A DNA stretch of 64,000 nucleotides from Fodinibius saliphilus (GTDB taxonomy: Bacteria; Bacteroidota; Rhodothermia; Balneolales; Balneolaceae): NCBI RefSeq assembly GCF_005869845.1, contig NZ_VAWF01000001.1:124001-188000 (forward strand), in the 5' to 3' direction. Both the position numbers and the translations under genes were made by a program. Of the stretch, positions 1 through 64,000 are shown in pieces (the stretch's first letter is position 1; each line of letters begins with the position of its first letter). A model generated the notes under the pieces. That model saw only the letters and a program-made list of their open reading frames with translations, was not told the origin of the DNA and searched no databases.

Positions 1-759
1 CTTCGTAACCAGGAGCGCCCTGGTCAGCAGCAGTATATTATTCAATTTGAGCCGGCTGATGGGAGTGGCCAACAGTTTACTTTGAAGCCTAAGGTATACC
101 CAATGTTATCTTCCTCTTCAATGGGTAATATTCAGTGGTCGGTAAGTCCCGACGTAAGAACCGGGTGGCTTAGTGATATTTACCTGTATGTATCGGGCAG
201 TGCCTATGTAGAACGTCGTAATGAGCAAGCTAAGGAGCAAGCGAAACAAAGAAACCAGCCGGTGTCTTCCACACAGAAAGATTCGCTTAGAAAACAGAAG
301 ATAACGCTGGGCAAAGGCCAAACTGTTGCGGTAGGAAGTTATGATCTCACCTTTAATAGTTACGGAGAAATTCAAAATAAAAAGCTGCAAGACAGCACGA
401 TGGTAGCAGTGCGTGCTAATCTTGAAATATCACCGCGAGGTAGTGATAGCTCTGCACCTTTATCACCGATATTCTCGGTATACAGTAAAGATGGTGAAAA
501 CTGGACATACGCTCCTCCGGTGAAGATACCCGGCGAAAAGGAGGCTTCTATTCAGTTTAGTCGCGTAGATCCTACAGATGGAGATATCGAGCTTACTATT
601 CGCGGTATAGATGAGAAAGTAGAAGAGGAGTGGGTATTACTCGTGGCCGAAGAGAAACCGTTTATATCGGTTGTATGGCTTGGTACCTTTTTGTTAATGG
701 CTGGATTTAGCGTTTCCATTTTCCGACATTGGGGTAGGGAACGAAAAAAATCTGCTTGA
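1..759 (+). CDS. ccmF: CcmF-family cytochrome c heme lyase subunit, C-terminal part (cut by window start)
   Basis: The reading frame is open from base 1 to the TGA at 757-759, so only the C-terminal 252 residues are present; a start inside the window is not credible. The segment has the CcmF tail pattern: a YPM motif followed by a periplasmic region containing DIYLYVSG, a beta-rich soluble stretch, and a final membrane helix beginning at EKPFISVVWLGTFLLM, then a basic end. CcmF-type proteins join heme to apocytochrome c at the outer face of the inner membrane. The next gene begins one base after the stop, suggesting co-transcription. CcmF is favoured over a generic CcsA protein because of the terminal helix; the missing N-terminal WWD region would settle it. 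Confidence 0.75.
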   Translation, partial: LRNQERPGQQQYIIQFEPADGSGQQFTLKPKVYPMLSSSSMGNIQWSVSPDVRTGWLSDIYLYVSGSAYVERRNEQAKEQAKQRNQPVSSTQKDSLRKQKITLGKGQTVAVGSYDLTFNSYGEIQNKKLQDSTMVAVRANLEISPRGSDSSAPLSPIFSVYSKDGENWTYAPPVKIPGEKEASIQFSRVDPTDGDIELTIRGIDEKVEEEWVLLVAEEKPFISVVWLGTFLLMAGFSVSIFRHWGRERKKSA

Positions 760-760
760 C

Positions 761-1417
761 ATGCCTCATAAATTTTTTTTACTGGTACTTCTATTTCTGT
801 TTTTGGGAATGGCCCAGATGGGTCATTCGCAGGATAGGAATACTCCTAGCCCTAAAATAGCTTTCTTGAAATCGGTAGCTGTACCTGGTTGGGGACATCA
901 CTATGTCGACAAATCCAGCTGGGAACGCGGTAAGTATCACTTGGGGGCCGAGATAGTATTGGTGTTGGGATATGTCGGTCTTTCGATACATTCTAATAAT
1001 ATTCAACAGCATTGGTATACCTATGGTCGTTCGCAGGCTGGTGTGACGATAAAGGGTCGAAGCAGAGAATTTCAGCTGGCGGTAGGTGACTTCAATAATC
1101 TTTCTGCTTACAATAATTACCAGGAGCGAAGTAGAAATTGGGATAAGTTGCTGGAGGATAAGCCCGAAAACCGGTGGCAATGGGATAGCAAGAAGAAGAG
1201 AGCCGAATACAGAGATTTGAGAACAGATTTCGAACAGATTGATCAACAGCTGCCGGCCCTGTTGGGAATGATGGTTCTCAACAGATTAATCAGTGGTATT
1301 AGCGCGTATAATCGTGCAAAAAAGCGTGAAGAAAACACTTCTTTGGCAACTGATATTTCAGTTGCTCCCTATCGAATGAACCAAGGCATCGTTGCCAATT
1401 TGAATATCCGTTTCTGA
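761..1417 (+). CDS. Secreted or envelope protein of unknown function (DUF5683-like)
   Basis: 218 residues. The N-terminus is a clear signal peptide (hydrophobic run LLVLLFLFLGMAQMG, then HSQ). After it comes KSVAVPGWGHHYVDKSSWERGKY, a pattern reminiscent of the small Bacteroidota envelope proteins annotated DUF5683, which start with a Pro-Gly-x-Gly turn and contain membrane-spanning stretches; one follows here (LGAEIVLVLGYVGLSI) and another near residue 165. The middle is charged and rich in Trp, Asn and Glu. The gene starts one base after ccmF and its stop overlaps the truA start (TGATG), so the three genes are probably one transcript. Function unknown; the DUF assignment is by pattern only. 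Confidence 0.6.
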   Translation: MPHKFFLLVLLFLFLGMAQMGHSQDRNTPSPKIAFLKSVAVPGWGHHYVDKSSWERGKYHLGAEIVLVLGYVGLSIHSNNIQQHWYTYGRSQAGVTIKGRSREFQLAVGDFNNLSAYNNYQERSRNWDKLLEDKPENRWQWDSKKKRAEYRDLRTDFEQIDQQLPALLGMMVLNRLISGISAYNRAKKREENTSLATDISVAPYRMNQGIVANLNIRF

Positions 1418-2166
1418 TGCCAAGATATAAGATTTTAATAGAGTTTAAAGGCAGTCGCTATAACGGCTGGCAAAAGCAGCCCAATGGGGATACGGTAGAG
1501 GGGTGTATTGAGTCGGCGTTGCAGCGGATTTTGCGCCAACCGGTGGATATTATTGGGCAGGGCCGTACCGACAGTGGTGTACATGCAGAGGGACAGGTGG
1601 CGCATTTTGACTTTCCTGAAACCCTTGATAACAATCGTTTGCTATATGCATTACTGGGGGTTCTGCCGCACGATATTGGGGTTTGGGATATGGAAGAGGT
1701 CGATCCTCAATTCCATGCCCGTTTTGATGCCTCTAGTCGGCAATATCGTTACCAAATTGCTCGCCGCCCGAAACCACTTCTTAAAGATATCTCTGAAATG
1801 GTCTTAGATGATCTGGATATTGCAGCAATGAAGGGATGTGCACAGAAAATATTGGGTATTCATAACTTTGACAGCTTTACAAAACCGGATAATGAAAACC
1901 CGGATTCTACCTGTGAAGTAATGCAGTCTGAATTTAATTCGGTAGAGGGTATATTGACTTATCGAATAGAAGCAAATCGTTTTGTGCGGCATTTGGTTAG
2001 ACGCCTGGTAGGTACGATGATTCAGGTGGGAAAGGGCAAACGAACAGTTGATGATTTTTTCGATATGATCGATAATCCCAGTAAAATGAAGAATGGCCAT
2101 GGAGCTGCTGCAAAAGGTCTGATACTGGAAAAAGTAGAATATAAAAAAAGTTCAAAAAGTTCTTGA
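1417..2166 (+). CDS. truA: tRNA pseudouridine(38-40) synthase TruA
   Basis: 249 residues, the normal TruA length. TruA isomerises uridines 38-40 in the tRNA anticodon arm. The signature GRTDSGVHA is present, with the catalytic Asp at about residue 52, preceded by the family N-terminus (ILIEFKGSRYNGWQKQPN) and followed by RFDASSRQYRY and the C-terminal FVRHLVRRLVGTM motif. The ATG overlaps the preceding stop by one base, indicating translational coupling. The stop codon lies inside the -35 element of the downstream tRNA-Asn promoter. Confidence 0.95.
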   Translation: MPRYKILIEFKGSRYNGWQKQPNGDTVEGCIESALQRILRQPVDIIGQGRTDSGVHAEGQVAHFDFPETLDNNRLLYALLGVLPHDIGVWDMEEVDPQFHARFDASSRQYRYQIARRPKPLLKDISEMVLDDLDIAAMKGCAQKILGIHNFDSFTKPDNENPDSTCEVMQSEFNSVEGILTYRIEANRFVRHLVRRLVGTMIQVGKGKRTVDDFFDMIDNPSKMKNGHGAAAKGLILEKVEYKKSSKSS

Positions 2167-2194
2167 CACGAATTGGTTAATTATATTATATTTG
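2163..2194 (+). promoter_or_regulatory. Promoter of tRNA-Asn
   Basis: TTGACA at 2163-2168, an 18-base spacer, then TATATTTG at 2187-2194. The second element matches both a sigma70 -10 box and the Bacteroidota -7 consensus TAnnTTTG. It is placed correctly about 45 bases before the mature tRNA, and its -35 box overlaps the truA stop codon. Confidence 0.75.
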
Positions 2195-2238
2195 TGCTCT
2201 CTCGAAACGGGTTTATAACTTGTTTGAAAGAGTTACAT

Positions 2239-2310
2239 TCCTCGGTAGCTCAGCGGCAGAGCAATCGGCTGTTAACCGATGGGTCGTAGGTTCGAATCCT
2301 ACCCGGGGAG
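2239..2310 (+). tRNA. tRNA-Asn(GUU)
   Basis: A full cloverleaf can be folded: acceptor 2239-2245 with 2303-2309 (one G-U pair), D stem GCTC/GAGC, anticodon stem ATCGG/CCGAT with loop CTGTTAA giving anticodon GTT, T stem GTAGG/CCTAC with loop TTCGAAT, and discriminator G at 2310. Only CC of the CCA end is encoded (2311-2312, followed by G), so CCA must be completed after transcription. Confidence 0.97.
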
Positions 2311-2322
2311 CCGATCGAAGCT

Positions 2323-2366
2323 AAAGTGCGAACTTGGTCTTTTCCAGGTTCGCACTTTCTTATTTT
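2323..2366 (+). terminator. Rho-independent terminator after tRNA-Asn
   Basis: A 15-bp stem (2323-2337 with 2344-2358, one G-T pair) closes a 6-base loop and is followed by the T-rich run CTTATTTTA. It starts 13 bases after the tRNA. Confidence 0.85.
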
Positions 2367-2531
2367 ATGCCAGTCTTTTTCCAGCTGTTTATCGGCTATA
2401 TACTGTATTTTGATCATACCGGTGCCATTCTCGTCTACATTGGCGTTAACAGAATGAATTAACGTTTTTACAATGTGTTCACGCTTCTTGTTGTCTCCAT
2501 TCTTCCATTCAGCGAGTAAATTATTAGGTGG
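2350..2531 (-). pseudogene. Decayed reading frame, possibly the C-terminus of a serine recombinase
   Basis: On the minus strand an open frame without a start encodes about 60 residues beginning LLAEWKNGDNKKREHIVKTL and continuing IHSVNANVDENG and IKIQYIADKQLEKDW. The spacing of Lys/Arg, Ile-Val and Leu-Ile residues, followed by a short beta-strand pair, resembles the C-terminal end of large serine recombinases or integrases. An in-frame stop at 2532-2534 cuts it off from anything upstream. Its position directly beside a tRNA gene would fit a relic of an integrated element. The assignment is tentative. Confidence 0.3.
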
Positions 2532-2831
2532 TCAAACGGAAGAATCAATAAATATATCCGAAAGGAATTTCAGGCAGGTATGTAGTGAATATTAAATCAT
2601 CGATTTATAATTCCTCATATAAACAGTTCTTACTTAATAATATCATTTCTTAATCTACCAGAAATTAGCCTAAAGGATCAGCAGCCGGGCGTGTGCCAAC
2701 TCTGATATTATATATGTAAATAAGTGATGGAAGTGCTTTTATGCAGAAATGCTATGAGCATCAAAATTTATAATGTGCCCTGGTAAATCTTAATATCAAT
2801 TTGCGACTCAATGAAACGGATTAGCAATTTG
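2532..2831. other. AT-rich intergenic region without recognisable content
   Basis: About 300 bases of low-complexity, AT-rich sequence between the decayed frame and the end of the next gene. No open frame with a credible start, no clear inverted repeat and no RNA gene were seen. Confidence 0.5.
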
Positions 2832-3284
2832 TTAGGCTGCTGGCTCTGATTTGGGGGCCTTACCTTCAAACGCTTCATCAATTAGTATATCCTTTACTTT
2901 TATCGCTAAGTCAGTGCATTCTTTTACTATGTCAACACTGTTGCAAAAATAGATCTCTTCATTGTTTACGATCTCCTTCACATCTTTACAGGTGCACCGC
3001 ATGGGAGAAAAGTCTATATCACCGATATCGCTAATATGTTCTTCGGCAAATTCGATGAGCTCATCTATTGTCATTTTTCCCTGTTCAAGAGATTTATCAA
3101 CCTCTGAATTAGATTTATGAACATAAAATGTTCCTAAAAAATGGTAAAGAGAACTTCTGGCTGATATACATGCGGAATAGGTTACTACATCTTCTTTTGG
3201 TTTGTAGAGCTCTTCGTTAGCTTGCGATAATAAGCTGTCTGCCTTCTTATACAGTTTTTCTACTCTTTCTCTTTTTTCACTCAT
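2832..3284 (-). CDS. Small helical protein, HEPN-like, unknown function
   Basis: 150 residues, predicted almost entirely helical. The pattern VEKLYKKADSLLSQANEELY, then VVTYSACISARSSLYHFLGTFY, is like the two first helices of HEPN domains (clustered Ala/Tyr residues). The R-x4-6-H nuclease motif of toxin HEPNs is absent, and cysteines occur in the second half (RCTCKD, YFCNS). It lies 50 bases downstream of nuoN on the same strand and could be the last gene of the nuo transcript, but nothing ties it to complex I. Possibly a structural or assembly protein. Family call uncertain. Confidence 0.6.
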   Translation of the reverse strand: MSEKRERVEKLYKKADSLLSQANEELYKPKEDVVTYSACISARSSLYHFLGTFYVHKSNSEVDKSLEQGKMTIDELIEFAEEHISDIGDIDFSPMRCTCKDVKEIVNNEEIYFCNSVDIVKECTDLAIKVKDILIDEAFEGKAPKSEPAA

Positions 3285-3334
3285 AGCACTAGGTTGTTTG
3301 GTGATTGTTGGATACTTCTATGGTCTTTCCATAA

Positions 3335-4834
3335 TTAGTTTAGGCCGAATATTTTGATTGACTGTTTGGCGAATTCAACGAGTGGGGTGAAGTAAACGCC
3401 CAGTAATAGCGTAGGAATTAACAAGGCCCCGAGAATCACTTTGGATCGGATATCAAATTTTGGTTTGCTCGCGCCTTCTTCTGGATTGTATAAAAACATA
3501 TTACGCACAACGCGTATGTAATAATAAAGGGAAATTACGGTAGTAATACCCGCAATAGCTACCAGCCATATCCAACCTGCGCTAACAGCCGCTCCGAAAA
3601 TGTACAGCTTTGCAACAAATCCGCCGGTAGGGGGTAGTCCTGTCAGGGATACCAGGAAGATGGTCATGGCAACGCCTTCCATTGGCGCGCGGTGCCCGAG
3701 TCCTTTGTACATTTCGATGGACTCCGTATCGAAGGAGTTAGAGAAAAGCATTGCGATATAAAAGGCTCCGAGGTTCATAAACAGGTAGATAAACACATAG
3801 ACCAGGATGGATGAGATTCCCTGTTCGGAAAATATAACTACGCCCATCAGAATATAACCTGCGTGAGCAATACTGGAATAGGCGAGCATCCGCTTAATAT
3901 TGTCCTGCATCAGGGCGGTGAAATTCCCCACAATCATGGCAAGTGCGGCCATAGTTCCGATTACTACATCCCACGGAATGTCGTTCGTGAATATTGTTTG
4001 CCAGACACCGTTTTCACTAAATGTACCGATATCTATGAACGATACGGTAAAAAGTCTAAGTAGCAATCCGAGAGCTGCAATTTTTGATGCAACAGCAAGT
4101 ATGGCGGCAATTGAGAAAGTTGCCCCTTCATAAACGTCGGGAGCCCAGAAATGGAAGGGGACAACGGCAACCTTGAAGCCGAGCCCTACCAGAATCATGG
4201 CAATGGAGAGGTTGAAAATAACAGGCTGTGGAATACCTGCATTTAACGCCTCATTAACGGCAAAGATATCAGTTGCTCCTGTTACACCAATCAGGAGCGA
4301 GAGTCCGTAGAGCATGATTCCTGATGATACCGCACCGAATATGATGTATTTCACCGATGATTCGGATGATCGCTGTGATCTCTTGGTAAAGCCTACCAGC
4401 ACATATGAGCTGATACTGGTGATCTCAAATGCAAGATACATTAATAACAGATTCGTGGCGCTTACCATAAGCAGCATTCCTAGCACCATACCGGAAAGCA
4501 GCATATAGAATTCGCCTATGCGTGATTCATAATTTTCCAGTTCTGTGCTTCTCATAGAGAAAAGCACAACGAAAATCGCGGCTAGAATAATGAGGATTTT
4601 AAAAAATACCGCGAAAGGATCAACTGCCAGTATTTCATAGAAAATCGCTTCATTGGTACCAATTTGAAAAATGGTGGCTATTCCGGCGAGTATCAGACCG
4701 CCAAGCATAATCCCCCCGGCGGAATGGTTTTTCTCTTTAGTGAAGAGGTCACCTATAATAATTGCGCACAGCGTAAGCACGACAATTATCTCGGGGTAAA
4801 ACTGGCCAATACTATGTAATGTCTGTTCAACCAT
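3335..4834 (-). CDS. nuoN: NADH-quinone oxidoreductase subunit N
   Basis: 499 residues with about 14 membrane helices, the expected size for NuoN, one of three antiporter-like proton-pumping subunits of complex I. Typical stretches are NLLLMYLAFEITSISSYVLVG, the lysine-bearing FKVAVVPFHFWAPDVYEGA (proton channel and half-closed helix), and NIKRMLAYSSIAHAGYILMG. It ends the nuoA-N order, 87 bases after nuoM, as in most nuo operons. The final helices include the usual Gly-Gly-Phe turn (GLPPTGGFVAKLY). Confidence 0.96.
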   Translation of the reverse strand: MVEQTLHSIGQFYPEIIVVLTLCAIIIGDLFTKEKNHSAGGIMLGGLILAGIATIFQIGTNEAIFYEILAVDPFAVFFKILIILAAIFVVLFSMRSTELENYESRIGEFYMLLSGMVLGMLLMVSATNLLLMYLAFEITSISSYVLVGFTKRSQRSSESSVKYIIFGAVSSGIMLYGLSLLIGVTGATDIFAVNEALNAGIPQPVIFNLSIAMILVGLGFKVAVVPFHFWAPDVYEGATFSIAAILAVASKIAALGLLLRLFTVSFIDIGTFSENGVWQTIFTNDIPWDVVIGTMAALAMIVGNFTALMQDNIKRMLAYSSIAHAGYILMGVVIFSEQGISSILVYVFIYLFMNLGAFYIAMLFSNSFDTESIEMYKGLGHRAPMEGVAMTIFLVSLTGLPPTGGFVAKLYIFGAAVSAGWIWLVAIAGITTVISLYYYIRVVRNMFLYNPEEGASKPKFDIRSKVILGALLIPTLLLGVYFTPLVEFAKQSIKIFGLN

Positions 4835-4921
4835 AATCAGCTAATAATTCTAAATCTTATATGTTTGTATTCTGGAATGGTCATAATAAGAGTAATATGT
4901 GTTTTAACATTGGTTTCCATT

Positions 4922-6511
4922 CTATAGACCTCCACCACCCGTTACAAATTCTACAAGTCCACTCAGTGAGCTGTTGATGAGATCAATTGCTAAGGATGGA
5001 TAGATTCCCAGAAGAACAATGAGAATAATGAGCGGTACAAAGCTGATATATTCTCTCAACGTCAGATCCTTGAGTTCCTCCCAGCGTTGCGGTGTCTCAC
5101 CAAGAAATATTCTCTGAACGGTCCAAAGAATGTATCCCGCTGTAATAATAATACCGGTTACAGATATTATGGTTAGCCAGCGATAGCTTTCAAAAGCACC
5201 CAGAAACGAGAACAGCTCACTTACAAATCCGTTGAGTCCGGGCAGTCCCAGGGCGGCAAACATACCCACCATTGCTATTCCCGTATATTTTGGCATCTGA
5301 TTTGCCATGCCTCCAAAATCGTATAGGCCACGGGTATGCGTTCGGTCGTAGAGCACGCCAACTGAGAGGAAGAGTACTGCGGTGATGATACCGTGGTTAA
5401 ACATCTGCAGAACACCACCTACCATACCTTGGGTATTGAGAGCGGCAATACCGAGAATCACGATACCCATATGACTGATAGAGGAGTAGGCGATCAGTTT
5501 CTTGAAGTCTTCCTGTGCCATGGCGCAAAGGGCTCCGTAAATAATACTTATCATCCCGAGAACCGCCATAAAATATCCGAAATAAAGGGTAGCATCGGGC
5601 AGGATCGGGAAGTTGATTCTCAGCAATCCGTATGCACCGAGTTTCAGCAGAACACCGGCCAAAATTACACTTATGGGCGTGGGAGCCTGAACGTGTGCAT
5701 CCGGCAGCCAGGTGTGGAATGGGAAAATCGGAATCTTGATCGCGAAATTGATAAAAAGGGCCATCCAGGCAACATAGCGCCAGGTGGTATCAACGCCGCC
5801 CAGCAGAGCGCCATCTACAAAGTTATCGGGGTTCATCATCTCCAGAATGTTAAATGTATGCACCATCTCCCCGGTAGCGGGATCGGGAACGGCAACGCTG
5901 AAATAGAGGGCGAGCATGGTTAGCAGCATCAGAATACCACCTACGAAAGTGTAGAGGAAGAACTTGATAGCCGCATATTCCCGGCGCTTGCCGCCCCAGA
6001 TTCCGATCAGAAAGTACATCGGCAACAGCATTACTTCCCAGAAGATGAAGAATAAAAAGAAATCAAGGGCTACAAATACGCCCATAATTCCTGTTATCAA
6101 AAGGAGGTAGAGGGCAAAATATCCCTTGACCATTTTTTTGATATTCCAGGATGAGATAACTCCTACGAATGCGATCAGTGCGGTGAGAATCACCATCAGA
6201 ACGCTCAACCCGTCGAGACCGAAGAAGTAATCAATATTAATTTTTCCCACCCAGGGCACGGCATCAACCGTAATCCAGTCGTACTTTTCTACAAACTGGA
6301 AACTTTCCATGTTGTTGATGCCAGTTTTTGCCTGGTCGAATACCGAATAGATAATTCCGGCCAGCAGCACCTGGATTCCGGTAACAGCTGCCGCGGTCCA
6401 ACGAATGGCATTGTGATTTTTATCAGGAATAAGGAGTACTATTATCATACCTGCGATTGGTAAAAAAACAATCCAGGTAAGTATACCTAGGCCCAAAAAT
6501 TGAAATTCCAT
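4922..6511 (-). CDS. nuoM: NADH-quinone oxidoreductase subunit M
   Basis: 529 residues, a multi-helix antiporter-like subunit of the complex I membrane arm. Diagnostic stretches: FFIFWEVMLLPMYFLIGIWGG (with the key glutamate in TM5), IPIFPFHTWLPDAHVQAPTP and the lysine-bearing GVLLKLGAYGLLR, then DFKKLIAYSSISHMGIVILG. The start ATG at 6511 follows nuoL by 40 bases. The Ile-Gly-rich C-terminus shows no truncation. Confidence 0.97.
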   Translation of the reverse strand: MEFQFLGLGILTWIVFLPIAGMIIVLLIPDKNHNAIRWTAAAVTGIQVLLAGIIYSVFDQAKTGINNMESFQFVEKYDWITVDAVPWVGKINIDYFFGLDGLSVLMVILTALIAFVGVISSWNIKKMVKGYFALYLLLITGIMGVFVALDFFLFFIFWEVMLLPMYFLIGIWGGKRREYAAIKFFLYTFVGGILMLLTMLALYFSVAVPDPATGEMVHTFNILEMMNPDNFVDGALLGGVDTTWRYVAWMALFINFAIKIPIFPFHTWLPDAHVQAPTPISVILAGVLLKLGAYGLLRINFPILPDATLYFGYFMAVLGMISIIYGALCAMAQEDFKKLIAYSSISHMGIVILGIAALNTQGMVGGVLQMFNHGIITAVLFLSVGVLYDRTHTRGLYDFGGMANQMPKYTGIAMVGMFAALGLPGLNGFVSELFSFLGAFESYRWLTIISVTGIIITAGYILWTVQRIFLGETPQRWEELKDLTLREYISFVPLIILIVLLGIYPSLAIDLINSSLSGLVEFVTGGGGL

Positions 6512-6551
6512 AAGTTCAGCGTTCGATTTTTATTGATTGTTGAAATTTCGT

Positions 6552-8588
6552 TTAGATAAAAAGGATAAAGAGTACAAGGAAACTGAATATCACGTAGACC
6601 AGGTATGTTTGAATCTTACCGGTCTGTATTTTACTTAGCATGCTTCCGGCGCGATCTGCCGATGCGGCGGTAGCGTTTACAAGTCCGTCTACGATGTTAT
6701 CGTCAAACAGTCCGCTCATGTTTGATATGCCTCGGGTAACCCAGGCCGAACCGTTCACTATAGCGTCAATGATATTCTCGTCAAACCATTTTGATATTCG
6801 GGTTAGCAGAAACAGTCCGCTTACAAAAACGCGGTCATACAATTCATCGAAATACCAGCCGTTGAAAGAAAATTTATATGCCGCCTTCGCTTTTTCGACC
6901 AGGCTTTCCGGTTTGATTTTTTTCCAGTAATACATACCAAAAGCAAGCGCTATACCTCCCAATGCAAAGAGAATGGAGAGTACCATCGCGGTTCCATGTA
7001 TATGATGTACTGCATCATTGAATACTACAGCTGCAGCAGGTTGCAGCATTTCAGGAACCATGCTCAGAGGGCGTTCGATAGTTTGGTAAAACCAGCCGTC
7101 TGCTGCTCCGAATGGATTAAAACTGTAGAATACAAACGTTGAAACAGTAGCAAGCACAACAAGCGGAATTGTCATTACTAGGGAAGATTCCTTGATCTTG
7201 GATATGCGCTTCTCATCCGATGGCTTGCCGTGGAAGGTGAGAATCAACAGACGGAACATATAGAAGGCCGTCATTCCGGCTACAACAAATCCTAGTATGG
7301 GCAGCAGCCAGTGACCGTTCAACGTGCTGTATGCGAGTGTACCTGCAAGAATCTCATCTTTGCTTAAAAATCCTGAAGTAAGTGGGATGCCCGATATTGC
7401 GAGAGTGAATATCAGGAATGTATAATAGGTGATGGGCATCCTTGATTTGAGTCCACCCATATTTCGCACATCCTGTGCATCGGTATGATGATCATTCTGG
7501 TCGTGCAGAACCTTGTGCATGGCAAAAATCACGCTGCCCGCTCCAAGAAAGAGGCCAGCTTTAAAGGCGGCGTGCGTAACCAGATGCATGAATCCGGCTG
7601 TATAAGCGCCGACGCCAAGGGCCAGAATCATATATCCCAGCTGACTGATGGTGGAGAACGCAAGAACACGTTTGATGTCGTACTGCGTAAGTGCGATAGA
7701 TGCTGCTATAAATGCTGTTATTGCACCGATGTAGGCAATTACGAGCAGGGCATCTGCCGTAAGCATGGGAAAGATGCGGGCAACAAGATAGACACCGGCC
7801 GCAACCATTGTTGCCGCGTGGATCAGGGCACTAACCGGTGTAGGACCTTCCATGGCATCGGGCAGCCAGACCTGCAAGGGAAACTGTGCAGATTTACCGA
7901 TGGCGCCACAGAAAATGAGCAGTCCGGAAGCGGTCAGCCATCCCGTGCTACCATAGGGGAGTTGTCCTGCTTCAATCAAGCCGAAAATTTCTTGGAAAGA
8001 GAATGTGGCAAAGTTTACAAATAGAATCATAATTCCGAGAAACATCCCGAAATCACCCACACGGTTTACGATAAACGCTTTGTTTGCAGCTTTGGAAGCC
8101 GATTTCTTTTCGTACCAGAAACCAATAAGCAGATAGGAGCTAATACCTACGAGCTCCCAGAAGATATACATGAACAGTAGATTGCTGGTAAGAACGATGC
8201 CAAGCATCGAGAAGGAGAACAGCCCCAGATAACCATAATAGCGAGAATACCGGGGATCACCTTTCATATAGCCGATGGAGAAAAGGTGCACGAGCGAACT
8301 GACAAGCGTTACCACAACCAGCATTACGGCCGCCAGATTATCGATGGCTATCCCGAAATTTATGGATTGGGAGCCGATTACCAGCCATTCATATGTTTGA
8401 ATAAACGATTCTTCCTGATGGGCGGTAAGTTTTGATATCAAAAGAGTAAGAGAAAGTACAAAAGCCGTTATCAGAAAGCCGGAAGCGAGCCAGTCTCCTT
8501 TTCTAGGCAAGCGTTTGCCGAAAAATATGAGCAGAATGAAACCCAGCAGGGGCAGAACCAGTATTACAAGAGGTAGTTGAGTAAACAT
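6552..8588 (-). CDS. nuoL: NADH-quinone oxidoreductase subunit L
   Basis: 678 residues, the largest membrane subunit, at the distal tip of the pump arm. The antiporter core is seen in FIFWELVGISSYLLIGFWY, GKSAQFPLQVWLPDAMEGPT, SALIHAATMVAAGVYL and QYDIKRVLAFSTISQLGYM. The C-terminal third carries the long lateral helix region (residues about 520-620) and a last anchoring helix. 38 bases separate it from nuoK. Confidence 0.97.
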   Translation of the reverse strand: MFTQLPLVILVLPLLGFILLIFFGKRLPRKGDWLASGFLITAFVLSLTLLISKLTAHQEESFIQTYEWLVIGSQSINFGIAIDNLAAVMLVVVTLVSSLVHLFSIGYMKGDPRYSRYYGYLGLFSFSMLGIVLTSNLLFMYIFWELVGISSYLLIGFWYEKKSASKAANKAFIVNRVGDFGMFLGIMILFVNFATFSFQEIFGLIEAGQLPYGSTGWLTASGLLIFCGAIGKSAQFPLQVWLPDAMEGPTPVSALIHAATMVAAGVYLVARIFPMLTADALLVIAYIGAITAFIAASIALTQYDIKRVLAFSTISQLGYMILALGVGAYTAGFMHLVTHAAFKAGLFLGAGSVIFAMHKVLHDQNDHHTDAQDVRNMGGLKSRMPITYYTFLIFTLAISGIPLTSGFLSKDEILAGTLAYSTLNGHWLLPILGFVVAGMTAFYMFRLLILTFHGKPSDEKRISKIKESSLVMTIPLVVLATVSTFVFYSFNPFGAADGWFYQTIERPLSMVPEMLQPAAAVVFNDAVHHIHGTAMVLSILFALGGIALAFGMYYWKKIKPESLVEKAKAAYKFSFNGWYFDELYDRVFVSGLFLLTRISKWFDENIIDAIVNGSAWVTRGISNMSGLFDDNIVDGLVNATAASADRAGSMLSKIQTGKIQTYLVYVIFSFLVLFILFI

Positions 8589-8626
8589 GCGTTATATCCG
8601 GTTAAATTAGTTTCTTTTCTTTCGAT

Positions 8627-8962
8627 TTACCCTTTTAGAGAATCAATTTCATCGAGGTTAACTGTATTAAACCTGTTATACATATTTAATACGATTGCCA
8701 ACGCAACGGCAGCTTCTGCGGCAGCAATAATGATCACAAAAAGACCGATCATCTGTCCCTCGAGAGATAGCGAGGTGTAGCGGCTAAATGCGATTAGGTT
8801 GATATTAGCTGAGTTAAGAATCAGTTCCACGCCCATCAGTACCATAATTACATTTCTTCTGGTAAGCACTGCCATAATTCCAAGGGAAAGTAGCAAGGCA
8901 CTTACCACTAAAAAGTGAACCAGCCCCGGTTCCGCAAGCCATTGCATTATCATCAGTTCCAT
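8627..8962 (-). CDS. nuoK: NADH-quinone oxidoreductase subunit K
   Basis: 111 residues and three membrane helices. The family motif MAVLTRRNVIMVLMGVELIL, with the buried glutamate of helix 2, and the helix 3 stretch AAAEAAVALAIVLNMYNR with the second conserved glutamate, are both visible. The gene is 4 bases from nuoJ, so translation is likely coupled. The probable start is the ATG at 8962; a second ATG a few codons in is also possible. Confidence 0.95.
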   Translation of the reverse strand: MELMIMQWLAEPGLVHFLVVSALLLSLGIMAVLTRRNVIMVLMGVELILNSANINLIAFSRYTSLSLEGQMIGLFVIIIAAAEAAVALAIVLNMYNRFNTVNLDEIDSLKG

Positions 8963-8966
8963 ATTT

Positions 8967-9482
8967 CTACTGTTCTTGGTTTTTAATTGCTGTTAATCGG
9001 GTAGACATAAGAATGGCCCCTATAATGGCGATGAGGAGCAGCACACCTGCAATAATAAATGGCAGAATGTAGTCGCTCATGAGCAGTATGCCGAGATCGT
9101 ATACCGTTTCACTACGTTCTTCCGGTGTAATCATCTGCCAAGATGTTGTGACATAAGAGTAGACAAGTAATACCGCCGCAACCGCTGCAAGTAGGGATGC
9201 AGGCAATATATTTACCGTGACGGCTTTGAATTCCTGGGTAAAGCCCTGTTCGGTGAGCATCATCCCGAAAAGAATGAGAATGAGGATGCCGCCTACATAT
9301 ACGAGAAGCTGCGTGGCGGCGATAAAATCTGCATAAAGCAATACATAAAGTACAGCGACACCGGCCAGAGAAAACATTAGTGCGAAGGCAGAATGCACGA
9401 TATTCTTGGAGAATACCATAATACCCGCGGCTCCCACGGTTACAATCGCAAATAGATAAAAAACTATAGCAGTTAGGTCCAT
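8967..9482 (-). CDS. nuoJ: NADH-quinone oxidoreductase subunit J
   Basis: 171 residues with five membrane helices. The motif HSAFALMFSLAGVAVLYVLL, then ADFIAATQLLVYVGGILIL, marks NuoJ, including the helix 3 region that deforms during coupling. It lies 4 bases after nuoI and 4 before nuoK. Length and order are canonical. Confidence 0.95.
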   Translation of the reverse strand: MDLTAIVFYLFAIVTVGAAGIMVFSKNIVHSAFALMFSLAGVAVLYVLLYADFIAATQLLVYVGGILILILFGMMLTEQGFTQEFKAVTVNILPASLLAAVAAVLLVYSYVTTSWQMITPEERSETVYDLGILLMSDYILPFIIAGVLLLIAIIGAILMSTRLTAIKNQEQ

Positions 9483-9486
9483 CTGT

Positions 9487-10071
9487 TTAATCTTCTGATT
9501 TATTCTGTTTGGATTTTGAAGCTTTGGCAGACTTTTTCGCTTTTTTCTTCTTGGCTGCTTCTTTCTTTTTTTTACGTTTTTCTTCTTTCTCTTTGGCAGC
9601 TTTTTCCTTCACTTCAGTTACTTCGTTCTCACTCATTTCGCTAAATTGAAATAGGAGATTGTTTCGATCATAGTCGGAATATTCATATTCCGGTACCATT
9701 TTGATACATTCCGTAGGGCAGGGAGGCACACACATGTCGCAGTACATGCATTTAGACATGTCAATAACAAAATCGGTAAGAAAGAATCTCTTGGGATTAC
9801 CGGTAGAGGTTTTTCCCAGATCTACATCTTTTGTGGCCTGAACTGTTTCTATTTCGATACAGTTAACCGGGCAGGCTCTTTCACATAGTTTACAGCCAAT
9901 GCAGTCGCCAATATTTACATATAGCTTGCTTCTTGCTCCAGCAGGAAGCTCATCCCGCTCTTCCGGATATCGCAAGGTTACGGCCGGTTTAAAAAGGTGA
10001 CGCATGGTCACTCCCATCCCCGTAAAAATAGTTTTGAAGGTCGTCCAGCTTTTTTTTAGAACATGTACCAT
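9487..10071 (-). CDS. nuoI: NADH-quinone oxidoreductase subunit I (2x[4Fe-4S]) with lysine-rich tail
   Basis: 194 residues. Two [4Fe-4S] motifs bind clusters N6a/N6b: Cys57, 60, 63, 67 (CIGCKLCERACP) and Cys108, 111, 114, 118 (CMYCDMCVPPCP). NuoI passes electrons from the peripheral arm to NuoB. The last 40 residues are unusual: a low-complexity helix-prone tail with about 19 lysines alternating with Glu and Ala. In complexes lacking NuoEFG the electron donor must reach the NuoI side directly, and a basic tail could attract an acidic ferredoxin; that role is inferred. The gene sits 19 bases after nuoH and 4 before nuoJ. Confidence 0.96.
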   Translation of the reverse strand: MVHVLKKSWTTFKTIFTGMGVTMRHLFKPAVTLRYPEERDELPAGARSKLYVNIGDCIGCKLCERACPVNCIEIETVQATKDVDLGKTSTGNPKRFFLTDFVIDMSKCMYCDMCVPPCPTECIKMVPEYEYSDYDRNNLLFQFSEMSENEVTEVKEKAAKEKEEKRKKKKEAAKKKKAKKSAKASKSKQNKSED

Positions 10072-10090
10072 AGGTTCGCTTCTCTAGGTT

Positions 10091-11125
10091 TTAAAAGATC
10101 ATTTCCCACAGTGCAATTAGCACAAAGTTTACGAAAGAGATCGGGATCAAAAAGCTCCAGCAAATCTCCATAAGTTGATCAACGCGGTAACGTGGTAATG
10201 TCCACCGCATCCACATCATCACAAAAACAAACAACATACCCTTGAGCATTATCCAGATGAATCCCCAGATGGGGCCGGAAAGGAATTCGCCAAACGGGCT
10301 TGCCCATCCACCGAAAAATAGTACCGCTCCAAGTAGAGAGAGTAGAAGCATGTCTGCATATTCTGCGAGCATAAAGATTCCCCAGCGCATGCCAGAATAT
10401 TCCGTCTGGAATCCGGCCACCAGTTCCGATTCGGATTCCGGGAGGTCAAAAGGCACCCGGTGCGATTCGGCTACAATCGAAATAAAGAAGATCACAAATG
10501 CGACTAAGAGGAACGGGTTCTGAAAGATTAGCCAGTTGGGTAGAAAGCCCATAACATCATTTCCGGCCTGCATTTCAGTTACTGTCATCAAATTCAGGGA
10601 CCCAGCGACTACAAGAACAGAAAGAACAGACATAATTGTAGGTACTTCATAGCTCACCATCTGAGCTGCGGTACGCATCCCGCCAAGCAGAGACCATTTG
10701 TTGTTGGATGCCCATGATCCCATTAAAACGCTTAGCGTAAGTAATGAGGTTACAGCCAGTAGATAGAAAACACCGATATTAATTGAGCTGCCTATGTATG
10801 CGCTGCTAAAGGGGATAACCGAAAAAGCGGCATATGAGGCTGCAAAAAGCACGAAAGGCGCCATTTTAAACAAAAACCGACTGGCATTGGTCGGAATAAT
10901 ATCTTCTTTCTGTATCAATTTGAGCATGTCAGCAATAGTTTGTGCCCACCCGTGCCAGCCACCGACTCGCATGGGGCCGAGTCGATCCTGGATATGGGCG
11001 GAAACTTTACGCTCAAGCCAAATGGCGAACAGAGCATAGACTGCAATTAATGCAAGAGGTAGGGTGGCGAATATGATCAGTGCCACCGTGGATGAAGGGA
11101 TGATTTGTTCAAGTAAACTCAACAT
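10091..11125 (-). CDS. nuoH: NADH-quinone oxidoreductase subunit H
   Basis: 344 residues, eight membrane helices. NuoH forms the quinone chamber and joins the two arms. Conserved pieces: AIWLERKVSAHIQDRLGPMR near the N-terminus, SYEVP in the middle, RVPFDLPESESELVAGFQTE (acidic loop) and a C-terminal RWTLPRYRVDQLM motif. Start ATG at 11125, 29 bases after nuoD. Confidence 0.97.
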   Translation of the reverse strand: MLSLLEQIIPSSTVALIIFATLPLALIAVYALFAIWLERKVSAHIQDRLGPMRVGGWHGWAQTIADMLKLIQKEDIIPTNASRFLFKMAPFVLFAASYAAFSVIPFSSAYIGSSINIGVFYLLAVTSLLTLSVLMGSWASNNKWSLLGGMRTAAQMVSYEVPTIMSVLSVLVVAGSLNLMTVTEMQAGNDVMGFLPNWLIFQNPFLLVAFVIFFISIVAESHRVPFDLPESESELVAGFQTEYSGMRWGIFMLAEYADMLLLSLLGAVLFFGGWASPFGEFLSGPIWGFIWIMLKGMLFVFVMMWMRWTLPRYRVDQLMEICWSFLIPISFVNFVLIALWEMIF

Positions 11126-11154
11126 AAGTGATTTTCAACCATTTCAATTTCAGA

Positions 11155-12300
11155 TTATCGGTCAACTCCTCCCAGTACAATGTCAATACTACCCACAATT
11201 GCTACCAAGTCGGCTACAAGAGCTCCTTTAGATATGGCGGGCAGAATACTAAGGTTCACGAAACTTGGTGTTCGTGCCTTAATGCGATAGGGGCCGGACT
11301 TTTCACTGATGATATAATAGCCCAGTTCGCCACGGGGCGTTTCAGTACGTACATAGATTTCGCCCTCTTTTGAGCGAATTCTTCGTGGTACGGCCTCTTG
11401 AACGTCACCTTCGTCAGGCATCTGGTCCAGTGCCTGTTCTATAATTTTGAGGCTTTCTTCCATTTCGCGGACCCGGACGATATATCGGTCCCAGCAATCC
11501 CCAACAGTTCCCACTTCCCCTTTACCAACCGGAATGTCAAAATCAAAGCGATCGTAAATGGAATAGGAGTCGTTTTTGCGAATATCCCAGGAAACACCCG
11601 ATCCTCGAAGCATTGGGCCTGAAGCGCTATAATTCAGAGCAACTTCGGCGGGCAGTACTCCAATATTGGCCGTTCGTTCGATGAAGATACTGTTAGTGGT
11701 AAGAAGGTCGTTCAATTCCTTGATCTTCGGGCGAAATCCGTTTATGAATTCCCAGGTATCACTTTTGAAATCTTCGGGAATGTCGCGCATCAAACCGCCA
11801 ACGCATATGTAATTATAAAGCAGTCTGGCTCCACTCACTTTCTCCAGGATTCGTAGTATCTTTTCCCGTTCGATAAAGCAGTATAGGAAAGGAGTAAAGG
11901 CGCCGAGATCAAGCCCGAATGTTCCGATACCCAGCAAGTGACTCGCAATTCGCTGAAGCTCTGCAAGAATTACACGCATATATTCCACGCGTTCTGGGAC
12001 TTCAATTTCCAGCAGTTTTTCCACCGCTATTACGTAGCCCATTTCCTGATGCAGGGCGGAAACGTAATCGATTCGGTCGGTATAAGGCACCACTTTGGCA
12101 AAATCCCCCAGAGATTCTGCATATTTTTCAAAACAGCGATGCAGATAACCGATATCAGGTTTAGCCTTCTTTACTACCTCTCCATCAACTGTTACTTCGA
12201 TTCGTAGCACTCCGTGTGTGGACGGATGCTGAGGTCCCATGTTGATGGTCATCGTCTTTTTTTGCAATTCGGCCGGTTGGGGTGACGTTATTCTTGCCAT
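11155..12300 (-). CDS. nuoD: NADH-quinone oxidoreductase subunit D
   Basis: 381 residues, the 49-kDa-type subunit that forms the quinone site with NuoB. It starts with the family signature INMGPQHPSTHGVLR, followed by GYLHRCFEKYAE, and has the separate-NuoD length, so it is not fused to NuoC. The C-terminus ends in VLGGVDR, the normal D-x-x-x-G-G-V-D-R finish. It follows nuoC by 17 bases. Confidence 0.97.
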   Translation of the reverse strand: MARITSPQPAELQKKTMTINMGPQHPSTHGVLRIEVTVDGEVVKKAKPDIGYLHRCFEKYAESLGDFAKVVPYTDRIDYVSALHQEMGYVIAVEKLLEIEVPERVEYMRVILAELQRIASHLLGIGTFGLDLGAFTPFLYCFIEREKILRILEKVSGARLLYNYICVGGLMRDIPEDFKSDTWEFINGFRPKIKELNDLLTTNSIFIERTANIGVLPAEVALNYSASGPMLRGSGVSWDIRKNDSYSIYDRFDFDIPVGKGEVGTVGDCWDRYIVRVREMEESLKIIEQALDQMPDEGDVQEAVPRRIRSKEGEIYVRTETPRGELGYYIISEKSGPYRIKARTPSFVNLSILPAISKGALVADLVAIVGSIDIVLGGVDR

Positions 12301-12317
12301 GATGACTTCGGTTTCAA

Positions 12318-12803
12318 TTAAATTCCTGTTGTTACATTGTGATATGTTTCCTGCTGCTCATAATCTTTTCGCAACGGATGGCCTTCCCAGTCTTGAGGCG
12401 TAAGAATGCGTCGTAGATCGGGATGTCCCCGAAATGTTACACCTATCAAATCGTAGGCCTCGCGTTCATGCCAGTTGGCTGTTTTCCAGAGAGATTCTAC
12501 GGATGGAACCACAGGTTTTTCTTCGGGCACACGGACTTTCATTACCAGCTTATGCCTGTGAATGGTAGAATCTAAGTGATAGGTTACTCCCAGTTCATTT
12601 TCTTTCTGGTAGTGGACTCCACTTAGGCACATTAGATTATTGAAGCGGAGCTTCTCATCATCTCTAAGGGTCTTTGCGAGTTCCCGGAGAATTGAAGGGG
12701 AGACCGTTATCCATGATTCGCCCACCTCGGCTTCGATAAATTCTATTTTGCCTTCGAATCGCTGATTTAGATATTTTGTAATTTCTTCAGTCGTCATCAT
12801 CAT
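12318..12803 (-). CDS. nuoC: NADH-quinone oxidoreductase subunit C
   Basis: 161 residues, 30-kDa-type subunit of the peripheral arm. The signature WHEREAYDLIGVTFRGHPDLRR, followed by LTPQDWEGHPLRKDY, is complete. Three consecutive ATG codons begin the frame, so the exact start may be 1-2 codons later. It begins 2 bases after nuoB. Confidence 0.96.
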   Translation of the reverse strand: MMMTTEEITKYLNQRFEGKIEFIEAEVGESWITVSPSILRELAKTLRDDEKLRFNNLMCLSGVHYQKENELGVTYHLDSTIHRHKLVMKVRVPEEKPVVPSVESLWKTANWHEREAYDLIGVTFRGHPDLRRILTPQDWEGHPLRKDYEQQETYHNVTTGI

Positions 12804-12805
12804 TT

Positions 12806-13348
12806 TTATTCGGCCCCTACCGGTTCTTTTCCAGTGGTTTTCTTTTCGGACTCTTCCGAAACTTTCGGTTCGATAATGCTTTCGTTTGTGATTCGGTCTT
12901 GAAGCTTCAAGAATCCTTCGAGCAAAGCTTCCGGTCTGGGAGGACAGCCCGGCACATACACATCAACGGGTATTACCTTATCAACCCCTTTGAGTACATG
13001 ATACCCATGCTCCCAGTAAGGCCCACCGCTGTTTGAGCAAGAACCCATACTAATTACATATCTTGGCTCCGACATCTGCTCATACAGGCGTTCGATTCGG
13101 GAAGCCATTTTCATAGTTACGGTACCGGCAACGATCATTACGTCAGCTTGCCTGGGAGAGGAGCGAGGGATGACCCCGAAGCGGTCGAAATCGTAATCCG
13201 AGGCGGCCGTAGCCATCATCTCAATGGCGCAACAGGCAAGCCCAAACTGTTCATACCAGAGCGAGGATTTTCTCGCCCAATTCAAGGCACTTTCCAATGA
13301 TACGATAATGATATTGCTGTCGTGATATTTTTTGTCTAGCAGTCCCAT
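12806..13348 (-). CDS. nuoB: NADH-quinone oxidoreductase subunit B (cluster N2)
   Basis: 180 residues. The four N2 ligands are present: the adjacent Cys39-Cys40 ([10 protein letters not shown]), Cys104 ([10 protein letters not shown]) and Cys135 ([11 protein letters not shown]). NuoB passes electrons from NuoI to quinone. The C-terminal 25 residues form a charged tail. It begins 27 bases after nuoA. Confidence 0.97.
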
Positions 13349-13375
13349 ACGATATACGGTTTATTGCAAATAGCG

Positions 13376-13840
13376 TTAAGGCTTCAATTCTGTTTCCATT
13401 ACCGGCTCTACCAGTGATTCTTCCTCAGGTTCTTCCTCCACAACACCCACTCCCTCTACATATCGTGGAACTAGGGGTTTGGGGATATCCCACTGTAAAT
13501 GGCCCTTGCCTAGTTCGTAGGCAAATCCAATAAAGATGAGAAACACAAAAACGAGCATGGCAAAAAATGCAAACCAACCGATTTCCTGGAATACCATTAC
13601 CCAAGGGAATAGCAAAAGAATTTCTACTTCGAAGATGAGAAACATCAACCCGATAATGTAAAACCGGTTGTTAAACTGCACGCGGGCAGATCCAAAGGGT
13701 GTTTCACCACATTCATAGGTAGCAAGCTTTTCCGCATTTGGACGATTGGGGCGCAAAAGCTTGGCTGCTGTAAGGCTTACAGCCACAAATAGAACCCCCA
13801 GTAATAGAAAGAGGAATACATTGCCAAATTCAGCGATCAT
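13376..13840 (-). CDS. nuoA: NADH-quinone oxidoreductase subunit A
   Basis: 154 residues with three membrane helices; the family motif YECGETPFGSARVQFNNRFY and the GMLVF/VFLIFIGFAYELGKG region identify NuoA. The C-terminal 35 residues are an acidic extension (many Glu), longer than in typical 120-residue NuoA. First gene of the operon; nothing resembling nuoE, F or G lies upstream. A palindrome shared with the ferredoxin genes lies 36-55 bases before the start. Confidence 0.96.
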   Translation of the reverse strand: MIAEFGNVFLFLLLGVLFVAVSLTAAKLLRPNRPNAEKLATYECGETPFGSARVQFNNRFYIIGLMFLIFEVEILLLFPWVMVFQEIGWFAFFAMLVFVFLIFIGFAYELGKGHLQWDIPKPLVPRYVEGVGVVEEEPEEESLVEPVMETELKP

Positions 13841-13875
13841 ATCTTAAAAGGTTATTAAGATTCCAATTATATATT

Positions 13876-13895
13876 TTTATACCTAAATATCTAAA
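13876..13895. promoter_or_regulatory. Putative Rrf2-type operator before nuoA
   Basis: TTTATA-N8-TCTAAA followed by AT, with spacer CCTAAATA. It shares half-sites, spacer length and the base after each half with sites before both ferredoxin genes and the second rrf2 gene. It is 36-55 bases upstream of the nuoA start, in promoter range. Confidence 0.5.
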
Positions 13896-13921
13896 ATAAA
13901 GTAAAAGTTTTCTGGGATCGG

Positions 13922-13961
13922 CGGACTCTCCATCATGGAAAAAATTGTCTTGGAGAATCCG
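13922..13961. other. Imperfect inverted repeat between gltA and nuoA
   Basis: CGGACTCTCCA at 13922-13932 is complementary to TGGAGAATCCG at 13951-13961 except for one position. No T-run follows on the minus strand, so a factor-independent terminator is doubtful; it may be an mRNA hairpin between the gltA end and the nuo promoter. Confidence 0.35.
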
Positions 13962-14041
13962 CGACCTACCTAAATTTTCTGAATTATTGAACTCATTAAT
14001 TTAACGTTATCAACATCTGATTAAAGATCACCGGTTGGATT

Positions 14042-15334
14042 CTACCGGTTTTTAATATCAATATAATTCCGTTCGTTAGGACCCACATAAATTTGTCGTG
14101 GACGAGAAATAGGATCCTTATTGTCTCGCATCTCTTTCCACTGAGCAATCCATCCCGGCAATCTTCCGAGAGCGAACATCACAGTAAACATCTCAGTAGG
14201 GATGTTCATGGCTCTGTAAAGTATTCCCGAGTAGAAGTCTACATTGGGATACAATTTACGATCTACAAAGTAACTGTCGGACAAGGCAACCTCCTCAAGA
14301 GATTTAGCAATATCGAGCAGGGGATCATCAATTCCGAGCTCGTCAAGCACTTCATCACATACTTTTTTAATAATTTTGGCTCTGGGGTCGAAATTCTTGT
14401 AGACGCGGTGACCAAATCCCATCAGGCGGAAATCACTGCTTTTGTCTTTGGCCTTTTCGACCATCTTTTCAACGCTTTCGTCAGCTTCGTGAATTTGCTT
14501 CAGCATTTCGATAACCTGCTGGTTGGCTCCTCCATGGAGGGGTCCCCAAAGGGCGCAAACACCTGCAGAAATAGCAGCATACAGACTCGCATGAGAAGAA
14601 CCCGCCATCCGAACAGTAGAAGCAGAGCAGTTTTGCTCATGATCGGCGTGTAGTATTAGCAACGTATCCAGCGCATTGGCTACTACCGGATTTACTTCAA
14701 AGTTTTCCGTAGGCTGCGCAAACATCATATGCAGGAAGTTAGCTGTATAGCTAAGTTTGTTTTGCGGATACATGATAGGGAAGCCCATCGATTTCTTATA
14801 CGACCAGGCCGCAATTGTTGATATCTTGGCAATAAGTCGGATAATCGTAAGTTCAACTTCCTTGGGATTTAATTCGGACTTTTGGGATTCCGGATAGAAA
14901 GTAGAGAGTGCGCTTATCATGGAAGCAAGTACGCCCATTGGGTGGGCTTTGGAGGGATATCCCTCATAAAATTTCTTCATGTCCTCATGAATGAGCGTAT
15001 GCTGGGTTATCTTAGAAATGAAATCATTCAGCTCTTCCTTAGTAGGGAGCTCATCATAGATTAAAAGATAGGCTACTTCCAGAAAGGTAGACTGTTCGGC
15101 CAGCTGTTCGATAGGGTAGCCACGATAGCGCAATATTCCGTTTTCACCATCAAGGTATGTTATGGCACTTTTTGTTGATCCGGTATTTTTAAAGCCGGTA
15201 TCCAGTGTTATATAGCCGGTATCTCCTCTTAGGCTGGAGATATCGATCGCTTTTTCATTTTCCGATCCAACTACAAGTGGCAATTGATGGGTTTCTCCAT
15301 CAAAATCGAGCGTAACTTTTTTTTCTTCGGACAT
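14042..15334 (-). CDS. gltA: Citrate synthase (type II)
   Basis: About 430 residues from the chosen start. Citrate synthase condenses acetyl-CoA and oxaloacetate. Catalytic motifs: the HADHEQNCS histidine region, GPLHGGANQQVIEML, and FGHRVYKNFDPRA with the second histidine and following Asp/Arg. The N-terminal beta domain characteristic of hexameric bacterial enzymes is present (LDFDGETHQLPLVVGSENEK). The frame stays open to 15400, but that longer version would overlap korB and adds a non-homologous leader; the internal ATG at 15334 starts MSEEKKVTLDFDG, as expected. It follows korB by about 50 bases. Confidence 0.95.
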   Translation of the reverse strand: MSEEKKVTLDFDGETHQLPLVVGSENEKAIDISSLRGDTGYITLDTGFKNTGSTKSAITYLDGENGILRYRGYPIEQLAEQSTFLEVAYLLIYDELPTKEELNDFISKITQHTLIHEDMKKFYEGYPSKAHPMGVLASMISALSTFYPESQKSELNPKEVELTIIRLIAKISTIAAWSYKKSMGFPIMYPQNKLSYTANFLHMMFAQPTENFEVNPVVANALDTLLILHADHEQNCSASTVRMAGSSHASLYAAISAGVCALWGPLHGGANQQVIEMLKQIHEADESVEKMVEKAKDKSSDFRLMGFGHRVYKNFDPRAKIIKKVCDEVLDELGIDDPLLDIAKSLEEVALSDSYFVDRKLYPNVDFYSGILYRAMNIPTEMFTVMFALGRLPGWIAQWKEMRDNKDPISRPRQIYVGPNERNYIDIKNR

Positions 15335-15384
15335 ATTCGTAAATAAATTATAGTTCACATTTCTTATTAACGCACCGCACCCTA

Positions 15385-16413
15385 TTATTTTACTTCCCAA
15401 GTATTACCGCTGTGGAAGAGGTCTTCAAGATTCTTGTATTTACTGTTTTTCTGAGAATCGTCAATAATATGGTGCAATTGCTCATCGAAACTGGTTGATT
15501 CGGTATTTCTGATGATTCCCATTGCTACAGGGAAATCAGGCAATTGTAATTTTGCCAGGGCCACATGTTGCTGCGTTTCTTTTTCTGATGGATCGTGTAT
15601 TAACGTATTAGTGTTATTATCGTCATCAAGACGCACTTTTTTGAGTTTCATGCCGTCAATCTGGATGCCATATTCGTCATCCTTACCAAATACCATAGGC
15701 TCACCGGCTTTCAGTTCCAGCTGGTTTTCATCCTTAGTTTCTTTGTCAGTAAGCTTTTCATGAATTCCATCCGTAAATATTACACAGTTTTGCAGAACCT
15801 CGATTATAGAAGTTCCCTTATGTTTATAGGCTTCCATCATTACATCGCCGAGTAGTTGGGGACTCTTATCCGGTACGCGGGCGAAAAAGGTAGCGCCTGC
15901 GCTGATTGCGAGTTCTCCAATATTAAATGGAGGCTCATAACTTCCATAAGGAGCTGTTTTCGTCTTCATCCCTAAAGGGGTCGTGGGCGAGGATTGGCCC
16001 TTGGTCATGCCATAAATCTTGTTATTGAATATGATAATATTGATATCAAGATTTCTGCGACAAGCATGTATAAAGTGATTGCCACCAATGGCCATACTGT
16101 CACCATCACCGGTAACAACCCAGACGCTCAGATCCGGATTGGCGAGCTTTAGGCCGGTCGAAACTGCAGGCGCGCGGCCGTGAAGCGAATGAATTCCGTA
16201 AGTATCCAGATAATAGGGGAGGCGAGAAGAGCATCCGATCCCCGAAATACAGACTATATCTTCTTTGGGGTGATCTAGCTGCGTAAAGGTCTTCTGCATC
16301 ATGGAAAGGATCATGTAATCTCCGCAGCCGGGACACCACTTCACGTTCCTGTCGCTTTTAAAATCCTTGATGGACAAGGGCTTTCCGTTCTTTTTCTTCG
16401 TTTCGGTTTTCAT
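15385..16413 (-). CDS. korB: 2-oxoacid:ferredoxin oxidoreductase, beta subunit
   Basis: 342 residues. Binds thiamine diphosphate and a [4Fe-4S] cluster. Visible: VKWCPGCGDYMILSMM (first ligands and TPP contact), GIGCSSRLPYYLDTYG, and the TPP/Mg motif GDGDSMAIGGNHFIHACRRN ending in NN. Together with the alpha-gamma subunit it oxidatively decarboxylates a 2-oxoacid, most likely 2-oxoglutarate, reducing ferredoxin. It starts 2 bases after korA. Pairing with gltA supports a TCA-cycle role; 2-oxoglutarate specificity is inferred from length and context. Confidence 0.92.
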   Translation of the reverse strand: MKTETKKKNGKPLSIKDFKSDRNVKWCPGCGDYMILSMMQKTFTQLDHPKEDIVCISGIGCSSRLPYYLDTYGIHSLHGRAPAVSTGLKLANPDLSVWVVTGDGDSMAIGGNHFIHACRRNLDINIIIFNNKIYGMTKGQSSPTTPLGMKTKTAPYGSYEPPFNIGELAISAGATFFARVPDKSPQLLGDVMMEAYKHKGTSIIEVLQNCVIFTDGIHEKLTDKETKDENQLELKAGEPMVFGKDDEYGIQIDGMKLKKVRLDDDNNTNTLIHDPSEKETQQHVALAKLQLPDFPVAMGIIRNTESTSFDEQLHHIIDDSQKNSKYKNLEDLFHSGNTWEVK

Positions 16414-16415
16414 AA

Positions 16416-18263
16416 TTAAGCCTCTAGTATCTTAAGAATCTCGGATTTAATTTCGGACGTAAAGAATGGTTGCGCCTGATTTTTATTGAACTGGTCGTAC
16501 GCAAACTGTGGTAGTTGCGTTCGTAAATAATTTGCGAATTGACCTTTATTGAGTTCACACACCAGAATTTGTTCGAAGCGATCAAATATATCAGCCGTAT
16601 TTTTCGGAAGGGGAGAAATGTAGTTGAAGTTGGTAAATCCTACATTATGATGTCCTTCTTCTATAAGTTCCATAATGGCAGCATTTATCGCCCCATATGA
16701 GCTTCCCCATCCTACAACAAGCAGATCGCCGGATTGTGCTCCCGTTACTTCCTGATTCGGAAGTTTTTTGGCAACACGATTAACTTTATCCTGCCGCATT
16801 TGGACCATCTTTTCATGGTTTTCGGGATCATAGGTCAAATGTCCGCTGATATCTTCTTTTTCAAGTCCACCGATACGGTGTTCGAAGCCGGGCTCTCCAG
16901 GTTTTTTCCAGTATCGATTCAAGAATTTCTGTTCTCGAAGGTAAGGCCCCCAATCCTCGAGATTACCGTTAAATTCAGATATATTAATATCTGGTAGTTC
17001 ATCAAGTGATGGAATACGCCATGGGCTTTTACCGCTGGCGAGATAAGAATCAGACAGCAGTACAACGGGTGTCATATGCTCCATAGCTAGTCGGCAGGCC
17101 TGGTATCCGTAGAAGAAGCAATCATCGGGAGAGCTCGCTGCTATAACTATCATTGGAGCTTCTCCGTGGCGTCCGTAAAGTGCCTGAGAGAGGTCACCCT
17201 GTTCCGTCTTGGTAGGGAGACCGGTAGAAGGCCCGGATCGCTGCACGTTGATAACTACAAGTGGAAGTTCTGCGATTACCGCGAGCCCCATGGCTTCGGT
17301 TTTAAGCGAAACACCGGGGCCAGAAGTACTTGTGATGGAAAGGTTGCCGGCATAAGAAGCGCCAATAGCAGCACTAATTGCGGCAATCTCATCTTCGGCT
17401 TGCAATACGATTGCTCCCTGGTCTTTTCGGGCGGCAATCTCGTGAAGAATCTCGGAAGCCGGTGTAATAGGGTAAGAGGAAAGCGATAGTTTTTTGTTAC
17501 TTTTCTTCGCCGCTGCCAAAGCCCCCCAGGCTATCGCTGTGTTACCGTCGATATTTCTATAGGTTCCTTTCGGCAGATCAGCCGGAGGAATCACAATAGA
17601 GGCGGGGAGAACGTCTGTTGTTTCAGCATAATAATAACCCGCCTTGAGGGCACGCATATTTGCCTGTATTATCTTGGGCTTGCCTTTAAATTTCTTCTCA
17701 AAGAAATCGATGGTTGGTTCCATGGGGCGATTGAACAGATGATATACGATTCCGAGAGCAAACATATTTTTGCTTCGGGATACCGATTGCATATCGAGTC
17801 CTAAGTCTTTCAGAGCATCTTTCGTTAGAGAAGATGCCGGCGCTGGTACTACTTGATAATCATGCAGGGAACCGTCATCGAGGGGGTTTTCATTGTAACC
17901 CGCTTTCTTGAGATACTTCTTGTTGAAGTTATCTCTGTCAGCAATAATGGTGCCGCCGGGTTTCAAGAACTTTATATTGGCGGAAAGCGCAGCCGGGTTT
18001 AAGGCAACCAATACGTCTACCTCGTCGCCGGGAGTATAAATCTCTGTGCCGCCAATTTGAATTTGGAAACTTGAAACCCCGCCTATACTGCCCTGAGGGG
18101 CCCTAATCTCAGCTGGAAAATCGGGAATCGTTGTAAGGTCATTTCCTGCAGATCCAGATGATTGTGAAAATATTTCACCAGTCAGTTGCATGCCATCTCC
18201 GGAATCACCCGAAAATCGAACAACTGCCTTTCTCATTTTCATTTTTGATTTGGTATTAGGCAT
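16416..18263 (-). CDS. korA: 2-oxoacid:ferredoxin oxidoreductase, fused gamma-alpha subunit
   Basis: 615 residues. The first 200 form the gamma domain (RFSGDSGDGMQLTGEIFSQS, with the Gly-rich CoA/TPP-proximal loop), followed from about residue 235 by the alpha (pyrimidine-binding) domain with SLSSYPITPASEILHE, TSGPGVSLKTEAMGL and QRSGPSTGLPTKTEQ. This fusion is the usual form in aerobic Bacteroidota and actinobacterial KorAB. The gene is 48 bases after the ferredoxin gene that probably accepts its electrons. Confidence 0.93.
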   Translation of the reverse strand: MPNTKSKMKMRKAVVRFSGDSGDGMQLTGEIFSQSSGSAGNDLTTIPDFPAEIRAPQGSIGGVSSFQIQIGGTEIYTPGDEVDVLVALNPAALSANIKFLKPGGTIIADRDNFNKKYLKKAGYNENPLDDGSLHDYQVVPAPASSLTKDALKDLGLDMQSVSRSKNMFALGIVYHLFNRPMEPTIDFFEKKFKGKPKIIQANMRALKAGYYYAETTDVLPASIVIPPADLPKGTYRNIDGNTAIAWGALAAAKKSNKKLSLSSYPITPASEILHEIAARKDQGAIVLQAEDEIAAISAAIGASYAGNLSITSTSGPGVSLKTEAMGLAVIAELPLVVINVQRSGPSTGLPTKTEQGDLSQALYGRHGEAPMIVIAASSPDDCFFYGYQACRLAMEHMTPVVLLSDSYLASGKSPWRIPSLDELPDINISEFNGNLEDWGPYLREQKFLNRYWKKPGEPGFEHRIGGLEKEDISGHLTYDPENHEKMVQMRQDKVNRVAKKLPNQEVTGAQSGDLLVVGWGSSYGAINAAIMELIEEGHHNVGFTNFNYISPLPKNTADIFDRFEQILVCELNKGQFANYLRTQLPQFAYDQFNKNQAQPFFTSEIKSEILKILEA

Positions 18264-18311
18264 AGTTTCAAGCTTTTATGATTCAATTCTCAGTTTGTAT
18301 GCTATTAGCAT

Positions 18312-18665
18312 TTAATCTTCATGTAGAAAATCGTGGCGCTCCATTAATTTATCTTCAGATTCTTCGAAGTCTGGATGGACAATAATACAATCGGGTACTG
18401 GACAAAAGGCTATACATTGCTCTTCGTCATGAAAACCCGTGCATTCAGTGCATTTATCTGGTACGATGAAATAGAAATCGTCGGAAAGTGGCTCCATAAT
18501 TTCGTCAGCATCTACTTCTTCACCATTTAAGAGGGTTACTGTTCCTTCGAGGTCTGTGCCTTCTGCCATAGACCATTCCATTCCAGGTTCATAAATGGCT
18601 TGATTAGGACATTCCGGTTCACAGGCGGCGCAGTTAATACAGGTTTCAGTTATCGAAAGTGCCAT
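18312..18665 (-). CDS. 2[4Fe-4S] ferredoxin with insertions (paralog 1)
   Basis: 117 residues, acidic. First cluster motif CINCAACEPECPNQAI; second motif is CTEC, then an 8-residue insertion, then CIAFCPVPDC. The enlarged second motif and C-terminal acidic tail are like the low-potential Alvin-type ferredoxins. About 45 residues separate the two motifs, more than in classical ferredoxins, and contain an unusual beta-like segment (YEPGMEWSMAEGTDLEG). Located directly before korAB, it is the likely electron carrier of KorAB and possibly the donor to the NuoEFG-less complex I. Paralog at 24571-24930. Confidence 0.92.
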   Translation of the reverse strand: MALSITETCINCAACEPECPNQAIYEPGMEWSMAEGTDLEGTVTLLNGEEVDADEIMEPLSDDFYFIVPDKCTECTGFHDEEQCIAFCPVPDCIIVHPDFEESEDKLMERHDFLHED

Positions 18666-18738
18666 AGTTTTGTGCGTTTTAAGGTTGTAGGCGTTAAATA
18701 ATTAAGTATAAATGATGGTTTCGATTTAATTGTAGATA

Positions 18739-18758
18739 TTTAGACAAGAAACTCTAAA
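18739..18758. promoter_or_regulatory. Putative Rrf2-type operator before ferredoxin 1
   Basis: A perfect palindrome TTTAGA-N8-TCTAAA (spacer CAAGAAAC) followed by ATAA, 74-93 bases upstream of the ferredoxin start. Near-identical copies, all with an 8-base spacer, lie before ferredoxin 2, the second rrf2 gene and nuoA. Confidence 0.6.
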
Positions 18759-18872
18759 ATAATGTAGTAAATTTCAGATTCTCTTACAACTTCACTTTCT
18801 AAAAACTGGAGTCCAATTGCTAATAGTTTTTGAATAATAACAACGAATTCCTGTTAAAAGGATACAATTCTA

Positions 18873-19877
18873 TTAAATGTCATCAATATTAAACCCCTGC
18901 AGGGTTTTTATATAATTGGCTCTTTCAAAGGCTGCAGGTTCGGCGACTGAAGCAGAACTCATTGCTCCTTTCATTTGAGATATTGATTCGTACTCTTTTT
19001 CCTCCATGAATTCAATTAATCCTTTCAGTATATTTTCAAGTGTATCGATTCCTTCCTTTAGCAATATCGAAGCCATCATAGTGACGTCCGCACCAGCAAG
19101 CAACATTTTAATGACATCTTCTGCAGTATGGATTCCTGTTGTAGCTGCCAAACTACCTGAGATATGGGAGCGAAGAATAGCAATCCATCGAAGGGGAATT
19201 CTTTTTTCAAAACTACTACTTAGTTCTAGGCTAGGAAGTACTTCCAAGGTTTCTAAATCAATATCGGGTTGATAGAATCGGTTGAACAAGACTAGACCGT
19301 CAGCTCCCGCTTCTTCAAGGCGAACAGCCATGTTAGCAAAAGAGCTAAAGTATGGAGACAGTTTTACTGCTACCGGGATTTCAATATTCTGTTTTACGGT
19401 CTTAATATCGTCTATATATTTTTGCTCAACTTCTGCAGAATTGAGTAACGGATTAGTTGCTACATAGTAAATATTAAGTTCTAGTGCATCAGCTCCGGCC
19501 TGCTCCATTTTTTGGGCGTATGACATCCAGCCGCCTTCTGATACTCCGTTCAGGCTTGCAACTATTGGAATATTGACTGCATCTTTTAACTGCTGTATGT
19601 GTTCCAGGTAGTCTTCAGCATGCAAATTATGGTAAACACCGGGGTCGGGAAAATAGCTGAGAGCCTCAGCGTGGCCTTCGCTGGACTTGGTTAAAACATG
19701 ATCCAGCGCCTGATTTTCCTGATTTATTTGTTCTTCGAAAAGGGAATACATCACTACAGCGGCAGCACCTGAGTCTTCCATTTTTTTTACCGCATCAACG
19801 TCATTTGAAAGGGGAGATGCGGAAGGCACCAAGGGGTTTTTTAATTTAAGTCCAAGATATTCAGTTTCTAGGTTCAT
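18873..19877 (-). CDS. Dihydroorotate dehydrogenase-like flavoprotein
   Basis: 334 residues, a TIM-barrel of the DHOD/Pre family. Visible: GLKLKNPLVPSASPLS at the N-terminus, IVASLNGVSEGGW, ALELNIYYVATNP and VKLSPYFSSFANMA, then a Gly-Ile-His segment followed by GADVTMMASILLKEG at the FMN phosphate end. The sequence differs from true PyrD in the Cys/Ser base region (PVAVKLSP). Members of this group are found next to nifJ in many Bacteroidota and cyanobacteria; their substrate is not established. It ends 200 bases before the ferredoxin and begins about 55 bases after nifJ. Confidence 0.8.
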   Translation of the reverse strand: MNLETEYLGLKLKNPLVPSASPLSNDVDAVKKMEDSGAAAVVMYSLFEEQINQENQALDHVLTKSSEGHAEALSYFPDPGVYHNLHAEDYLEHIQQLKDAVNIPIVASLNGVSEGGWMSYAQKMEQAGADALELNIYYVATNPLLNSAEVEQKYIDDIKTVKQNIEIPVAVKLSPYFSSFANMAVRLEEAGADGLVLFNRFYQPDIDLETLEVLPSLELSSSFEKRIPLRWIAILRSHISGSLAATTGIHTAEDVIKMLLAGADVTMMASILLKEGIDTLENILKGLIEFMEEKEYESISQMKGAMSSASVAEPAAFERANYIKTLQGFNIDDI

Positions 19878-19931
19878 CGATTTAGAATATGTTACTGTTC
19901 AAGTGTTTAAATAATTCAGCTCGAAATAAGA

Positions 19932-22900
19932 CTATTTATGTTCTTTTTTCGCTTCGCCATTCTGTTCATATACTGAAACCATCTTTTCGTATACATTCCA
20001 CTGCTCGTTTACTTCTTTTTGAGCTTGCTTCATTAGTTCTTTAGCAATTTTAGGTCTTGATTTAGCCAGCATCAGATATCGCATTTCATTGTATGCGTAC
20101 TCTTCCAATTGAATTTTAGGTGCTTTAGAGTCTAGCTGGAATGGATTTCCACCTTCATCCAGTTTCCGTGGATCAAAACGGAAAAGTGGCCAGTAACCGG
20201 AGTCAACGGCTAACTTCTGCTGATTAAGACCATATTTCATGTCATAACCGTGGGCTATACAGTGGCTATATGCGATAATTAGGGATGGTCCTGGGTAGCT
20301 TTCGGCTTCCATGATTGCTTTCATCGTTTGTCTGTCATTGGCACCCAGGGCAATTCTAGCAACATAGGCTCCTCCGGTAGATACAGACATCAAACCGAGA
20401 TCTTTTTTGGATGTTCGCTTTCCAGAAGCGGCAAATTTCGCAACAGCTCCAAGAGGTGTGGCTTTGGAACACTGACCTCCAGTGTTGGAATACACTTCTG
20501 TGTCCATCACCAGGATATTTACATCCCGTCCGCTAGCAAGTACATGATCAAGTCCTCCATAACCAATATCATAAGCCCAGCCATCACCACCGAAGATCCA
20601 AACACTCTTTTTAGCGAGATAATCGGCGATACTGCGGAGTAGCTTAGCATTTTTTTGGTCTGATTCTTCGAGCTGATCTTTAAGAAGAGCAATTCTATTA
20701 CGTTGTTCAAAGATGCCCGGTTCTGTGGATTGATCCGCATTTAGGAGTTCTTCCTTCAGTTTGGGGTCTATATCTCCGTTTAGAGATTGCAGCAGTTCGC
20801 GAGCCTGGGCTTCCTGTTTGTCTATTGTGAGTCGGAAGCCGAGACCGAATTCAGCGTTATCCTCAAAGAGGGAGTTCGACCATGCAGGGCCAAGTCCCTG
20901 AGCATTCGTTGTGTAGGGAGTAGCCGGCAGGTTTCCGCCATATATAGAGGAACACCCCGTTGCATTTGCGATGACCATGCGGTCTCCGTAAAGTTGTGTA
21001 ATCAGTTTGATGTAAGGTGTTTCACCACAGCCTGCACACGCACCTGAGAATTCAAACAGCGGCTCAAGGAATTGGGCTCCTTTTACTGTTTCCTGTTTGA
21101 TTTCCGATCGGTCGTATTCCGGGAGATCTACAAAGAAGTCCCAGTTTTCGCTTTCCTGTTCTAGCAGCGGTTGAATGGGCTCCATGTTGATCGCTTTGCG
21201 GCCAACCTGCTTGCGATCTTTGACAGGACAGACTTCCACGCAAAGCTCACACCCCGTACAATCCTCGGGGGATACCTGAATACTAACTTTAGTATTATCG
21301 GGCCACTCGCGGCCTTTCGCGTCCATAGATTTAAATGTTTCAGGAGCATCGGCGAGCAGATCACTATCGAAAGCTTTCATTCTAATAACGGCATGCGGAC
21401 AGACCAGGGCACATTTGCCACATTGAATACAGATGTCCGGATCCAGTACGGGAATTTCCTGGGCAATATTTCGCTTTTCCCATTTTGTAGTTCCGGTAGG
21501 GAAGGTCCCATCCGGCTCGAATACACTTGAGGGCAGATCATCACCGTTACCCGCAATAATTTCTCCAATTACTTTCTGTACGTATTCCGGCGCTTCTTTA
21601 GGAACCGCAGGTCGCATTTCAATATCGGAGGTAGCTTTTTCGGGTACCTCGATGTGATGTAGGTTTTCAATGGAATTATCCACAGCCGCGTAGTTGCTTT
21701 GCAGCACTTTTTCGCCTTTGCTTCCGTATGCTTTTTTGATACCATCTTTAATTAAGAGGATAGCTTCTTCTCGAGGAAGAATTTCAGAAATGGCGAAGAA
21801 GCAGGTCTGCATCACTGTGTTGATGCGTGTTCCCATACCATTTTCTCGCGCCACTTCGTAGGCGTCGATGCTATAGAAGTCAAGGTTCTTGTCAATAATC
21901 TGTTGCTGCACCTTTTCAGGAAGGTTTTTCCAAACCTGATCTGGTTCATGCGGAGCATTGAGCAGGAAGGTGGCACCATCGCGAGCTTTGTCGAGCATAT
22001 CCAATCTATCAAGGAATTGCGACTGGTGACAAGCCACAAAATCCGCTTTATCAATCAAATAGGCAGAACGGATTGGATTCGGACCAAATCTCAGGTGAGA
22101 GACTGTTGTAGCACCTGATTTTTTGGAATCGTAAACAAAATAGCCCTGTGCAAAATTATCAGTATTGTCACCGATAATTTTGATGGAATTCTTGTTGGCG
22201 CTTACTGTACCATCGGATCCCAGTCCATAGAACAGTCCCTCAAATCGTTCTTCATCAGTTTTGAGGCCGTTTTTCTCCCATTCGAGGCTGGTTTGGGTTA
22301 TATCATCATGAATACCAATGGTAAAGTGATTTTTCGGTTTGTCTTCCTCCAATTCGTCAAAAATACGCTTGACCATGGAAGGTGTAAATTCCTTGGAAGA
22401 GAGTCCGTACCGTCCATTTATTACTCTGGGTTCGGTATCAAATGATTTCCAGTTTTCGATTCTGTTCTCATACAGACTGGCTAATACATCATTATATAGC
22501 GGTTCACCAGGGCTTCCTGGTTCTTTGGTTCGATCCATTACCGCAATACCTTTAACAGTTTTGGGTAAAGATTGAATTAGGTAATTCATGCTAAACGGAC
22601 GGAACAGGCGTACTTTGACGATTCCAACTTTTTCGCCGTCACTATTCAATTTATCTACGGTTTCGTGGGCTGTTTCCGCACCGGATCCCATCAAAATTAT
22701 TATGCGTTCGGCATCGTTGGGACCATAATATTGGAAGAGCTGATATTCGCGTCCTGTAAGTTCTGCGAATGTATCCATCGTTTTTTGAACAATGGCAGGG
22801 CAGGCATCATAAAATTGGTTTACGGTTTCACGAGCCTGAAAGAATACGTCGGGGTTCTGGGCCGTACCTCTTAGTACGGGGGCATCCGGAGTAAGTGCGC

Positions 22901-23516
22901 GGTTTCTATGATCGATAATCCATTGCTCATCAATCATCTGTGCCATTACATCCGTTGGGATCTGTTGCACTTTCTGTACCTCGTGGGAAGTTCGAAATCC
23001 ATCAAAAAAGTGAACAAAAGGAATGCGTGATTCGAGCGTTGCCGCGTGAGCGATCATGGACATGTCCATGGCTTCTTGCACGCTATTGGAACTCAGCATA
23101 CCCATTCCGGCAAGTCTTGCAGTCATCGAATCACTGTGATCGCCGAAAATGGAGAGAGCATGGGTGGCTACCGCCCGTGAGGCAACGTGAACAACGGCCG
23201 GTGTTAATTCTCCCGCTATTTTATAGAGATTGGGAAGCATCAACAGAAGGCCCTGCGAAGCAGTAAAGGTGGCTGTGATCGCACCTGTTTGCAGTGCGCC
23301 GTGCATGGCACCCGCTGCTCCACCTTCACTTTGCAGTTCTACAACATCAGGAACGGTTCCCCAGATGTTTTCCTTTCCCTTCATGCTCCATTCGTCCGCC
23401 CATTCGCCCATTGGTGAGGCTGGTGTAATGGGATAGATGGCAACAATTTCACTTAGATTATGGGCAACGTAAGCCGCTGCTTCATTGGCATCAATGGTTA
23501 CTTGTTTATTTGGCAC
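19932..23516 (-). CDS. nifJ: Pyruvate:ferredoxin (flavodoxin) oxidoreductase, single chain
   Basis: 1194 residues, the normal single-chain PFOR size. Converts pyruvate and CoA to acetyl-CoA and CO2, reducing ferredoxin. Order: pyrimidine-binding domain (AYPITPASPMGE-like motif near residue 28), gamma-like domain, two-cluster ferredoxin domain (CIQCGKCALVCPHAVI and CTGCELCVEVCPVK), then the TPP domain with CAGCGETPYIKL and GDGWAYDIGYGGLDHVL, ending in NTGGQCSKATPLGAV. The start is GTG at 23516, chosen because AAGGAGGAG precedes it at ideal distance; the upstream gene is an rrf2 regulator 28 bases away, so the pair is probably one operon. Confidence 0.97.
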   Translation of the reverse strand: MPNKQVTIDANEAAAYVAHNLSEIVAIYPITPASPMGEWADEWSMKGKENIWGTVPDVVELQSEGGAAGAMHGALQTGAITATFTASQGLLLMLPNLYKIAGELTPAVVHVASRAVATHALSIFGDHSDSMTARLAGMGMLSSNSVQEAMDMSMIAHAATLESRIPFVHFFDGFRTSHEVQKVQQIPTDVMAQMIDEQWIIDHRNRALTPDAPVLRGTAQNPDVFFQARETVNQFYDACPAIVQKTMDTFAELTGREYQLFQYYGPNDAERIIILMGSGAETAHETVDKLNSDGEKVGIVKVRLFRPFSMNYLIQSLPKTVKGIAVMDRTKEPGSPGEPLYNDVLASLYENRIENWKSFDTEPRVINGRYGLSSKEFTPSMVKRIFDELEEDKPKNHFTIGIHDDITQTSLEWEKNGLKTDEERFEGLFYGLGSDGTVSANKNSIKIIGDNTDNFAQGYFVYDSKKSGATTVSHLRFGPNPIRSAYLIDKADFVACHQSQFLDRLDMLDKARDGATFLLNAPHEPDQVWKNLPEKVQQQIIDKNLDFYSIDAYEVARENGMGTRINTVMQTCFFAISEILPREEAILLIKDGIKKAYGSKGEKVLQSNYAAVDNSIENLHHIEVPEKATSDIEMRPAVPKEAPEYVQKVIGEIIAGNGDDLPSSVFEPDGTFPTGTTKWEKRNIAQEIPVLDPDICIQCGKCALVCPHAVIRMKAFDSDLLADAPETFKSMDAKGREWPDNTKVSIQVSPEDCTGCELCVEVCPVKDRKQVGRKAINMEPIQPLLEQESENWDFFVDLPEYDRSEIKQETVKGAQFLEPLFEFSGACAGCGETPYIKLITQLYGDRMVIANATGCSSIYGGNLPATPYTTNAQGLGPAWSNSLFEDNAEFGLGFRLTIDKQEAQARELLQSLNGDIDPKLKEELLNADQSTEPGIFEQRNRIALLKDQLEESDQKNAKLLRSIADYLAKKSVWIFGGDGWAYDIGYGGLDHVLASGRDVNILVMDTEVYSNTGGQCSKATPLGAVAKFAASGKRTSKKDLGLMSVSTGGAYVARIALGANDRQTMKAIMEAESYPGPSLIIAYSHCIAHGYDMKYGLNQQKLAVDSGYWPLFRFDPRKLDEGGNPFQLDSKAPKIQLEEYAYNEMRYLMLAKSRPKIAKELMKQAQKEVNEQWNVYEKMVSVYEQNGEAKKEHK

Positions 23517-23544
23517 GATTACTCCTCCTTATATCACGTTCAAA

Positions 23545-23994
23545 TTATTTTTCAGATGGTTTTACAATTTCTCCCATGCTTTCTCCATTTTTTATTTCTT
23601 CGTTTAGCGTAACCAGGGTTTTCTCTTCAAAGAGTTTGTACACGCGGTCGCGAATTTTTTTATAGTCGTTATGGATGGGGCATGGTTTTTCCGGATTGCA
23701 TTTTCTAAATCCAATTCCGCACTGGTCAAAAATGTCGAGACCGTCAATGGCTTCAACTATTTGCAGCAGTGATATTTCATCTGCCGGTCTGTTCAAGTTA
23801 TAGCCTCCATTAGGTCCTTTTCTTGATACCAGTAGTTTATGTTTTACCAAAAGCTGCAATATCTTACTAAGAAAATGTTTAGGAATGCTCTGTTCCGCAG
23901 CAATTTCACTGAGATCAACATTATTTTTCTCTGTTGAATGCAAAGCAATATAAAACATGGCTTGCAGGCCGTAGTGGCAAGACGCTGAAAACAT
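23545..23994 (-). CDS. Rrf2-family Fe-S transcription regulator (first copy)
   Basis: 149 residues: winged helix-turn-helix (SEIAAEQSIPKHFLSKILQLL), wing (KGPNGGYNLNRP), then a cysteine triad Cys92, Cys99 and Cys105 in IFDQCGIGFRKCNPEKPCPIH. These positions nearly coincide with the IscR ligands, so a [2Fe-2S] or [4Fe-4S] cluster is expected. It lies 28 bases upstream of nifJ and is likely its regulator. About two thirds of residues are identical to the paralog at 25073-25525. Unlike canonical IscR, no isc genes are near. Confidence 0.9.
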   Translation of the reverse strand: MFSASCHYGLQAMFYIALHSTEKNNVDLSEIAAEQSIPKHFLSKILQLLVKHKLLVSRKGPNGGYNLNRPADEISLLQIVEAIDGLDIFDQCGIGFRKCNPEKPCPIHNDYKKIRDRVYKLFEEKTLVTLNEEIKNGESMGEIVKPSEK

Positions 23995-24040
23995 TGTTCC
24001 CTATTTATTGATATTGTATTTAGGGCAAATTTTGATGGTC

Positions 24041-24505
24041 TCAGGCCTGATGGGACGCTAACATCCAGCGCATTTTTTCATGTTGCTCCATCAGGGCTAT
24101 TACAAAATCACTGCTTCCTAGATCATCATATTCTTCATCAAAAATTCGCCCGCATTTGCGCAGAAAACGTATGATGGCTTCTTGATCATTGATAAGTTGG
24201 TTCAGTTGCTCTTGGGCGTCGGTTGTGTATTCCTGTTCTGACAAATGGGTATAACTTAGAAAGTCTTTCATCGTACCAATGCTCATGTGCCCTAGCATTC
24301 TTATCCTTTCGGCTACCTCATCTATAATCTGCTCGAGCTCAATGTACTGTTCCTCATAAAAGCTATGAAGCTCAGAAAAATTAATTGCCTCTATATTCCA
24401 GTGATAGTTACGGGTCTTAACATAAATTAGCATTTCATCAGCAAGGAGCTGTTGAAGATTTTCAGCTACAGCTTCTCTTTTTTGATTTTCGATACCAATG
24501 TTCAT
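24041..24505 (-). CDS. dps: Dps ferroxidase / DNA-protecting mini-ferritin
   Basis: 154 residues. The Dps motif is complete: YHWNIEAINFSELHSFYEEQY and then IIDEVAERIRMLG, giving the inter-subunit His, Asp and Glu ferroxidase ligands. Dps oxidises Fe(II) with H2O2 and stores the iron. The N-terminus lacks a long basic DNA-binding tail. Its presence between two ferredoxin/Rrf2 units fits protection of oxygen-sensitive Fe-S enzymes. Confidence 0.93.
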   Translation of the reverse strand: MNIGIENQKREAVAENLQQLLADEMLIYVKTRNYHWNIEAINFSELHSFYEEQYIELEQIIDEVAERIRMLGHMSIGTMKDFLSYTHLSEQEYTTDAQEQLNQLINDQEAIIRFLRKCGRIFDEEYDDLGSSDFVIALMEQHEKMRWMLASHQA

Positions 24506-24535
24506 AGTAGAATAAATTATGGTTGAGCAATTACT

Positions 24536-24554
24536 GTTTATTTATAGAATAAAC
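24536..24554. promoter_or_regulatory. Perfect palindrome before dps
   Basis: GTTTATT-TATAG-AATAAAC, 7-bp arms and 5-base spacer, 31-49 bases upstream of the dps start and just after the fdx2 stop. AT content and size resemble a Fur/PerR-class operator, but a role is not shown by the sequence. Confidence 0.35.
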
Positions 24555-24570
24555 TGGTAAAATGTCACTA

Positions 24571-24930
24571 TCACTCGGTTACGTCAGGATTTATATAAAA
24601 CTGCTTTTGTAGCAGATCGATAATTTTTTCATTGTTTTTTACTTCACAAAAGCTATCTGGATTGGGACACACTACCACACATTGTGGCACATCATATGCG
24701 CCTTTACATTCCGAACATTTGTCTGGTACTATAAAATAAAACTCCCTCGAAAGTGGGGAATGGAATGTCTCGGTATCGATTTTTTGTCCGTTTCCAAGCT
24801 TCACCTTTCCTCTTAAATTAGTACCCTCAGCTAAGTTCCATTTTGTATCAGGTTCATAAATTGCCTGGTTAGGGCATTCTACTAAGCAGTACCCACAATT
24901 GATACAGTTATCAGTTATTAGTAAGGCCAT
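24571..24930 (-). CDS. 2[4Fe-4S] ferredoxin with insertions (paralog 2)
   Basis: 119 residues. Motif 1 CINCGYCLVECPNQAI; motif 2 CSEC, an 8-residue insertion, then CVVVCPNPDSFC. It shares with paralog 1 the long linker (YEPDTKWNLAEGTNLRG) and the FYFIVPDKCSEC segment, but is less acidic, and its C-terminus differs. The two probably serve different oxidoreductases. Preceded by a palindrome identical in spacing to that before paralog 1. Confidence 0.92.
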   Translation of the reverse strand: MALLITDNCINCGYCLVECPNQAIYEPDTKWNLAEGTNLRGKVKLGNGQKIDTETFHSPLSREFYFIVPDKCSECKGAYDVPQCVVVCPNPDSFCEVKNNEKIIDLLQKQFYINPDVTE

Positions 24931-25004
24931 TTTACATCTCCGCTTTAGGTATTGAGACAGTAAATAACCGTCCTTTAAAAGAGGCTCTAAAGCATAATAG
25001 GATT

Positions 25005-25024
25005 TTTAGACATAAAACTCCAAA
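25005..25024. promoter_or_regulatory. Putative Rrf2-type operator before ferredoxin 2
   Basis: TTTAGA-N8-TCCAAA (spacer CATAAAAC) followed by ATAA, 75-94 bases upstream of the ferredoxin start, nearly the same distance as in paralog 1. One base differs from the perfect palindrome. Confidence 0.6.
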
Positions 25025-25072
25025 ATAAAAATTGAGAAAATGTGATTAATTTTTTTTGAAAAATAATGAGTT

Positions 25073-25525
25073 TTAGGAGGAACTGATTTTATGTCCGAGA
25101 GAAACTATGCTTTCACCTCTTTTTACGTCTTCCGTGAGTTCCTTCAGTGTTTTGGTTTCAAAGAGATCCTGAACATTGTTTCTTACCTCTTTATATTCGT
25201 TATGAATAGGGCAAGGATTATCATCGTTACATTTCTTAAACCCAATCCCACATTCATTAAAAATATCTAGTCCATCGATTGCTTCAATAATTTCAATAAG
25301 AGTGATGTCTGAGGGGGTACGATTAAGGCGAAAGCCACCAGTAGGCCCTTTCATAGATACTAGTAGTTTATGTTTAACAAGCAACTGAAGGACTTTGCTG
25401 AGGAAGTGTTTGGGTATATCTAGCTTCTTTGAAATGGTTGTTAGATCAATATTTTCTTCTTCATGATAATGCAATGCCAAAAACAGCATTGCTTGCAATC
25501 CATAATCACAAGAGGTTGAGAACAT
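25073..25525 (-). CDS. Rrf2-family Fe-S transcription regulator (second copy)
   Basis: 150 residues. Winged helix (LTTISKKLDIPKHFLSKVLQLL), wing KGPTGGFRLNRTP, and Cys92, Cys99, Cys105 in IFNECGIGFKKCNDDNPCPIH, in the same positions as in the first copy. Recognition helices of the two paralogs are almost identical (DIPKHFLSK against SIPKHFLSK), so they may share a target site. It lies 140 bases upstream of ferredoxin 2 on the same strand. A candidate operator is found at 25640-25659, about 115 bases before its start, which would be autoregulatory. Confidence 0.9.
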   Translation of the reverse strand: MFSTSCDYGLQAMLFLALHYHEEENIDLTTISKKLDIPKHFLSKVLQLLVKHKLLVSMKGPTGGFRLNRTPSDITLIEIIEAIDGLDIFNECGIGFKKCNDDNPCPIHNEYKEVRNNVQDLFETKTLKELTEDVKRGESIVSLGHKISSS

Positions 25526-25922
25526 ATAGGTATTTTTGGTTACAGATTATATTCAAAAAAAGGTGTAAAGTTAGGACTCAGAAATCTACTATCAATTCTA
25601 TCTTTAGAGTATTTATAGCAAATTGATAATCCAATAAATTATGGACAAAAATATCTAAAATCCATAACAATTTTTTCTTCAATTTTAAGTCTAATATGAT
25701 TGCATACAAGTATAAATTGCATTTTTGCGAAATTATTGTTGTGGGCATTGCAGGAATGCAATAGCTGTTTTCAACGCTTAAGCCGTAGCAATCTTTCAGA
25801 GCTGTTCTAGAGCTCTAAACTGTGTTAGAACAGAGAAGACGCAATGACGAAGTTTGGCACGCAAATTGTGATACCTTAAGTAAACGTAGTAACATGTAAT
25901 AACAAGTGTAAGGAGGTTTGTT
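25526..25922. other. Divergent intergenic region rrf2 / sqr
   Basis: About 400 AT-rich bases. Besides the operator candidate it holds an inverted repeat CTGTTCTA / TAGAACAG (25802-25809 and 25826-25833, 16-base spacer), about 90 bases before sqr. A strong ribosome binding site AAGGAGG (25911-25917) precedes the sqr ATG. No gene was seen. Confidence 0.6.
25640..25659. promoter_or_regulatory. Putative Rrf2-type operator between rrf2 (second copy) and sqr
   Basis: TATGGA-N8-TCTAAA (spacer CAAAAATA) followed by AT. It conforms to the family found before nuoA and both ferredoxins, and is itself inside a longer inverted repeat TTATGGA...TCCATAA (25639-25667). It sits between divergent genes and could act on either. 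Confidence 0.5.
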
Positions 25923-27173
25923 ATGAAGCGGTTAGTAATACTGGGCGGTGGAACAGCCGGAACAATGATGGCGAATAAATTGCGTAAAGCTCTTTCGAAA
26001 AAGGACTGGAATATTACTCTTGTAGACAAAGAACCAGTACACTATTATCAGCCGGGATTTCTTTTTATACCCTTTGGTGCTTACAGTGAAGATGATGTTG
26101 TTAAGCCAAAGAGAAACTTCTTTCCAAAAGGGGTAGAGGTAGTATTTGCGGAAATCGACAGAATTGAGCCCGAACAAAACAAGGTTCTACTGAAAGGCGA
26201 TAAAGAAATAGCGTATGATTATCTGATCGTTGCTACGGGCACGGATATTCGTCCAGATGAGGTGGAAGGGATGACCGGACCATTATGGCATAAATCCATA
26301 TTTGATTTTTACACGCTTGAAGGATCGACTGCATTAGCGGAGTTTCTTGATGACTGGGAGGGAGGTAGGCTTGTACTCAACATAGCTGAAATGCCTATCA
26401 AATGTCCAGTTGCGCCATTGGAGTTTCTGTTTCTGGCAGATGATTACTTCAAGAAAAAGGGAATACGTGATAAAGTTGATATTACCTTGGCAACACCTTT
26501 GCCAGGTGCTTTTACCAAACCTGTGGCATCCTCCATTCTCGGAGATTCCCTGAGGAAAAGAAATATAAATGTGGAGGCAGATTTTGCCATCGGTGAGGTC
26601 AATAACGAAGAAAAGAAAATAGTTTCTTGGGACGAGCGAGAAATCCCCTTTGATCTTTTGGTTACGATACCGACAAATATGGGGTCCGAAGCTATTAAGC
26701 GTAGTGGAATGGGTGATGAGTTTAATTACATCCCAACAGATAAGCATACGCTGCAATCCAAGAATTGGGACAATATCTTCGTAATCGGTGATGCTACAGA
26801 CCTTCCGGCATCCAAGGCAGGTTCAGTTGCCCACTTTGAGGGAGATATTTTGTTTGAAAACTTCATGGATGTAATCAATGGGGGAGAGCCGTCTGCAAGC
26901 TTTGATGGGCATGCCAACTGCTTTATTGAATCGGGAGATGGTAAAGGATTTCTAATTGATTTTAATTACGATACAGAACCCCTTCCCGGAAAGTTTCCTC
27001 TTCCAGGTATTGGACCATTTTCCTTGTTAGAAGAGACAGCAATCAACCATTGGGGAAAGTTAATATTCAAATGGATTTACTGGAATGCCCTAGTCAAAGG
27101 CAGAGAACTCCCTATTGATTCTCATATGTCGATGACTGGAAAGAAAAAACCCAAAGAACTTATCAATCAATAA
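25923..27173 (+). CDS. sqr: Sulfide:quinone oxidoreductase
   Basis: 416 residues, FAD disulfide-reductase fold: N-terminal LVILGGGTAGTMMANKL (FAD), VATGTDIRPDE, and the second FAD contact NIFVIGDATDLPASKAGS. Two family cysteines are present, Cys161 in IKCPVAPLEF and Cys333 in GHANCFIE, as needed for sulfide oxidation at the re-face of FAD. C-terminus carries amphipathic helices for monotopic membrane attachment. The enzyme oxidises sulfide to polysulfide or sulfane sulfur and feeds electrons to the quinone pool. First gene of a three-gene operon with tusE-like and dsrE2-like genes, which would carry the sulfane sulfur onward. Confidence 0.9.
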   Translation: MKRLVILGGGTAGTMMANKLRKALSKKDWNITLVDKEPVHYYQPGFLFIPFGAYSEDDVVKPKRNFFPKGVEVVFAEIDRIEPEQNKVLLKGDKEIAYDYLIVATGTDIRPDEVEGMTGPLWHKSIFDFYTLEGSTALAEFLDDWEGGRLVLNIAEMPIKCPVAPLEFLFLADDYFKKKGIRDKVDITLATPLPGAFTKPVASSILGDSLRKRNINVEADFAIGEVNNEEKKIVSWDEREIPFDLLVTIPTNMGSEAIKRSGMGDEFNYIPTDKHTLQSKNWDNIFVIGDATDLPASKAGSVAHFEGDILFENFMDVINGGEPSASFDGHANCFIESGDGKGFLIDFNYDTEPLPGKFPLPGIGPFSLLEETAINHWGKLIFKWIYWNALVKGRELPIDSHMSMTGKKKPKELINQ

Positions 27174-27199
27174 TTAAAACCAAATAAGTGAGGCATATT

Positions 27200-27517
27200 A
27201 TGTCTGTTGCAACTGTAGCTAACCAAACGATCGAAATTGACCAAGAAGGATTCATGCAAGATCACACTCAGTGGAATAAAGAGATCGCCCGAGAACTGGC
27301 GATGCAAGAAGGGATCGGGGAATTAACTGATCGACACTGGATCGTTATTGAATTCATGAGAAAAGAATATGAGGAGAAGGGGGATGGACCTTCAATTCGA
27401 AAACTGACGAAAGAAAGCGGAGTACCTACTAAGGAACTGTATAAACTGTTTCCAAAAGGACCGGCTAAAAAAGCTGCTAAAATTGCAGGAATCCCGAAAC
27501 CGACCGGATGTATCTAA
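27200..27517 (+). CDS. TusE/DsrC-like sulfur-carrier protein
   Basis: 105 residues from the ATG at 27200; an upstream GTG (27188) is less likely. Family motifs: IEIDQEGFMQDHTQWNKEIA, DRHWIVIEFMRKEY and the flexible C-terminal arm KIAGIPKPTGCI with the penultimate Cys104. DsrC proteins of sulfite-reductase systems have a second cysteine 11 residues earlier; here that position is Ala93, so this is the single-cysteine TusE-type carrier. No dsrAB or tusBCD genes are in the window. Between sqr and a dsrE2 gene, it probably moves persulfide sulfur. Confidence 0.9.
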   Translation: MSVATVANQTIEIDQEGFMQDHTQWNKEIARELAMQEGIGELTDRHWIVIEFMRKEYEEKGDGPSIRKLTKESGVPTKELYKLFPKGPAKKAAKIAGIPKPTGCI

Positions 27518-27540
27518 TTATAATTTAATGAGGTCTTATT

Positions 27541-28056
27541 ATGGAAAACTTAAACACACAAACACAGGGTAACGGAGTACCTCAAATTAAGTCGCAGCCC
27601 ATTGAAAAAGTATCAATTATAATTTCTCGCGGATCTCTTGACGGGGTTTATCCTGGGCTTATCATGGCCAACGGTGCTCGCATGGAGGGAATAGAGGTAA
27701 CGGTCTTTTTTACTTTCTTTGGGCTTGAGGCTGTTATAGATGACAAAATGGATAATCTTAAAGTGCCTACGGTTGGTAATCCGGCCATGCATATTCCCAC
27801 ATTACTTGGCAGTTTGCCCGGAATGTCTGCCTTTGCTACAAAAAAGATGAAGGATGAGATGGAAAAACTCGATATTCCGCCCGTTAGGGAATTTGTTGAG
27901 ATGATCCATGATACGGGAGCTGAAATGTATGCCTGTCGTGCGACAGTAGATATGTTCCATCTGACCAAGGATGATTTTTGTCCTCAGGTAGATGATGTAA
28001 TATCAGTGGGTAAATTTTATGAACTTTCTGAAGGAGCTCAGATCATATTCACATGA
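27541..28056 (+). CDS. dsrE2: DsrE2-like sulfurtransferase family protein
   Basis: 171 residues of the DsrE/DsrF/DrsH-like family. N-terminal IISRGSLDGVYPGLIMANGA, then EVTVFFTFFGLEAV, and a conserved cysteine in MYACRATVDMFHL (about residue 140) followed by Cys in DDFCPQ. DsrE2 proteins are small persulfide carriers, often with rhodanese and TusA. It is 23 bases downstream of the TusE-like gene; a terminator follows. Predicted soluble with one hydrophobic stretch. Confidence 0.85.
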   Translation: MENLNTQTQGNGVPQIKSQPIEKVSIIISRGSLDGVYPGLIMANGARMEGIEVTVFFTFFGLEAVIDDKMDNLKVPTVGNPAMHIPTLLGSLPGMSAFATKKMKDEMEKLDIPPVREFVEMIHDTGAEMYACRATVDMFHLTKDDFCPQVDDVISVGKFYELSEGAQIIFT

Positions 28057-28098
28057 TCATTTCATAAAAAAACTGACTTCTTAAATAAAAAATGTGAC

Positions 28099-28136
28099 TA
28101 TAAAGAGAACGTTTTTTGCGTTCTCTTTATAATTTT
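28099..28136 (+). terminator. Rho-independent terminator after the sqr operon
   Basis: A 13-bp perfect stem TATAAAGAGAACG / CGTTCTCTTTATA (28099-28111 with 28119-28131) with a T-rich loop, followed by ATTTTTA. It could work in both directions. Confidence 0.85.
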
Positions 28137-28345
28137 TAGTGTTTTACGCATTCAAAACCACGTACGTTTAGGTATTGGTAGTAGTAATAGTTCTTGGCGC
28201 TGGTTAGCCCATGCAGATGTATAAAGGATTCATTAGCAGCAAGAACATTGCATTTATCATTGTCACCGTCAATTATAACCGCAGGAAAGGGGTATCGATC
28301 GATAGGTAAATTTTTTGACGTATACGAGCTAATGGGATATGCTAC
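28136..28345 (-). pseudogene. PAS-domain protein fragment
   Basis: An open minus-strand frame of about 67 residues without a start encodes FPAVIIDGDNDKCNVLAANE and then SFIHLHGLTS, the strand-turn-helix core of a PAS domain (compare NPNPMLVFDTDTLEILAVNE in the kinase at 57922). It is bounded by an upstream in-frame stop and ends at 28136. It is too short for a functional sensor and is read as a remnant of a PAS gene. Confidence 0.4.
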
Positions 28346-28639
28346 CTATAACACAACGTTTAATATTGTTAAGGCAATTTAATATAGTAGCCAACATTTT
28401 CAACAAAATGTTTTTTGAATTTAAAAGATTCCTATTACCGTTTATTTTACAAACATTAATTTTCATTAATGAATAAAATGACGTACTTGTAGGAAAGAGC
28501 TTTACAAGCCAGTAATATTTGTTGGATATCATCTATAGAAAGCTATTACTACCTATTTGCATAATACCTAAAAGAGTCTGTTGTCGAGATAACGCCAAGG
28601 CAAGTATGTTTTAATAAAATAATGCAGAGGGCTACAGTT
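28346..28639. other. AT-rich intergenic stretch
   Basis: No credible gene or structured element found. Long runs of A/T and TTTAATAT-like sequences; marks the left side of the metal-efflux region. Confidence 0.45.
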
Positions 28640-28879
28640 ATGAAATCAACACTAAATAAAAAATTTCGTAAGTATTATCAGAGTGGCAATTATCGAGGTT
28701 TTTATAAAGTGGAAAATCGCTTTCTTAGAAACTCAAAAAGCAAGGCTGTAATCTTCTCTAATGGTGAAGAATCGATCCATACTATTGGAATGTTTACAGA
28801 AGAAGCACTAGGAAAGGCATTTGAAGCAATAGACAAGTACCATCGCAAACAGAACGCAAAAAGCACCTTGCTGACATAG
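28640..28879 (+). CDS. Small basic protein of unknown function
   Basis: 79 residues from ATG 28640, which has AGAGGG 8 bases upstream; an ATG at 28622 would add six residues. Lys/Arg-rich N-terminus (STLNKKFRKYYQSGNYRGFYK), followed by a compact segment with GEESIHTIGMFTEEALGKAFEAID. Looks like a folded small cytoplasmic protein. No family was recognised. Confidence 0.5.
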   Translation: MKSTLNKKFRKYYQSGNYRGFYKVENRFLRNSKSKAVIFSNGEESIHTIGMFTEEALGKAFEAIDKYHRKQNAKSTLLT

Positions 28880-29082
28880 CAAGTTTAGAATAAATAAAAC
28901 ATCGATAGCCACCTATCAGATAGCGTCTACCCTAAAAGTCTCGCAATGGAAAGTTAAGGGTCCTTTCTTACATTTTAGTTTGTTCAGCATATTTGGAAAC
29001 CCTGTTATATCGGTGAAACGATAAGTTGAGAGTATGGGTGTATCTTCTTTGATATTATCACCCTTTCTAACTATCCTTAAGG

Positions 29083-29535
29083 TTGTTTAAATCCATTATA
29101 CATACCGTCAAAATTACTACTGGTCTGCTGGTTATAGCAGCAAGCTTTTTCTGTATTTTATTTGGGCAAGGAGCTCATCTCCATGATTTAGACATTCACA
29201 TCAGCAATCATCTTGACGTTCATGCTCATGTCCATGCTCATGTCCATGCTCATGAAAGTCATAGTGAGCAAACCCAAGCTGATCACAACCAAGAAAATGA
29301 TACCCACCAGCATGAGGTGAACACAACCGATGATATTATCGGGACGTTAACCACTTCATATCAGGTGAGTCCTGATGTTCAATCATTTATAGCACTTGGT
29401 TTGTATGCCGGATCTGAAGCCGCCAATTTAATTCTTCAGCAATCGCCGACACTATTTGACCTACCACCGCCGAGGCCGGCAGGTAATCAATATCACTTCT
29501 GTTCTTTTTCCCGACGCGGCCCTCCTTTAGCTTAG
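29083..29535 (+). CDS. Histidine-rich envelope protein at the head of the metal-efflux operon
   Basis: 150 residues. Start is probably TTG at 29083 (no ATG in frame before the signal sequence). The N-terminal hydrophobic segment TTGLLVIAASFFCILFG is a signal peptide or anchor, followed by HDLDIHISNHLDVHAHVH and more His up to residue 75, an obvious metal-binding tract, then a Cys near the end (FCSFSRRGPP). The His tract is encoded by a 12-base tandem repeat (29221-29254). Comparable His-rich proteins precede CzcCBA sets. Probably binds zinc, cobalt or nickel in the periplasm. Confidence 0.65.
   Translation: MFKSIIHTVKITTGLLVIAASFFCILFGQGAHLHDLDIHISNHLDVHAHVHAHVHAHESHSEQTQADHNQENDTHQHEVNTTDDIIGTLTTSYQVSPDVQSFIALGLYAGSEAANLILQQSPTLFDLPPPRPAGNQYHFCSFSRRGPPLA
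29221..29254 (+). repeat. 12-bp tandem repeat encoding His-Ala-His-Val
   Basis: CATGCTCATGTC repeated almost three times, giving HAHVHAHVHAH in the protein. A slippage-prone tract whose copy number could alter metal-binding capacity. Confidence 0.8.
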
Positions 29536-29594
29536 TTATTCCTTTTTAGGAACTACCTTTCCTAACCGTATCCATTAATTACAATTCAACCACC

Positions 29595-30833
29595 ATGACA
29601 AGGTATATTCGGTGGACACTATTGCTGGTGTTATTTCCAGTAATGGTCCATGCACAATCAAGATCTATCACACTTGATGAAGCCGTCGAGCATTTTCAAC
29701 AGAACAGCCTTCAACAGGAACTGGCGCGATATGACCGGTTGCGTAAGCAGGGAGAAGCCATTCGGTACAAAACGTATCCCAATCCTGAAGTCAGCATTAA
29801 TCGCGAACAACTCAATGCTGGGACGGTCGATTACCAGGAAACGACCTACATGCTATCGCAGCCCATTGAGTTGCTGGGGCAGCCCTTTTTGCGGAATCAA
29901 AGTGCTTCCAAATCACAAAAGGCAGCGGAGCTTCAATTCGAATACGACCGGCTCCAGCTGATCTGGCAGGTAAAATCACTATATGTAGAAAACTGGCAGT
30001 TGTCACAAAAACTGGAAACCTATAATCGGGCACTGGAGGTTATTCGCAAAGTCCGTTCAGCTGCAAAGGCACGAAGAGTGGAAGGTAGTTTCTCCAGCCT
30101 TCAGGTGCAGCGATTTAATATAGAGCTCAGTCGCTACCGGAAGCAACGAGATGAGGTTCAACTTAAACGTACCCAGATAAGCAATCGACTGGCCACCTTT
30201 TTGTTTTCGGGACAAGAGCTGGATACCCAGATACAGGTTTCGGATAGCCTGACGGTCGAACCCATTAATTTTCATGAGCAGGCTCTAATACAATATGCGC
30301 TTGAAAATCGGGCTGATCTGGCAGCCTTGGAGCAGATGGTTGATGCCTCTAAGCTGCAATACAAAGTTGAAAAACGAGATCGCCTGCCCGACCTTAATCT
30401 AAATATTGGATACAAAGAACAGTCGGATGGGGTCGAGGGATTTGTCATCGGTGGTTCCATCACGCTCCCAATGATTAACCAAAATCGGGGCAATGTAACG
30501 ATTACCCAGGCTCAGACCCGTTCGCGACAGACCGAACTGGCCTTAAAGCAGCAGGTGGTACGCAACCAGGTTTCGACGGCCTACGAACGAGTGGAACTTG
30601 TATTGGAGCAGTGGTCCTCGATGAAAGAGAATGTAATGGACGGGTCCATGCTGGAAGCGGCACGGGCAGCCTACCAACAGGGACGGTATTCGCTGGTTGA
30701 ACTGCTCGATGCCACTCAGGCTTTCGTCGATGGGCAGATTATGACCTATGAAACTATCGCCGATTACAATCAGGCACTTTTTGAATTGGACGTACAGTCC
30801 GCAGGACGAATTTTTAACTCACAAAACAACTAA
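29595..30833 (+). CDS. czcC: Outer-membrane efflux protein, TolC family (CzcC-like)
   Basis: 412 residues with a signal peptide ending MVHAQS. Two TolC repeats, the first starting SITLDEAVEHFQQNSLQQEL and the second around LENRADLAALEQMVDASKL, with the beta-barrel segment LPDLNLNIGYKEQSDGVEGF and the terminal motif SLVELLDATQAFVDGQ. Forms the outer-membrane channel for the RND pump encoded next. Codon use is GC-richer than the surrounding chromosome, suggesting transfer. Confidence 0.9.
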   Translation: MTRYIRWTLLLVLFPVMVHAQSRSITLDEAVEHFQQNSLQQELARYDRLRKQGEAIRYKTYPNPEVSINREQLNAGTVDYQETTYMLSQPIELLGQPFLRNQSASKSQKAAELQFEYDRLQLIWQVKSLYVENWQLSQKLETYNRALEVIRKVRSAAKARRVEGSFSSLQVQRFNIELSRYRKQRDEVQLKRTQISNRLATFLFSGQELDTQIQVSDSLTVEPINFHEQALIQYALENRADLAALEQMVDASKLQYKVEKRDRLPDLNLNIGYKEQSDGVEGFVIGGSITLPMINQNRGNVTITQAQTRSRQTELALKQQVVRNQVSTAYERVELVLEQWSSMKENVMDGSMLEAARAAYQQGRYSLVELLDATQAFVDGQIMTYETIADYNQALFELDVQSAGRIFNSQNN

Positions 30834-30837
30834 TACT

Positions 30838-31134
30838 ATGAAACGCTTACTTCTTATTTGTTCAATCGTAACAGGATTAACGATAGCCGGATGTGGTTCA
30901 GATGATTCGGGACACAGTCATGGTGAAGACGGTGATCACACTCATGAAGCTCCGGCTCAACAATCAACTACAAATGATAGTGGCGCCGTCCATATTGGAG
31001 GTGACGACCATTCTGCAGACCATGATTCCACTCATACCCATGATGAAGAAAGTGACCACAGTCATGGAGAAGATGGGGATCATACCCATGAAGAGGATAC
31101 TCATTCACATGGAGATGAGGAACACAGTCATTAA
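30838..31134 (+). CDS. Small His-rich lipoprotein
   Basis: 98 residues. Lipobox LTIAGCG, then HSHGEDGDHTHE and several more His/Asp/Glu clusters to the C-terminus, ending DEEHSH. A longer in-frame start (30748) lies within the previous gene; ATG 30838, 4 bases after the TolC stop, is right. Its first 45 residues closely match the N-terminus of the following CzcB, so it looks like a free-standing duplicate of that metal-binding domain. Likely a periplasm-facing metal buffer. Confidence 0.8.
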   Translation: MKRLLLICSIVTGLTIAGCGSDDSGHSHGEDGDHTHEAPAQQSTTNDSGAVHIGGDDHSADHDSTHTHDEESDHSHGEDGDHTHEEDTHSHGDEEHSH

Positions 31135-31177
31135 CTCTTGTCCATCTAAAAACTTATTAGGAACAAAACTTGATGCA

Positions 31178-32833
31178 ATGAAACAACTTATAACGTTAAT
31201 CATATTTAGTACATCCTTGGTGATGACGGGGTGCGGAGGCGCCAGTGAAAAAAGCCATATGCATGGTGAAGAAGGTGATCATACGCATGAGCAGCTCGCA
31301 GAGCAAACCCAGGAAGATCATGGGCACTCCCACAATGGTGAATCGAATCACGAGCATCAGGAAGGAGAACCTCATCTTGAAGGAGCCGGTGTCATTACGC
31401 AGTGGACAGATAAGACTGAACTGTTCATGGAATACCCGGAATTGATTGTTGGACGGGAAGCTACCTTCGCTGTTCATCTGACTCGATTGTCGGATTTTCA
31501 ACCCATTTCTGAATCCGAAGTGCAGTTTGTGTTTAGCTCAGGGAGGGGCAATGAGGGTTCCCTTACCGAAACGGAAGTTCAAATTCCTGGAATTTATGGT
31601 CCTGATGTCATCTTTGATCGATCAGGACGATACGACCTTACGATCATCATTCAGGGAATGGTGAATGATACGTTACAAGTCAACGGAATCCCGGTTTATA
31701 ATTCGGTTGATGAGGTGCCCCACGGCCATGCGGAGGAAGATCCCAACCTGATTACCTTTTTAAAGGAACAGCAGTGGGATATCCCTTTTGCTACCCAAGA
31801 AGTGCAAAAGCGAACGCTTACGCAAACCGTAGATGCCACCGGGGAAATAATGGCGGCGAAAAATAGCCAGGCCGTTGTTTCAGCTCCTTTTTCAGGTATC
31901 ATCCTGTCCAGTCAAAATAGTAACCTGCCGGTCGTAGGCCAGCAGATTTCAAAAGGATCGTCTATGGCCGTACTTAATCCCGCGATCCAATCAGGTGGTG
32001 GCAACAATTATGCCCAGCAGTTTATTAATGCACAATCGGAATTGGAGTTGGCTAAAACGAATTTGGATCGCTCCAAGCGGTTGTACAAAAAGGAGGCGAT
32101 TCCACAAACGGAACTTCAAAAAGCTCGTATCAAGTACCGCCAGGCATTGACGCGATACCAGACGATCAATGAAGTAATCCAGATTGACACTACTGCTATT
32201 CATGGTTACGGGGAATCCGCTAAATCCTATCGGTTTGAGCTCAACGCTCCCATTGATGGTACGATCGTCGAATCATTCTTTACGCCGGGTATGCAGGTTG
32301 AAGCCGGTCAGCCATTGTATCGCATAGCGGATGCCTCCAAGGTATGGCTAAAAGCCAACGTTCCAGCTGCTCATCAAAGCCGCATTGCCAACGCGGGACA
32401 GGCCGCCTTTCGGGTGCAGGGAGATGACCGCTTGTATGAAATGAGTGAGTTGGATGGACGATTGATCAGCCGTGCCAACAGTATTGATCCACAGAGCCGA
32501 ACCCTTCCGTTAATTTATGAGCTCGATAATACGAAAAATGGGCTTCCTCTCGGGATGTTCTCTACCGTGCACATCAATACTGACACCAAAGAAAATGTAA
32601 TGGCGATTCCGCAATCGGCTTTAATTGAGGAAGAAGGTAACTACAACGTGTATGTCCATGTCGCTGGAGAGTCCTTCCGAAAGCAGCGCGTTACAACGGG
32701 TATTGAACATCGCGGTTGGGTAGAGATTACCTCAGGACTGCAAGGTGGAGAGCATGTAGTGACCGAAAATGCCTACCAGGTGAAATTGGCTTCGCTTTCG
32801 TCCGAGGCGCCATCCCATGGGCACACGCATTAA
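31178..32833 (+). CDS. czcB: RND efflux periplasmic adaptor (CzcB-like) with His-rich leader
   Basis: 551 residues. Lipobox MTGCG; residues 25-70 are His/Glu-rich; residues 75-185 form an added beta domain (ITQWTDKTELFMEYPELIVG and following); then the adaptor body: lipoyl half (AVVSAPFSGIILSS), alpha-hairpin, second lipoyl half (APIDGTIVESFFTPGMQVEAG), and beta-barrel and membrane-proximal domains (VTTGIEHRGWVEITSGLQGG). The frame is open further upstream, but the ATG at 31178 starts the signal peptide. Delivers or gates metal ions for CzcA. Confidence 0.9.
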   Translation: MKQLITLIIFSTSLVMTGCGGASEKSHMHGEEGDHTHEQLAEQTQEDHGHSHNGESNHEHQEGEPHLEGAGVITQWTDKTELFMEYPELIVGREATFAVHLTRLSDFQPISESEVQFVFSSGRGNEGSLTETEVQIPGIYGPDVIFDRSGRYDLTIIIQGMVNDTLQVNGIPVYNSVDEVPHGHAEEDPNLITFLKEQQWDIPFATQEVQKRTLTQTVDATGEIMAAKNSQAVVSAPFSGIILSSQNSNLPVVGQQISKGSSMAVLNPAIQSGGGNNYAQQFINAQSELELAKTNLDRSKRLYKKEAIPQTELQKARIKYRQALTRYQTINEVIQIDTTAIHGYGESAKSYRFELNAPIDGTIVESFFTPGMQVEAGQPLYRIADASKVWLKANVPAAHQSRIANAGQAAFRVQGDDRLYEMSELDGRLISRANSIDPQSRTLPLIYELDNTKNGLPLGMFSTVHINTDTKENVMAIPQSALIEEEGNYNVYVHVAGESFRKQRVTTGIEHRGWVEITSGLQGGEHVVTENAYQVKLASLSSEAPSHGHTH

Positions 32834-32873
32834 ATACGCTCTGAATTTAAAAAATTAGTTAAATCGTACTGAT

Positions 32874-35800
32874 ATGTTAGATGCAATTATTAAAGGATCA
32901 CTGAGGCAGCGACTCGTTGTTGTGGTGACTTCCCTTGTGTTATTCTTTGCCGGGGCGTATGTGGTCATCAAAATGCCTGTGGATGTGTTTCCTGATCTTA
33001 CAGCTCCCACCGTCACAGTGATGACCGAAGCGCACGGCATGGCCCCCGAGGAAGTGGAGCAATTGGTCACCCTGCCCATTGAAACAGCTACCAACGGTGC
33101 AAGCGGCGTGCGACGGGTGCGCTCGGCCACTTCAAAAGGATTTTCCATCGTCTGGGTGGAGTTTGAATGGGGCACCGATATCTACCAGGCCCGACAGATC
33201 GTCAACGAAAAACTTTCAATGGTGAGCAGTCAACTGCCGGAAGAAGTGCCCCCGCCGGTGATGGCGCCCATTACCTCCATCATGGGTGAAATTATGCTGG
33301 TGAGCGTAGAAAGTGACCGGCACTCGGAGCTAGAGATACGCACGGCTGCCGACTGGGAGATTCGGCGACGTTTGCTGGCCATCCCCGGAGTGGCCCAGGT
33401 CGTACCTATTGGCGGGGGAGTAAAACAATACCAGGTCCGCGTGGATACCGACAAGCTGAAAGCCTACGAAGTGACTTTGGATCAAGTAATGGAGGCGACC
33501 GAATCCTCCAACGAGAACTTTTCTGGCGGGTTCTTTCAGGAATACAGCCAGCAGTACACTATTCGCGGTATTGGTCGGGCTAATTCGCTGGAAGATATCA
33601 AACGGTCGGTGGTGGCTGAACGCAACAACCAGCCGATCACCATTGGCGATGTTGCCAATGTTGAAATAGCTGCTGCTCAAAAGATTGGGGATGCCTCCGT
33701 CAACGGAGATCAGGCGGTGATTATCTCCATCAAGAAACAGCCGGATACCAATACCCTTGAGCTAACTGAACGGGTTGATGAAACGCTGGCGCAGATTGAG
33801 CAAAACCTGCCCGAAGGATTTACGATCAACAGCCATATTTTTCGACAGGCCGATTTTATCGACCTTGCCATTGACAACGTGATTGAAGCCCTTCGGGATG
33901 GAGCTATACTGGTCGTCATTATATTGCTGCTTTTCCTGGCAAATATCCGTACCACGATGATTTCCCTCACGGCCATACCCCTGGCGCTCATTACATCGGT
34001 GTTTGTACTCGAATTCTTTGATATCACTATCAACACCATGACTCTGGGTGGGATGGCTATTGCCATCGGGGTGATTGTGGATGATGCCATTATCGATGTC
34101 GAGAACGTGTTCAGGCGGCTTCGTGAGAATGCCAAACTTCCGGAATCAGAGCAAAAGTCAGCCATGCAGGTGGTGTTTGAAGGGTCCAAAGAAATACGGA
34201 CTTCCATCATTAATGCCACACTGATCATCATGATTGTCTTTATTCCGCTCTTCTTTTTGAGTGGACTGCAGGGACGCATGCTGAAACCGCTGGGACTCTC
34301 CTATATCGTATCCATTGGGGCCTCCTTGGTTATAGCGATGACCGTAACACCTGTACTGTGTTACTACCTGTTGCCGGGACAAGCAGCCAAAGGTAAGCTG
34401 CAAGAAAGCTGGTTTACCAAAAAACTCAAGTCGGGCTACCAGCATGTACTGGACAACGTCCTGCGCTACAGGAAAAGTGTGCTGATCGGTACGTTAGTTC
34501 TTTTCTTAGGTACATTAGCTGTGGTACCATTCCTGGGAAGCTCTTTTCTGCCGGAATTCAATGAAGGCACGCTGGTGATCAGTGCCGTTACTATTCCCGG
34601 TACCGGACTGGATAAATCCAATGAGATAGGCCAACGGATTGAGAACATCCTGCTGGACCATCCGGCGGTTACAAGTACGGCACGACGTACAGGACGGGCA
34701 GAAATGTCCGAGCACGCCCAAGGGGTTAACGCCTCGGAGATTAATGCCGATTTAGACATCCACAAAGGGACGAGCAAGGAGCAGGTATTGGAAGAGCTGC
34801 GGTCCGACTTGAGTATGGTTTCAGGAACCAATATTACGATTGGTCAGCCCCTCGGCCACCGCATTGACCATATGCTCTCGGGTACTCGGGCCAACATTGC
34901 CGTGAAGATATTTGGCCCAGACCTATATCGTCTGCGAACGCTGGCCGAAGAGGTTCGTGGACAGATGGAAGGGGTCGAAGGCGTCGTGGATCTTTCAGTA
35001 GAACAACAGCAGAACGTACCACAAATACAGATTCGGCCCGACCGACGAGCTCTGGCTCGTTATGGGATGAACATTGGTGACCTGTCGGAGAAGGTCGATG
35101 TGGCTTTTGCGGGGGAAACGGTTTCACAGATTATCGAAGGTGACCGGTTATTTGACTTGATGGTCCGATATGATGAGGAGCACAGGGGGAATATCCAGGC
35201 CGTAAAAAATGCCGAATTAACACTTGAAAATGGGACGGTGGTACCGCTTTCGGAGCTGGCAAGCATCAAATCGCGCAGCGGACCGAATACTATTAGTCGG
35301 GAAAACGTACAACGCAAAATTGTCGTCTCGGCCAACGTGGCCGGGCGCGATCTGCGCAGTACGGTGAATGCCATAAGTGCCAGTGTCTCCGAGAATGTCA
35401 ACTTTCCGCAGGGTTATTTTGTGGAATACGGCGGTCAGTTTGAGAGCCAGGCGCAGGCGACCCGCACTATTTCACTATTAAGCATCGTTGCTATCCTGCT
35501 TATTTATCTGCTTTTATATCTGGAGTTCAGCTCCCTGAAAACAGCGCTGCTGGTGATGGTAAATCTGCCCTTTGCCCTTATTGGTGGGATTGTTATCGTA
35601 TGGTTTACCAGCGGTATTGTATCTATTGCTTCCCTGGTTGGATTTATTACGCTTTTTGGAATTGCCACCCGGAACGGAATATTGATCGTTTCCCACTACC
35701 AGTATCTGCGTTGGGAAGAGGGCAATTCCTTTATGGACGCGATCCGACAAGGTGCGATGGAGCGTCTCAATCCCATTTTAATGACTGCGCTTACTGCTGG

Positions 35801-35972
35801 GCTAGCTTTAATTCCGCTGGCATTGGCCGCCGGTGAGCCGGGAAATGAAATACAGTCGCCGATGGCACAAGTTATTCTGGGTGGACTCATTAGCTCCACC
35901 TTGCTTAACATGATTGTGATTCCGGCTCTGCTGGCACAGTTTGAGAGCAGCAAAGCAAAAATTGTAAGTTAA
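32874..35972 (+). CDS. czcA: Heavy-metal RND permease (CzcA family)
   Basis: 1032 residues; full RND architecture with 12 membrane helices and two periplasmic loops. HME-family features: first periplasmic loop VFPDLTAPTVTVMTEAHGMAP, and TM4 with GVIVDDAIIDVENVFRRLRE, supplying the Asp/Glu proton-relay residues. The met triad of copper pumps is absent, so a divalent ion such as Zn, Co or Cd is more likely. Together with genes 29595-32833 it forms a CzcCBA pump. GC content is visibly above that of flanking DNA. Confidence 0.92.
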   Translation: MLDAIIKGSLRQRLVVVVTSLVLFFAGAYVVIKMPVDVFPDLTAPTVTVMTEAHGMAPEEVEQLVTLPIETATNGASGVRRVRSATSKGFSIVWVEFEWGTDIYQARQIVNEKLSMVSSQLPEEVPPPVMAPITSIMGEIMLVSVESDRHSELEIRTAADWEIRRRLLAIPGVAQVVPIGGGVKQYQVRVDTDKLKAYEVTLDQVMEATESSNENFSGGFFQEYSQQYTIRGIGRANSLEDIKRSVVAERNNQPITIGDVANVEIAAAQKIGDASVNGDQAVIISIKKQPDTNTLELTERVDETLAQIEQNLPEGFTINSHIFRQADFIDLAIDNVIEALRDGAILVVIILLLFLANIRTTMISLTAIPLALITSVFVLEFFDITINTMTLGGMAIAIGVIVDDAIIDVENVFRRLRENAKLPESEQKSAMQVVFEGSKEIRTSIINATLIIMIVFIPLFFLSGLQGRMLKPLGLSYIVSIGASLVIAMTVTPVLCYYLLPGQAAKGKLQESWFTKKLKSGYQHVLDNVLRYRKSVLIGTLVLFLGTLAVVPFLGSSFLPEFNEGTLVISAVTIPGTGLDKSNEIGQRIENILLDHPAVTSTARRTGRAEMSEHAQGVNASEINADLDIHKGTSKEQVLEELRSDLSMVSGTNITIGQPLGHRIDHMLSGTRANIAVKIFGPDLYRLRTLAEEVRGQMEGVEGVVDLSVEQQQNVPQIQIRPDRRALARYGMNIGDLSEKVDVAFAGETVSQIIEGDRLFDLMVRYDEEHRGNIQAVKNAELTLENGTVVPLSELASIKSRSGPNTISRENVQRKIVVSANVAGRDLRSTVNAISASVSENVNFPQGYFVEYGGQFESQAQATRTISLLSIVAILLIYLLLYLEFSSLKTALLVMVNLPFALIGGIVIVWFTSGIVSIASLVGFITLFGIATRNGILIVSHYQYLRWEEGNSFMDAIRQGAMERLNPILMTALTAGLALIPLALAAGEPGNEIQSPMAQVILGGLISSTLLNMIVIPALLAQFESSKAKIVS

Positions 35973-35983
35973 AGAAACAGACT

Positions 35984-36076
35984 ATGAAATTCCTTATTCT
36001 AAAATATGCGGTGACTGCCTTCATCATAGTCTTGGTTTCGGAAGTGGAAACTAAAGGAATAAGAGACTTTAATTGA
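35984..36076 (+). pseudogene. Truncated DUF3147-like membrane protein gene
   Basis: A 30-codon frame starting ATG 12 bases after czcA encodes MKFLILKYAVTAFIIVLVSE, which is the first membrane helix of DUF3147-type proteins (about 115 residues, four helices), then diverges and stops. The remainder is missing, so this is a truncation at the right edge of the metal-efflux block. Confidence 0.55.
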
Positions 36077-36765
36077 ACTCAAAAGAATGAGTACAACTGA
36101 TATTTTTGATAGTGGATTTGATACTTAATTCTATTGGGACCTTTATTAACAGATCTGAGAGGTATTTTGTCATAAAAAAGGTGGTAACTTGAGGGGAGCT
36201 CAAAATTGGAAAGACTGATTGGCAGCAAGCCGATTAGTCCTTTTTAAATTTGTAAAATTGCTCTGCCGTAGCAATCGGCTGTTATTCTGAGAGCCACGCG
36301 ATCACAAGTTTTTTAGTTTTATATAAGCACCTAGCCAAGCAGTTGTCAAATGTATAAGCTCATGTTACTGGCTGTGGGAATATTGTCAGGCCTACGATGT
36401 CGAGATGATGCTGATCTACTCAATAATGGGCAAGTTGATCGTTTTGGCAGTGTATTATTTATGTGAAAATGGTGCAGTAGGATCTGATCCAAATAGTATA
36501 AAAAAACTTAAGTTATTTAGTATTAAAGGGTGAAACTATTATATAATCATCCCGTATTGGTTAAAATAATTTGAATGTATTTATAATAGGTTATATTAAT
36601 ATGACCTAAATATTTGTTAATTAGTACTTTCATTGAGTAGGGTATTGCAGGAGAGACAAAAAGCCAATTAAAGGCTTTGTATAAGGCATACGTAGGTTAT
36701 TGTGATGCTTGCCAGGATTACTAGTTAGTCCCATTGTAAACTCGAAACAACTTATCTCAGTTGTG
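36077..36765. other. Gene-poor region at the right edge of the metal-efflux block
   Basis: AT-rich. Holds a 28-base stretch related to tRNA-Asn (36257-36284) and short open frames without support, the longest a 38-codon frame at 36350 (MYKLMLLAVGILSG start). Otherwise nothing recognised. Confidence 0.5.
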
Positions 36766-37653
36766 ATGAAGGCATCCGATCGAGAAATGAAATCAAAAAG
36801 GGAATATACTTCAAATTTGAAGTACAACGAAGGAGCGTCGTCCCATGCTCTATGCAGCCTTGAAGAGATGTGCCAGAAGCTGATCAGCATGAGCAGGCTA
36901 GCTGAAGCTGGTAAGATGTCTGCTGGAGCCATGCATGAAATTGAGCTTCCACTGAATTATGTGAATACCTTTTCTGAAATTGGTTTGGAACGACTTATAG
37001 AGTTCAGAAAAGATCTGTACCGTACATTATCAGCTCATCCCTCCATCAATGAACTCTTGGACGACCTTGAAGATGCGCTGGTGAATATAAATGAATGCGG
37101 CCACCAGATTGAGGATACGATGAGGCAAGTACTAATGATGAGTAGTGGTGAAGATAGTACCCAGAGGTCAGTACATTTGAATTCACTTGTTCAGCATTTT
37201 GTACATTTATCATATCACGCCATGCGTGCTGGAACAGGTTCCATTCCCGTTACTATCAGAATAAATATTGATACTTCTATTGAGGAGTTTTCCATCGCTC
37301 CAGCTGGTATGGGCCGTGTAATTTTGAATATCTGTGACAACGCATTTAATGCTATGAGGGCGAAGATTGCTAAGGTTAGATTAGGGTCAGCATATCATCC
37401 AGAGCTAGTGGTAACCACCGATAGATCACCGGAATATATTTCTATTTCGATATCTGATAATGGATCCGGAATATCTCCTGAAACTGTCGGAACTGTAATG
37501 AAACCATTTTATTCAGGGTGGGAGGGTGGAGAATCGGCCGGCCTGGGTCTTCCTATTGCAAATGATATTGTGCAGTCGCTTGATGGAAAACTGACATTCG
37601 ATTCCACGCTGGGAAAGGGAAGCACTTTTACTATAAAATTGCTGTCTGTGTAA
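36766..37653 (+). CDS. Sensor-less histidine kinase-like protein
   Basis: 295 residues from ATG 36766; earlier in-frame codons lack an ATG. It consists only of a dimerisation/phosphoacceptor helix and an ATPase domain. His57 is present (AGKMSAGAMHEIELPLNYV) but the usual HEIKNPL reads HEIELPL, so the Asn/Thr of the ExxN/T phosphatase motif is Leu61. ATPase boxes are intact: N (NICDNAFNAM), G1 (SDNGSGI), F (KPFYS), G2 (AGLGLPIAND). Strongly similar to the C-terminal kinase of the next gene, so probably a duplicate. It may form heterodimers with it. No membrane segment. Confidence 0.75.
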   Translation: MKASDREMKSKREYTSNLKYNEGASSHALCSLEEMCQKLISMSRLAEAGKMSAGAMHEIELPLNYVNTFSEIGLERLIEFRKDLYRTLSAHPSINELLDDLEDALVNINECGHQIEDTMRQVLMMSSGEDSTQRSVHLNSLVQHFVHLSYHAMRAGTGSIPVTIRINIDTSIEEFSIAPAGMGRVILNICDNAFNAMRAKIAKVRLGSAYHPELVVTTDRSPEYISISISDNGSGISPETVGTVMKPFYSGWEGGESAGLGLPIANDIVQSLDGKLTFDSTLGKGSTFTIKLLSV

Positions 37654-37697
37654 CTACCAGCAATTGTTTGTATTCGACTTATAAGGAGGGGGTAAAT

Positions 37698-40600
37698 ATG
37701 AACTATGCCAATAATATGATTCTCTATTTACGTAGTGCTATAATTATGCTGATTGTTTTAGGATCAGCGTTGATGTTGGCTTGCCAGAAAGACTTGGATT
37801 CTGAGGATATTGCAATTGTTGAAGCGCCGGTAATTACCCCACCCAATGTGATAAAAGCAGGCAGTTTTGATACACTTTATTTGCGGAATCAGAAGCCCCC
37901 TGAATCGACCGTGCTTTCGGAGCGGTCGCAACCATCGGAGACCAAAGTGGGATTTTACGCAACTATGCAGAATTATAATACCGAGCATGGGCTAGCCTTG
38001 AGCAGTCTTATCTGTTCTTATAAAGATAAAGAGGGAAATATCTGGTTTGGAACCTCGGGCAACGGACTAAGTGTATACAATGGCGACACATTTACCAATT
38101 ATTCTTCTGCCCACGGTTTAATACACAATTTTATCACGTCTATAACGCAGGATTCCAAGGGCAATTTCTGGTTCGGTACCTACGGAGGTATTAGTAAATA
38201 TGACGGCTACAGTTTTGAAAATTATACGCTTGAAGACGGACTTCCCGACAATACCATCCGTTACATACATGAGGACAGGAACGGTACAATATGGATAGCG
38301 TCAGCTGGCGGGGTAAGTATCTATAATCCCAGACCTGTAGAGGCAGAGGATTCTCGCTTTAGCAATTATGGAGAAGCGGACGGCTTAATCAGCGGCAGTA
38401 TAATGTATATACTTGAAGACCGAAAAGGGACCCTTTGGTTTGCCGGCACCGGTGGTGTTAGCAGATATACTGGCAGTTCATCAGGCCGTGTGCATTTTGA
38501 GGATTATTCTGAAAGAATGGGTGTACAGGGTCAGATAGTAAATACCATAATTGAGGATGACAGCGGCATGATCTGGTTAGGCAGCCGGGAACTACTGTCG
38601 AGGTATGATGCTGCCAGTGAAACCTATACCAAATATACAACCGAAAATGGATTAGAAAACAATTATATCCTTATCAGTGCTAAAGACAGCCGTGGTAATC
38701 TCTGGTTTGGAACAAAAGGAGGGGTTTCAAAATACCGATACGAAAGTGACACCTTTCAGAATTTTACGACAGATCATGGGCTCGCCGACAATCATGTTGA
38801 AAGCATAACCGAAGACAATTCGGGTAGCCTCTGGTTTGGGACGTATGGTGGAGGCATCAGTAAGTACGATGGCGAAAGCCTGTATGAATTTTCTGCAGAT
38901 CAAGGCTTGCCCGGTAAAGCGGTATACGCCATTACTGAGGACAGGAAGGGCAACTTGTGGTTTGCACCCCTTAATGGGGGAATCGTGGAATTTCGCAGGA
39001 GCACCAGCAACCCTTTGAGTGGAACCTTTGTAAACTACACAGAAAAGCACGGCTTGTCGAATAATACCGCCTATAATGCAGTTGAGGACAAAGATGGCAA
39101 TTTGTGGTTTGGTACCGCAATGGGGCTTTCTATGTTTGACGGGGAGGTGTTTTATAAATACACCATTGAGCAGGGGCTACCCGATAATTATATAACGGCT
39201 TTGTTTATTGACAGTGCTGGAACACTCTGGATCGGAACATACAACAATGGGGTCAGCAAATTTGACGGACATTCTTTTGTCAACTTTTCTACCGCGCAGG
39301 GGCTTGTTCATAAAACAGTTTGGAATTTCTTTGAGGATGAGGAAGGTATTATCTGGATTGCAACCCGGGGCGGATTAAGCCGGTTTGACGGGACTCATTT
39401 CGTAAATATTACCACCATGCAGGGGCTACCGGATAATAAACTGTCTACCATTACAAAGGACAGAAAAGGAAATATACTAACGGCCGGATGGGGTGGCGGG
39501 GTATCTATAATTAGAAAGGAATATGCAGCGCTGCTTTCTGCTGAAAATGCCGGAAAAATTGACACAAATATTATAGAACATTTTTCAACGGCTGATGGCC
39601 TTGCTAATGATGTCGTCTATAATATCGTGGAGGATAGAGATGGAAATCTAATTATCGGTAGCAGTTATGGCTTTACCATTCTCAAGGGCGGTGTCGGTGA
39701 TAATCCAGGAATTTTCGCTGCTGAAGGTGTAGAAAATTACAATGAAAAAACTGGTTATCCTATAAAGGATGTAAGCCACATCTACAGTATGCATGAAGAC
39801 AGCCGGGGGGGCTTGTGGACGGGTACGGGAGACAAGCTCGTTCGCTTCGATTACAGCAAGGTGATAAAACCGGTGAAAGCACCGAAACTAATTCTGCAAG
39901 ATATTGAAATTAATAATCAGCAGGTGAGCTGGCATACCCTGGCTGGTGAGCAGAAGCGAGAAAAAAGCCTGAACAGAGTTTTTGAAATTTCAGATGCCAT
40001 AGTTGCCGAAGAACTATTAAAGTTTGGTAGGTTGCTCTCCAGTAGTGAACGTGATAGCATGGGTCAATACTTCAGGGGGGTGTCGTTTGACAGTATAAGT
40101 TCGTTTTATTCTATCCCTCAACACCTAGTGCTGCCGTATAGCAGAAACAATATCAGCTTCGATTTTATTGGTATAGAAACGGCGCGCCCGAAAATGGTGC
40201 GTTATCGCTACAAATTGAAGGGTGAGGATGAAAGCTGGTCGCCAGTGTCAGAGAAGCGAACCGCAAGTTTTGGAAATATTTATGAGGGAGCTTATACCTT
40301 TATGGTCCAGGCGAAAGGTCCTCACGGTTTGTGGAGTGAACCCCTGATGTACCATTTTGAAATTCTACCGCCATGGTACAGGTCCACGGTGGCCCTGCTT
40401 TTTTACATATTTGTTTTTAGTGGGGGGGTATACACTGTGCATCGTTTTCAAAAAGCCCGAACCATTAGAAACGAGCGTGAAAAAATCCGTGAACGAGAAC
40501 TAGAGCAGGCAAAGAAAATCAAAAAAGCATATCGAAAGCTGGAGGTGGAAGCTGCCTTGGAAAAGGTTCGTTCCACAAGTGTGGCAATGCGTAGGACCTC

Positions 40601-42542
40601 GGAATTGCAAAAGGTGGTTAACACCGTAGCACGGCAGATGCAGAAGATAAATATGAATATCAATGGAGGGGTTTTCATCGTGGTCAATAAAGAAGTTGAC
40701 CGAGATGTGCCCATCTGGGGGGCGGGTGGAGCTACTGATTATGTAAAGAAGGCAGTAGTACCTTTCCTCGACAAGCCTATCTTTAAAATCTTGAGAAGCG
40801 CTATCAAAGAGAGGAAGGAGTTCCTCATCGAATATTATTCAAAAGAGGAAAAGGATACCTTTTTTGAGCATTTGTATAAGCATGAACCTTGGTTATCTGA
40901 GCCTGAAGCGAAGAAAAAGGAGATGCTTTCTCTGCCGGGAGGTTATGTAAGATCCCTGACCGTATCTTCACATACGAGTATATTTATCATAAATAATACG
41001 GGTACATCCTTTTCTAAAGAGGAGAACGATATCCTTAGACGCTTTGGTCGGGTTTTTGAGCAGTCGTATATCCGTTTTATGGATTTACAGATTGCCGAAA
41101 AGCAGGGCAGAGAAGAAAGAAGGCAGGCATCTCTCGACCGTGTCCGCGGAGAAATTGCCAGCATGCGTTCTAAAGAGGATTTAAAACAAATTATACCGGT
41201 AATCTGGCGGGAATTAACGGTGCTGAACATCCCATTTTTCAGATGTGGGATATTGATATTAGATGAGGAAAATTCATCTATCGTAATTTATTTGTCAGCT
41301 TCTGACGGTCGTCTGCTAGCCGTATATAATTTATCCTATCGAGCAAATCCCTTTACAGCCAATGTGGTTGAGCACTGGCGAAAGGATAAGGTGTATAAGG
41401 AACATTGGGATCGTAAAGACTTTATCAGGTGGACAAAATCGATGACACAACAAGGGCAGATTCAAAACGAAAAGGAGTATCCGGGAGCAAAATCAATACC
41501 AGAATCGCTCTTTTTACACCTAATTCCATTTAAGCAGGGTATGTTGTATATAGGAAATCATGAGTCCCTTACTCCCGGAGAGATCGATTTATCCAAATCA
41601 CTGGCAGAAACCTTTTCTATCGCTTATGCCCGCTATGATGACTTTAACAAGCTTGAACATGCCAAGGGTAATGTGGAGACAGCACTGATGAAACTTAAGG
41701 CCGTGCAAGAGCAGCTCGTGCAACAGGAAAAGCTCGCATCACTAGGACAGTTGACTGCAGGTATAGCCCACGAAATAAAGAACCCACTGAATTTTGTGAC
41801 CAATTTTTCCGATTTGAGTATCGAGATGGTTGATGAGATTCAGGAGCGATTGGAAAGTGAAGATTCACAAGTGGGAAAAGTACTTGAAACCGACGAAAAA
41901 AAAGAGGATGGATACGTACTGCCTACGCGGGATTTGCTGAATAACATTCGTAAAAACCTGAGTATTATTAACCAGCACGGAAGGCGCGCAGACGGCATTA
42001 TCAGGTCCATGCTTCAGCAGAGCGGTGGAAACGGCAAAATACAACCGACTGATTTGAATAATATTATCCGTGAATTTGTGAATTTTGCCTACCACGGTAT
42101 GCGATCTAATGAGGATGCAATATATGTATCCATCACAATGGATCTAGATGAAAGTATTGGGACAATACCATTGAGGAGCCAAGATTTCAGTAGGGTTATC
42201 ACAAATCTCTGTAAGAATGCTTTTGACGCCATGAAAGAGAAATATGTTTCAGAAAAAAGTTTTGGTTTCAGGCCGGAATTGAAGGTGACTTCGCGGCACA
42301 ATGACGGTCAGGTGATTATTACGTTTGAGGATAACGGTTCGGGCGTTGATACAAAGGTAATAAACAAAATAATGCAACCTTTTTTCACCACTAAGAAGGG
42401 AACCAAAGGTACAGGATTGGGTCTGTATATTACAAATGATATTGTAAAAGCTCATGGCGGAAATGTAGAAATAGAGAGTGAATTGAATATCTACACTCGA
42501 GTTATCATAACATTGCCGGGCCAGCATTCGGAGGAGATATAG
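37698..42542 (+). CDS. Double-propeller hybrid sensor histidine kinase (Reg_prop, Y_Y_Y, GAF-like, HisKA)
   Basis: 1614 residues from ATG 37698 (SD AAGGAGGGG). N-terminus has hydrophobic segment and a lipobox-like LMLAC. About 14 propeller repeats follow (pattern NLWFGTxGGxSxYD, residues 95-720), enough for two seven-bladed propellers; then a Y_Y_Y domain (residues about 800-890), one membrane helix (about 893-915), coiled coil, two GAF-like segments each led by a KVRS/RVRG-type helix, and a kinase (ASLGQLTAGIAHEIKNPLNF, His about 1358; N box NLCKNAFDAM, G2 GTGLGLYITND). Periplasmic ligand sensing, cytoplasmic phosphorylation. It has no receiver; the next gene supplies one. Polysaccharide-sensing hybrid kinases are the best-known relatives but lack the GAF part. 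Confidence 0.9.
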   Translation: MNYANNMILYLRSAIIMLIVLGSALMLACQKDLDSEDIAIVEAPVITPPNVIKAGSFDTLYLRNQKPPESTVLSERSQPSETKVGFYATMQNYNTEHGLALSSLICSYKDKEGNIWFGTSGNGLSVYNGDTFTNYSSAHGLIHNFITSITQDSKGNFWFGTYGGISKYDGYSFENYTLEDGLPDNTIRYIHEDRNGTIWIASAGGVSIYNPRPVEAEDSRFSNYGEADGLISGSIMYILEDRKGTLWFAGTGGVSRYTGSSSGRVHFEDYSERMGVQGQIVNTIIEDDSGMIWLGSRELLSRYDAASETYTKYTTENGLENNYILISAKDSRGNLWFGTKGGVSKYRYESDTFQNFTTDHGLADNHVESITEDNSGSLWFGTYGGGISKYDGESLYEFSADQGLPGKAVYAITEDRKGNLWFAPLNGGIVEFRRSTSNPLSGTFVNYTEKHGLSNNTAYNAVEDKDGNLWFGTAMGLSMFDGEVFYKYTIEQGLPDNYITALFIDSAGTLWIGTYNNGVSKFDGHSFVNFSTAQGLVHKTVWNFFEDEEGIIWIATRGGLSRFDGTHFVNITTMQGLPDNKLSTITKDRKGNILTAGWGGGVSIIRKEYAALLSAENAGKIDTNIIEHFSTADGLANDVVYNIVEDRDGNLIIGSSYGFTILKGGVGDNPGIFAAEGVENYNEKTGYPIKDVSHIYSMHEDSRGGLWTGTGDKLVRFDYSKVIKPVKAPKLILQDIEINNQQVSWHTLAGEQKREKSLNRVFEISDAIVAEELLKFGRLLSSSERDSMGQYFRGVSFDSISSFYSIPQHLVLPYSRNNISFDFIGIETARPKMVRYRYKLKGEDESWSPVSEKRTASFGNIYEGAYTFMVQAKGPHGLWSEPLMYHFEILPPWYRSTVALLFYIFVFSGGVYTVHRFQKARTIRNEREKIRERELEQAKKIKKAYRKLEVEAALEKVRSTSVAMRRTSELQKVVNTVARQMQKINMNINGGVFIVVNKEVDRDVPIWGAGGATDYVKKAVVPFLDKPIFKILRSAIKERKEFLIEYYSKEEKDTFFEHLYKHEPWLSEPEAKKKEMLSLPGGYVRSLTVSSHTSIFIINNTGTSFSKEENDILRRFGRVFEQSYIRFMDLQIAEKQGREERRQASLDRVRGEIASMRSKEDLKQIIPVIWRELTVLNIPFFRCGILILDEENSSIVIYLSASDGRLLAVYNLSYRANPFTANVVEHWRKDKVYKEHWDRKDFIRWTKSMTQQGQIQNEKEYPGAKSIPESLFLHLIPFKQGMLYIGNHESLTPGEIDLSKSLAETFSIAYARYDDFNKLEHAKGNVETALMKLKAVQEQLVQQEKLASLGQLTAGIAHEIKNPLNFVTNFSDLSIEMVDEIQERLESEDSQVGKVLETDEKKEDGYVLPTRDLLNNIRKNLSIINQHGRRADGIIRSMLQQSGGNGKIQPTDLNNIIREFVNFAYHGMRSNEDAIYVSITMDLDESIGTIPLRSQDFSRVITNLCKNAFDAMKEKYVSEKSFGFRPELKVTSRHNDGQVIITFEDNGSGVDTKVINKIMQPFFTTKKGTKGTGLGLYITNDIVKAHGGNVEIESELNIYTRVIITLPGQHSEEI

Positions 42543-42638
42543 CTATGACATATGCCAAAAAACAACTTTTCAAACAAGATAAAAATAATACAGGGACCAG
42601 AAGGAGTTATTTCAACATATTCAAAAAAAGGTTCAGTT

Positions 42639-43808
42639 ATGAGAACGCATAAAATAATGGTTGTGGATGATGAGCCTGATCTGCAGATGCTCATCCTCCA
42701 AAAATTTAGGAGCCACATCTATAACAATGACTACGAATTTCATTTTGCAGGTAATGGTGTGGAAGCTTTACAATTATTAAATAAAGAAAAGGGTATTTCT
42801 CTCGTTCTTTCTGATATTAATATGCCAGAAATGGATGGGTTGACGCTACTGCAAAAGCTTCAGGAAAACAAAAGCGATGCACTTAAAACCATTATCGTTT
42901 CTGCTTACGGTGATATGAAAAATATCCGCAAGGCGATGAATCTCGGGGCTTTCGATTTTATAACGAAACCTATCGATTTTAAAGATCTTGATCGTACGAT
43001 CAGGCGCTGCTTGGAAGAGATAGGTCACGAAATGGAAACAAGAAAACAGAAGCAGTACCTGCACACTATGCGGCAGGATCTGGATATGGCATCGCGCATA
43101 CAGCAGAATATTCTTCCTAATAATTTCCCGGCTTATCCGGAAAGAAACGAATTTAGTGTGTATGCTGAAATGCACAGCGCCAAAGAAGTAGGGGGAGATT
43201 TTTATGACTATTTCCTGCTTGACGATAACCATCTGGCTTTTTTAATTGGTGACGTTTCAGGAAAAGGAATGCCGGCTGCGATTTATATGGCCGTTTCGCG
43301 GACTATGTTGAAAGCGATTGCAACACAAGCCGGGGATCCAGCGGAGTGCCTGTCAATTGTGAATCGTATGCTGATTCCCGAAAGTGATCTCACGACTTTT
43401 GTAACGGTATTTTATGGTATTCTGAATGTTCGAACTGGCGTAGTTTCCTACTGCAACGGTGGGCACAATCTACCGCTTTGGATAAAGAAAAACGGTACGG
43501 TGGTAAACCTTGAAAATACTGACGGGCTTCTGCTTGGCAAGATTGATTATGTTAATTTTCAGTCAAAAGAAATACAACTTGAGGCCGGTGATAAACTTTT
43601 GCTTTATACCGACGGACTTACAGAGGCGATGAACGAGCGGGAGGAGTTCTATGGGGAAGACCGGTTGATGCATTATGTTACCTCGAATCACACGCTTTCT
43701 GATGAAATGCTGTTGCGATGTCTTATAGTGGATGTATTCAAGTTTATCAATAAGGCACATCAGGGCGATGATATCACTCAGTTGGTGATGGAATATTGTG
43801 GGACATGA
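42639..43808 (+). CDS. Response regulator with PP2C-type (SpoIIE) phosphatase output
   Basis: 389 residues from ATG 42639 (MRTHKIMVVDDEPD); the open frame extends upstream to 42552 but without homology. Receiver domain with Asp59 (LVLSDINMPEMDG) and Lys (ITKPIDF), a short coiled coil, then SpoIIE/RsbU domain (GGDFYDYFLLDDNHLAFLIG, DVSGKGMPAAIYMA, DGLTEAMN). In known systems such phosphatases act on anti-anti-sigma proteins (STAS), but none is in the window. It starts about 100 bases after the propeller kinase, which is likely its phosphodonor. Confidence 0.9.
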   Translation: MRTHKIMVVDDEPDLQMLILQKFRSHIYNNDYEFHFAGNGVEALQLLNKEKGISLVLSDINMPEMDGLTLLQKLQENKSDALKTIIVSAYGDMKNIRKAMNLGAFDFITKPIDFKDLDRTIRRCLEEIGHEMETRKQKQYLHTMRQDLDMASRIQQNILPNNFPAYPERNEFSVYAEMHSAKEVGGDFYDYFLLDDNHLAFLIGDVSGKGMPAAIYMAVSRTMLKAIATQAGDPAECLSIVNRMLIPESDLTTFVTVFYGILNVRTGVVSYCNGGHNLPLWIKKNGTVVNLENTDGLLLGKIDYVNFQSKEIQLEAGDKLLLYTDGLTEAMNEREEFYGEDRLMHYVTSNHTLSDEMLLRCLIVDVFKFINKAHQGDDITQLVMEYCGT

Positions 43809-44398
43809 ATGTATATGTTATATACTGAAAATAAATAAACTACAATTATTATTTAGTATGAGAGCCTCGATTTCAAAACCGTCCAGGGAGGTTTGGCGGG
43901 AGATCATGCCGGGCAAGTTGGCCACTAGGTGTTTTATTACAGGAACCCATCAGTCTCTTTTGTTTTGGTGAGATATAGCTTGTATAGACCAATTCAATAA
44001 AAAAGATATGCTCCTGAAGATCGAACCTTAACTTGGGTTTACCATATCTATTTTTAAGATTTCATGTGACTATTGGGGTGTTTAATTTGTAACTCAAATT
44101 ATTCATGGTTATAATAATTTCTATAAGGGATTGAAAAAAATCGGATCAGAGGAAGCATTAAGAGTTTGGTATAAAACTGAGAGATGTAGGTTATATTTGA
44201 TCAGGACTATCAAAAAACTTTTAGCTGATACCGGGAAACAATAAAAACTAAAAGGAGAGTATTAGGAGGGTATGGTAAAATATAGATCCAAGATAATATC
44301 CCAATCAAAAAGAAAATGGGTGCTATACATCTCCTTTCCTACAAACCCTTAAAACCATGCATACTTACTGAAAATATTAATATCAAAAACCAAATACT
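43809..44398. other. 590-base gene-poor region
   Basis: AT-rich. Two small frames lack support: one of 37 codons from 43857, and one open frame (44106-44244) encoding a 45-residue KGLKKIGSEEALRVWYKTER-containing peptide without an obvious start. The second looks coding-like in composition and may be a decayed gene. An AGGAGGG is at 44264. Confidence 0.4.
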
Positions 44399-45307
44399 AT
44401 GAAACGTATATTTGCAATAGGTTTATGTGCAGTACTTACCGTGGGGCTGTTGGCCTGTAGTTCAGAAGAGGAGCCTAAAGAAAAGCCGGAGATTGTGGAA
44501 GTTACAGCTCTTGACTTTCGTTTCGAGGCACCCGATACCATTAAGTCTGGTTGGAATACATTTGAGTTGAGTAACGAAGGTAAGCAGGAACACTTCATGT
44601 ACCTATATAAAATCCCCTCTGAAATAACCTTAGCAGAGTATGAGGAAGGGGTTCCCCTTGCTTTTGAAAGGGTGTGGGATCAATATGTTGCAGGCGAAAT
44701 CAACCAGCAGGAAACTGTGGAGATGCTGGGTGAGGAAGTAGCGCCTTGGTTTTTTACAGAAGTTGTTCCATCTGGAGGAGTAGCACTTACAGAGCCTGGC
44801 GAAACAGCTCAGTCGACTGTGAAACTGGATCCCGGAAAGTACATTATGGAATGCTATGTGAAAATGCCTGATGGAACCTGGCACACGTCCATGGGCATGT
44901 ATAAGATGATGATTGCTTCCGAAGATTCCACTGGCATGGAACCTCCAAAACCGAACTATGAGATGACACTTACAAACTACGATATTTCTACGAGTGGAGA
45001 GCTGAAAAAAGGAACAAACACTATTGCTGTGAGTGCAGAGGATACTCCTGAAGGTTTTATGATGCATGACATTAACTTGTTCCGAATGAATGATACTACT
45101 TCGGTAGATGATATTGTGAAGTGGATGAATTGGATGGAGTTAGACCAGTTCACTGCCCCAGGTCCCGCCTACTCATTGGGGGGCGTAGAACACATGGCGG
45201 CCGGAAAAACCGGATATATGACAGTAGAGTTGACTCCCGGAACGTATGCATGGATATCAGAGATGTATGGTAACCGAGACATGGTCAAGGAGTTTACAAT
45301 CAAATAG
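44399..45307 (+). CDS. Lipoprotein with two tandem cupredoxin-like domains
   Basis: 302 residues. Lipobox VGLLACSS. Two similar halves: residues 35-175 (VEVTALDFRFEAPDTIKSGW, then VKLDPGKYIMECYV) and 185-302 (YEMTLTNYDISTSGELKKG, then VELTPGTYAWISEMYG). Each has the beta-sandwich pattern of cupredoxins, with candidate Met and His ligands (HTSMGMYKMM, FMMHDINLF), although no complete type-1 copper site is evident. Single gene, followed by a strong terminator. Function unknown. Confidence 0.7.
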   Translation: MKRIFAIGLCAVLTVGLLACSSEEEPKEKPEIVEVTALDFRFEAPDTIKSGWNTFELSNEGKQEHFMYLYKIPSEITLAEYEEGVPLAFERVWDQYVAGEINQQETVEMLGEEVAPWFFTEVVPSGGVALTEPGETAQSTVKLDPGKYIMECYVKMPDGTWHTSMGMYKMMIASEDSTGMEPPKPNYEMTLTNYDISTSGELKKGTNTIAVSAEDTPEGFMMHDINLFRMNDTTSVDDIVKWMNWMELDQFTAPGPAYSLGGVEHMAAGKTGYMTVELTPGTYAWISEMYGNRDMVKEFTIK

Positions 45308-45326
45308 CTATCGCGGCACTTCTTCC

Positions 45327-45358
45327 CCCTGGACTTTTAAAGGTCCAGGGTTATTTTT
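45327..45358 (+). terminator. Rho-independent terminator
   Basis: CCCTGGAC / GTCCAGGG (45327-45334 with 45343-45350), 8-base loop, then TTATTTTT. 20 bases after the lipoprotein stop. Confidence 0.85.
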
Positions 45359-45659
45359 AGGCGATCTATAATTACAGTATAAATCAAAGCTAAAGAGAGC
45401 AGAGAGATACATTTACAGGCGCACTGATAGGACATCTTTCATAATCCTGCCTGTTTGTTCCATTCCATATTGTGGTAATAAATACGGTAATAATACGGCC
45501 CGTCTTGTATTAACAATATGGATAATGGAGGTAAGAAACTAAGTGGGGAACATCTAACTCCCTCTGTGGGTAGTAATCCTGTAACTAGCACTGAATTGAG
45601 TTGTCATACGGCGAAATCAATACAGGTTAATTTCTAATATTCGACAATCATCTACTGTT
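45359..45659. other. Intergenic region before the next lipoprotein
   Basis: About 300 bases without coding frames. It presumably contains the promoter of the next gene; none was recognised with confidence. Confidence 0.4.
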
Positions 45660-46472
45660 TTGAAGTTTCATAAGGTTCTTTCCCCTTTTATAGCGCTGTT
45701 ATTTCTAATAAGTGTACTTGCCGGCTGTGATACCACGAATGCCAATTCTGTTTCCGGAGAAGGAGAGGTCGCAATACAATTTAAAACCGTTTCTGGGAGT
45801 ACCACTGGCAAGGCTGTTTCTTCGGGTAATACTACTTCCTCTTCTCATGATTTGTTGCTTATAGAGGGAACGAGTGGCAAGCTGCAGGTTCAGGACATTC
45901 GATTTATAGTTGCAGAATTTGAGCTGGATCCATCCGATGCCGACGATGATTCTACTGAGCTTGAAGAATTCGAATCTGAACCTTTTTTCGTTGATCTCCC
46001 GCTCGGGGAAGAAAACCTGGGGTTGACCAACAACCAGATTCAATCCGGCTTGTATGAAGAGCTGGAGTTTGAAGTCGAGGATTTAGACTTTGGTGAGAAA
46101 GAGGGGGAAAATGAAGAATATCTGGCATTGGTCGACTCCATCCGCTCAGAATTTACGGATTGGCCAAATGAAGCCAGTATGGTGATAGTAGGAACTTTTA
46201 CTGCTACCGACGGCGATACACAATCTTTTAAGGTCTTTGCTAAAGCGGAGATTGAGATCGAGCGAGAGTTTAATCTACCGCTTGAAGTTACCGAGGATAA
46301 TATACAACAAGTGGTTTCCGTACGGATTAACCCGACAAAATGGGTTGAACAATCCGATGGCTCCAGCCAGTACGATTGGGATGAAAACCAGCAATTGCTG
46401 GAGTTCGAAGCAGAGTTTGAAAACGGTGTAGAAGAGGTTGAAGTAGATGACGGTAATTTCGATGACGATTAG
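45660..46472 (+). CDS. Acidic lipoprotein, possibly DUF4382-like
   Basis: 270 residues. Start is probably TTG 45660; no ATG or GTG lies in frame before the signal sequence (FIALLFLISVLAGC, lipobox LAGC). Very acidic (many Asp/Glu). The arrangement of a beta-rich region with LLLIEGTSGKLQVQDIRFIV, an acidic loop, and GLYEELEFEVEDLDFGEK resembles Bacteroidota DUF4382 lipoproteins. C-terminus is Asp-rich (VDDGNFDDD). Function unknown. Confidence 0.6.
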   Translation: MKFHKVLSPFIALLFLISVLAGCDTTNANSVSGEGEVAIQFKTVSGSTTGKAVSSGNTTSSSHDLLLIEGTSGKLQVQDIRFIVAEFELDPSDADDDSTELEEFESEPFFVDLPLGEENLGLTNNQIQSGLYEELEFEVEDLDFGEKEGENEEYLALVDSIRSEFTDWPNEASMVIVGTFTATDGDTQSFKVFAKAEIEIEREFNLPLEVTEDNIQQVVSVRINPTKWVEQSDGSSQYDWDENQQLLEFEAEFENGVEEVEVDDGNFDDD

Positions 46473-46496
46473 TTTGTAATTATAGCCACTTGATAT

Positions 46497-46529
46497 AAAG
46501 CCCGGGCTTAGCTCCAGGCTTTTCTTATT
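46497..46529 (+). terminator. Rho-independent terminator
   Basis: AAAGCCCGG / CCAGGCTTT (46497-46505 with 46514-46522), one mismatch, followed by TCTTATTA. 25 bases after the lipoprotein stop. Confidence 0.6.
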
Positions 46530-46659
46530 AGATGGATGTATCGGGGATAATCGGGAAAAGGGGGATAGATGATCTTAGTTGCCTGCTATAAGTTGTAAAT
46601 CAGCGTTTATGAAATAAATAAAAAGTACACTATGGGATGAGGAGATATAGTTATCATTC

Positions 46660-47154
46660 CTATTCCTGCACCTGACTTCGAAGCGAAAAGGAAGTATCAT
46701 CAATAGCCCGCTGTACGGCAAGTACTCCATCAAGGTGGTCACATTCATGTTGGAGCAGTTCAGAAAGATCTCCCTGTAATTTTTGACTGTGCTTATTCCA
46801 ATCCATGTCACGGTAGTTGATACGACAAGAGAAGTGCCGTTTTACTTTGACCAGCAGGTTGGGAAAACTCATGCAATCGTCCCACAACTCCATCATCTTT
46901 TCACTTTTGTTAACCAGTACTGGATTTATAAATACCGTAGGCTCATCGATATGCATATATACCAGACGCTTCATCACTCCAATCTGTGGAGCGGCAATAG
47001 CGCGACCGGCGTTATACTTTTCTCGAAAACCCATCATAGTATCGTGTAGGTCTTCGACAACCGGCACCAGAGATTCAAGTTCATCTTTAGTTACCTTTTC
47101 ACATGTTTCCCACAGTTTAGGATTACCCAATTGCAATATTTCTCTTACAGCCAT
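46660..47154 (-). CDS. def: Divergent peptide deformylase-like protein
   Basis: 164 residues. Metal ligands are all present: Cys in DDCMSFPNL and the two His of LLQHECDHLDG with the catalytic Glu. Motif 1 reads GRAIAAPQIG instead of GxGLAAPQ, and motif 2 reads DDCMS instead of EGCLS. Such variants form a second bacterial PDF group rather than the housekeeping enzyme. It removes N-formyl groups from nascent proteins, or acts on another formylated substrate. Monocistronic. Confidence 0.8.
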   Translation of the reverse strand: MAVREILQLGNPKLWETCEKVTKDELESLVPVVEDLHDTMMGFREKYNAGRAIAAPQIGVMKRLVYMHIDEPTVFINPVLVNKSEKMMELWDDCMSFPNLLVKVKRHFSCRINYRDMDWNKHSQKLQGDLSELLQHECDHLDGVLAVQRAIDDTSFSLRSQVQE

Positions 47155-47333
47155 AGTATTTGCGTCAACGTGAAATTTTATGTTCCAGTTAAACTAAAGA
47201 TTCAACACCTTATTCTTCTTAGCAAGAAACATTTATTTTTTAAAGTAAAAACTGTTAAAATAGTTTTCAGAAAATAGTAAGATGGATCATCTAAACATAG
47301 GGTTATAGGCTTTTAATTTTTAAGATCAGGATT

Positions 47334-48884
47334 ATGGAGAAAATATATAGAGTTATTGCAATAGGGGGAGCAATACTGTTTTCCGTTATTTCTACTCAAT
47401 CAGTTATGGCCCAATCAGAGGCTGTTGAAGCAGCAAGATATTATTACCAAGGTAATGGGGCTGATATCATTAATCACTATAAGGAGTATCTAAAGATACC
47501 GAATGTAGCCTCCGACATTTCCAATATACGACGTAACGCTCAATATCTGGTTGACGAGTTTGAGAAGCGCGGGGCTAAAATGGAGTTATTGGAACTGCCG
47601 GACCGCAAGGATGTACCACCGGTGGTTTATGGAGAGATAACAGTGCCCAATGCAGAGCGAACGCTTGTTTTATATGTGCATTATGACGGGCAGCCCGTAG
47701 ATCCGACAAACTGGTCTCATAATCCATGGTCGCCCAAGCTATATTCAAAGTCAATGGAAGATGGGGGGAAGCCGATAGCATTCCCACAGCTAAACCAACA
47801 GGTAGATCCAGAGTGGAGAATTTATGCGCGTTCAGCATCTGATGATAAAGCCCCAGTTCCCACGCTACTGGCGACCCTGGATGCGTTAGAAGCCTCGGAT
47901 ATTGCACTCACATCGAATATAAAATTTTTCTTTGACGGGGAGGAAGAAGCAGGATCCCCGCATATTCGACAGTATCTTGAACGATACAAAAGTAAATTTA
48001 AGGATGGAGATCTTTGGGTATTTTTGGATGGGCCCAAGCATCAAAGCGGGCGCCCGCAGGTGGTTTTTGGAGTGCGGGGAATAACGGGGCTGGAAGTAAC
48101 GGTCTATGGTCCCAGGAGGCCGCTGCACAGTGGGCATTATGGTGGATGGGCTCCCGTAGCAGGACAGATGATGGCTGAACTCTTATCCAGTATGAAAAAA
48201 GAATCAGGACAGGTGTTAATTGACGGTTTTTACGAGAGTACGGCACCTATTACAGAAGCTGATCGCGAAGCTTTTGCAACGCTTCCCGACTATAATGATC
48301 AGATCCGCAAAGATCTGGGGATTACCTGGAGTGAATTTGATGGACAACCGTTAATTGAACGATATATGTATCCGACACTGACTATCAAGGGAATAAAGAC
48401 AGGGAATGTGGGTAAAAAAGCACGCAATGTGATACCAAAGAAAGCGACTGCCAGTTTAGGAATACGGTTGGCTAAAGGTAATAACCCGGAAGCGATGCAG
48501 GAGCTTGTTGAAGCCCATATCCGTGAGCAGGGATATCATATTGTTCGGGAGGATCCTAGTATGGCAACCCGCTTAAACAATAAAAAGATTGCTAAAGTAA
48601 CACGAGAGAAAGGCTACCGTGCTACCCGTACATCTGTTGACAATCCCATGGCAAAACAGATCGTTGGAGCTGTAGCAGATGCTTCTGATGATGAGGTGAT
48701 TCTATATCCGACTTACGGCGGTACATTACCATTGTATCATTTCACAGAAATTCTAAATCAGCCGCTAGTTATTGTGCCTATTGCGAATCATGACAATAAT
48801 CAGCATGCACCGGATGAAAATATTAGAATCGGAAATATTTGGTATGGCATTGAAACCTATTCTTCCATTTTGACAATGAAATAA
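47334..48884 (+). CDS. Secreted M20-family metallopeptidase
   Basis: 516 residues. Signal peptide ends VMAQS. M20 motifs: LVLYVHYDGQP (zinc His, Asp), ARSASDDKAPVPTLLAT (bridging Asp), FFFDGEEEAGSPH (catalytic and zinc Glu pair), and the dimerisation domain starting VFGVRGITGLEVTVYGPRRP. The final His is in IANHDNNQHAPDENI. Cleaves peptides or dipeptides in the periplasm; substrate unknown. Similar secreted M20 enzymes are common in Bacteroidota. Confidence 0.9.
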   Translation: MEKIYRVIAIGGAILFSVISTQSVMAQSEAVEAARYYYQGNGADIINHYKEYLKIPNVASDISNIRRNAQYLVDEFEKRGAKMELLELPDRKDVPPVVYGEITVPNAERTLVLYVHYDGQPVDPTNWSHNPWSPKLYSKSMEDGGKPIAFPQLNQQVDPEWRIYARSASDDKAPVPTLLATLDALEASDIALTSNIKFFFDGEEEAGSPHIRQYLERYKSKFKDGDLWVFLDGPKHQSGRPQVVFGVRGITGLEVTVYGPRRPLHSGHYGGWAPVAGQMMAELLSSMKKESGQVLIDGFYESTAPITEADREAFATLPDYNDQIRKDLGITWSEFDGQPLIERYMYPTLTIKGIKTGNVGKKARNVIPKKATASLGIRLAKGNNPEAMQELVEAHIREQGYHIVREDPSMATRLNNKKIAKVTREKGYRATRTSVDNPMAKQIVGAVADASDDEVILYPTYGGTLPLYHFTEILNQPLVIVPIANHDNNQHAPDENIRIGNIWYGIETYSSILTMK

Positions 48885-49023
48885 AGGTGGGATCTGAGGC
48901 AGTTTCCCATTTGTTGTTTCGGGACCTGTTCTTTCAGGAGTTTCTTTTAATTTGTTGGGAATTATTTTGCTTATTCGTTCAGTTGAGTAGTTCGGAATGG
49001 CAAAGTCTGTAAATATTTCTTAG

Positions 49024-49680
49024 CTAAAATGTAGATGCTTTGGACTTATCCCAAGACAAATGTTTTTTGAACCAAGACAGGGTAATGTTTGCTGCTTCAT
49101 TTAGCTTATCAGCTTCCTCAAACATATGAGAAGCTCCGGGCACAATTGCTAGTTGTTTGTTTGGTTTAAGGTACTTAATAGCATTTTGATTGATGTTTAC
49201 CGTTTTAAAGTCCATTTCACCGGTAAGTAACAGGACCGGACATTTTATCTTTACCAGGTTTTTACTACAGAGGTTTAGACGACCACTTAGCGAGACAATT
49301 GTTTTTATTATTGACCCCAGTTCTGATGCTGCATTTACGGCTGCGGCAGAACCTGTACCGCTGCCAAAATAAGCTAAGTTAAGTGATCTGTATTCAGAGT
49401 GGCTACTCAGCCAGTTCGTTGAAGTGACTAATCCCTTGCTCAATAAATCAATGTCTTTATATTTTATCGGCAGTTCATCATGCTCATCAAGAAGATCTAA
49501 TACCAGGGTGCCAAATCCAGCTTGCTGAAATTCAAGAGCAAGCCTATGTTCGTGTACCATCAGTTTGGATAAACCATAACCATGCGAAAAAATAATCAGG
49601 CTGTTTGCTTGTACCGGAAGAGTTATTTTTCCTTTTACATGAAATCCATTAAATGGGAGTTGAACACTGATTTGGTACAT
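49024..49680 (-). CDS. Alpha/beta-hydrolase fold protein lacking the nucleophile serine
   Basis: 218 residues, dienelactone-hydrolase-like. Oxyanion region FSHGYGLSKL; nucleophile elbow reads FGSGTGS, where the central residue of G-x-S-x-G (position 108) is Gly; a Ser lies one place earlier (107). The Asp (LTGEMDFKT, Asp158) and His (PGASHMFEE, His185) are in place. The protein is either inactive, uses Ser107, or has a binding role. Monocistronic. Confidence 0.75.
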   Translation of the reverse strand: MYQISVQLPFNGFHVKGKITLPVQANSLIIFSHGYGLSKLMVHEHRLALEFQQAGFGTLVLDLLDEHDELPIKYKDIDLLSKGLVTSTNWLSSHSEYRSLNLAYFGSGTGSAAAVNAASELGSIIKTIVSLSGRLNLCSKNLVKIKCPVLLLTGEMDFKTVNINQNAIKYLKPNKQLAIVPGASHMFEEADKLNEAANITLSWFKKHLSWDKSKASTF

Positions 49681-50028
49681 ATATAACCTCTCTTTTTGAT
49701 TTGTACATGAAATACAAATTAGGTCCTAAATATTCATTTGCTGTAGGTATTTCGATAAAATACATGTAGGGAAAATTTGATGAAAATCGAATAAAGTCGG
49801 GAAAATGTAATAAATTAAGCTACACACTCACTTAGATAGGTCTATAATATTAACACTTCTTGATAAGTTGAATTTGCTGAGTTATTTCTTGCAGGTATAG
49901 AAAGACAGCCACATAACAATATGGTGAAAACCCCTACATTTATTTTATGGGTTTCTAGCATTTCTCACATATCACTTTGTATTATATTCCATAAATAATG
50001 AAAGAGGAATAAAAGGGAGGGCGATAAA
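49681..50028. other. Divergent intergenic region
   Basis: 350 AT-rich bases between the hydrolase and the small Cys protein gene. A strong SD (AAAGGGAGGG) precedes the latter. An inverted repeat AAACCC...GGGTTT lies near 49930-49953. Nothing else recognised. Confidence 0.4.
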
Positions 50029-50244
50029 ATGAGTTCTTATTACATAAAAAAATATGGCGTGCATGAACTTCACCAATCTAACTGTGTATGGTTACCCATC
50101 AGAAAAGGAATGGTTAAACTAGGAGAATTTGATAGTGCTTTGGAAGCATTAAAAAAAGCAAGAGTATTGTATGATGAAGTAAACCCGTGTTCTACCTGCT
50201 GTAGTATTGGAAAAAAACGAAGTAATATTATGAGTGTAGATTGA
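50029..50244 (+). CDS. Small cysteine-containing protein, possible metal-binding
   Basis: 71 residues. Pattern HQSNCVWLP, KLGEFDSALEALKKAR and C-terminal NPCSTCCS: one Cys before a Leu-Pro pair, an alpha helix, and a CxxCC group. This matches a common Bacteroidota/Cytophaga small-protein type (C-x-x-L-P ... L-G-x-F ... C-x-x-C) of unknown function, probably zinc binding. It has a good ribosome binding site. Its stop is only 10 bases from the U-tract of the convergent RNA element. Confidence 0.6.
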   Translation: MSSYYIKKYGVHELHQSNCVWLPIRKGMVKLGEFDSALEALKKARVLYDEVNPCSTCCSIGKKRSNIMSVD

Positions 50245-50254
50245 AAGGGGATAT

Positions 50255-50353
50255 AAAAAAAGCCAGCAGTTTCCTTGTGCCGGCTTCAGCCGGTTCAAGT
50301 TATGGAGGTATAATCTCAGTCTTACAATGCAAGACACCCTCAACTGCTGGCTT
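50255..50353 (-). ncRNA. TPP-riboswitch-like RNA with altered P4-L5 arm; P1 is also a terminator
   Basis: Read on the minus strand (5' at 50353). P1: AGCCAGCAGTT pairs with AACTGCTGGCT (50342-50352 with 50261-50271), directly followed by seven T. P2: GAGG (50338-50341) with CCTC (50305-50308). P3: GTCTT/AAGAC. Thi box: CTGAGA at 50314-50319 in CTGAGATTATACC, the most conserved TPP-sensor sequence. P4: CTTG/CAAG, then P5 CCGGC/GCCGG with loop TGAA. The canonical J4/5 and L5 bases (TGAT, TAAT, GCG) are missing. So the pyrimidine-binding half is conserved and the pyrophosphate half changed. No gene follows on this strand within 570 bases. Either a decaying or a variant element. Confidence 0.6.
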
Positions 50354-50384
50354 CGATTGCCGTAACTTTTCAGATGCCGGCAAA

Positions 50385-50445
50385 AAAGACCGTTGCACAC
50401 TCCTTGATTATCCTGGTTGAGAAATCACAAGGAGAAGTCCACGGT
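50385..50445 (-). terminator. Long hairpin with U-tract upstream of the TPP-like RNA
   Basis: On the minus strand GACCGT ... ACGGTC (50440-50445 with 50391-50396) encloses CTCCTTG / CAAGGAG (50429-50435 with 50404... region), and the outer stem is followed by TTTTTT. Resembles a terminator with an internal loop, placed 32 bases upstream of the TPP-like element. If it ends a transcript, that element must have its own promoter. Confidence 0.45.
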
Positions 50446-51106
50446 CACTAATTTAGACTTGCTAATAGAAGTACCGTAGTACTACCACAAGCTGTGCAAA
50501 TATCATTATGTCAACAGGTTTTAGATTTAGTAGTAATATAAGTATAGCGTATCGATCTATTTGTAGTGTGGCTTACCAAGCAAAATGTAACGTTTCCACC
50601 TACAGATACTGAAGTTTACCCCTGGATTGGATGTAGTAGTAATTGTAACGTTCTAGAATACATTTTTTTCAATTAAATTGGAGGTTATTGGATTCATTTT
50701 ATAGATCAATCTTTTTTTCTCCTGCTTTGTTAAAAATGATTTTGATCTCATCACTTCGAATATGGACAGATTGAAATACTGGAGACACCTAGATAATTTC
50801 ATTCCCGGATTTAGCGCCTCGAGCATAGGGATGGATTATTTTAACGACTTCGTCCGTAACTTTTTCACTACACGCTCCTACTAATATCGCCAAGTCCGAA
50901 AACCGTTCAGAGATGCCTGAGATAGCTGGGATCAGGGACTAATTGCTCTTACATCTATAAGTGTCATACAGCAGAATTCTTTTTTTGACCATTAACAACT
51001 TTTTTGCTTTTGGGTTGCGAGTAAATACCTAAAATTCATTCATAAGAGTTACCTTTTAATTAGCCTTATCAGGTATTGGAAACCTGAAATATTTTAGCAT
51101 GAGTAA
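50446..51106. other. Gene-poor region upstream of the cus genes
   Basis: Contains the decayed minus-strand frame at 50699-50939. Otherwise nothing recognised. Low-complexity T-runs occur at 50663 and 50708. Confidence 0.4.
50699..50939 (-). pseudogene. Decayed coding remnant with an internal stop
   Basis: Minus-strand frame of 78 codons with coding-like composition: LIPAISGISERFSDLAILVG, then EVVKIIHPYARGAKSGNEII, a TAG, and VSPVFQSVHIRSDEIKIIF. It ends in KKIDL and TAA. A stop (TAG) precedes it too. No family could be assigned. A single TAG in an otherwise coherent protein is typical of a recent pseudogene. Confidence 0.3.
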
Positions 51107-54100
51107 TTAATTACTGTTCTTTCTGGTTGCCTTTGCCAATTCTTTCACTTCACGACTTTTCCAGAGATAGTAAACAACGGGCAGAACTACCAGGCTGAGC
51201 AGGGTCGCAGATATCATTCCGCCTACCATTGGGGCTGCAATACGTTTCATTACGGTAGCCCCGGTTCCGGTACCCCACATAATGGGTAGCAGACCGGCTA
51301 TAATAGCGCAAACCGTCATAAAAATGGGACGTATTCGTTGAGCAGAACCTGCCATGATGGCTTTCTTTAGATCATCCAAAGAATTCATCTTATCATGATA
51401 TTTTCGCTCGTTATAGGCGTTATCTAGGTAGGTGAGCATTATAACGCCGATTTCAGCGGCCACGCCAGCCAGTGCGATGGCTCCAACACCAACAGCTACA
51501 CTCAGGTTATAGCCCAACAGGTACAGCAGCCAAAATGAGCCTGCCAGTGAAAAGGGCAGCGTAAGGATTACGATAAGGCTTTGCTGCAGGTTTTTAAAGT
51601 TGAAGTAGAGCAGTAAAAAGATAATTAGCAGGGTAATGGGTACCACTATCTGCAGGCGTTTTTTAGCCCGTTCCATATATTCATACTGACCGCTCCAGTT
51701 TAGGCTGTATCCTGCAGGAAGGTCAATCTCTTCTGCAACAGTTTGGCGTGCGCGGTTGACATAGGAGCCAATATCAGAGGTGGTAAGATCTACATAGATC
51801 CAGCTCGAATAGCGGGCATTCTCAGTTTTGATAACCGGCGCGCCTTTATTAATGCTAAGATCTGCGACATATGAGAGTGGAATTTGTGCGCCTGAGGGAG
51901 TGGGGATCAACACGCGTTTTAGGTCAGAAATATTTTCACGCTGCTCGCGTGCGTAGCGTACATTGACTGGGTACCGTTCTAAGCCCTCCACAGTTTGTGT
52001 AACATTCATCCCACCAATAGCCGATTGAATGACATCCTGAACATCGCCGGTAGTTAGTCCATAACGGGCAGCCTCTTTGCGGTTGATATCAAAATCCAGG
52101 TAGTTACCGCCAGTTGTTTTGTCTGCGAAGACACTTAAGGTGCCATCTACGCCGCGGGTTATAGAAGCGATATCTTGGCTTAACTTGGAAAGTTCGTCTA
52201 GGTTTGGCCCCGTAACTTTTATGCCGATGGGTGTTTTAATACCAGTAGAAAGCATATCAATACGCGTTTTAATCGGCATAGTCCAGGCATTAGTGAGACC
52301 CGGAATCTGTATGGCATTATTCATCTCTTGCTTTAGCTTTTCCATCGTCATACCATCACGCCACTGATCTTTGGGCTTGAGCTGAATAATAGTTTCAAAC
52401 ATCGAAAGCGGTGCTGGATCAGTCGAGGTTTGAGCGCGTCCCGATTTGCCGAATACAGTTTCTACTTCGGGAAAGCTGGCAATGATTTTATCGGTCTGTT
52501 GCAGCAGCTCTCGGGCTTTTGTGATGCTGATGCCAGGATCGGTGGTGGGCATATAGAGAAGGTCTCCTTCATTGATGGAGGGCATAAATTCGGAGCCCAG
52601 CTGTTTCAGTGGGATAATAGAAATAATCAATATCACAAGCGAAGCGATAATGGTGCTCCATTTAAAGCGCAATACAAAGTTGATGACCGGGCGGTAGATC
52701 CAAATTAAAAAGCGGTTAACCGGATTTTTGTGCTCCGGCTTGATATGTCCGCGAATAAGAAAGCCCATGAGAACAGGCACCAGGGTAATTGATAACAGGG
52801 CAGCGGCTGCCATGGCATAAGTTTTGGTGAAGGCCAGGGGCTTAAAGAGGCGCCCTTCCTGTCCCTGTAGGGCAAAAATGGGTAGGAAGGAAACAGTAAT
52901 AATAAGCAGGGAGAAAAAGAGGGCTGGGCCTACTTCTTTGGAAGCATCGACAATAATACGCCAATGGTCTTTTTTGTTTTTATCTCTTTCAAGATGTTTA
53001 TGCGCATTTTCGACCATCACAATGGCGGCATCTACCATCGCTCCAATAGCTATGGCAATTCCACTGAGCGACATAATATTGGCGTTAATTCCCTGGAAAT
53101 ACATCACTAGGAAGGCTATTAAAATTCCGATGGGCAGGCTCACAATAGCAACGAGAGCGCTTCGAAAGTGGAGCAGAAAGATCATAACGATCAGTGCCAC
53201 TACAATGCTTTCCTCTATAAGTTTATGCTTCAGAAAGCTAATAGCACGACTGATCAGGCTGGATCGATCATAGGCTGTTTTAATGGTTACACCCTCGGGG
53301 AGTCCGCTTTCCAGTTCTTTTAGCTTCTTTTTGACTTTGTTAATGGTCTCCAGGGCATTTTCGCCATAACGCATAACCACCACCCCACCAATAGTCTCTC
53401 CTTTCCCATTCCAATCTACTACACCTCTGCGCAGGTCCGGGCCCAAGTGTACATCCGCTACATTTTTTATCAGGATGGGCGTACCATTAGCATCACTTCC
53501 TATGGGCACGTTCTCAACATCGGCTACAGTTTTGATATATCCTTTTCCCCGGACCATAAACTCCGTTTCACTCATCTCTACCAGTCGTCCGCCTACATCA
53601 TTATTACTACGTTTAATGGCTCTTTTAACTTTTGACAGCGGCATATTATAGGCCAGCAGTTTATCGGGGTCTACATCTACCTGGTACTGTTTGACGTGTC
53701 CGCCAACACTGGCTACCTCGGCTACTCCATCCACACTTAACAGCTCGTATTTTAAGAACCAATCTTGTATGGATCGCAGTTCCTGCAGATTATGCTTGTC
53801 TCCACCGTCTAAAACGTATTCATAGACCCAGCCAACCCCGGTGGCATCCGGTCCCAGGGTAGGCGTGACGCCTTCCGGGAGATTGTTTCCGGCGGTATTT
53901 AGGTATTCGAGCACCCGACTGCGGGCCCAGTATATGTCGGTATTATCCTCAAAGATGATATAGATAAAAGAGAGTCCGAAGAAGGAATAACCGCGAACTA
54001 CCTTTGATTTGGGAACCGACATCATGGTAGTGGTCAGAGGATAGGTAACCTGATCTTCTACGACCTGTGGTGCCTGGCCCGGGTACTTCGTAAATACGAT

Positions 54101-54241
54101 GACCTGCACATCACTGAGATCGGGAATCGCATCCACCGGTGTTTGGTACATTACGTAGGTACCGCCGGCCAGTATCAATACGCTGGTGATAAGCACCATA
54201 ATGCGATTATTAACGGAAAGTTCAATTATTTTTTGTAGCAT
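51107..54241 (-). CDS. cusA: Copper/silver RND permease CusA
   Basis: 1044 residues. Copper-pump features: three methionines in the CusA pattern (GDLLYMPTTDPG, DPAPLSMFETIIQL, RIDMLSTGIKTPIGIKV), and TM4 AIGAMVDAAIVMVENAHKHL. The N-terminus has DAIPDLSDVQVIVFTKYPGQAP. Full length, 12 membrane helices. Exports Cu(I)/Ag(I) through CusB and the TolC-type channel. Last gene of its operon, 57 bases after cusB. Confidence 0.95.
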   Translation of the reverse strand: MLQKIIELSVNNRIMVLITSVLILAGGTYVMYQTPVDAIPDLSDVQVIVFTKYPGQAPQVVEDQVTYPLTTTMMSVPKSKVVRGYSFFGLSFIYIIFEDNTDIYWARSRVLEYLNTAGNNLPEGVTPTLGPDATGVGWVYEYVLDGGDKHNLQELRSIQDWFLKYELLSVDGVAEVASVGGHVKQYQVDVDPDKLLAYNMPLSKVKRAIKRSNNDVGGRLVEMSETEFMVRGKGYIKTVADVENVPIGSDANGTPILIKNVADVHLGPDLRRGVVDWNGKGETIGGVVVMRYGENALETINKVKKKLKELESGLPEGVTIKTAYDRSSLISRAISFLKHKLIEESIVVALIVMIFLLHFRSALVAIVSLPIGILIAFLVMYFQGINANIMSLSGIAIAIGAMVDAAIVMVENAHKHLERDKNKKDHWRIIVDASKEVGPALFFSLLIITVSFLPIFALQGQEGRLFKPLAFTKTYAMAAAALLSITLVPVLMGFLIRGHIKPEHKNPVNRFLIWIYRPVINFVLRFKWSTIIASLVILIISIIPLKQLGSEFMPSINEGDLLYMPTTDPGISITKARELLQQTDKIIASFPEVETVFGKSGRAQTSTDPAPLSMFETIIQLKPKDQWRDGMTMEKLKQEMNNAIQIPGLTNAWTMPIKTRIDMLSTGIKTPIGIKVTGPNLDELSKLSQDIASITRGVDGTLSVFADKTTGGNYLDFDINRKEAARYGLTTGDVQDVIQSAIGGMNVTQTVEGLERYPVNVRYAREQRENISDLKRVLIPTPSGAQIPLSYVADLSINKGAPVIKTENARYSSWIYVDLTTSDIGSYVNRARQTVAEEIDLPAGYSLNWSGQYEYMERAKKRLQIVVPITLLIIFLLLYFNFKNLQQSLIVILTLPFSLAGSFWLLYLLGYNLSVAVGVGAIALAGVAAEIGVIMLTYLDNAYNERKYHDKMNSLDDLKKAIMAGSAQRIRPIFMTVCAIIAGLLPIMWGTGTGATVMKRIAAPMVGGMISATLLSLVVLPVVYYLWKSREVKELAKATRKNSN

Positions 54242-54298
54242 GATATTGAAATTCTAAAAACTGTTAAAAGTTCGGCTGTCTTATCTTCAAAAGATCTG

Positions 54299-55717
54299 TT
54301 ACATATTCATTTCTGGGTGGTCCGTTGAGTCTGTACGCACCTTATTTTGATTCATATCCCCACCACTCATATCCATCTTTGTTTCAGCAGATGTATCTGC
54401 CTGTTGGTCGAGCATTTTTTGGATTGCTTCCTGGAGTCGGCTTTCGCTATCAAACAGGAATTGAGCTGAGGTAACGATTTCTTCATCAGGGGTAAGGCCC
54501 GAAAGTATTTCAATTTCATTATTGTGTTTGCCGCCTTCCATGCCCAGCGTTACTTCGCGTGGGGCGAACGCTCCGTCTCCTTTAGCTACAAAGACGATAT
54601 TCCTTTTTCCCGTGCGTATGATTGCACTGTTCGGTACCACCGTAACATCTTTTTTGGGACGCGTTTGGATTTGGATATTGGCAAACATTCCAGGCTTTAA
54701 CTCAAGGTTTGGATTTGGGAATTCGAGCCGGAGTTGTACCGTACGCGTCTTTTCCTTGAGGGTGGGATAAATATATGATACGGTACCTCGGTAGGTTTTC
54801 CCCGGTTGATAAGACAATTGCATGCGGGCTTTCTGACCTTCTTTAACCCAGGGTATTTCATAGTCATATACACTTGCTTTTACCCAGACGGTTGAGAGGT
54901 CAGCAATTTTAAAAGCAGGGGTTCCTGCTTTTATATATTCCCCTTCTACTGCATTTTTGTGAAGCACTATACCTGAAGCCGGGGCTTCAAGGGTAATCGT
55001 TTTTTTTATTTTACCGGTCTTTTCCAGGTCGGCAATTTCAGAATCGGGGATATCCCAATATTTTAGCCGTTGTCGGGTGGCCTCAAGCAAACTATTGCCG
55101 CCTTTACGAATTGATTCAAAACTGCTGGAGGCTACTTTTTCGCGGGCCTTCAACGCCAGCAGATACTCGTGTTGTGTGGTGACTAACTCAGGGGAATAGA
55201 TGCTGTAGAGTGGCTGGCCACGCTGCACCATTTTGCCGGTGTAATCTACATGCAGCTGTTCTACCCATCCTGATATTTTTGGATTTACGTTATAGAGCTT
55301 TTGTTCGTCATAATCGACCTTTCCTACCGTGCTTACGGTAGTGGATAACTCTTTTTGTTGTACCATAGCAGTACGCACATTCATATTTTGAACCACAGTG
55401 GGATTTATTTTGACTACTCCTTCAGCACTGTTAGCCTCGTCGGCGTATACCGGTACCAGATCCATTCCCATTTTTGACTTGCCGGGCTTGTCATAGATTT
55501 CACTCGGATTCATCGGGGCCTGCCAGTACAGAACTTCACGATCTTTTTTGTTGGTTTTACTTTCTTCTGAGGGTGCCTGTGTATCTTTATGTTCCATCTG
55601 CTCGCTACTGATTGTTGCCTGTTTAGAAGGGTTTTTGGTTTGTATTCCAAGCCAATATCCTCCAAGGGAAAAGGAAACAATAAGGGTCAGGGAGATAAGT
55701 AAGTATTTCGTATTCAT
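54299..55717 (-). CDS. cusB: Copper/silver efflux adaptor CusB
   Basis: 472 residues from ATG 55717 (SD AAGGA); a TTG two codons earlier is a less likely start. N-terminal signal/anchor, then a metal-binding segment YWQAPMNPSEIYDKPGKSKM followed by GMDLVPVY, typical of CusB. Adaptor domains follow: lipoyl, hairpin, LEAPASGIVLHKNAVEGEYI, and beta-barrel. The Met- and His-containing C-terminus (MDMSGGDMNQN, HPEMNM) is a probable extra copper site. Confidence 0.93.
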   Translation of the reverse strand: MNTKYLLISLTLIVSFSLGGYWLGIQTKNPSKQATISSEQMEHKDTQAPSEESKTNKKDREVLYWQAPMNPSEIYDKPGKSKMGMDLVPVYADEANSAEGVVKINPTVVQNMNVRTAMVQQKELSTTVSTVGKVDYDEQKLYNVNPKISGWVEQLHVDYTGKMVQRGQPLYSIYSPELVTTQHEYLLALKAREKVASSSFESIRKGGNSLLEATRQRLKYWDIPDSEIADLEKTGKIKKTITLEAPASGIVLHKNAVEGEYIKAGTPAFKIADLSTVWVKASVYDYEIPWVKEGQKARMQLSYQPGKTYRGTVSYIYPTLKEKTRTVQLRLEFPNPNLELKPGMFANIQIQTRPKKDVTVVPNSAIIRTGKRNIVFVAKGDGAFAPREVTLGMEGGKHNNEIEILSGLTPDEEIVTSAQFLFDSESRLQEAIQKMLDQQADTSAETKMDMSGGDMNQNKVRTDSTDHPEMNM

Positions 55718-55752
55718 GATCAAGTTCCTTGGATGTTTGATATTGAAAAATG

Positions 55753-57036
55753 TTATAAGCCAGTACCGATAAGAGCTTCGAGTTCGGCTACCGTTTTGTG
55801 GTAGTCGGCCAGAAATCGGTGATAGTCCAGTTGGTACTGGAAAAGGGTAAGCTCGCTGTCAAGGAGTGAAAGAAAGTCTACTTTATTGTTTTGATAGCCG
55901 GCTAACGAGGATTCTAGTGACTCTTCCGCCTGGGGGATAATGCCTGTTTTATAGAGCTCAATCAGACGTCTACTTTTGTTAAGATTCGATAACGATTGCT
56001 GAAGCTTTTGTTCAACTGTATTGGTTATATTTTGATAGCGATATTCGATTGCAGATTTTGTGATCCGCTTCTCCTGCACTTTTTGGGCTTGTTTCTTTTT
56101 GTGAAAGAGAGGGAGTTTTAGATTGACCATCGCTGAGACAAAATCATAGCCTTTCATGCCGCTTTGTAAGTCATCGCGCTGTGTATAAGCGATACCTACC
56201 GAAAAATCGGGGTACCGGTTTTTGTGTGCTAAATCAATTTGCTGATCGCTTTTTTCTACTGTTGTTTCCCAAGCGGCCAACATTGGGTTAGTGCTGTCTG
56301 CCCTTTGTGTGAGTTCTCTCAGTGTTGTAGATAAAGTACTCATCGGAGGAGCTGTTGGTATACCGAGAGGGGCATCAGCCGGGATATTGATAAGTATATT
56401 AATTTTAGCTTGCGTCGCTGTCCTTTTTTGTTGGAGCTTAAGCTCGCGGTCAAGCATCTTGGAGAGGGTCACTTGGGCACGAAGTACATCCTGTTGCAAT
56501 CCTTTACCGACACCGTAACGGGTTTCGGCGATCTCCACAAATTTCCGGAGCAGCTCTTGGTTTTCAGTTACTGTTCTCAAAGCCTGATCTATGTAATAAA
56601 GATCGTAGTAAGCCTGCTTTGTCTGTTTTATGAGCTGGTTTTTCAGTTCTCGGTGTCGGTATCTGTTGATCTTCGAGTCACTTTCAGCAATTTTTCCCTT
56701 TAGGTTAAGTATTCCCGGAAAGGGGAAAGCCTGCATGAGACTAAGCTGTTTACCGGTCATGGGTTCTTGATCCAGGGCAAAACTATTAATCGGCAGATTC
56801 ATCATGTTCAAGCCTAGGGTAGGGTCAGGGAGTGCCTTTTGTTGAGATATACGCGTATTACTGGCTTTCCAATCCTCATAAGAGTATTGTAACTGCGGAT
56901 TTCGAGCTAATACTTTCTGTATTAATTCATCAAGGTTAAGTGTTGAATTGGCGACTTGAGCTGAACCGGAAACAGGCATCAATGTGAATAGAAACAGAGA
57001 TAATGTAATAATCTCAAATAAGTGCTTCGTTTTCAT
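55753..57036 (-). CDS. cusC: TolC-family outer-membrane channel (CusC-like)
   Basis: 427 residues with signal peptide ending SGSAQ. Two TolC repeats: NLDELIQKVLARNPQLQYSY and LRELTQRADSTNPMLAAWE; the C-terminal half has KVDFLSLLDSELTLFQYQLD. It completes the CusABC set and is the first pump gene in the operon. It precedes cusB by about 35 bases. Confidence 0.9.
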   Translation of the reverse strand: MKTKHLFEIITLSLFLFTLMPVSGSAQVANSTLNLDELIQKVLARNPQLQYSYEDWKASNTRISQQKALPDPTLGLNMMNLPINSFALDQEPMTGKQLSLMQAFPFPGILNLKGKIAESDSKINRYRHRELKNQLIKQTKQAYYDLYYIDQALRTVTENQELLRKFVEIAETRYGVGKGLQQDVLRAQVTLSKMLDRELKLQQKRTATQAKINILINIPADAPLGIPTAPPMSTLSTTLRELTQRADSTNPMLAAWETTVEKSDQQIDLAHKNRYPDFSVGIAYTQRDDLQSGMKGYDFVSAMVNLKLPLFHKKKQAQKVQEKRITKSAIEYRYQNITNTVEQKLQQSLSNLNKSRRLIELYKTGIIPQAEESLESSLAGYQNNKVDFLSLLDSELTLFQYQLDYHRFLADYHKTVAELEALIGTGL

Positions 57037-57188
57037 TGTATATAGGGGTATTATTTAGAAAAGTTGGTCTGTTACTGTTTATGCCTCAGTCTCTAAGAAG
57101 CATAGTGTTAGTCCATTAATCTTAAATTCTGGCCTAATAAATTGGCATAGAATGGCATCTAATTGCCATGAAAAAAGGGAGAAAGGAA

Positions 57189-57611
57189 TCAAATGATAAA
57201 CGTACCATTCAGGAGATAGATACTCCTTAGAACAGATGGTACTGATGAAATAAATTTGGGAATATTAATTTTTGAAATAGCAAGAACAAGCCCTTTGGGC
57301 AGGGTATAAATAGCTACTGACGGTAACTGGTGGCTTTGTGAATGGACAATTGCCGTCTCAGTAAGGCCATTTACAAACACATGATTACAGAGCTGATCGA
57401 AGGAGCAAGTTGTTTCGGAGACATTCCTTATAGAATTTTTACCACTGCAGCAGTTATCATATGTAACAGCAGTTGTTGTTGGGGAATCAAAGGCCATGCT
57501 GTCACATATTACCTTTGCTGATTCTACAGTTATGGGCAGTAAGATATTTGTTACAAAGGCAATCAGTAGTATTGCCGAGAATAGGCGATATGTGTGTTTC
57601 TTAGTTTTCAA
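57189..57611 (-). CDS. Secreted protein of unknown function upstream of cus operon
   Basis: 140 residues. Signal peptide ILLIAFVTNILLPITVES, five cysteines (VICDS, DNCCSG, TTCSFDQLCNH) and one His-rich motif (VHSQSHQ). The spacing suits a small disulfide-bonded or metal-binding periplasmic protein. It lies 150 bases upstream of cusC on the same strand and probably belongs to the same transcript. No family recognised. Confidence 0.55.
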   Translation of the reverse strand: MKTKKHTYRLFSAILLIAFVTNILLPITVESAKVICDSMAFDSPTTTAVTYDNCCSGKNSIRNVSETTCSFDQLCNHVFVNGLTETAIVHSQSHQLPSVAIYTLPKGLVLAISKINIPKFISSVPSVLRSIYLLNGTFII

Positions 57612-57921
57612 AGCTGGTAAAACATACTACTACAAAAAGTTTTTTGTTTTATTCTCTTCTAAGATACAAGATTAACCTTAAATGAAGCTTAAAAGAATTA
57701 CTATCGGGTATATAAAATGTAATTGGTGTAATGTGAAGAGTTATAAGAGATTCGTATTTACAATATAGGAACTTACAATATTACATATCAGTTTTAATAG
57801 TATATGACATGATATAGAATCGGCTAATTATTTAGTTCACTATTAAAAGGGGGGGTAGAAAAAGAAAGGTTTTGCAGATAATAGGCTAAATGAATATTGA
57901 TTATTCACTTAAAAGAATTAT
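57612..57921. other. Divergent intergenic region
   Basis: 310 AT-rich bases between the cus operon and the PAS kinase, presumably with divergent promoters. No structure or gene detected. Confidence 0.4.
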
Positions 57922-60114
57922 ATGGAATTACCATCATTATTATTTGAGCAGAATCCCAACCCTATGCTCGTTTTTGACACTGATACACTAGAAATTTTAG
58001 CAGTGAATGAAAGTGCTGTTAAGAAATATGGTTTTTCAGAAGAAGAGTTTATCCAGTTGACAATTGAGGATATAAGACCTCCCAAAGGCATCCCAAAACT
58101 ACGTGAAAAGCTGGATGAGCTGGATAACAAATTCGATATGCTTGATATCGGGACCTTCCGTCACCGTACTAAAGATGGTAAAATGTTGTATGTGCAGCTT
58201 GCTGTTCAGGAGTTTTCTGTAAAGGGTCGTAATGCTTATATCGTTCATATTCATGATATCACCGAAACCGTTAGACTCAAGAAAGAAGTTGATGAGGCAT
58301 ACCGCGAACAGCAATATCATATCGAAAATAACCCGTTGGCAATGGTTAAATACGATCGTAATTTCAGGGTTATTGAATGGTCTAAAAGGGCAGAAGAAAA
58401 AACCGGTTATACCAAAGAGGAAGTATTGGGTACATCCACATTTGATATCCCGCTTTTTGAAGGTGATGAAGTCGATAAAATAAAGAAACGGATGCTTGCT
58501 CTTTCAAAAGGGGAAAAAAATAAAGATCGTTTTGAAACCAAGATCCGACTTAAAAATGGAGAAATAATGGAAGTACTAGTACATGCTTCCGCGTTACGGA
58601 ATAAAGAAAATGATTTGAAATCAGTGTTGGCGTTTATTGAAAATATCAGTGTCAGAAAAGAGTATGAGCGTGAGTTATTGAAGCGGGAAATGAAATATCA
58701 CCGTTTATTTGAAGATGCCAATGATGGAATTGTTTTGTTGGATGGAAATACGTTCATCGATTGTAATCAACGGGCTACTGAAATATTTGGCAGGGATAAA
58801 CAAGATATTATCGGCAACACACCGTTCGACTTTTCGCCTGAATACCAACCTGATGGGTCATTGTCAGAAGAAAAGGCAAAGAAACGATTTAAGCAGGTAA
58901 GAAAAGGTTCACCGCAGGTTTTTGAATGGGTACACCTTCGAAAAAATGGTGAGGAAGAGCACGAAATCACAGTACAGGTAAGCCTTAATACTATAGAACT
59001 AGATGATAATGATTATGTACAGGCTATTGTACGTGACTTAACTGATAAAAAAAGAACCCAGAAAAAGCTGACCCTTAGCAATAATCTGCTTGAAAGTTTA
59101 TTTATTGATGCTCCTGTAGCAATAGTAATGGTGAATACCGAAGGGCAGGTAGAAAGAATAAATAAAAGTTTTGAAGATTTGTTCGGGTATTCTGAGCAGG
59201 AACTCTTGGGAGAAGACTTGTTGAAGCATAATTTGCCGGCAGAACGATATGATGAAATTCAGCAGATCTATGAATCAGTCTTTTCTGGTGGTAACAACCC
59301 ATCCAAATACTATGAAGCCCAGCGTATTACCAAAGATGGAGAAGAAAAGGATCTACTTGTAGGGGCAGTACCGGTAGTTATAGATAAGGAATTGATCGGT
59401 GCTTTTAAGATCTATATTGACATTACAGATCTCAGAAAAACAGAGGAGAAATTGCAAAACTCTCTGCAAGAGAAAAAGACTCTACTGTCGGAAGTACATC
59501 ATCGGGTAAAAAATAATTTGGCTGTTATTTCGGGCCTGTTACTGTTGGAAGCAATGAACTGGAATGAGCAGAGCGAGGTGCATAAAGCTCTGTTGCAGAG
59601 TAAGCATCGTATTCACTCGATGGCCCAAATTCATGAGTTGCTTTATGAATCCAATGACTTTACAACGGTACAATTGCAAAACTACATTGACAAGTTAGTG
59701 AAAACGGTTCATGATAGTATGCAGGGAGTAGAGAAGGGTGTGGAGTTAGATATCGATTATGATGATATATACTTGAATATTAACCAAGCTATGCCTTGTG
59801 CGCTCATTATTAATGAATTGGTAACGAATGCTTTTAAATATGCCTTCGATAAAGAAAGTGAAAATAAGCTGTCGGTTTCTTTTAGAGAGGAAAGTGAAAC
59901 TATTACCATTGAAATTAGGGACAATGGTCCTGGCCTTCCGGATCAGTTTGAAAAAATGGCAAAAGATTCATTAGGACATAAATTAGTCAAGCAACTGGTT
60001 AAGCAACTGGATGGAGATATAACGGTTCAGAGTAGTGATGGAATGGGGACCACCTATAAAATAACATTTGAGAGAAAGGTAAAGAAAGGATCTTCAAGTA
60101 ATATTATTGAGTAA
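57922..60114 (+). CDS. Multi-PAS histidine kinase (HisKA_2 type)
   Basis: 730 residues and no membrane segment, so cytoplasmic. Four PAS domains (about 5-115, 130-250, 255-370, 380-505), the second and fourth with PAC tails, then a HisKA_2 domain: EVHHRVKNNLAVISGLLLLE (His about 523), and HATPase with NELVTNAFKYAF, DNGPGLP and KLVKQLVKQLDGDITV. This kinase class (HWE/HisKA_2) often lacks a membrane partner and responds to redox, light or small ligands. No response regulator is adjacent. Ligand unknown. Confidence 0.9.
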   Translation: MELPSLLFEQNPNPMLVFDTDTLEILAVNESAVKKYGFSEEEFIQLTIEDIRPPKGIPKLREKLDELDNKFDMLDIGTFRHRTKDGKMLYVQLAVQEFSVKGRNAYIVHIHDITETVRLKKEVDEAYREQQYHIENNPLAMVKYDRNFRVIEWSKRAEEKTGYTKEEVLGTSTFDIPLFEGDEVDKIKKRMLALSKGEKNKDRFETKIRLKNGEIMEVLVHASALRNKENDLKSVLAFIENISVRKEYERELLKREMKYHRLFEDANDGIVLLDGNTFIDCNQRATEIFGRDKQDIIGNTPFDFSPEYQPDGSLSEEKAKKRFKQVRKGSPQVFEWVHLRKNGEEEHEITVQVSLNTIELDDNDYVQAIVRDLTDKKRTQKKLTLSNNLLESLFIDAPVAIVMVNTEGQVERINKSFEDLFGYSEQELLGEDLLKHNLPAERYDEIQQIYESVFSGGNNPSKYYEAQRITKDGEEKDLLVGAVPVVIDKELIGAFKIYIDITDLRKTEEKLQNSLQEKKTLLSEVHHRVKNNLAVISGLLLLEAMNWNEQSEVHKALLQSKHRIHSMAQIHELLYESNDFTTVQLQNYIDKLVKTVHDSMQGVEKGVELDIDYDDIYLNINQAMPCALIINELVTNAFKYAFDKESENKLSVSFREESETITIEIRDNGPGLPDQFEKMAKDSLGHKLVKQLVKQLDGDITVQSSDGMGTTYKITFERKVKKGSSSNIIE

Positions 60115-60189
60115 CAAGGATAATACAGAACTCTTGTTTGTAAAGTTTATTTTGGTTGTTTTGTTGTGTTGAGGCAGGGATGGGGTCTA
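60115..60189. other. Intergenic region after the PAS kinase
   Basis: No gene. Weak T-rich stretch only. Confidence 0.3.
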
Positions 60190-60399
60190 TAGAACCAAAG
60201 CACGCAGCAATTCTCGTCTTAAAGTTTTAAAACTGTATCACAATTGAGGCATTTCCAGAAAAGCTGGAAGGTATTTTGGCAAACAGCCTTATCGGAGGCA
60301 TATCCACATTCAGGCAAGCAAATAAGTTGAATGTAAAGTGATGTTGGATTGGGAGCAGTTATTTTTCTCTTGCTAACGGGTTTTGCATTCTCCTTCTAA
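60190..60399 (-). pseudogene. Decayed GDCCV-type zinc-ribbon protein gene
   Basis: Minus-strand frame encodes LICLPECGYASDKAVCQNTF, then QLFWKCLNCDTVLKL, and stops (60219); after the stop the residues DENCCVLWFY follow in frame. The pattern CxxCG ... CQxF..ECxNCKT ... GDCCVFCSYG is that of a small zinc-binding protein common beside mercury and copper resistance genes. The stop and the loss of GDCC-to-NCC residues mark it as inactive. It lies downstream of the HMA gene. Confidence 0.55.
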
Positions 60400-60449
60400 T
60401 GCATATAAAATGGGATAGGCTCCAACTGCCCCCTCTCCTGAATGGGATC

Positions 60450-60477
60450 AAAAAAGGGTTCTTGGGATATCTCCCAA
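60450..60477 (-). terminator. Rho-independent terminator of the cop operon
   Basis: TTGGGA / TCCCAA (60462-60467 with 60472-60477), 4-base loop, and TTTTTT (60450-60455) on the minus strand. 10 bases after the HMA gene. Confidence 0.65.
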
Positions 60478-60486
60478 TGTAAATAT

Positions 60487-60696
60487 TTATTTTTCTGCTG
60501 TATAATCTGCTTTAGCCAGAGCTTCTTTAAAAGTATCAAAGGATGTTTGATCAGAATTATAAAATACTTTTGCAGATTTATTGTCGATCGATACAGTAGC
60601 TTGTTCTACACCTTCCAGTTTTTCTAAAATTTCAGCGGAGCGGTTAGCGCATCCTTCGCAGTGTAAATCAGGGATCTCAAATGTTAGTTCTTCCAT
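60487..60696 (-). CDS. copZ: Heavy-metal-associated (HMA) copper chaperone
   Basis: 69 residues, one HMA domain. The motif is LHCEGCANR with CxxC; the rest follows the beta-alpha-beta-beta-alpha-beta pattern (VEQATVSIDNKSAKVFYNSD). Carries Cu(I) in the cytosol, likely to a P-type ATPase not in this window. Its partner genes upstream encode copper resistance. The motif CEGC instead of the usual CxxC with Met before it is normal. Confidence 0.9.
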   Translation of the reverse strand: MEELTFEIPDLHCEGCANRSAEILEKLEGVEQATVSIDNKSAKVFYNSDQTSFDTFKEALAKADYTAEK

Positions 60697-60798
60697 ATCG
60701 CAAAAGTAGAAATCTTAAAATGTTAGCTTTTGATTTTTGTTATGACAAAATAAGGAAAAGTATGTGTTATCTCCTCCGGAATTTACAAATGTAGTCAA

Positions 60799-60827
60799 AA
60801 GCTCCCGGTTTAAGAGACGGGAAGCTT
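60799..60827 (-). terminator. Possible terminator between the NTF2-like and HMA genes
   Basis: AAGCTTCCCG / CGGGAGCTT (60818-60827 with 60799-60807), one bulge; only a short T-run. May attenuate transcription into the HMA gene. Confidence 0.4.
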
Positions 60828-60851
60828 AAAATTCTGTTTGATTAATTTAAA

Positions 60852-61316
60852 TCATTGCCGGGCTTGGCGCGATGACCAATGGACAGCCGAAATTTTCCAA
60901 CCGCTATCCGTTTTGACCAAAACGGCAAGTTCGGCCGACCGAAGATCCATTTCCCGGTCGTTGTAAGAACCCTTTATACTACTGACCGTTGATACCCAAG
61001 CGGTATTTTCGGTTGAGTTAACTTTGCGAGACATAACCTTCACATCCATAGCACTTAGAAATTTCCCGTCGGAATGGAAGTGGTGTGAGAGGTACTCTTC
61101 TTTGGTTTCAATTCCGCCACCTTCCAGGATACGGGCATCTTCTGTTAACAAACTGGATGCTTCATCCTGATTATTATTAATAATAGCTGATTTAAAATCA
61201 TCTAAAATCGGGACAAAGGTTTCTTGGACGTTTGCGATGGGTTCATCACCATTTTGAGCAATGGCAGTACTAATGGAAAGAAGTACGAATAGTATTACAG
61301 TGTTTAATATTTTCAT
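60852..61316 (-). CDS. Secreted NTF2-like (SnoaL/DUF4440) protein
   Basis: 154 residues. Signal peptide ends IAQNG. NTF2-like fold pattern: FKSAIINNNQDEASSLLTED, ... SHHFHSDGKFLSAMD, WVSTVSSIKGSYND, and C-terminal WKISAVHWSSRQ. His-rich strand (SHHFHSDG) could bind metal. Part of the copper operon by position and strand. Function unknown. Confidence 0.75.
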   Translation of the reverse strand: MKILNTVILFVLLSISTAIAQNGDEPIANVQETFVPILDDFKSAIINNNQDEASSLLTEDARILEGGGIETKEEYLSHHFHSDGKFLSAMDVKVMSRKVNSTENTAWVSTVSSIKGSYNDREMDLRSAELAVLVKTDSGWKISAVHWSSRQARQ

Positions 61317-61406
61317 AGGGACTATGTATTAAATATTGTGAGTTTAGAGATTTATGATCAGTTTTAAGCCAATAATTTTATCCTCAATTCCTAAATTAAG
61401 TGTTGG

Positions 61407-61868
61407 TTATTTCGATTGACGGGCATTCATTTTTACCCAGCGGTTGTATGTTCTATCATCCCAGAGACTTTGGAAGTAGGCAATTACGGCCACTTTCTCT
61501 TCCCTGTTAAGTTTATCTCCAAAATCAGGCATGGTACCGCCTACCGGTTTGCCGCCTTGATTAATGGTACGCATTAAAACTTTGAAAGGATGATGCCAGG
61601 TATGTGCAGAGCCATTCAGCGGGGGAGGAGGAAAGGAACCGTCAGCATTACGCTTTTTCCAGTTTTCAACAATTCCCTGACCGCGTGTTCCGTGGCATTG
61701 GGCACAGTTATTGGTAAATACCTGTTTGCCCAACTTGTACTGTTTTTGGGTAAACCAGCGTCCCTCAACAGTCTCTTTGGGGGGTGATTTATCTGAACTG
61801 TTACAGCTTATTATGAGAAAGCCGGGAACTAGGAATAAGAGTACAATGACAGAAAGTATTTTCTGCAT
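61407..61868 (-). CDS. Lipid-anchored cytochrome c
   Basis: 153 residues, lipobox LIISC, and one heme motif CAQCHGTRGQG (about residue 55) with the axial Met in GGTMPDFG. One heme, class I. Could transfer electrons to or from the periplasmic multicopper oxidase. 8 bases after the DUF2231 gene, so coupled. Confidence 0.85.
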   Translation of the reverse strand: MQKILSVIVLLFLVPGFLIISCNSSDKSPPKETVEGRWFTQKQYKLGKQVFTNNCAQCHGTRGQGIVENWKKRNADGSFPPPPLNGSAHTWHHPFKVLMRTINQGGKPVGGTMPDFGDKLNREEKVAVIAYFQSLWDDRTYNRWVKMNARQSK

Positions 61869-61876
61869 AAAATCAG

Positions 61877-62944
61877 TTAAAGCTGTGTTACAATCATTTT
61901 ATCAATAAGGATACTACCTTGTCCGTCAATTTTGAGCCCTATTTTCCCTGGATCAGGAGCATCACCGTGTCCATGTACCGCCATCTCTTTATTGATATAG
62001 GCTCTAAAGTGAGTACCGTTGCCCACTGTACGGATAAAAAGCATACCTGTAGCTGAATACGGTTCTTTGGCAAATACTTTTTTGGATCCATCCTCGACTC
62101 GTCCCTGAGAAATGATACCCTCTGTATTTAAAGTAACATAATCATAATTATCTATATCCTGAACATGATTAACGAGTGAGAGTGAACCTTCAAAGCCAGA
62201 TAAGTCGAGATAGTAATCGACTTGTACATTTTGAAAGCTACTTTTTTCTACAAGAAAGTTTGGTTTTTCACCGCTTGTTAACTTCAGCATATAGTTCTCA
62301 CTGTCCGAAACCATGAAAGGGTTAAGGTCTGAGGGCGTACCTTCCAGCCACTGGAAATGAGAAAGCAATGTACTTACGCCTTTTGAGCCCATTTCCCAGC
62401 TCCAGCTTCCAGTGTCTTTTTGGATGAAAGTAGATTTACCCTTACTAAGACTATCTGTATAGGCGGAAGCAGATTCTTTCTGTTGGATTAGCTGTCCTGT
62501 CCCCACACCATAACCAAAAACCATTTTTGCCCCTTGATCGCCTGTTTTGTAGAGAAAAAAGATGCCCGGCAGTACGGTAATAAAAGCGATAATCCGTATT
62601 ATCTTTTGATTCATCAGCTTGAGATAGTGAAAAAGTATACGCAGAAACAAGTAGGCACCTAAAAACCACATGGTCCACCAAGCCCAGTCGGCATGATTGT
62701 TCAACACCGTTTGTGAATCTGCGGGTATAAAAACACTGTCGGCTGCGATATTACCAGAATAATAAGCTGCAATTACAGATAGGATGCCAATACCATACAG
62801 TATTGTTGATTTCATTTCATCCCACCAATCGTTGGATAGTAAAAAGCTCATAATATTCATTAATACAGCCAGTAGGATGATGCCGATCGGCAGGTGAACA
62901 ATAAGAGGATGAATATTTGGGGCCCATTCGGGAATTAAGCTCAT
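61877..62944 (-). CDS. DUF2231 membrane protein with C-terminal jellyroll-like domain
   Basis: 355 residues. N-terminal half has four membrane helices and the DUF2231 signature (HPLIVHLPIGIILLAVLMN, then SVIAAYYSGNIA). C-terminal 190 residues are a periplasmic beta domain (NFLVEKSSFQNVQVDYYLDL, LFIRTVGNGTHFRAYINKE) of laminin-G/DUF1080 type. The His motif of DUF2231 could bind heme or metal. Between copB and a cytochrome c in a copper operon. The fusion is uncommon. Confidence 0.75.
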   Translation of the reverse strand: MSLIPEWAPNIHPLIVHLPIGIILLAVLMNIMSFLLSNDWWDEMKSTILYGIGILSVIAAYYSGNIAADSVFIPADSQTVLNNHADWAWWTMWFLGAYLFLRILFHYLKLMNQKIIRIIAFITVLPGIFFLYKTGDQGAKMVFGYGVGTGQLIQQKESASAYTDSLSKGKSTFIQKDTGSWSWEMGSKGVSTLLSHFQWLEGTPSDLNPFMVSDSENYMLKLTSGEKPNFLVEKSSFQNVQVDYYLDLSGFEGSLSLVNHVQDIDNYDYVTLNTEGIISQGRVEDGSKKVFAKEPYSATGMLFIRTVGNGTHFRAYINKEMAVHGHGDAPDPGKIGLKIDGQGSILIDKMIVTQL

Positions 62945-63022
62945 GATACTAAGTTATTTTATTTTTATGCGTTTTCCTCACGGTATAAATCGTATTCATC
63001 AAGGGTATAATAACTAGAAAGT

Positions 63023-63769
63023 TTAAAACCACATACGCAGACCGCCTAGCAGGCTTAGGCTGCTAGGGTCGTTGTACATATCGGCTGTTTTTCCGAACTT
63101 ACGTTCCCAATTGACGCCGATATATGGAGCAAATTCCCGTTCTATCTCATATCGTAATCGAAAGCCTAACTCAATATCATTAATGCCAGAGCCAATGCCA
63201 TATTCTGGGACATCCTGGAAGGCTACGGATGTTTCAATGAGCGGTTGCCCGATGAGTCGTTGAGTGATTGGCAGATCGTACTCGGCTTCAAAGGAAGCAG
63301 AGATATCACCTTTCTCGCTAATAAACAGCCCCCCGTCTACCTCAAAAAAGTATGGTGCCATGCCTTGAAAACCAATAACGGCAAAACCGCGCGACAGGTT
63401 TTCATTGCCTTCATAGATTAGGTCATATCGTATGCCTGCCTGCAGATCAAAGTAGCGCGATATTGCCCTGCTGTACAGTCCCTGGAATTCTAGTTCGGTT
63501 TCATCGTGGGTAGTAACGATTTCTCCGTCAGATTTAAACCAAAACTTATGTAGATCTTTACCTATATAGCCTTGAACTTCCCACATAACGGGGTTAGGGC
63601 CCGGCATACTTTGGTATTCAAGTTTATCAGCTATGATATAAGTATACGTTTTGTTATCCATCAGCAGATCATTGCTGAATTCCGGGGCCTTTTGGGCTAC
63701 AGCTGTATTATTGCTCATAAACAATATCATTAGAAATACAGCAGAAAGAAATTTACTTAGTTGTCGCAT
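63023..63769 (-). CDS. copB: Copper resistance outer-membrane protein CopB
   Basis: 248 residues from ATG 63769 (MRQLSKFLSAVFLM); an ATG eight codons upstream (63793) is an alternative. Signal peptide to TAVAQK. Beta-barrel features: alternating strands, YIGKDLHKFWFKSDGEIV, DLQAGIRYDL, and APYIGVNWERKFGKTAD, with C-terminal aromatic LLGGLRMWF. Partner of CopA, 33-57 bases downstream of it. The Met/His-rich N-terminal region of other CopB is much reduced here. Confidence 0.9.
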   Translation of the reverse strand: MRQLSKFLSAVFLMILFMSNNTAVAQKAPEFSNDLLMDNKTYTYIIADKLEYQSMPGPNPVMWEVQGYIGKDLHKFWFKSDGEIVTTHDETELEFQGLYSRAISRYFDLQAGIRYDLIYEGNENLSRGFAVIGFQGMAPYFFEVDGGLFISEKGDISASFEAEYDLPITQRLIGQPLIETSVAFQDVPEYGIGSGINDIELGFRLRYEIEREFAPYIGVNWERKFGKTADMYNDPSSLSLLGGLRMWF

Positions 63770-63826
63770 TATAGTAACTCTTCTCGGTTTCATAATTGGG
63801 TTAAAAACTATTGCTGACTGCCAGTA

Positions 63827-64000
63827 TTAGTAGATACTTCCATTTTCGTCGCTTACTTGAACAACACGGAACATTCCCATCTCCATGTGATAGAGAATAT
63901 GGCAGTGGAATGCCCATCTTCCTTTATCACGGGGAGTAATTAGGGCCGATATTCGCTGAGCAGGTTGTACCAGCAGGGTATGTTTTCGGGGATTGTATTG
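63827..64000 (-). CDS. copA: Multicopper oxidase CopA, C-terminal part (cut by window end)
   Basis: The last 57 residues and stop (63827-63829) of a laccase-type copper oxidase: QYNPRKHTLLVQPAQRISAL, then WAFHCHILYHMEMGMFRVVQ. The HCHxxxHxxxGM motif supplies type-1 and type-3 copper ligands. Oxidises periplasmic Cu(I). The rest lies beyond the window. Confidence 0.9.
   Translation of the reverse strand, partial: QYNPRKHTLLVQPAQRISALITPRDKGRWAFHCHILYHMEMGMFRVVQVSDENGSIY

Follow-up and report, generated by a model that had tools for sequence, protein, structure and literature searches.

The TPP-aptamer-like element on the minus strand of the window (the whole stretch of 64,000 nt analyzed here) is on balance best read as the 3′ module of a small RNA gene that stands alone and spans about 270 nt, from approximately 50527 to 50255, and this module is a TPP aptamer in most of the copies in which it is linked to the RNA. 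Comparison of the related loci shows a constant order of putative promoter, core RNA, spacer, aptamer and terminator with no gene set up behind it, and the copies appear either to end after the core with a U-tract of their own or to run on into a TPP aptamer. The original prediction was confined to the element and overlooked that it is located behind a predicted conserved RNA with a conserved promoter (Table 1).

A covariance search of the minus strand with RF00059, as proposed in that prediction, resulted in a match at 50255–50351 with 60.5 bits, which is above the gathering score of 54.3. A 103-nt stretch containing the element folds with z = −5.8, and none of 200 shuffles was equally stable. 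Match and fold agree in the P1–P5 architecture and confirm the presence of intact P1, P2 and P3 helices and of the thi box CTGAGATTATACC, as had been claimed. P1 indeed runs directly into seven T, but it comprises 12 bp (13 with a G-U pair) instead of the 11 bp given before. The description of a P4/P5 arm devoid of the TAAT and GCG consensus bases was also correct: the arm reads CTTG-AA-CCGGC-TGAA-GCCGG-CA-CAAG, with TGAA in place of the usual TAAT in L5 and GCA in place of the usual GCG. As described, no thiamine gene follows and a convergent gene faces the element, namely a 71-aa ORF, behind which a hydrolase gene is located. KorB and NifJ are encoded in the 64-kb window (Pfam TPP_enzyme_C and POR_N), but no observation points to a connection between them and the element. 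In total, four RF00059 matches were found in the source genome, one ahead of genes with AIRS and Phos_pyr_kin domains, one ahead of a TonB-receptor-like gene and two as orphans, namely the window element and another one at C1:1036444.

Table 1. Features of the predicted small RNA gene and its surroundings in the window.
Feature	Positions	Strand	Basis
TPP-aptamer-like module (RF00059)	50255..50353	−	covariance model 60.5 bits; fold z −5.8
P1 3′ arm (50260–50271) running into seven T (50255–50261), predicted terminator	50255..50271	−	fold and sequence
Remodelled pyrophosphate arm P4/P5; G78 = A, position 79 = C, can pair with G60	50274..50299	−	fold, alignment
thi box / J3-2 motif CTGAGA, present	50314..50319	−	RF00059 match and sequence
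P1, 5′ arm	50342..50353	−	fold and sequence
Spacer with small predicted hairpin TTGCCG...CGGCAA	50357..50383	−	whole-transcript fold
Six T after core; possible first terminator with GACCGT/ACGGTC, exclusive with the junction	50382..50387	−	energies
Predicted core RNA: four-way junction closed by P1, with arms P2 (loop of the UACG type), P3 and P4, and pseudoknot	50388..50500	−	pair counts, models R1/R2
5′ leader with TTGACATAnTGA; transcription start guessed near 50527	50501..50533	−	comparison by eye
Putative promoter: boxes TGGAAACGTTACA (50586–50598) and ACTACA (50562–50567), −10 box TTATATTA (50534–50541)	50534..50598	−	spacing and matrix
Convergent ORF, 71 aa, no Pfam match; 10 bases from the element	50029..50244	+	ORF list, Pfam
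Weak match to the promoter type of the window copy, before the hydrolase gene	49715..49777	−	score 11.6; suggestive only
Dienelactone-hydrolase-like gene, about 575 nt beyond the element	49024..49680	−	ORF list, Pfam

The conserved DNA upstream of the element was seen on lining up the orphan TPP elements of relatives. The core encoded there has a length of 113 nt and ends 34 nt upstream of the TPP element in the window, and its pseudoknot is formed by the P3 loop ACCG and the 3′ tail CGGT after P1. Spacers between core and TPP module measure 26–66 nt in 16 copies. The window core reached 104.4 bits with model R1 and 95.4 bits with model R2 and ranks third among 81 copies by model score, the copy being part of both training sets.

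In a plain MAFFT alignment of 16 copies, 29 of 35 pairs were changed on both sides and none of 500 shuffles reached any of five measures; the structure had been drawn from the same sequences, which favors it over the slid controls. For 38 copies the covariation was 0.608 vs. 0.226 in shuffled alignments and the pseudoknot was paired to 89.5%, with covariation in three of its four pairs, and for all 81 copies 89.3% of the cells were paired, changes on both sides were present in 30 of 31 pairs and the covariation amounted to 0.669 vs. 0.241 (shuffled) and at most 0.131 (slid), both alignments being fitted to the model and thereby favoring the structure. The lowest-energy fold of the isolated window core is a hairpin that uses both pseudoknot strands and not the junction (−34.9 vs. 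−34.7 kcal/mol for the junction with P1 forced, the pseudoknot not being counted). When 16 sequences were folded singly, P1 was closed in 12 of them, as judged by eye. Since energy alone does not favor the junction in the window copy, the case for it rests on the covariation.

By sequence, the core RNA is a candidate family without an Rfam match that has been found so far in one bacterial family. No Rfam family covers it in the 62 of 68 loci scanned, the remaining six (L005, L044, L047, L056, L057, L065) having been searched for RF00059 only. An overlap with mir-204 was discarded as chance level (18.2 bits vs. a cut-off of 48.4 bits), as were microRNA, snoRNA and Esr41 matches, and a small ORF in the leader was rejected by eye. 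No literature on the core RNA or on Fodinibius transcriptomes was found in the open-licence part of PMC, and the available part of PMC12452182 contains no occurrence of “Balneol-” or “Bacteroidota”.

The 81 core copies are distributed over 49 genomes from 13 genera, all of one bacterial family that includes the genus Fodinibius itself; two genomes with weak matches, G074 (E 0.006) and G108 (E 0.004), are omitted from these counts. Model R1 matched 24 of 58 relatives, of which 23 were strong matches within this family, and several of the matched copies are without a TPP element. The 24th match (G052, from another family) was rejected, as its E-value of 0.058 corresponds to chance level and it was absent among the R2 matches at E 0.01. 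With model R2, 51 of 128 genomes of the order (49 strongly), 50 of 244 genomes of the class and 27 of 395 genomes of the phylum were matched, those in class and phylum being all members of the same family; as only 9–29 candidates per genome were scored, this does not prove absence outside the family. Within the genus, one of 12 genomes (G007) had no core copy in the R1 and R2 searches. A pattern scan of named genomes matched Fodinibius sediminis DSM 21194, Aliifodinibius salipaludis WN023 and Fodinibius halophilus 2W32 as well as two uncultured Aliifodinibius. NCBI assigns Fodinibius to the Balneolaceae in the Balneolota, and the genome searches may use other limits for the family.

Two or three core copies lie close together at L115 (4002–4921), L123, L113, L129, L147, L160, L162 and L071, and at L071 and L160 each of them has its own TPP module. 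At L139 a cobalamin riboswitch (1160–1359, minus strand; 113.4 bits) was detected about 140 nt downstream of a TPP-less copy on the same strand; it probably belongs to the next gene.

A TPP module is located at most about 90 nt downstream of the core in 30 of the 81 copies, leaving 51 without one. RF00059 matches account for 28 of these linked modules, 12 at or above gathering and the rest with 33.5–53.4 bits, and two (L108 and L117) were recognized by alignment only. The linked modules come from five genera, and 15 of the 16 copies in the genus of the source genome have one. A U-tract, defined as five or more consecutive T in the 14 nt following the core, occurs in 47 of 51 TPP-less vs. 7 of 30 linked copies (p = 2e-10, uncorrected for kinship). 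Because most linked copies no longer have the U-tract at which the others end, core RNA and aptamer probably form one transcript. The window copy belongs to the seven linked copies keeping the tract, and as six T follow its core, this copy could produce core and aptamer as two RNAs.

In the linked modules, P1, P2, P3 and P5 covary, with 20 of 29 pairs covarying in all (29 modules, the degenerate L121 being omitted); four measures were unmatched by 500 shuffles and the fifth was matched by one. P4 hardly varies and displays no appreciable covariation. Intact linked modules carry ACTTG...CGAAAGG or CGTAAGG (CGAAAGA in L172), and 12 thi elements chosen from the genus for comparison carry ACCTGA...GCGTAGGG or GCGGAGGG. 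Due to this difference in motifs, the linked modules are a class of their own.

The core copies can be divided by their upstream regions. DnaA-box-like words (TGTGGATAA or TGTGGAAA) occur within 110 nt upstream of 39 of the 81 copies, and none of these 39 has a TPP element, compared with 30 of the 42 others. By eye, the copies of the DnaA-box type have TTGACA and a TATGCTAAT-like promoter. A strict DnaA-box triple occurs three times in 38 genomes, each time ahead of a core RNA, and would possibly link expression of the RNA to growth or replication. Three DnaA-box-like repeats before the promoter were also observed in the TPP-less copies L110, L114, L116, L118, L119, L120, L123, L124 and L125. 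The second promoter type consists of boxes 17–18 nt apart with a −10 box 20 nt further on, and it was the best fit in 26 of 40 scored copies, which represent 40 of the 42 copies of the non-DnaA-box type. With a matrix built from 23 other copies, the window being left out, the promoter of the window copy scores 26.3, and 20 shuffles of the window contained no site of 15 or more. From the position of its −10 box, the transcription start near 50527 can be guessed.

Two other interpretations of the upstream region were rejected. The palindrome TGTAGG-N6-CCTACA was considered as an operator, and three sites were found in the window vs. 1.4 expected; the spaced boxes took its place. A sigma-54 promoter was rejected by eye, as the TTGACA/TTGCAC spacing varies. 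The site before the hydrolase gene reads CCCTACA-N17-CCTACA and is similar to the promoter of the RNA, and RNA and hydrolase gene possibly form one regulon; shuffled windows contain a mean of 0.45 promoter sites with a score of at least 11. Copies with the second promoter repeatedly have an MMPL exporter upstream and a cation ATPase in the vicinity, as seen by eye (Pfam for one each), and the window copy sits behind an AcrB-family exporter (51107–54241).

For the ligand pocket, the positions of the window arm were mapped by hand onto the numbering of E. coli thiM. Within the window module, G60 and C77 are present, G78 is replaced by A, and the fold pairs G60 with C79. According to the available parts of the sources, G60, C77 and G78 form the pyrophosphate and metal site of the TPP riboswitch (PMC3764141, PMC7824784) and L5 (U68–U71; TAAT) docks on P3 (PMC3764141). 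This site is thus incomplete in the window, where the TAAT of L5 is also replaced by TGAA. With G78 lost and G60 able to pair with C79, the window module is probably blind to TPP. All three bases are kept in 23 of the 30 linked modules, and the pocket is altered in seven (the window copy, L108, L040, L044, L117, L121 and L071:3231), both read by eye. L108, L040 and L044 combine A60 with U79, and L117 combines U60 with G79. The 60–79 pair of the altered modules (G-C, A-U or U-G) resembles a pocket closed into a helix; this is suggestive only and proves little, as six unaltered modules allow a G60-U79 pairing.

P1 runs straight into a U-tract in 5 of 7 altered vs. 3 of 23 intact modules (p = 0.007, uncorrected for kinship). 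The altered copies fall in few lineages, and on a tree of 28 of the 30 linked copies the intact and altered states need at least three changes. For 12 of 20 modules without a fused U-tract, a hairpin of −15 kcal/mol or less was predicted before a later T run, frequently behind a linker like TTAAGAGAGAG. Such a linker lies between P1 and the final terminator in L163, L152, L160 and L166, with variants of it after the TPP module in L172, L175, L121, L005 and L047, and several copies contain GAGAGAG words in their 5′ leader as well. In the source genome, the second copy (C1:1036444) keeps the pocket, and the cell therefore probably contains both a responsive and a non-responsive version.

A module that has changed its ligand and would sense thiamine, HMP or another thiamine relative without pyrophosphate is an unlikely explanation of the altered arm. 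In its favor, the replacement of G78 leaves the thi box, P2 and P3 intact, and the altered copies other than L121 keep their P4/P5 pairings by eye. However, the L5 TAAT that docks on P3 is TGAA in the window, the fusion of P1 to a U-tract in five of seven altered copies fits a loss of switching better, and the changed pocket is the sole positive evidence for a new ligand.

The genes behind the linked copies were compared for 29 of the 30 copies, of which the 25 with at least 700 nt behind them were used. For 17 of these, the next ORF of at least 90 aa is convergent; seven have it on the same strand and one has none. The window copy was counted as same-strand because its convergent ORF is shorter than 90 aa. 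The same-strand ORFs are 166–1513 nt away, except at L043, where the ORF follows after 26 nt and has no Pfam match. The convergent genes at the four loci tested encode a cation ATPase, a short-chain dehydrogenase, an AAA_11 helicase and a ZIP transporter. Pairing of the 3′ strand of P1 with the next terminator, as in an antiterminator, is not conserved (mean z −0.87; 15 of 28 loci), with z beyond −2 only in L136, where the hairpin is weak, L160:715 and L166, and with the arm set too far upstream in L045 and L050. TPP-controlled termination would accordingly be without its usual sign.

The frequent convergent ORFs are what an antisense-acting TPP riboswitch would predict, in which read-through at low TPP gives an antisense RNA to the convergent gene, comparable to what is reported for a SAM riboswitch at ubiG-mccBA and a cobalamin riboswitch at pocR. 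The window copy faces a convergent ORF as well, of 71 aa, and such a mode is already known, as described in the available part of PMC9943018. It is nevertheless improbable here: the convergent genes differ among the four loci, no antiterminator is conserved, TPP-less copies often lie the same way with respect to a convergent gene (by eye), and the conserved core is left unexplained.

The orphan position and the seven altered pockets could also indicate a decaying relic, i.e., a former thi-operon riboswitch stranded by a rearrangement, which had been among the options of the original prediction. For the element as a whole this is quite improbable, since four of the five aptamer helices covary across the 29 linked modules and the window core ranks third of 81; furthermore, the same arrangement behind the same RNA is found in five genera, and the linked modules form a class of their own. 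A relic may fit the ligand pocket, as G78 is lost in the window. That the element is an ordinary cis riboswitch for the hydrolase gene, the next larger same-strand ORF, is highly improbable, as a promoter-like site, a terminator and the convergent ORF intervene and same-strand next ORFs follow only 7 of 25 linked copies at very different distances.

Among the three options of the original prediction, a trans-acting, 3′-terminated RNA is the best fit by sequence: a conserved RNA gene is present with or without the element, and no gene is set up behind it. By sequence, it has a putative promoter and a predicted terminator of its own and lacks a cis gene, as expected of a trans-acting RNA. In the stand-alone RNA gene preferred here, core and module would be transcribed together, and the core would act in trans or as a scaffold. 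In most linked copies, binding of TPP would close P1 and thereby determine where the RNA ends, how stable it is or how available, whereby the RNA would report the thiamine status. As no classical antiterminator is conserved, the effect of TPP may be on stability or availability. The window module would serve as a structured terminator and 3′ cap that is constitutive and does not respond to TPP. Most relatives keep the thiamine-phosphate site, which suggests a free-standing RNA able to sense vitamin B1.

More tentatively, these RNAs may represent an undescribed small-RNA class of the Balneolaceae, folded as a four-way junction with pseudoknot and present in two forms, one with a DnaA-box promoter and its own U-tract and one with the second promoter, in which the terminator was replaced by a TPP aptamer, resulting in a free-standing trans-acting B1 sensor that became a fixed terminator in some lineages on loss of its pyrophosphate site. 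If this is true, gain and loss of ligand control could be followed on one RNA. Riboswitches are nearly always taken for cis switches ahead of a gene, and here an aptamer for a central coenzyme is appended to a predicted independent RNA gene in 30 of 81 members with no gene set up behind it. The altered pockets would form a natural gradation between a ligand sensor and a plain terminator, and the aptamer as a domain of a trans RNA is testable in culturable halophiles, e.g., Fodinibius sediminis DSM 21194.

Compared with known systems, the window element shares with the TPP riboswitch RF00059 the P1–P5 architecture, the thi box and a score above gathering, but it has no thiamine gene, lies 3′ of a folded RNA, continues a long P1 into a U-tract and changes two conserved contacts (G78 and the L5 TAAT). 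It is therefore a member of RF00059 by score but not a cis regulator of thiamine genes. In its topology, the SAM-IV riboswitch combines a four-way junction with a pseudoknot that involves the tail behind P1, and the core RNA resembles it in this layout. Unlike SAM-IV, there is no Rfam SAM match in the 62 of 68 loci scanned, and many core copies are terminated by a U-tract of their own and have no gene set up behind.

The HMP-PP riboswitch (thiS motif) likewise shares a stem between aptamer and terminator and belongs to the thiamine pathway, and it sometimes occurs in tandem with TPP riboswitches, then following them, and is tied to HET-P genes (PMC6478431, available part). Its fold differs from that of the window element; TPP was the only Rfam match at gathering in the stretch, those below gathering being at chance level, and no HET-P gene is next to it. 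Antisense-acting riboswitches also include orphan elements facing the 3′ end of a convergent gene, and the TPP row in a table of this source reads 9,766, 83 and 1.00 (PMC9943018, available part). They differ from the present case, in which there is no constant convergent gene and a conserved RNA is located upstream.

In the trans-acting riboswitch RNAs SreA, Rli55 and EutX, the effector part works by base pairing to an mRNA or by protein binding. As in the RNAs described in the available part of PMC7266159, a ligand-binding aptamer would be contained in an RNA able to act away from its own locus. Here, in contrast, the aptamer forms the 3′ module of a predicted four-way-junction RNA that is separately conserved.
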